Shown piece by piece: positions 1 to 12,727 of a stretch of DNA of 12,727 nt (position 1 is the stretch's first letter; each line of letters begins with the position of its first letter). The stretch spans positions 1 through 12,727 of the forward strand of contig JADZCL010000288.1 of NCBI GenBank assembly GCA_020851615.1. Reading direction: 5' to 3'. The position numbers and the translations under genes were made by a program. This DNA comes from Rubrivivax sp. (GTDB taxonomy: Bacteria > Pseudomonadota > Gammaproteobacteria > Burkholderiales > Burkholderiaceae_C). The notes below the pieces were generated by a model that saw only the letters and a list, made by a program, of their open reading frames with translations, did no database searches and had not been told where the DNA came from.

Positions 1-878
1 ACGAGGTAGGGCGAGCTCGTGTGGCGTGCCAGATGCGGCAGGTCGAGCTTGGTGCGCGGCGCCTCGTGCAGCATGACGTGGATCAGCGCGTAGAGGAAGG
101 CGGGGTCGGTCTTGGGCCGGATCGGCACCCACTTGGCCGAGCAGGCGCCGGTCACCGACAGATGCGGCTCGACCTGCACGCGCTTCATGCCGCGGATGCG
201 TGCATCGGCGTGGCGCCAGATGCCGACCACGCCGCCAGCGGCCTCGATGTTGTTGCCGCACGAGATCAGGTAGTTGCAGCTCGGGGTATCGGGTGCCACG
301 ATGAAGGCGCGGTGCCAGAGTTCCCCATACAGGTGCTCGGAGTGGTAGCACTTGACGCCCTGGCCTGAGCCGAAACCCATGTCCACCGGACCCCAGGCGG
401 CCAGGAAGGCCGGGAAGGTGCCCATGTAGAACTGCGGCGTGCCGCCGCCGCCGAAGCTGGCGGCCAGGCGCGGGTGGCCCGACGCGTTGGTCAAGCCTTC
501 GGTGCGCAGGCGATTGAGGCGCTCGGCGATGAGGTCGAAGGCCTCCTCCCAGGTGATGGGCACGAACGCCGGGTCTTCCTCGCGACCCTTCTTCGGGTTG
601 CTGCGCTTCATCGGCGTCAGCACGCGGTTGGGGTTGTACGTCTTCTGGACCAGGCCAAAGGCCTTCACGCAGACCTTGCCGCCCCCGGGATGCACGGCCG
701 CCGCGCAGAAGTTGGGCTCGACCTCGGTGGCCACGCCGTTCTCGACCTTGACCGTCAGCAGGTCGGGGCCGGCCACGCACTGATAGCAATAGGTCGGCAC
801 CCGCTTGGTGCCCTCGGGATCACGCGGCTTGCGCGAGGACGGCGTGACGGCAGCGCCGATCGCCTCCGGGGCGTTCAC
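1..878 (-). CDS. Molybdopterin oxidoreductase, DMSO reductase family (N-terminal part, runs off the window)
   Basis: About 292 N-terminal residues are visible; the catalytic remainder lies beyond position 1. I chose the GTG at 878-876 because it overlaps the upstream thioesterase stop (GTGA) and the frame stays open to the edge. Cysteines C31 and C34 (YCYQC), C58 and C70 (KVCVKAF) lie where the N-terminal [4Fe-4S] cluster of this family sits, but the usual third cysteine (C-x2-C-x3-C) is a proline (P38). C177 in the segment GVKCYHSEHLYGE is at the position of the molybdenum-ligating Cys/Sec/Ser. No twin-arginine signal is seen, so the protein is probably cytoplasmic. It likely carries out a redox step on a substrate or intermediate of the neighbouring CoA pathway, or passes electrons to it. 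The reaction is not identifiable from this part. Family assignment is fairly firm; the specific enzyme is unknown. Confidence 0.8.
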   Translation of the reverse strand, partial: MNAPEAIGAAVTPSSRKPRDPEGTKRVPTYCYQCVAGPDLLTVKVENGVATEVEPNFCAAAVHPGGGKVCVKAFGLVQKTYNPNRVLTPMKRSNPKKGREEDPAFVPITWEEAFDLIAERLNRLRTEGLTNASGHPRLAASFGGGGTPQFYMGTFPAFLAAWGPVDMGFGSGQGVKCYHSEHLYGELWHRAFIVAPDTPSCNYLISCGNNIEAAGGVVGIWRHADARIRGMKRVQVEPHLSVTGACSAKWVPIRPKTDPAFLYALIHVMLHEAPRTKLDLPHLARHTSSPYL

Positions 879-1282
879 GCCAGCCCCGCCTTCTGCGCCT
901 TGGCCGCCAGGCGCTGCTCGGTCTTGGCCACGTCGACGATGAAGCGCTGGTGACGGCACTTGAAGATGTCCTCGATGCCGTCGTTGCCGCTGACCTCGAA
1001 GGTCACGGCGCGGCCGTTGACCTCGACGATGCGTGCCTGCATGGTGACCTTCATGCCCATCAGGGTGGCCCCGGTGTGGTCGAGCTCGACGCGCGTGCCC
1101 ACCGAGTTCTCGCCCGCATCCAGGTGCTGCAGCAGCAGGTCGCGGCAGATGACTTCGACGTCGAACAGCACCATCGGCGTGCTGTAGACACGCACCTTCT
1201 CGCCCATGAAGTCGATCGTGCGCTCGCGGTCGATGGCGACGGCGGCCGTGGTGCTGACGCCGGCTTGCAGGCTGGATTTCAT
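875..1282 (-). CDS. Hot-dog fold acyl-CoA thioesterase, FlK-like
   Basis: This is a 135-residue protein of normal length for a single hot-dog domain. Fluoroacetyl-CoA thioesterase (FlK) uses Thr42, Glu50 and His76. Here T35 (YSTPM), E43 (FDVEV) and H69 (LDHTG) have identical spacing (8 and 26 residues), followed by the typical G-x-V-x-x-x-A and FEVSGNDG segments. It should hydrolyse an acyl-CoA in the cytoplasm. In a CoA-dependent catabolic cluster it may release CoA from dead-end or over-accumulated thioesters; the substrate is not readable. Start ATG at 1282-1280 is preceded by AGGAAG (complement of 1290-1295). Its stop overlaps the GTG of the molybdoenzyme by four bases, so the two are translationally coupled. 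Transcription is divergent from the Nfn-ligase operon. Confidence 0.8.
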   Translation of the reverse strand: MKSSLQAGVSTTAAVAIDRERTIDFMGEKVRVYSTPMVLFDVEVICRDLLLQHLDAGENSVGTRVELDHTGATLMGMKVTMQARIVEVNGRAVTFEVSGNDGIEDIFKCRHQRFIVDVAKTEQRLAAKAQKAGLA

Positions 1283-1358
1283 GGGTGTGCTTCCTGTGCG
1301 GGTTGGGATGCGCCGATCGTGCTGCGACGGCTCGGCCGAGACAATAGTGGAACTGTGG

Positions 1359-1374
1359 TACCTGAATGCAGGTA
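1359..1374. promoter_or_regulatory. Inverted repeat, candidate operator (TACCTG-N4-CAGGTA)
   Basis: Perfect 6-bp arms TACCTG and CAGGTA are separated by AATG (14 of 16 positions symmetric). It lies 77-92 bp upstream of the thioesterase start, just upstream of a possible leftward -10 (TATTGT, complement of 1341-1346). A dimeric repressor or activator could bind here. No regulator gene is in the window, so its identity is unknown. Confidence 0.4.
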
Positions 1375-1415
1375 ATGGGCTTGACCCAAGACAACTGCAA
1401 TTCGGAGCATAGGTG

Positions 1416-1430
1416 AAGACCCTAGGTCTT
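1416..1430. promoter_or_regulatory. Inverted repeat, candidate operator (AAGACC-N3-GGTCTT)
   Basis: Perfect 6-bp arms AAGACC and GGTCTT flank CTA. There is no T-run on either side, so a regulator site is more likely than a terminator. It sits near the middle of the divergent region, where one protein could act on both promoters. Confidence 0.35.
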
Positions 1431-1525
1431 GCTCAAATCGCGCACTGACGCTGGGGCGATCGAGGCCGACGGGCGGCTCACGATCCGTGCGCCGAGGTCC
1501 GGTTGGCAGCGTGCGTTGCAGCGCA

Positions 1526-1539
1526 TTGCACCAGATCAA
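1526..1539. promoter_or_regulatory. FNR/Anr-type binding site (TTGCA-N4-ATCAA)
   Basis: The site matches the FNR/Anr consensus TTGAT-N4-ATCAA at 8 of 10 positions, with a perfect right half. If the site is at -41.5 (class II activation), transcription would start near 1574. That leaves a 29-nt leader containing the AG-rich ribosome-binding region before the ATG at 1603, and a weak -10 (CCAAAT, 1562-1567). The geometry therefore fits oxygen-limited induction of the rightward operon. The prediction rests on one site. Confidence 0.5.
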
Positions 1540-1602
1540 AGCCGATTGGGGTATTACGGTACCAAATTGAACCTTTAGGAGTTCAAGAGAGGTCAGGACA
1601 GC

Positions 1603-3936
1603 ATGAGCACCCGTATCGTCCGCCGCGAGCAGTTCTCGGATCTGACCTTCCTCTGGGAGGTCGAGGCCCCCGATGTGGCCGAGGCGGCGCAACCCGGGCA
1701 CTTCGTCATGCTGCGGCTGCACGAGGACGGCGAGCGCATCCCGCTCACGGTGGCGGACTTCGACCGCGATCGCGGCACCATCACCGTCGTCGTGCAGGCG
1801 CTGGGCAAGACCACCAGCGCCATGCGCGACCAGTACGCCGAAGGCGACGAAGTGCTCGACTTCGTGGGCCCTCTTGGCCTGCCGCAGCATATCGAGAAGG
1901 CCGGCCACGTCGTGCTGGTCGGCGGGGGGCTGGGCGTGGCGCCGGTCTATCCGCAACTGCGTGCCTTCAAGGAGGCCGGCAACCGCACGACCTGCATCGT
2001 CGGCTTCCGCGATGCCTCGCGCCGGTTCTGGCTCGAGAAGCTGGCGCGCTGGGCCGACGAGCTGATCGTCTGCACCGACGACGGCAGTGCGGGGCGCCCG
2101 GGCTACGTCAACGCCGCGCTCACCGACCTGCTCGAGCGCGATCCGGCCGACCTCGTGGTGGCGATCGGGCCGATGCCGATGATGCGTGCCTGCGCCGACG
2201 CCTCGCGACCCTTCGGTGTGCCAACCAAGGTCTCGCTCAACACCATCATGGTCGACGGCACCGGGATGTGCGGTTCGTGCCGTGTCACGGTGGGCGGCAA
2301 GGTGCAGTTCGCCTGCGTCGACGGGCCCGACTTCGATGCGCACCAGATCGACTTCGACGAACTCATCACGCGCCAGCGCCGCTTCAAGCAGGAAGAGGAG
2401 AAGGCCAACGCCGACCACGCGCACGTCTGCAGCCTCGAGGAGCTGCTGCTCAAGCAGGGCAAGCGGACCTACAAGAAGTACTCCGCGCTCGAGCGCCACC
2501 AGGTGCCCATGCCCGAGCGCGACCCCGAGGTGCGCTCGGGCACCTTCGACGAGGTCAACCTCGGCTACGCCCAGATCGACGCCCTGCGCGAGGCCGAGCG
2601 CTGCATCCAGTGCGCCAAGCCGACCTGCGTCGAAGGCTGCCCGGTGCGCATCGACATCCCGCGCTTCATCCGCCATCTGCTGGTGCGCGACCTGCCCGCG
2701 GCCCTGTCGGCCATCCACGACTCCAGCCCCTTCCCGTCGATCTGCGGCCGCGTGTGCCCGCAGGAGAGCCAGTGCGAGGCGCAGTGCATCCTCGTCAAGG
2801 CGCGCATGGAGCCGGTGGCGATCGGGCGCCTCGAGCGCTTCGTGGGCGACCACGCGCCGCAACCGGCGGTGCCGCCGCCCGTGGCGAACCTGGGGCAGGC
2901 CGGGCGGGTGGCCATCGTCGGCTCCGGCCCGGGCGGCCTGGCCGCTGCCGCCGACCTCATCAAGCTCGGGGTCGAGGTCACGGTCTTCGAGGCCTTGCAC
3001 GTCGTGGGCGGCGTGCTGCGCTACGGCATCCCGTCGTTCCGGCTGCCGCGCAGCATCATCGACCGCGAGCTCAAGCAGCTGCGCGATGCCGGCGTCAAGT
3101 TCCAGACCAACAAGGTCATCGGCAAGACCTTCACGATCCAGCAGCTGAAGGAGAAGATGGGTTTTGACGCCGTCTTCATCGCTGCCGGCGCGGGGGCGCC
3201 GATGTTCCTGGGCATTCCGGGCGAGTCCGCCGGGCAGGTCTTCTCGGCCAACGAGTTCCTCACCCGCGTCAACCTGATGGGCGGCGACCGCTTCCCCTAC
3301 CGCGACACGCCGGTTGGCATGGGCGAGCGCGTGGCGGTGATCGGTGCTGGCAACACGGCCATGGACTGCCTGCGCACGGCCAAGCGGCTGGGCGCCCACG
3401 TGCGCTGCGTCTACCGCCGCTCGGAGGCCGAGGCGCCGGCCCGCGTCGAGGAACTGCGCCACGCACGCGAAGAGGGCGTCGAGTTCTCCTTCCTGCATGC
3501 GCCGGTGGCCATCCTGCTCAACGAGCGCGGGGACGTGCGCGGGCTGCGTGCGCAGAAGATGGCGCTGGGCGAGCCCGATGCGCGCGGGCGTCGCCAGCCC
3601 GTGCCCCAGGACGAGTTCGTCGAGTGGCCCTGTGACAGCGTGATCTATGCGCTGGGCACGCAGGCCAACCCGATCGTCGGCCGTTCGACCCCCGGGCTGG
3701 ACCTGGACAAGCGCGGCTTCATCGCTGCCGACGGGCAGACGCAGGCGACCAGCATTCCCGGCGTTTTCGCCGGCGGCGACATCGTGACCGGCGGCGCAAC
3801 CGTCATCCTGGCGATGGCTGCGGGCCGCCGCGCCGCGCGCGCCATCGGCCACTGGCTGCACGGCGGCCACGCCGACTGGCCGCCCGAGGTGCCACCGCCT
3901 GCAGCCGAGGCTGAGGCCGAGTCGACGGCGGCCTGA
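1603..3936 (+). CDS. Fused NfnA-NfnB (SudB-SudA) type ferredoxin:NAD(P)H oxidoreductase
   Basis: This 777-residue iron-sulfur flavoprotein joins two normally separate subunits. Residues 1 to about 275 resemble NfnA/SudB/PyrK: a ferredoxin-reductase-like FAD/NAD domain (GGGLGVAPVYPQ), then a [2Fe-2S] site with D218, C223, C226 and C238, the Asp(Cys)3 set described for Pyrococcus sulfide dehydrogenase. From about residue 285 it resembles NfnB/GltD small subunit: two [4Fe-4S] motifs (C334, C337, C342, C346; C381, C385, C391, C395), an FAD Rossmann motif at 438-445 (VGSGPGG), an NADPH motif at 580-586 (IGAGNTA) and the GGD...GGAT FAD segment near the end. The family couples NADH, NADPH and ferredoxin by flavin bifurcation. 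Here it could supply low-potential electrons or reduce the rubredoxin-like domain encoded next door. It is the first gene of the rightward operon. Catalysis by bifurcation is inferred; simple NAD(P)H:acceptor activity is possible. Confidence 0.85.
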   Translation: MSTRIVRREQFSDLTFLWEVEAPDVAEAAQPGHFVMLRLHEDGERIPLTVADFDRDRGTITVVVQALGKTTSAMRDQYAEGDEVLDFVGPLGLPQHIEKAGHVVLVGGGLGVAPVYPQLRAFKEAGNRTTCIVGFRDASRRFWLEKLARWADELIVCTDDGSAGRPGYVNAALTDLLERDPADLVVAIGPMPMMRACADASRPFGVPTKVSLNTIMVDGTGMCGSCRVTVGGKVQFACVDGPDFDAHQIDFDELITRQRRFKQEEEKANADHAHVCSLEELLLKQGKRTYKKYSALERHQVPMPERDPEVRSGTFDEVNLGYAQIDALREAERCIQCAKPTCVEGCPVRIDIPRFIRHLLVRDLPAALSAIHDSSPFPSICGRVCPQESQCEAQCILVKARMEPVAIGRLERFVGDHAPQPAVPPPVANLGQAGRVAIVGSGPGGLAAAADLIKLGVEVTVFEALHVVGGVLRYGIPSFRLPRSIIDRELKQLRDAGVKFQTNKVIGKTFTIQQLKEKMGFDAVFIAAGAGAPMFLGIPGESAGQVFSANEFLTRVNLMGGDRFPYRDTPVGMGERVAVIGAGNTAMDCLRTAKRLGAHVRCVYRRSEAEAPARVEELRHAREEGVEFSFLHAPVAILLNERGDVRGLRAQKMALGEPDARGRRQPVPQDEFVEWPCDSVIYALGTQANPIVGRSTPGLDLDKRGFIAADGQTQATSIPGVFAGGDIVTGGATVILAMAAGRRAARAIGHWLHGGHADWPPEVPPPAAEAEAESTAA

Positions 3937-3984
3937 GCACGCGACACCGCCTCATTCATCGTCCCCTGACCGGAGCCCGCAGCC

Positions 3985-6117
3985 ATGTTGTGCCCCAAGT
4001 GCCATCGCCCCCTGGCCGACGAGAGCGAGGGCCCCTACATCTGCTGTGCCGACGCGCCAAGCGAATGGAAGTGCGGCGGCTGCGGCAAGGTCAGCGAGGG
4101 CTTTGCACTGCCCTATGGGCGCTGCCCGGATTGCGGCGGCAGCCTCGAACTGTGCGAGGACGCCCGCCCGACCCCGGTGGGCGGCGCACTGCGGGCGGTA
4201 CGCATGGCCTTCGAGATCGAGCTCGGCGGGCGGGCCTTCTACCAGCGTGCGGCGGCGCAGACCCAGGATCCGGCGCTGCGCCAGCTCTTCGGCCGCTTTG
4301 CCGTCATGGAAGGCGAGCACATGGAGACGCTCTCGCGGCGCTACCACGTCGACGTACCCGACCCGTCACCGGACTTCCGCGTCGAAGTGGCAGCGCTCTT
4401 TGCCGATGTGGCGCACCGGCCCGAGGACCCGGAAAACCTGTTCGCGATCGCGATCGGACTGGAGCAGCGCGCCGCGGCGTTCTTCACCGAGCATGCCGAG
4501 GCCGCCGCCGAAGGCTCGGCCGAGCGCGCGCTCTTTCGTGAGCTGGCGGCCGAGGAGCGCGAGCATGCGTTCACGCTGCAAACCGAGTTCGACCGCTGGC
4601 GCCAGGGCCGGCCCGGCCTGTTCGGTGGCAACGACCCGGTGCCCGCCACGTCGGCCGATGGCCTGATGAACGCCGCCGCGCTCCTGCTGCAGGGTCATGA
4701 TCCGCAGCGTGTGGCGCTGGTCTGCGGGGAGCACCGGCTCACGCACGGGGAGCTGCGTGACCGGGTGTCGCGCGCAGCTGCGTTGTGGCGCGCGCGCGGC
4801 CTGGAGCGCGGCCACCGGGTGGCCATCAAGCTGCCCGATGGCCTGGACTGGGTGGTGGCCTTCCTGGCCACGCTGTGGGCCGGCGGCACGGCGGTGGCCG
4901 TCAACCCCAAGGTGCCAGCGCCCGAGTGGCAGTACATCCTCGAGGAAGCCGGCTTCACGGTGATCCTTGCCGAATCGGCCGAGGACACGCCGGCCCCCTG
5001 GCGCGACAAGGTCGTGCGCGTGGATGAGGGGCGTCATCTGGTGTCTTCGATGGAGCCGGTGCCGCCGCGGCTGGTTGACCCCGATACACCCGCGTTCTGG
5101 GTGCATTCGTCGGGTACCTCGGGCAAGCCCAAGGCGGTGGTGCACGCGCATCGCTTCGCGCGCGAGATCGAGCGCGTCTCGCGCGAGCGCCTGGGCATCA
5201 CGCCCGATGACCGGTTGTTCGCGAGTTCGCGGCTGTTCTTCTCCTACCCGCAGACCAACAGCCTGTGGGCAGGCTTGAAGATCGGCGCCACCGTCGTGCT
5301 CGATCCGCAATGGCCGACGCCGCAGGGTGTGGCTGAGATCATCTCCGCTGGGCGGCCAACGGTGTTCTTCAGCGTGCCTTCGCTGTACCGGCTGCTGCTG
5401 GCCGAAGGCCTGGCACCGGAGATCCCGAAGGCCGGCGTGCGGCTGTGCGTATCTGCCGGCGAGGCGCTGCCGCAGAGCCTGCGCGACGCCTGGCGTGCGC
5501 AGACCGGACTGCCGATGGTCGATGGCTACGGCGCATCGGAGACCAACGTGCTCGTGCTGACCGCGCGTGAAGGGGACGACGGGCTGATGCCCTCACCCGG
5601 CGTCAAGGTCAGCGCGCTGGACGCCGACAGCGCCGCCGACGGCCGCCCCACGCGGCTGCGCTTCCGGCTCGATTGCCAGGCGCTGGGCTACCTCGATCGC
5701 CCGGCGTCACAGGCCGACAGCTTCCGCGATGGCGCCTTCTGCCCGGCCGACCTGTTCGTGGCCACCGAAGGCGGCGGCTGGCGCTTTGCCGGGCGCGAGG
5801 ACACGCTGCTGAAGATCAAGGGCCGCTGGGTCAACCTCAACGACATCGAGGAGCGCCTGAGCGCGGGCACGCCCGGGTTGATCGAGGGCGCTGCGGTGCG
5901 CATCTCCGACGCCGACGGCTTCGATACGCTGGCCTACTTCTACGTTGCCCGTGCCGGGCAGGGTGAGGCCGTCGAGCGGCTGCTGGCCGAACGCAGCCAG
6001 ACCTTGCCGCAGTACCAGCGCCCGCGCTGGCTGCAGCCGGTCGAGGCGATCCCGCGCACGGCGACCGGCAAGCTGCTGCGTCGCAAGCTCGCCGAGTTGC
6101 TCGGAGAGACCTCGTGA
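3985..6117 (+). CDS. Aryl-CoA ligase with N-terminal rubredoxin-like and rubrerythrin (di-iron) domains
   Basis: This 710-residue protein has three parts. Residues 1-57 form a zinc-ribbon/rubredoxin-like domain with CxxC pairs C3/C6, C30/C33 and C47/C50 plus C20/C21. Residues about 65-205 form a four-helix ferritin-like domain with a full di-iron ligand set: E79, E109/H112 (ExxH), E160, E191/H194 (ExxH). Having the rubredoxin part first is the order found in 'reverse' rubrerythrins. Residues about 225-710 form an AMP-forming ligase: ATP loop SSGTSGKPK (375-383), GYGASET (514-520), GRED (603-606) and catalytic K696 (TGK). The ligase part resembles the benzoate/hydroxybenzoate-CoA ligase group and should make an aryl- or alicyclic-CoA ester from acid, ATP and CoA. 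The attached domain probably reduces peroxide or senses oxygen. No internal stop or start divides the parts. RBS GGAG is at 3972-3975. The exact acid is unknown. Confidence 0.88.
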   Translation: MLCPKCHRPLADESEGPYICCADAPSEWKCGGCGKVSEGFALPYGRCPDCGGSLELCEDARPTPVGGALRAVRMAFEIELGGRAFYQRAAAQTQDPALRQLFGRFAVMEGEHMETLSRRYHVDVPDPSPDFRVEVAALFADVAHRPEDPENLFAIAIGLEQRAAAFFTEHAEAAAEGSAERALFRELAAEEREHAFTLQTEFDRWRQGRPGLFGGNDPVPATSADGLMNAAALLLQGHDPQRVALVCGEHRLTHGELRDRVSRAAALWRARGLERGHRVAIKLPDGLDWVVAFLATLWAGGTAVAVNPKVPAPEWQYILEEAGFTVILAESAEDTPAPWRDKVVRVDEGRHLVSSMEPVPPRLVDPDTPAFWVHSSGTSGKPKAVVHAHRFAREIERVSRERLGITPDDRLFASSRLFFSYPQTNSLWAGLKIGATVVLDPQWPTPQGVAEIISAGRPTVFFSVPSLYRLLLAEGLAPEIPKAGVRLCVSAGEALPQSLRDAWRAQTGLPMVDGYGASETNVLVLTAREGDDGLMPSPGVKVSALDADSAADGRPTRLRFRLDCQALGYLDRPASQADSFRDGAFCPADLFVATEGGGWRFAGREDTLLKIKGRWVNLNDIEERLSAGTPGLIEGAAVRISDADGFDTLAYFYVARAGQGEAVERLLAERSQTLPQYQRPRWLQPVEAIPRTATGKLLRRKLAELLGETS

Positions 6118-6932
6118 GCGCGGCGTCCGCCGCGACGGCGGGTGACGACTCCAGGCTGCAGGTGCGGCGCGAGGGTGCAGCGCTGGTCGTGACGCTGAAC
6201 CGCGCACCGGTGAATGCGGTCGATGACCGCCTGCTGGTCGAGCTCGATGCTGCAATCGACCTCGCCGAAGCCGACGAAGGCATCTGCATCCTGCATCTGC
6301 GCAGCGCGCACAAGGTCTTCTGCGCCGGCGCCGACCTGGACTTGATGCGCTCCTCCATCGCCACTCCGGCGGGCCGCAACCGCATGGTCGCGGTGGTGCA
6401 GGAGATGCAACGCGTCTTCGCGCGCCTGGAGAACCTGCCCTGCGTGACGCTGGCCGAGATTGGCGGCGCCGCGCTGGGTGGCGGCTTCGAGATGGCGCTG
6501 GCCTGCGACTGGCGCTTTGCTGCCGACGAGGCGCGGGTCGGCCTGCCCGAAGCGGGTCTGGGCCTGCTGGCCGCAGCCGGTGGCACCCAGCGCCTCACCC
6601 AGCTGGTCGGCGTCGGAACGGCACGCCGGCTGATCCTGGGCAGCGAGACGCTGACGGGGCAGGAGGCGCGCACGCTGGGCCTGGTGCAGTGGTCGGTGCC
6701 ACGGGCGCAGCTGGCCGAGGCGGCACAGGCGCTCGTCGCGCGCTGCACCGCGCTGCCGCGACACACGCTGGCCGAGACCAAGCGCTGCATCGCACTGGCT
6801 GCGGCAACCCGCGGCGATGGCTTCGCCGCCGAGATCGCCGCCACCCGGCGCCTCTACGATCACCCCGAGACCCGCCGCCGCGTTTCGGCCTTCCTCGACA
6901 AGAGCTCAACCCCCCACAAGGAGAAAACATGA
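6114..6932 (+). CDS. Enoyl-CoA hydratase (crotonase family)
   Basis: This 272-residue protein is a normal crotonase length. It has oxyanion-hole segments FCAGADL and GGAALGGG and both acid/base glutamates of true hydratases, E126 (GGFEMALACD) and E146 (LPEAGLG), 20 residues apart as in rat enoyl-CoA hydratase (Glu144/Glu164), followed by GGTQRL. It should hydrate a 2-enoyl- or cyclic dienoyl-CoA to the 3-hydroxyacyl-CoA, the step just before the dehydrogenase encoded next. The GTG start at 6114 overlaps the ligase stop (GTGA) and is preceded by GGAGAG (6103-6108), indicating translational coupling. The 3' end overlaps the next start (ATGA). The first ~15 residues are Ala/Ser-rich and outside the fold. 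Confidence 0.85.
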   Translation: MSAASAATAGDDSRLQVRREGAALVVTLNRAPVNAVDDRLLVELDAAIDLAEADEGICILHLRSAHKVFCAGADLDLMRSSIATPAGRNRMVAVVQEMQRVFARLENLPCVTLAEIGGAALGGGFEMALACDWRFAADEARVGLPEAGLGLLAAAGGTQRLTQLVGVGTARRLILGSETLTGQEARTLGLVQWSVPRAQLAEAAQALVARCTALPRHTLAETKRCIALAAATRGDGFAAEIAATRRLYDHPETRRRVSAFLDKSSTPHKEKT

Positions 6933-7675
6933 CGCTGAAGAACAAGCTCGCGGTCGTCACCGGTGCCGCATCGGGCATCGGGCGCGCCACCGCTGGTGCA
7001 CTGGCCGCTGCCGGTGCAAAGGTGATCGTTGCCGACATCGCCGCGGAAGCCGGCGAGAAGGCTGCGGCCGAACTGCGCGCCGCCGGCCACCAGGCCGCGT
7101 ACCTGGGCGTGGACATGACAGACGACGCGTCGATCGCCGCCTTTGCCGATGCCCTGAAGGCGACGCACGGCGCGGCCGACATCCTCGTCAACGCCGCCGG
7201 CTGGGGCCGCACCGCGCCCTTCTGGGAGGGCACGCCGGACTTCTGGAGCAAGGTCATCGCGCTGAACTTCGTGGGCCCGATGAGCCTGACCAAGGCGCTG
7301 CTGCCGGCGATGATGGAGCGCAGCCAGGGCAAGATCGTCAACGTATCCAGCGACGCCGGGCGCGTGGGCAGCCTGGGCGAGACCGTGTACGCCGGCGCCA
7401 AGGGCGGCTTGATCGCCTTCACCAAGTCGCTGGCGCGCGAGGTCTCGCGCTACAAGATCAACGTCAACTGCGTCTGCCCCGGGCCCACCGACACGCCCCT
7501 GATGGCCGCCGTGCCCGACAAGGTGAAGGACGCGCTCGTCAAGGCCATCCCGTTGCGGCGCCTGGGCCAGCCGCAGGAGGTGGCCGATGCCATCGTCTTC
7601 TTCTGCAGCCCCAATTCCGACTACGTCACCGGACAGGTGCTGAGCGTCAGCGGCGGCCTTACCATGGTGGGGTGA
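6929..7675 (+). CDS. Short-chain dehydrogenase, BadH-like 3-hydroxyacyl-CoA dehydrogenase
   Basis: This 248-residue classical SDR has the coenzyme motif TGAASGIG (11-18), D36 at the end of beta-2 (favours NAD over NADP), and the catalytic set S141, Y154, K158 with S-to-Y spacing of 13. By memory it resembles BadH of Rhodopseudomonas palustris (2-hydroxycyclohexanecarboxyl-CoA dehydrogenase) in NAAGW/NNAGW, the SDA-RVGS-GE-VYA segment, CPGPTDT and the C-terminus GQVLSVSGGLTM. It probably oxidises a ring 3-hydroxyacyl-CoA to the ketone with NAD. The ATG overlaps the hydratase stop (ATGA), with AAGGAG at 6918-6923 as RBS. The generic label 3-oxoacyl-ACP reductase is less likely in this context. 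Confidence 0.85.
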   Translation: MTLKNKLAVVTGAASGIGRATAGALAAAGAKVIVADIAAEAGEKAAAELRAAGHQAAYLGVDMTDDASIAAFADALKATHGAADILVNAAGWGRTAPFWEGTPDFWSKVIALNFVGPMSLTKALLPAMMERSQGKIVNVSSDAGRVGSLGETVYAGAKGGLIAFTKSLAREVSRYKINVNCVCPGPTDTPLMAAVPDKVKDALVKAIPLRRLGQPQEVADAIVFFCSPNSDYVTGQVLSVSGGLTMVG

Positions 7676-7683
7676 GGTGAACG

Positions 7684-8181
7684 ATGAGCTATTCCCTGCC
7701 TGAATTCCTGGCCCACGCGATCGCGGTCGAACGCGAGGCGGCCGACCGCTACCTCGAGCTCGCCGACATGATGGAGTCCTACCGCAACGACGAGGTCTCG
7801 GGCCTGTTCCGCGACATGGTGCGCTACTCCAATCTGCACCACGACTCGATCGTCGAGCGCGCCAAGGGCATCGCACTGCCGACGCTGCGCAGCTGGCAAT
7901 ACCGCTGGCGCCAGCCGCCGGAGACCGGCGGCGACGAAGCCTTCGACCCCGGCCTCAACGCCTACGACGCGCTGCGCTATGCCCGCGAGAACGAGATCCG
8001 GGCGCGCGACTACTACGCCCAGGCCGGCGAGCAATCGACCGACGCCGAGGTCAAGCGCCTGGCCGCCGAGTTCGCCGCCGAAGAGGCCGAGCACGTGCAG
8101 GCACTGGACGAGTGGCTGGCGCGCACGCCGCGGCCCTCGGCGACCTTCTCGCACGACCCCGATCGCAGCGCGGCGGGCTGA
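7684..8181 (+). CDS. Ferritin-like (rubrerythrin-family) protein with an altered di-iron site
   Basis: This 165-residue, mostly helical protein has two ferritin-like half-repeats. Expected iron ligands are E16 (E-x6-Y23), H52, E104 (E-x6-Y111), E134 and H137 (EExEH). In the first half, the Glu of the ExxH pair is replaced (S49-N-L-H52; N50 if H53 is used). It has no rubredoxin part, unlike the ferritin-like domain of the upstream ligase. Residues 61-90 form a Trp/Pro-rich linker. It could scavenge peroxide or oxygen with electrons from a partner, or be a structural or regulatory companion of the ligase's rubrerythrin domain. The start lies 8 bp after the SDR stop, with a GAGGTGA ribosome site. 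The fold is confident; the activity is not. Confidence 0.75.
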
Positions 8182-8231
8182 AGAATCCCACGCACCCGAC
8201 TCCCGACGTCGACCTACCCACGAGGATCCCG

Positions 8232-9050
8232 ATGAAGCGACTGCAACTCGCCGGCTACAAGGCCAAGTATTTCGAATATTCCGCCAGTGGCAAGGTGGCC
8301 ACCATCCGCCTGAACCGCCCTGATCGCAAGAATCCGCTCACCTTCGACTCCTACGGCGAGCTGCGCGACCTCTTCCGCGAGATGTGCTACGCCACCGATA
8401 TCAAGGCCATCGTCTTCACCGGCGACGGCGGCAACTTCTGCAGTGGCGGCGACGTGCACGAGATCATCGGCCCGCTGGTCAAGATGGACATGCCCGAACT
8501 GCTCGAGTTCACGCGCATGACCGGCGACCTCGTCAAGGCGATGCGCATGTGCCCGCAACCCATCATCGCCGCCATCGACGGCGTCTGCACCGGCGCCGGC
8601 GCAATGATCGCCTGCGGCTCCGACATGCGCGTGGCCACCGCGCGCAGCAAGCTGGCCTTCCTGTTCGTGCGCGTGGGCCTGGCCGGCGCCGACATGGGGG
8701 CATGCACGCTGCTGCCGCGCCTCATCGGCCTGTCGCGTGCGGCCGACCTGCTCTTCACCGGACGCGTCGTCGGGGGTGAGGAAGCGGCGCAGATGGGCTT
8801 CTACAACCGCCTTGTCGACCCCGAGCAGCTGCTGGCGCAGGCGCAGGAACTGGCGCAGAGCCTGGCCGATGGCCCGACCTTCGGCCACGCCATGACCAAG
8901 ACCATGCTGTGGCAGGAGTGGAACGCGGGTCTGGGCGAGTGCATCGAGGCTGAAGCGCAGGCGCAGGCCATCTGCATGCAGACCAAGGACTTCGAACGCG
9001 CCTACCACGCCTTCGCGGCCAAGCAGAAGCCGGTCTTCGAAGGCGACTGA
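8232..9050 (+). CDS. Crotonase-family protein lacking the hydratase glutamates
   Basis: This 272-residue protein has the crotonase core ([23 protein letters not shown]). Aligned to the upstream hydratase, the two catalytic glutamates become M125 and F145, so ordinary enoyl-CoA hydration is unlikely. D154, in [15 protein letters not shown], lies where dienoyl-CoA isomerases carry their catalytic Asp (AADVGTLQRLP), although the partner Glu is missing. Possible roles are double-bond isomerisation, C-C hydrolysis of a beta-keto ring or another crotonase chemistry. The C-terminal half ([30 protein letters not shown]) reminds me of crotonases found in CoA-dependent aminobenzoate/benzoate clusters; this is recollection, not a search. 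I chose ATG 8232, with ACGAGGA upstream, over an earlier in-frame start that overlaps the previous gene. Confidence 0.8.
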
Positions 9051-9053
9051 CGG

Positions 9054-10262
9054 ATGCCCGCCGTCGCGCCCACCAACCTCGCCTGGCCGTTCTTCGACGA
9101 GGGGCACCGCGCCCTCGTCGTGCAGCTCGAAGCCTGGATTGCCGACGAGCTGCCGACCCTGCTGCACGGGTCCGAGGACAGCCTGGATGCCTGCTACGCC
9201 TGCGTGCAGCGCTTGGTGCGCTCGCTCGGGCGGGCTGGCCTGCTGCGCTGCTGCGTGCCGCAGGCGCAGGGGGGGCTGCGCGAGTCCTTCGACGTGCGCA
9301 GCGTGGCGCTGGCGCGCGAGACGCTGGCGCGCGCGTCGGGCCTGGCGGATTTCGCGCTGGCGATGCAGGGCCTGGGCAGTGCGCCGGTCACGCTGTTCGG
9401 CAACGCCGCACAGCAGGCGGCGTTGCTGCCCGGAGTGGCCGAGGGCCGCTTGATCACGGCCTTTGCGCTCTCCGAGCCCGACGCCGGGTCCGATGTGGCC
9501 GCGATGAGCGCCACGGCCACCCGCCTGCCCGCAGGGGGCTGGCGGCTGGATGGGGTCAAGACCTGGATCTCCAACGCCGGCCTGGCCGACCACTACGTCG
9601 TCTTCGCGCGCAGCGGCGAGGCGCCCGGTGCACGGGGTATCTCGGCCTTCATGGTCGACGCCCGCACGCCAGGGCTCGACGCCAGCGAGCGCATCCCGGT
9701 GATCGCGCCGCATCCGCTGGGGCTCGTCAAATTGAACGACTGCCGTGTTGGTGACGACGCTCTGCTGGGCGAAGCCGGCGGCGGATTCAAGATCGCCATG
9801 GGCACGCTCGACAGCTTCCGCACCACCGTTGGCGCGGCGGCACTGGGCTTCGGGCGGCGTGCCCTGGACGAAGCGCTGCAGCGCGTGCATGCGCGGCGCA
9901 TGTTCGGCAAGACGCTTGCCGACTTCCAGATGACACAGCAGAAGATCGGCCAGATGGCGGTGGCGCTGGATGCCTCGGCGCTCATGGTCTATCGCGCCGG
10001 CTGGACCAAGGACGTGCAGCGCGTGCGCGTCACGCGCGAGGCGTCGATGGCCAAGCTCTACGCCACCGAAGCGGCGCAGAAGGTGATCGACGACGCGGTG
10101 CAGCTCTTCGGCGGCCTGGGCGTCGTGCAGGGCTCGGTCGTCGAGCGCCTGTACCGCGAGATCCGCGCCCTGCGCATCTACGAAGGCGCAAGCGAAGTGC
10201 TGGAGCTCATCGTCGGCGCACGAACGCTGCAAGACGCATTGACGCCGCGCCAGAACGCGTGA
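9054..10262 (+). CDS. Acyl-CoA dehydrogenase
   Basis: This 402-residue protein is the usual length of the short/medium-chain family. It contains the FAD/substrate-binding segments [11 protein letters not shown] and TWISNAG, a C-terminal helical domain ([14 protein letters not shown]), QLFGGLGV and the catalytic base E377 in IYEGASEV, the same position as Glu376 of medium-chain dehydrogenase. It should introduce an alpha-beta double bond into a saturated or cyclic acyl-CoA, with electrons leaving through electron-transfer flavoprotein (not in the window). It starts 3 bp after the crotonase stop, with only a weak ribosome site, so translational coupling is likely. It ends the operon. A seven-G run at 9269-9275 lies inside an inverted repeat in the coding sequence. 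Confidence 0.88.
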
Positions 10263-10266
10263 GCAG

Positions 10267-10812
10267 CTAATCCACCATCGGCATGGCATGGCTGCCGAGC
10301 TGCCGCCCGCAGTGCGGCCGGCAGTCATCCACGATCTGGCGCGCGCGGCTGTGCAGCGCAAAGCCACCTTCTGCATCGGGCACCAACACGAAGGCGTGCC
10401 GGTAATCGCTCACCTGGTCGCGTGTACTGCCGGCCTGCGCCGAGTACCAGCGCACACTGCAGCCGACAAAGCGCGCATTGGCTGGGGCCGTGGTATCGAC
10501 GCGGGTGTCCTCGTCCTGATAGAGGTGGCAGCTGTTCTGGTTGGGCCCGGCAAACGAAGCCGCGCTGCTGGACACCGGGTGCGTGGCTTCGGTGGCGTGG
10601 ATGGACTGGGTGGGTCCCGCACGGTAGTCCCGGTACAGCCGTACCCCAAGCTCCTGTGCCATGGCGTCGAGCACACGTGGCGCGTGTGCCGACGTGGCCA
10701 GGCCAGGCACGTTGGCAACGGCGCCCGTACCGGGCGCATCACGCCCGCTCCCGCTGCACGCGGCCATCAGCAACGACACGACTACGCATGCGAATGCAAT
10801 CTTTGGTGCCAT
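10267..10812 (-). CDS. Hypothetical lipoprotein
   Basis: This 181-residue protein has a short basic N-terminus, a hydrophobic stretch (residues 5-18) and a lipobox-like MAAC with C19 as the likely lipidated cysteine. Ser at +2 suggests outer-membrane sorting rather than retention in the inner membrane. The rest is soluble and carries four more cysteines (NSCHLY, VGCSV, and a C-x3-C near the end), which could form disulfides in the periplasm. I recognise no domain. Start ATG at 10812-10810 has AGGAGA just upstream. It converges with the acyl-CoA dehydrogenase gene with a 4-bp gap and seems unrelated to the operon. Confidence 0.7.
   Translation of the reverse strand: MAPKIAFACVVVSLLMAACSGSGRDAPGTGAVANVPGLATSAHAPRVLDAMAQELGVRLYRDYRAGPTQSIHATEATHPVSSSAASFAGPNQNSCHLYQDEDTRVDTTAPANARFVGCSVRWYSAQAGSTRDQVSDYRHAFVLVPDAEGGFALHSRARQIVDDCRPHCGRQLGSHAMPMVD
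10300..10324 (+). terminator. Strong hairpin downstream of the catabolic operon, possible terminator
   Basis: CTGCCG and CGGCAG form the outer stem and CCGC/GCGG the inner stem, with one C-C mismatch and an AGT loop (10 base pairs). It begins 38 bp after the acyl-CoA dehydrogenase stop. No T-run follows, and it lies inside the 3' end of the convergent lipoprotein gene, so it may be a pause or RNA-end-stabilising structure or a chance effect of GC-rich codons. Confidence 0.3.
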
Positions 10813-11058
10813 GGCACTCTCCTTTGGTCAGGTGGAGTGCGTGGGTGGCGGGGAGTCCCGCTTTCCCTGACGCACGCCCGCATTCGACCGAAGGGGACTG
10901 GCCTGTGCATCATGCGTCGCGATGACGCGGCAGTGGCGGTGGGCCGTAGCGGCGGCCTCAGCGTGGCATCGTGCACGCTTGCAGGCGCAGCGTGGGCATT
11001 GCACCCACGGCAGCCATGCGCGCCGCGGCGCCGCTCAGCCCTGCGCCGGCGGCGCTGC
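10813..11058. other. Intergenic region upstream of lipoprotein and downstream of GNAT gene
   Basis: This 246-bp region has no credible ORF. It must hold the promoter of the lipoprotein gene and the 3' end of the GNAT transcript. Two small inverted repeats are visible: CGTGGG-N7-CCCACG at 10991-11009 (about 50 bp past the GNAT stop, no U-tract) and GCGTC-N5-GACGC at 10914-10928. I see no clear -35/-10 pair. Confidence 0.4.
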
Positions 11059-12072
11059 TCAGAGCCGGCGGCGGAACACCAGGCGCGGCGCCTTGCGAAA
11101 GCCGCAGGACACCAGGAAGCCCAGCAGCGCCGTCTGCCGCAGCGGCACCGGGCATTCGACGGCGTCCACGCGCAGCGCGCCCAGGTTGGCGAAGAGCTGA
11201 CTCATCAGCGCATGGCCGATGCCGCGGTGCGCATAGCCTTCGTCGACACCCAGCGTGTCGATCACCGCCACCGGCTCGGCGCGGCCGAAGTCGCCCAGGT
11301 CGGCGCGCGCCATCAGGTAGCCGACCACCGTGCCGTCGCTGTGCGCACACAGTGAGGCCCGGATCGATTTGTCGGCTTCGGCCTCGGCCAGCCTGGCGGC
11401 AAGATAGGCGCGCCGATCGGTGCCGAGCTTCTCGCGGTCGATGCGCACGATGGCGTCAAGGTCGGCGGGCGTCATCGCCCGCACCTCCGTACCGTGGCGT
11501 GCAAAGCGCTCCTGATCGTTGCTCTCATGGCGACCGAAGTCGACTTCCCGGCCCGGCCCCTGGCCGGGATCGTTGGCCAGGGGACCGTCACGGTCGGCAT
11601 AGAGCTGGCTGTCGCCCACCCTGCTTTCGACGACGATGCTCTGCGCCAGCTCGAAGCCCATTGCGGCCAGCCAGGCCAGCAGGCCGCCGCGCTTCCAGGT
11701 CGCCACGGTGCGCACCTCACTGGCCCCGCGGCGCTGTGCCCAACCCTGCAACGCCTCGAACAGGCGGCGGCCGACGCCGGTGCGTGCCAGCTCTGGGCGC
11801 AGACCCATCAACTCGATGCGCAGCAAGGGTTCGCGGCGGCCGAAGTCGCCCTGAACCAGGCGCGCCAGCATGTAGCCGGCGAGCTCCCCGTTGTGCATGG
11901 CCGCGAACTGCGCGTGCTGCTCGGGGTGCTGCTGCGCGGCATGCAGCCTGCGCTCGATGTAGTCGCGGCGCGAACGCCCCTCGAAACCGGCATCGACGGC
12001 AACGACGGACTCGAGGTCGGCGGGCTGCAGGGGTCGGATGGTGACGGTGACGTTGGCAGCGGGAGTGGGCAT
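11059..12072 (-). CDS. Tandem GNAT-family N-acetyltransferase
   Basis: This 337-residue protein consists of two GNAT domains (about residues 9-155 and 195-330), twice the usual single-domain length. The halves share GYMLAR/GYLMAR, GDFGR-EP, an I-x-x-x-GV/GL strand and acetyl-CoA pyrophosphate loops (ARTGVGRRL and AHRGIGHAL), so they arose by duplication. Both CoA loops look intact. It transfers an acetyl group to an unknown amine or protein in the cytoplasm. Start ATG at 12072-12070 follows an ACGGAG ribosome site. It lies 69 bp downstream of the hemerythrin-like gene on the same strand and is probably co-transcribed with it. No link to the CoA pathway is evident. Confidence 0.8.
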   Translation of the reverse strand: MPTPAANVTVTIRPLQPADLESVVAVDAGFEGRSRRDYIERRLHAAQQHPEQHAQFAAMHNGELAGYMLARLVQGDFGRREPLLRIELMGLRPELARTGVGRRLFEALQGWAQRRGASEVRTVATWKRGGLLAWLAAMGFELAQSIVVESRVGDSQLYADRDGPLANDPGQGPGREVDFGRHESNDQERFARHGTEVRAMTPADLDAIVRIDREKLGTDRRAYLAARLAEAEADKSIRASLCAHSDGTVVGYLMARADLGDFGRAEPVAVIDTLGVDEGYAHRGIGHALMSQLFANLGALRVDAVECPVPLRQTALLGFLVSCGFRKAPRLVFRRRL

Positions 12073-12090
12073 GGCAACTGGCTCCGTGAA

Positions 12091-12112
12091 GGGGTGGGGG
12101 AGGGCGGGAGGG
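12091..12112 (+). other. G-quadruplex motif between the hemerythrin and GNAT genes
   Basis: Five G-tracts of 4, 5, 3, 3 and 3 guanines are separated by single bases (T, A, C, A) on the plus strand, the template strand for the flanking leftward genes. Single-base loops are the most stable class of G4 motif. It lies 19 bp upstream of the GNAT start. Folding and any effect on transcription are inferred. Confidence 0.5.
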
Positions 12113-12141
12113 AATGCGTGCGGGCCGGCGGGCGGCGGCTT

Positions 12142-12621
12142 TCAGGCGCCGGTGGCGTAGGTGAAGGCGAGTTCGCGGTCGGTGTCGTCGTCCAGCAGGT
12201 CCTCCAGGAGCGGCAGCAGCGCCATCGTCTCCTTCTGGATGTGGGCGACCTGCCGTTCGACGAGTTCCTTGGCCAGGCGCACCAGCGTCGGACGATCGCC
12301 GGCGGCCAGGCTGCCGGCGGCAAGCTGCTCGGCCAGCGGGCGCAACTCGTCGGCGACCATGCGGATCGTGCCGTGCTCCTCGGCCAGCAGGGAAGCCAGC
12401 TCGCCGTCGCCGGCTTCCATCATGCGCGGGAAGAGCTCACCTTCCTCGAAGCCGAAGTGGTGGCCGATCTCGTGCTCGAGCTGGCGCAACAGCGGCGTGG
12501 CCAGCTTGTCCAGGGCCGCCGCGTCACCGCTCGTGAGGGCATGACCGACGCGGTCGAGCAGGTCGATGCTGCTGCGGTGCTCGTCGTCGAGCTGGCGGGA
12601 AACCTGGCGCGTGAAAGTCAT
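12142..12621 (-). CDS. Hemerythrin-like HHE-domain protein
   Basis: This 159-residue helical protein has hemerythrin-type iron ligands: H15 (DDEHR), H54/H55 with E59 (GHHFGFEEGELFP), H83 (AEEHGTIR) and the HIQKE-ALLP motif in the last helix. Such proteins bind oxygen or nitric oxide or repair iron centres at a non-heme di-iron site; which of these applies is not readable. It is cytoplasmic with no signal peptide. The start ATG (12621-12619) has a modest GGACGA ribosome site. It is probably the first gene of a two-gene unit with the tandem GNAT. Confidence 0.8.
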   Translation of the reverse strand: MTFTRQVSRQLDDEHRSSIDLLDRVGHALTSGDAAALDKLATPLLRQLEHEIGHHFGFEEGELFPRMMEAGDGELASLLAEEHGTIRMVADELRPLAEQLAAGSLAAGDRPTLVRLAKELVERQVAHIQKETMALLPLLEDLLDDDTDRELAFTYATGA

Positions 12622-12684
12622 GAGGTCGTCCTGTACATGGAGGTCCGTATGGCCCCATTGTCGAGTGGGTTTCGCGCCGGGTCT

Positions 12685-12698
12685 TTGACCGATCTCAT
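12685..12698. promoter_or_regulatory. Weak FNR/Dnr-like site upstream of the hemerythrin gene
   Basis: TTGAC-N4-CTCAT matches the FNR/Dnr consensus at about 7 of 10 positions; one half is good and the other poor. Placed at -41.5 of a leftward promoter, it predicts a start near 12650 and a -10 of GACAAT (complement of 12657-12662), giving a 28-nt leader. The spacing is plausible, but the match is weak. Confidence 0.25.
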
Positions 12699-12727
12699 TG
12701 CGGCTCAGGCGGCGCCTGGCTCAGGGC

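Follow-up and report, generated by a model that had tools for sequence, protein, structure and literature searches.

In reverse rubrerythrins, a rubredoxin-like Cys4 site comes first in the chain and a di-iron domain follows. An NADH-linked O2/H2O2 reductase activity has been described for these proteins (PMC7482061), and the di-iron hemerythrins of C. jejuni are reported to protect the FeS oxidoreductases Por and Oor (PMC4257069). For Aromatoleum aromaticum, 4-hydroxybenzoate is described as being taken up by the ligase Hcl2 and then by HcrABC (PMC10715001). A practical question here is how bacteria of the oxic-anoxic border keep their benzoyl-CoA and 4-hydroxybenzoyl-CoA reductases working. 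Titles and abstract beginnings found in the open-licence literature do not name the fusion described below. Rubrerythrin together with benzoate-CoA ligase gave nothing in the same literature, and the passages that it gave for rubrerythrin together with 4-hydroxybenzoyl-CoA reductase do not connect the two.

The window, that is, the whole stretch of 12,727 nucleotides analyzed here (Rubrivivax sp., assembly GCA_020851615.1, contig JADZCL010000288.1), encodes a protein in which a Cys-rich region and a di-iron domain, together termed the module, precede an AMP-forming aryl-CoA ligase (Table 1). One ATG-to-stop frame of 710 codons spans all of these parts, as the initial annotation had claimed, and the same frame recurs in other genomes. 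PF02915 (Rubrerythrin) matched residues 73-198 with 30.9 bits (cut-off, 22.8), and two ExxH motifs plus two Glu ligands accompany this score; the six di-iron ligands were found where they had been placed and are conserved. PF00501 (AMP-binding) matched residues 239-548 with 201.1 bits (cut-off, 29.9), and the catalytic Lys is K696, which agrees with the complete ligase described earlier and with membership of the ANL family.

Table 1. Features of the window and of the fusion gene that it carries
Feature	Positions	Strand	Basis or remark
Molybdopterin oxidoreductase, end-truncated	3..878	-	83% identical to that of locus L014 over 272 aa
FlK-type thioesterase	875..1282	-	PF22636
SudAB/NfnAB-like NAD(P)H oxidoreductase, 777 aa	1603..3936	+	Matches NF009413 positions 3-761
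Fusion gene: Cys ribbon, di-iron domain, and AMP-forming aryl-CoA ligase	3985..6117	+	710 aa
Fusion residues 1-55, eight-Cys region	3985..4149	+	Cys conservation
Fusion residues 67-206, four-helix ferritin-like di-iron domain	4183..4602	+	Ligands E79, E109, H112, E160, E191, H194
Fusion residues 207-228, linker	4603..4668	+	Sequence and length variable
Fusion residues 229-710, AMP-forming ligase, benzoate-CoA ligase-like, K696	4669..6114	+	Pfam, NCBIfam, solved relatives
Enoyl-CoA hydratase/isomerase family; overlaps the stop of the fusion	6114..6932	+	Pfam
Short-chain dehydrogenase	6929..7675	+	Best NCBIfam BadH-like TIGR03206, 272.9 bits, below cut-off 431.2
Second ferritin-like protein, stand-alone, 165 aa	7684..8181	+	PF02915, 38.7 bits
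Enoyl-CoA hydratase family protein	8232..9050	+	Over NF006107 cut-off
Acyl-CoA dehydrogenase	9054..10262	+	Pfam, NCBIfam
Hemerythrin HHE protein	12142..12621	-	PF01814

Two details of the module departed from its first description as a rubredoxin-like ribbon followed by a rubrerythrin domain. A Cys4 set is present, but the eight conserved cysteines form two sets (C3/C6 with C20/C21, and C30/C33 with C47/C50) and not one ribbon. The second set (C30-C50) is similar to PF21349, the rubredoxin-like domain of rubrerythrins, with a score below the cut-off, and the first (C3-C21) we take, by motif only, to be similar to a desulforedoxin site. The rubrerythrin identity holds at the level of PF02915, but at the place that we take, by spacing and not by alignment to a canonical sequence, to be that of the seventh ligand of canonical rubrerythrins (a Glu of the third helix), Ala163 was found in all 120 listed homologues. 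The four PDB sequence matches included no canonical rubrerythrin, an absence that rules nothing out, and a fold search with the module alone (single-sequence model, pLDDT 75.1) returned generic ferritin-fold matches, none of them at E<=0.001. Ligases dominated the fold search with the whole-fusion model. The best solved relatives of the ligase part are benzoate- and anthranilate-CoA ligases, and it scored 256.0 bits against TIGR02262, the benzoate-CoA ligase family, for which the cut-off is 375.25.

The fusion, initially regarded as an unusual combination, is real, but it is a recurrent Burkholderiales family and not a one-off. 781 of the 7997 candidate proteins scored matched its N-terminal part, and PF00501 was present in all 120 that were listed, i.e., the window's own protein and 119 others; many of these homologues are named acyl-coenzyme A synthetase/rubrerythrin by one source. 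E79 was retained in 119 of the 120 (Asp in the other), the remaining five ligands in all 120, and K696 in 114 (five gaps, one Met). Among 52 fused genes taken from loci, the same five ligands were retained in 52, E79 in 51 (one gap), and K696 in 50 (two gaps). Against loci L007, L008, and L009, dN/dS was 0.17, 0.11, and 0.16 for the di-iron part and 0.12, 0.12, and 0.14 for the ligase part, and both halves of the fusion are under purifying selection. Because the fusion recurs across proteins and loci and is under selection in both halves, a frameshift, a chimera, a chance frame, or another artefact is ruled out.

The GTDB collection gave 206 confirmed matches, of which the best 80 made up our locus sample. 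At 49 of these 80 loci the module and the ligase shared one frame; at the 31 loci without the ligase, the module shared a frame with SudAB (14) or was encoded next to it (17). Outside the fusion, the module is thus the C-terminal domain of a SudAB/NfnAB-like oxidoreductase or its next gene. Titles of the fused records read Burkholderiales or one of its families, unresolved Proteobacteria, or uncultured; one further record is an Anaerolineales MAG contig whose fusion is nearly identical to an Aquabacterium one. Ramlibacter lithotrophicus RBP-1 (L017) is an example of a carrier that can be cultured. The gene on the MAG contigs L018 (Anaerolineales) and L081 (Chitinophaga) is nearly identical to Burkholderiales ones, and both contigs are probably mis-binned. 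In a sample of 349 genomes from the family of the window, 17 had the module and 12 had it fused to a ligase; the latter count leaves out the copy of G091, which ends with its contig. An order-level search of 399 genomes, with only four candidates scored per genome, gave one unfused relative (55%) besides the window's own genome, and tblastn against 72,556 plasmid records (E<=1e-60) gave no plasmid-borne copies.

The genomic company of the fusion points to anaerobic aromatic degradation. In relatives, a shared order starts with an FlK thioesterase, a molybdopterin oxidoreductase with FeS and membrane subunits, PaaK (608.6 bits, slightly below the 646.3 of TIGR02155), and HcrC-HcrA-HcrB, continues with (often) SudAB, the fusion, and (often) ECH-SDR-ferritin-like-ECH-acyl-CoA dehydrogenase, and ends with a membrane protein lacking a Pfam match, a hemerythrin, and GNAT, followed in some by ferredoxin-BcrDABC-Dch. 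The molybdopterin oxidoreductase and its subunits, which reach no NCBIfam equivalog, are presumably PadBCD-like, the truncated gene of the window PadB-like, and the membrane protein NnrS-like. Genes of relatives were called with our own hexamer-based caller plus BLAST to named references, so small or divergent ones may be missed. The hemerythrin gene, together with a tandem-GNAT gene, accompanies the cluster in many relatives. The second ferritin-like protein of the window also occurs at L098 (160-699), L120, L122, L124, and L135, and paralogues of it adjoin KorAB-like 2-oxoacid oxidoreductase genes in the window's own genome, G262, G095, G190, and G693.

SudAB was the gene directly upstream of the fusion in 23 of 47 cases and HcrB or HcrA in 16 (14 and 2, respectively), a genomic link to 4-hydroxybenzoyl-CoA reductase (HCR). 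Some Hcr gene was present on 28 of 50 fusion loci; 17 of the 50, several of them short contigs, showed no Hcr, Pad, Bcr, or Pps gene. Genome G184 has HcrA, HcrB, HcrC, BcrA-D, and Dch all over NCBIfam cut-offs, and a distance of 25-31 kb separates the fusion from BcrB on a shared contig in G184, G095, G262, and G190. In the 349-genome family sample, BcrB occurred in 10 of 12 fusion-bearing genomes, the other two having none over the cut-off, versus 9 of 337 others (328 had neither; Fisher 9e-13, uncorrected for phylogeny). This neighborhood supports the earlier proposal that the N-terminal part detoxifies peroxide or oxygen beside an oxygen-sensitive pathway.

The window's own genome is 76% complete, in 435 contigs. 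BcrCBAD and a ferredoxin are on one contig (C403), Oah, Dch, KorAB-like genes, and a ferritin-like paralogue on another (C313), and a separate benzoate-CoA ligase (799.6 bits; cut-off, 375.25) on a third (C23). No Hcr gene adjoins the fusion in the window, and all that the genome shows of this set is HcrC plus an hcrA cut off after its first 37 positions, where contig C44 ends. A second fusion spans contigs C209 and C336, which have an identical 127-base end in common, and adjoins a PNPOx-like gene, a XylR_N/V4R sigma-54 regulator, and genes with PEP-utilizers and PPDK_N domains, which we regard as like those of phenylphosphate synthase (PpsA/PpsB). The pps-ppc cluster of A. aromaticum is described as flanked by the regulator pheR (PMC10715001).

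Judged from sequence and gene context, the ligase is most likely a 4-hydroxybenzoate-CoA ligase of the anaerobic phenol/4-hydroxyphenyl/benzoyl-CoA pathway, because HcrB often precedes the fusion or phenol-activation-like genes adjoin it, and HcrB is also the fusion partner of 16 related ligases (P0122-P0137), which share 54-61% identity with that of the window. The separate benzoate-CoA ligase of the window's own genome speaks for the same assignment. The di-iron motif was found in none of these 16; the 14 long enough for the tree form one branch. Such fusions tie the ligase to 4-hydroxybenzoyl-CoA reductase, and at L037 (4104-7061) HcrB, di-iron domain, and ligase form a triple fusion in one frame. 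A more distant HcrB-ligase fusion may be P0143. A function is thereby suggested for a family of ligases with no more than generic database names.

The N-terminus of the fusion matches NF009413 positions 799-1005, and the SudAB-like gene that matches the preceding part of this model ends 48 bases upstream. The window thus splits over two genes (1345.9 and 287.9 bits) what the model, at 1895 bits, has in one chain. By analogy with characterized proteins, the combination of Cys4 and di-iron sites with an adjoining NAD(P)H oxidoreductase points to an O2/H2O2-reducing activity. This role looks general to oxygen-labile ferredoxin systems, because the invariant residues of the module are identical with or without the ligase and because the gene after SudAB and a separate module is PFOR-type at 10 and, in our naming, IPOR-like at 1 of the 17 such loci. 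The PFOR-type gene of L075 had TIGR02176 as its top model (1744.2 bits). SudAB and a free module lie directly 5' of a pyruvate:ferredoxin oxidoreductase-type gene at L060, L065, L067, L069, L072, L075, L081, L082, L083, and L086; this set is likely a guard operon of its own.

We give about even chances to the explanation that the fusion is a putative NAD(P)H-fed O2/H2O2 guard joined, through operon adjacency, to a probable 4-hydroxybenzoate-CoA ligase, with all catalysis predicted from genes. The N-terminus of the ligase would be a portable electron-transfer and di-iron module, in which electrons would pass from NAD(P)H via the flavin/FeS centres of SudAB to the rubredoxin-like Cys4 site and on to the di-iron site. 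The latter would reduce O2 and/or H2O2 to water near 4-hydroxybenzoyl-CoA reductase, benzoyl-CoA reductase, and ferredoxin. Fusion by adjacency would give a one-to-one, co-localised supply of the guard, and the ligase reaction itself would need no module. Full-length SudAB is missing from 5 of the 12 fusion-bearing genomes (no match at E<=1e-150 in G262, G190, G098, and G316; a partial match, 57%, in G016), and therefore SudAB cannot in every case be the electron donor. Also at odds with the guard are the Ala at the presumed seventh-ligand place, the fusion loci without Hcr, Pad, Bcr, or Pps genes (the window, too, has no Hcr gene next to its fusion), the two fusion-bearing genomes with no BcrB over the cut-off, and the ligases within the fused clade that lack the module. 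In an exploratory, post hoc count made by hand, with three contig-edge rows and L015 dropped, damage to the first Cys set was seen in 6 of the 26 fusions whose locus lacks SudAB and in none of the 22 whose locus has it (Fisher 0.025, or 0.052 once the HcrB triple fusion is removed; a rougher count gave 0.050).

Phylogenies of the two halves bear on the origin of the fusion. In the module tree, rows in which module and ligase are fused need four label changes, and constraining them together was not rejected (AU p 0.0955, or 0.424 with the stand-alone module of L063 added; four long-branch rows and one contig-truncated row were left out of the test). In the ligase tree, rooted on two other ligases of the window's own genome, one branch of 58 (SH-aLRT 96) takes in 50 of the 51 fused rows, the exception being L046; unfused and HcrB-fused ligases branch outside it and some unfused ones inside. 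Starred branches of this tree force at least seven label changes, so losses, or annotated starts placed too late, are needed. Among 73 proteins of <560 aa checked, P0176 and P0232 are pieces of fused genes; rows labeled as ligase alone comprise 17 such short proteins plus the ligase of G693, and this count is an upper estimate because it includes P0176. P0199 carries an N-terminal Cys-ribbon remnant before the ligase, with no di-iron domain, and is probably a fossil of module loss. We infer that the fusion likely arose when the linker between SudAB and module acquired a stop and the one between module and ligase was lost.

Such an origin raises the question of whether the ligase benefits at all. 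With SudAB directly upstream in 23 of 47 fusions, the module lost from some ligases (P0199 keeping its Cys remnant only), and, at L016, the tail of a second module immediately before a fused gene, the fusion could be a harmless read-through product whose module works as it formerly did in SudAB. This is doubtful, since the fusion has been kept across one wide clade and also where SudAB is gone. A covalent one-to-one link with an entry enzyme, with ligands kept in 52 of 52 fused genes, gaps aside, might instead reflect a redox gate, the alternative that the initial annotation had offered. In it, the di-iron site would sense O2, peroxide, or iron and switch the ligase, which would close the anaerobic benzoyl-CoA route to 4-hydroxybenzoate whenever oxygen is present. 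As an oxygen switch, a module oxidised by O2 or peroxide would hold the ligase off and leave 4-hydroxybenzoate for aerobic ring cleavage, and a SudAB-reduced module would start the anaerobic route. We consider the gate, and equally this switch, unlikely: the linker varies in length and sequence, which argues against tight coupling, related ligases are HcrB-fused without the module, unfused ligases of the same clade exist, and the module's invariant residues do not change when the ligase is absent.

For aryl-CoA substrates, BoxB-type enzymes offer the comparison with an oxygenase, and the position of a di-iron site next to an aryl-CoA-forming enzyme would suit one that hydroxylates or epoxidises the product of the ligase in their manner. 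The same site, however, occurs with SudAB and PFOR-type genes, and 28 of the 31 ligase-less loci show no Hcr, Pad, Bcr, or Pps genes, so that an oxygenase is hardly credible. The module could also serve HCR, ferredoxin, or FeS assembly as a source of electrons or iron, and not reduce O2. Generic ferritin-fold matches, e.g., to bacterioferritin and Dps, are in keeping with such a relay or store, as is P0147, which unites a GltD-like reductase and an HcrB-like FAD subunit in one protein and so links the reductase type to the HCR family. Values quoted for the rubredoxin-type centres of studied rubrerythrins (+185 to +281 mV; PMC7482061) would make them poor donors for ring reduction, and we regard this role as very unlikely.

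With the oxygen and peroxide guard as the preferred reading, the interpretation in the initial annotation is partly supported. The fusion offers candidates for a protective module and for its electron donor, together with a site where the protection would act, and it shows a path by which a module of an NAD(P)H oxidoreductase came onto a catabolic ligase. Among known systems, NF009413/PRK12775 describes a SudAB-like oxidoreductase with a C-terminal ferritin-like domain; that domain corresponds to the module and the rest to the upstream gene, but the module is joined to the oxidoreductase there and to a CoA ligase here. Rubrerythrins and reverse rubrerythrins are alike in PF02915 and in the Cys4 rubredoxin-like site before the di-iron domain, whereas the fusion has Ala at the presumed seventh-ligand place, an extra Cys set, and an attached ligase. 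The TIGR02262 family and Hcl2 of A. aromaticum, as described (PMC10715001), share fold, motifs, and place in the pathway with the ligase part, which differs in its score below the family cut-off and in being joined to a di-iron module. In the flavodiiron-rubredoxin-reductase fusion described from Trichomonas (PMC9364112), di-iron and rubredoxin parts are likewise joined with an NAD(P)H reductase and turn O2 into water; that protein has a flavodiiron core, not a ferritin-like one, and no catabolic enzyme attached, whereas here the reductase is joined through gene adjacency.
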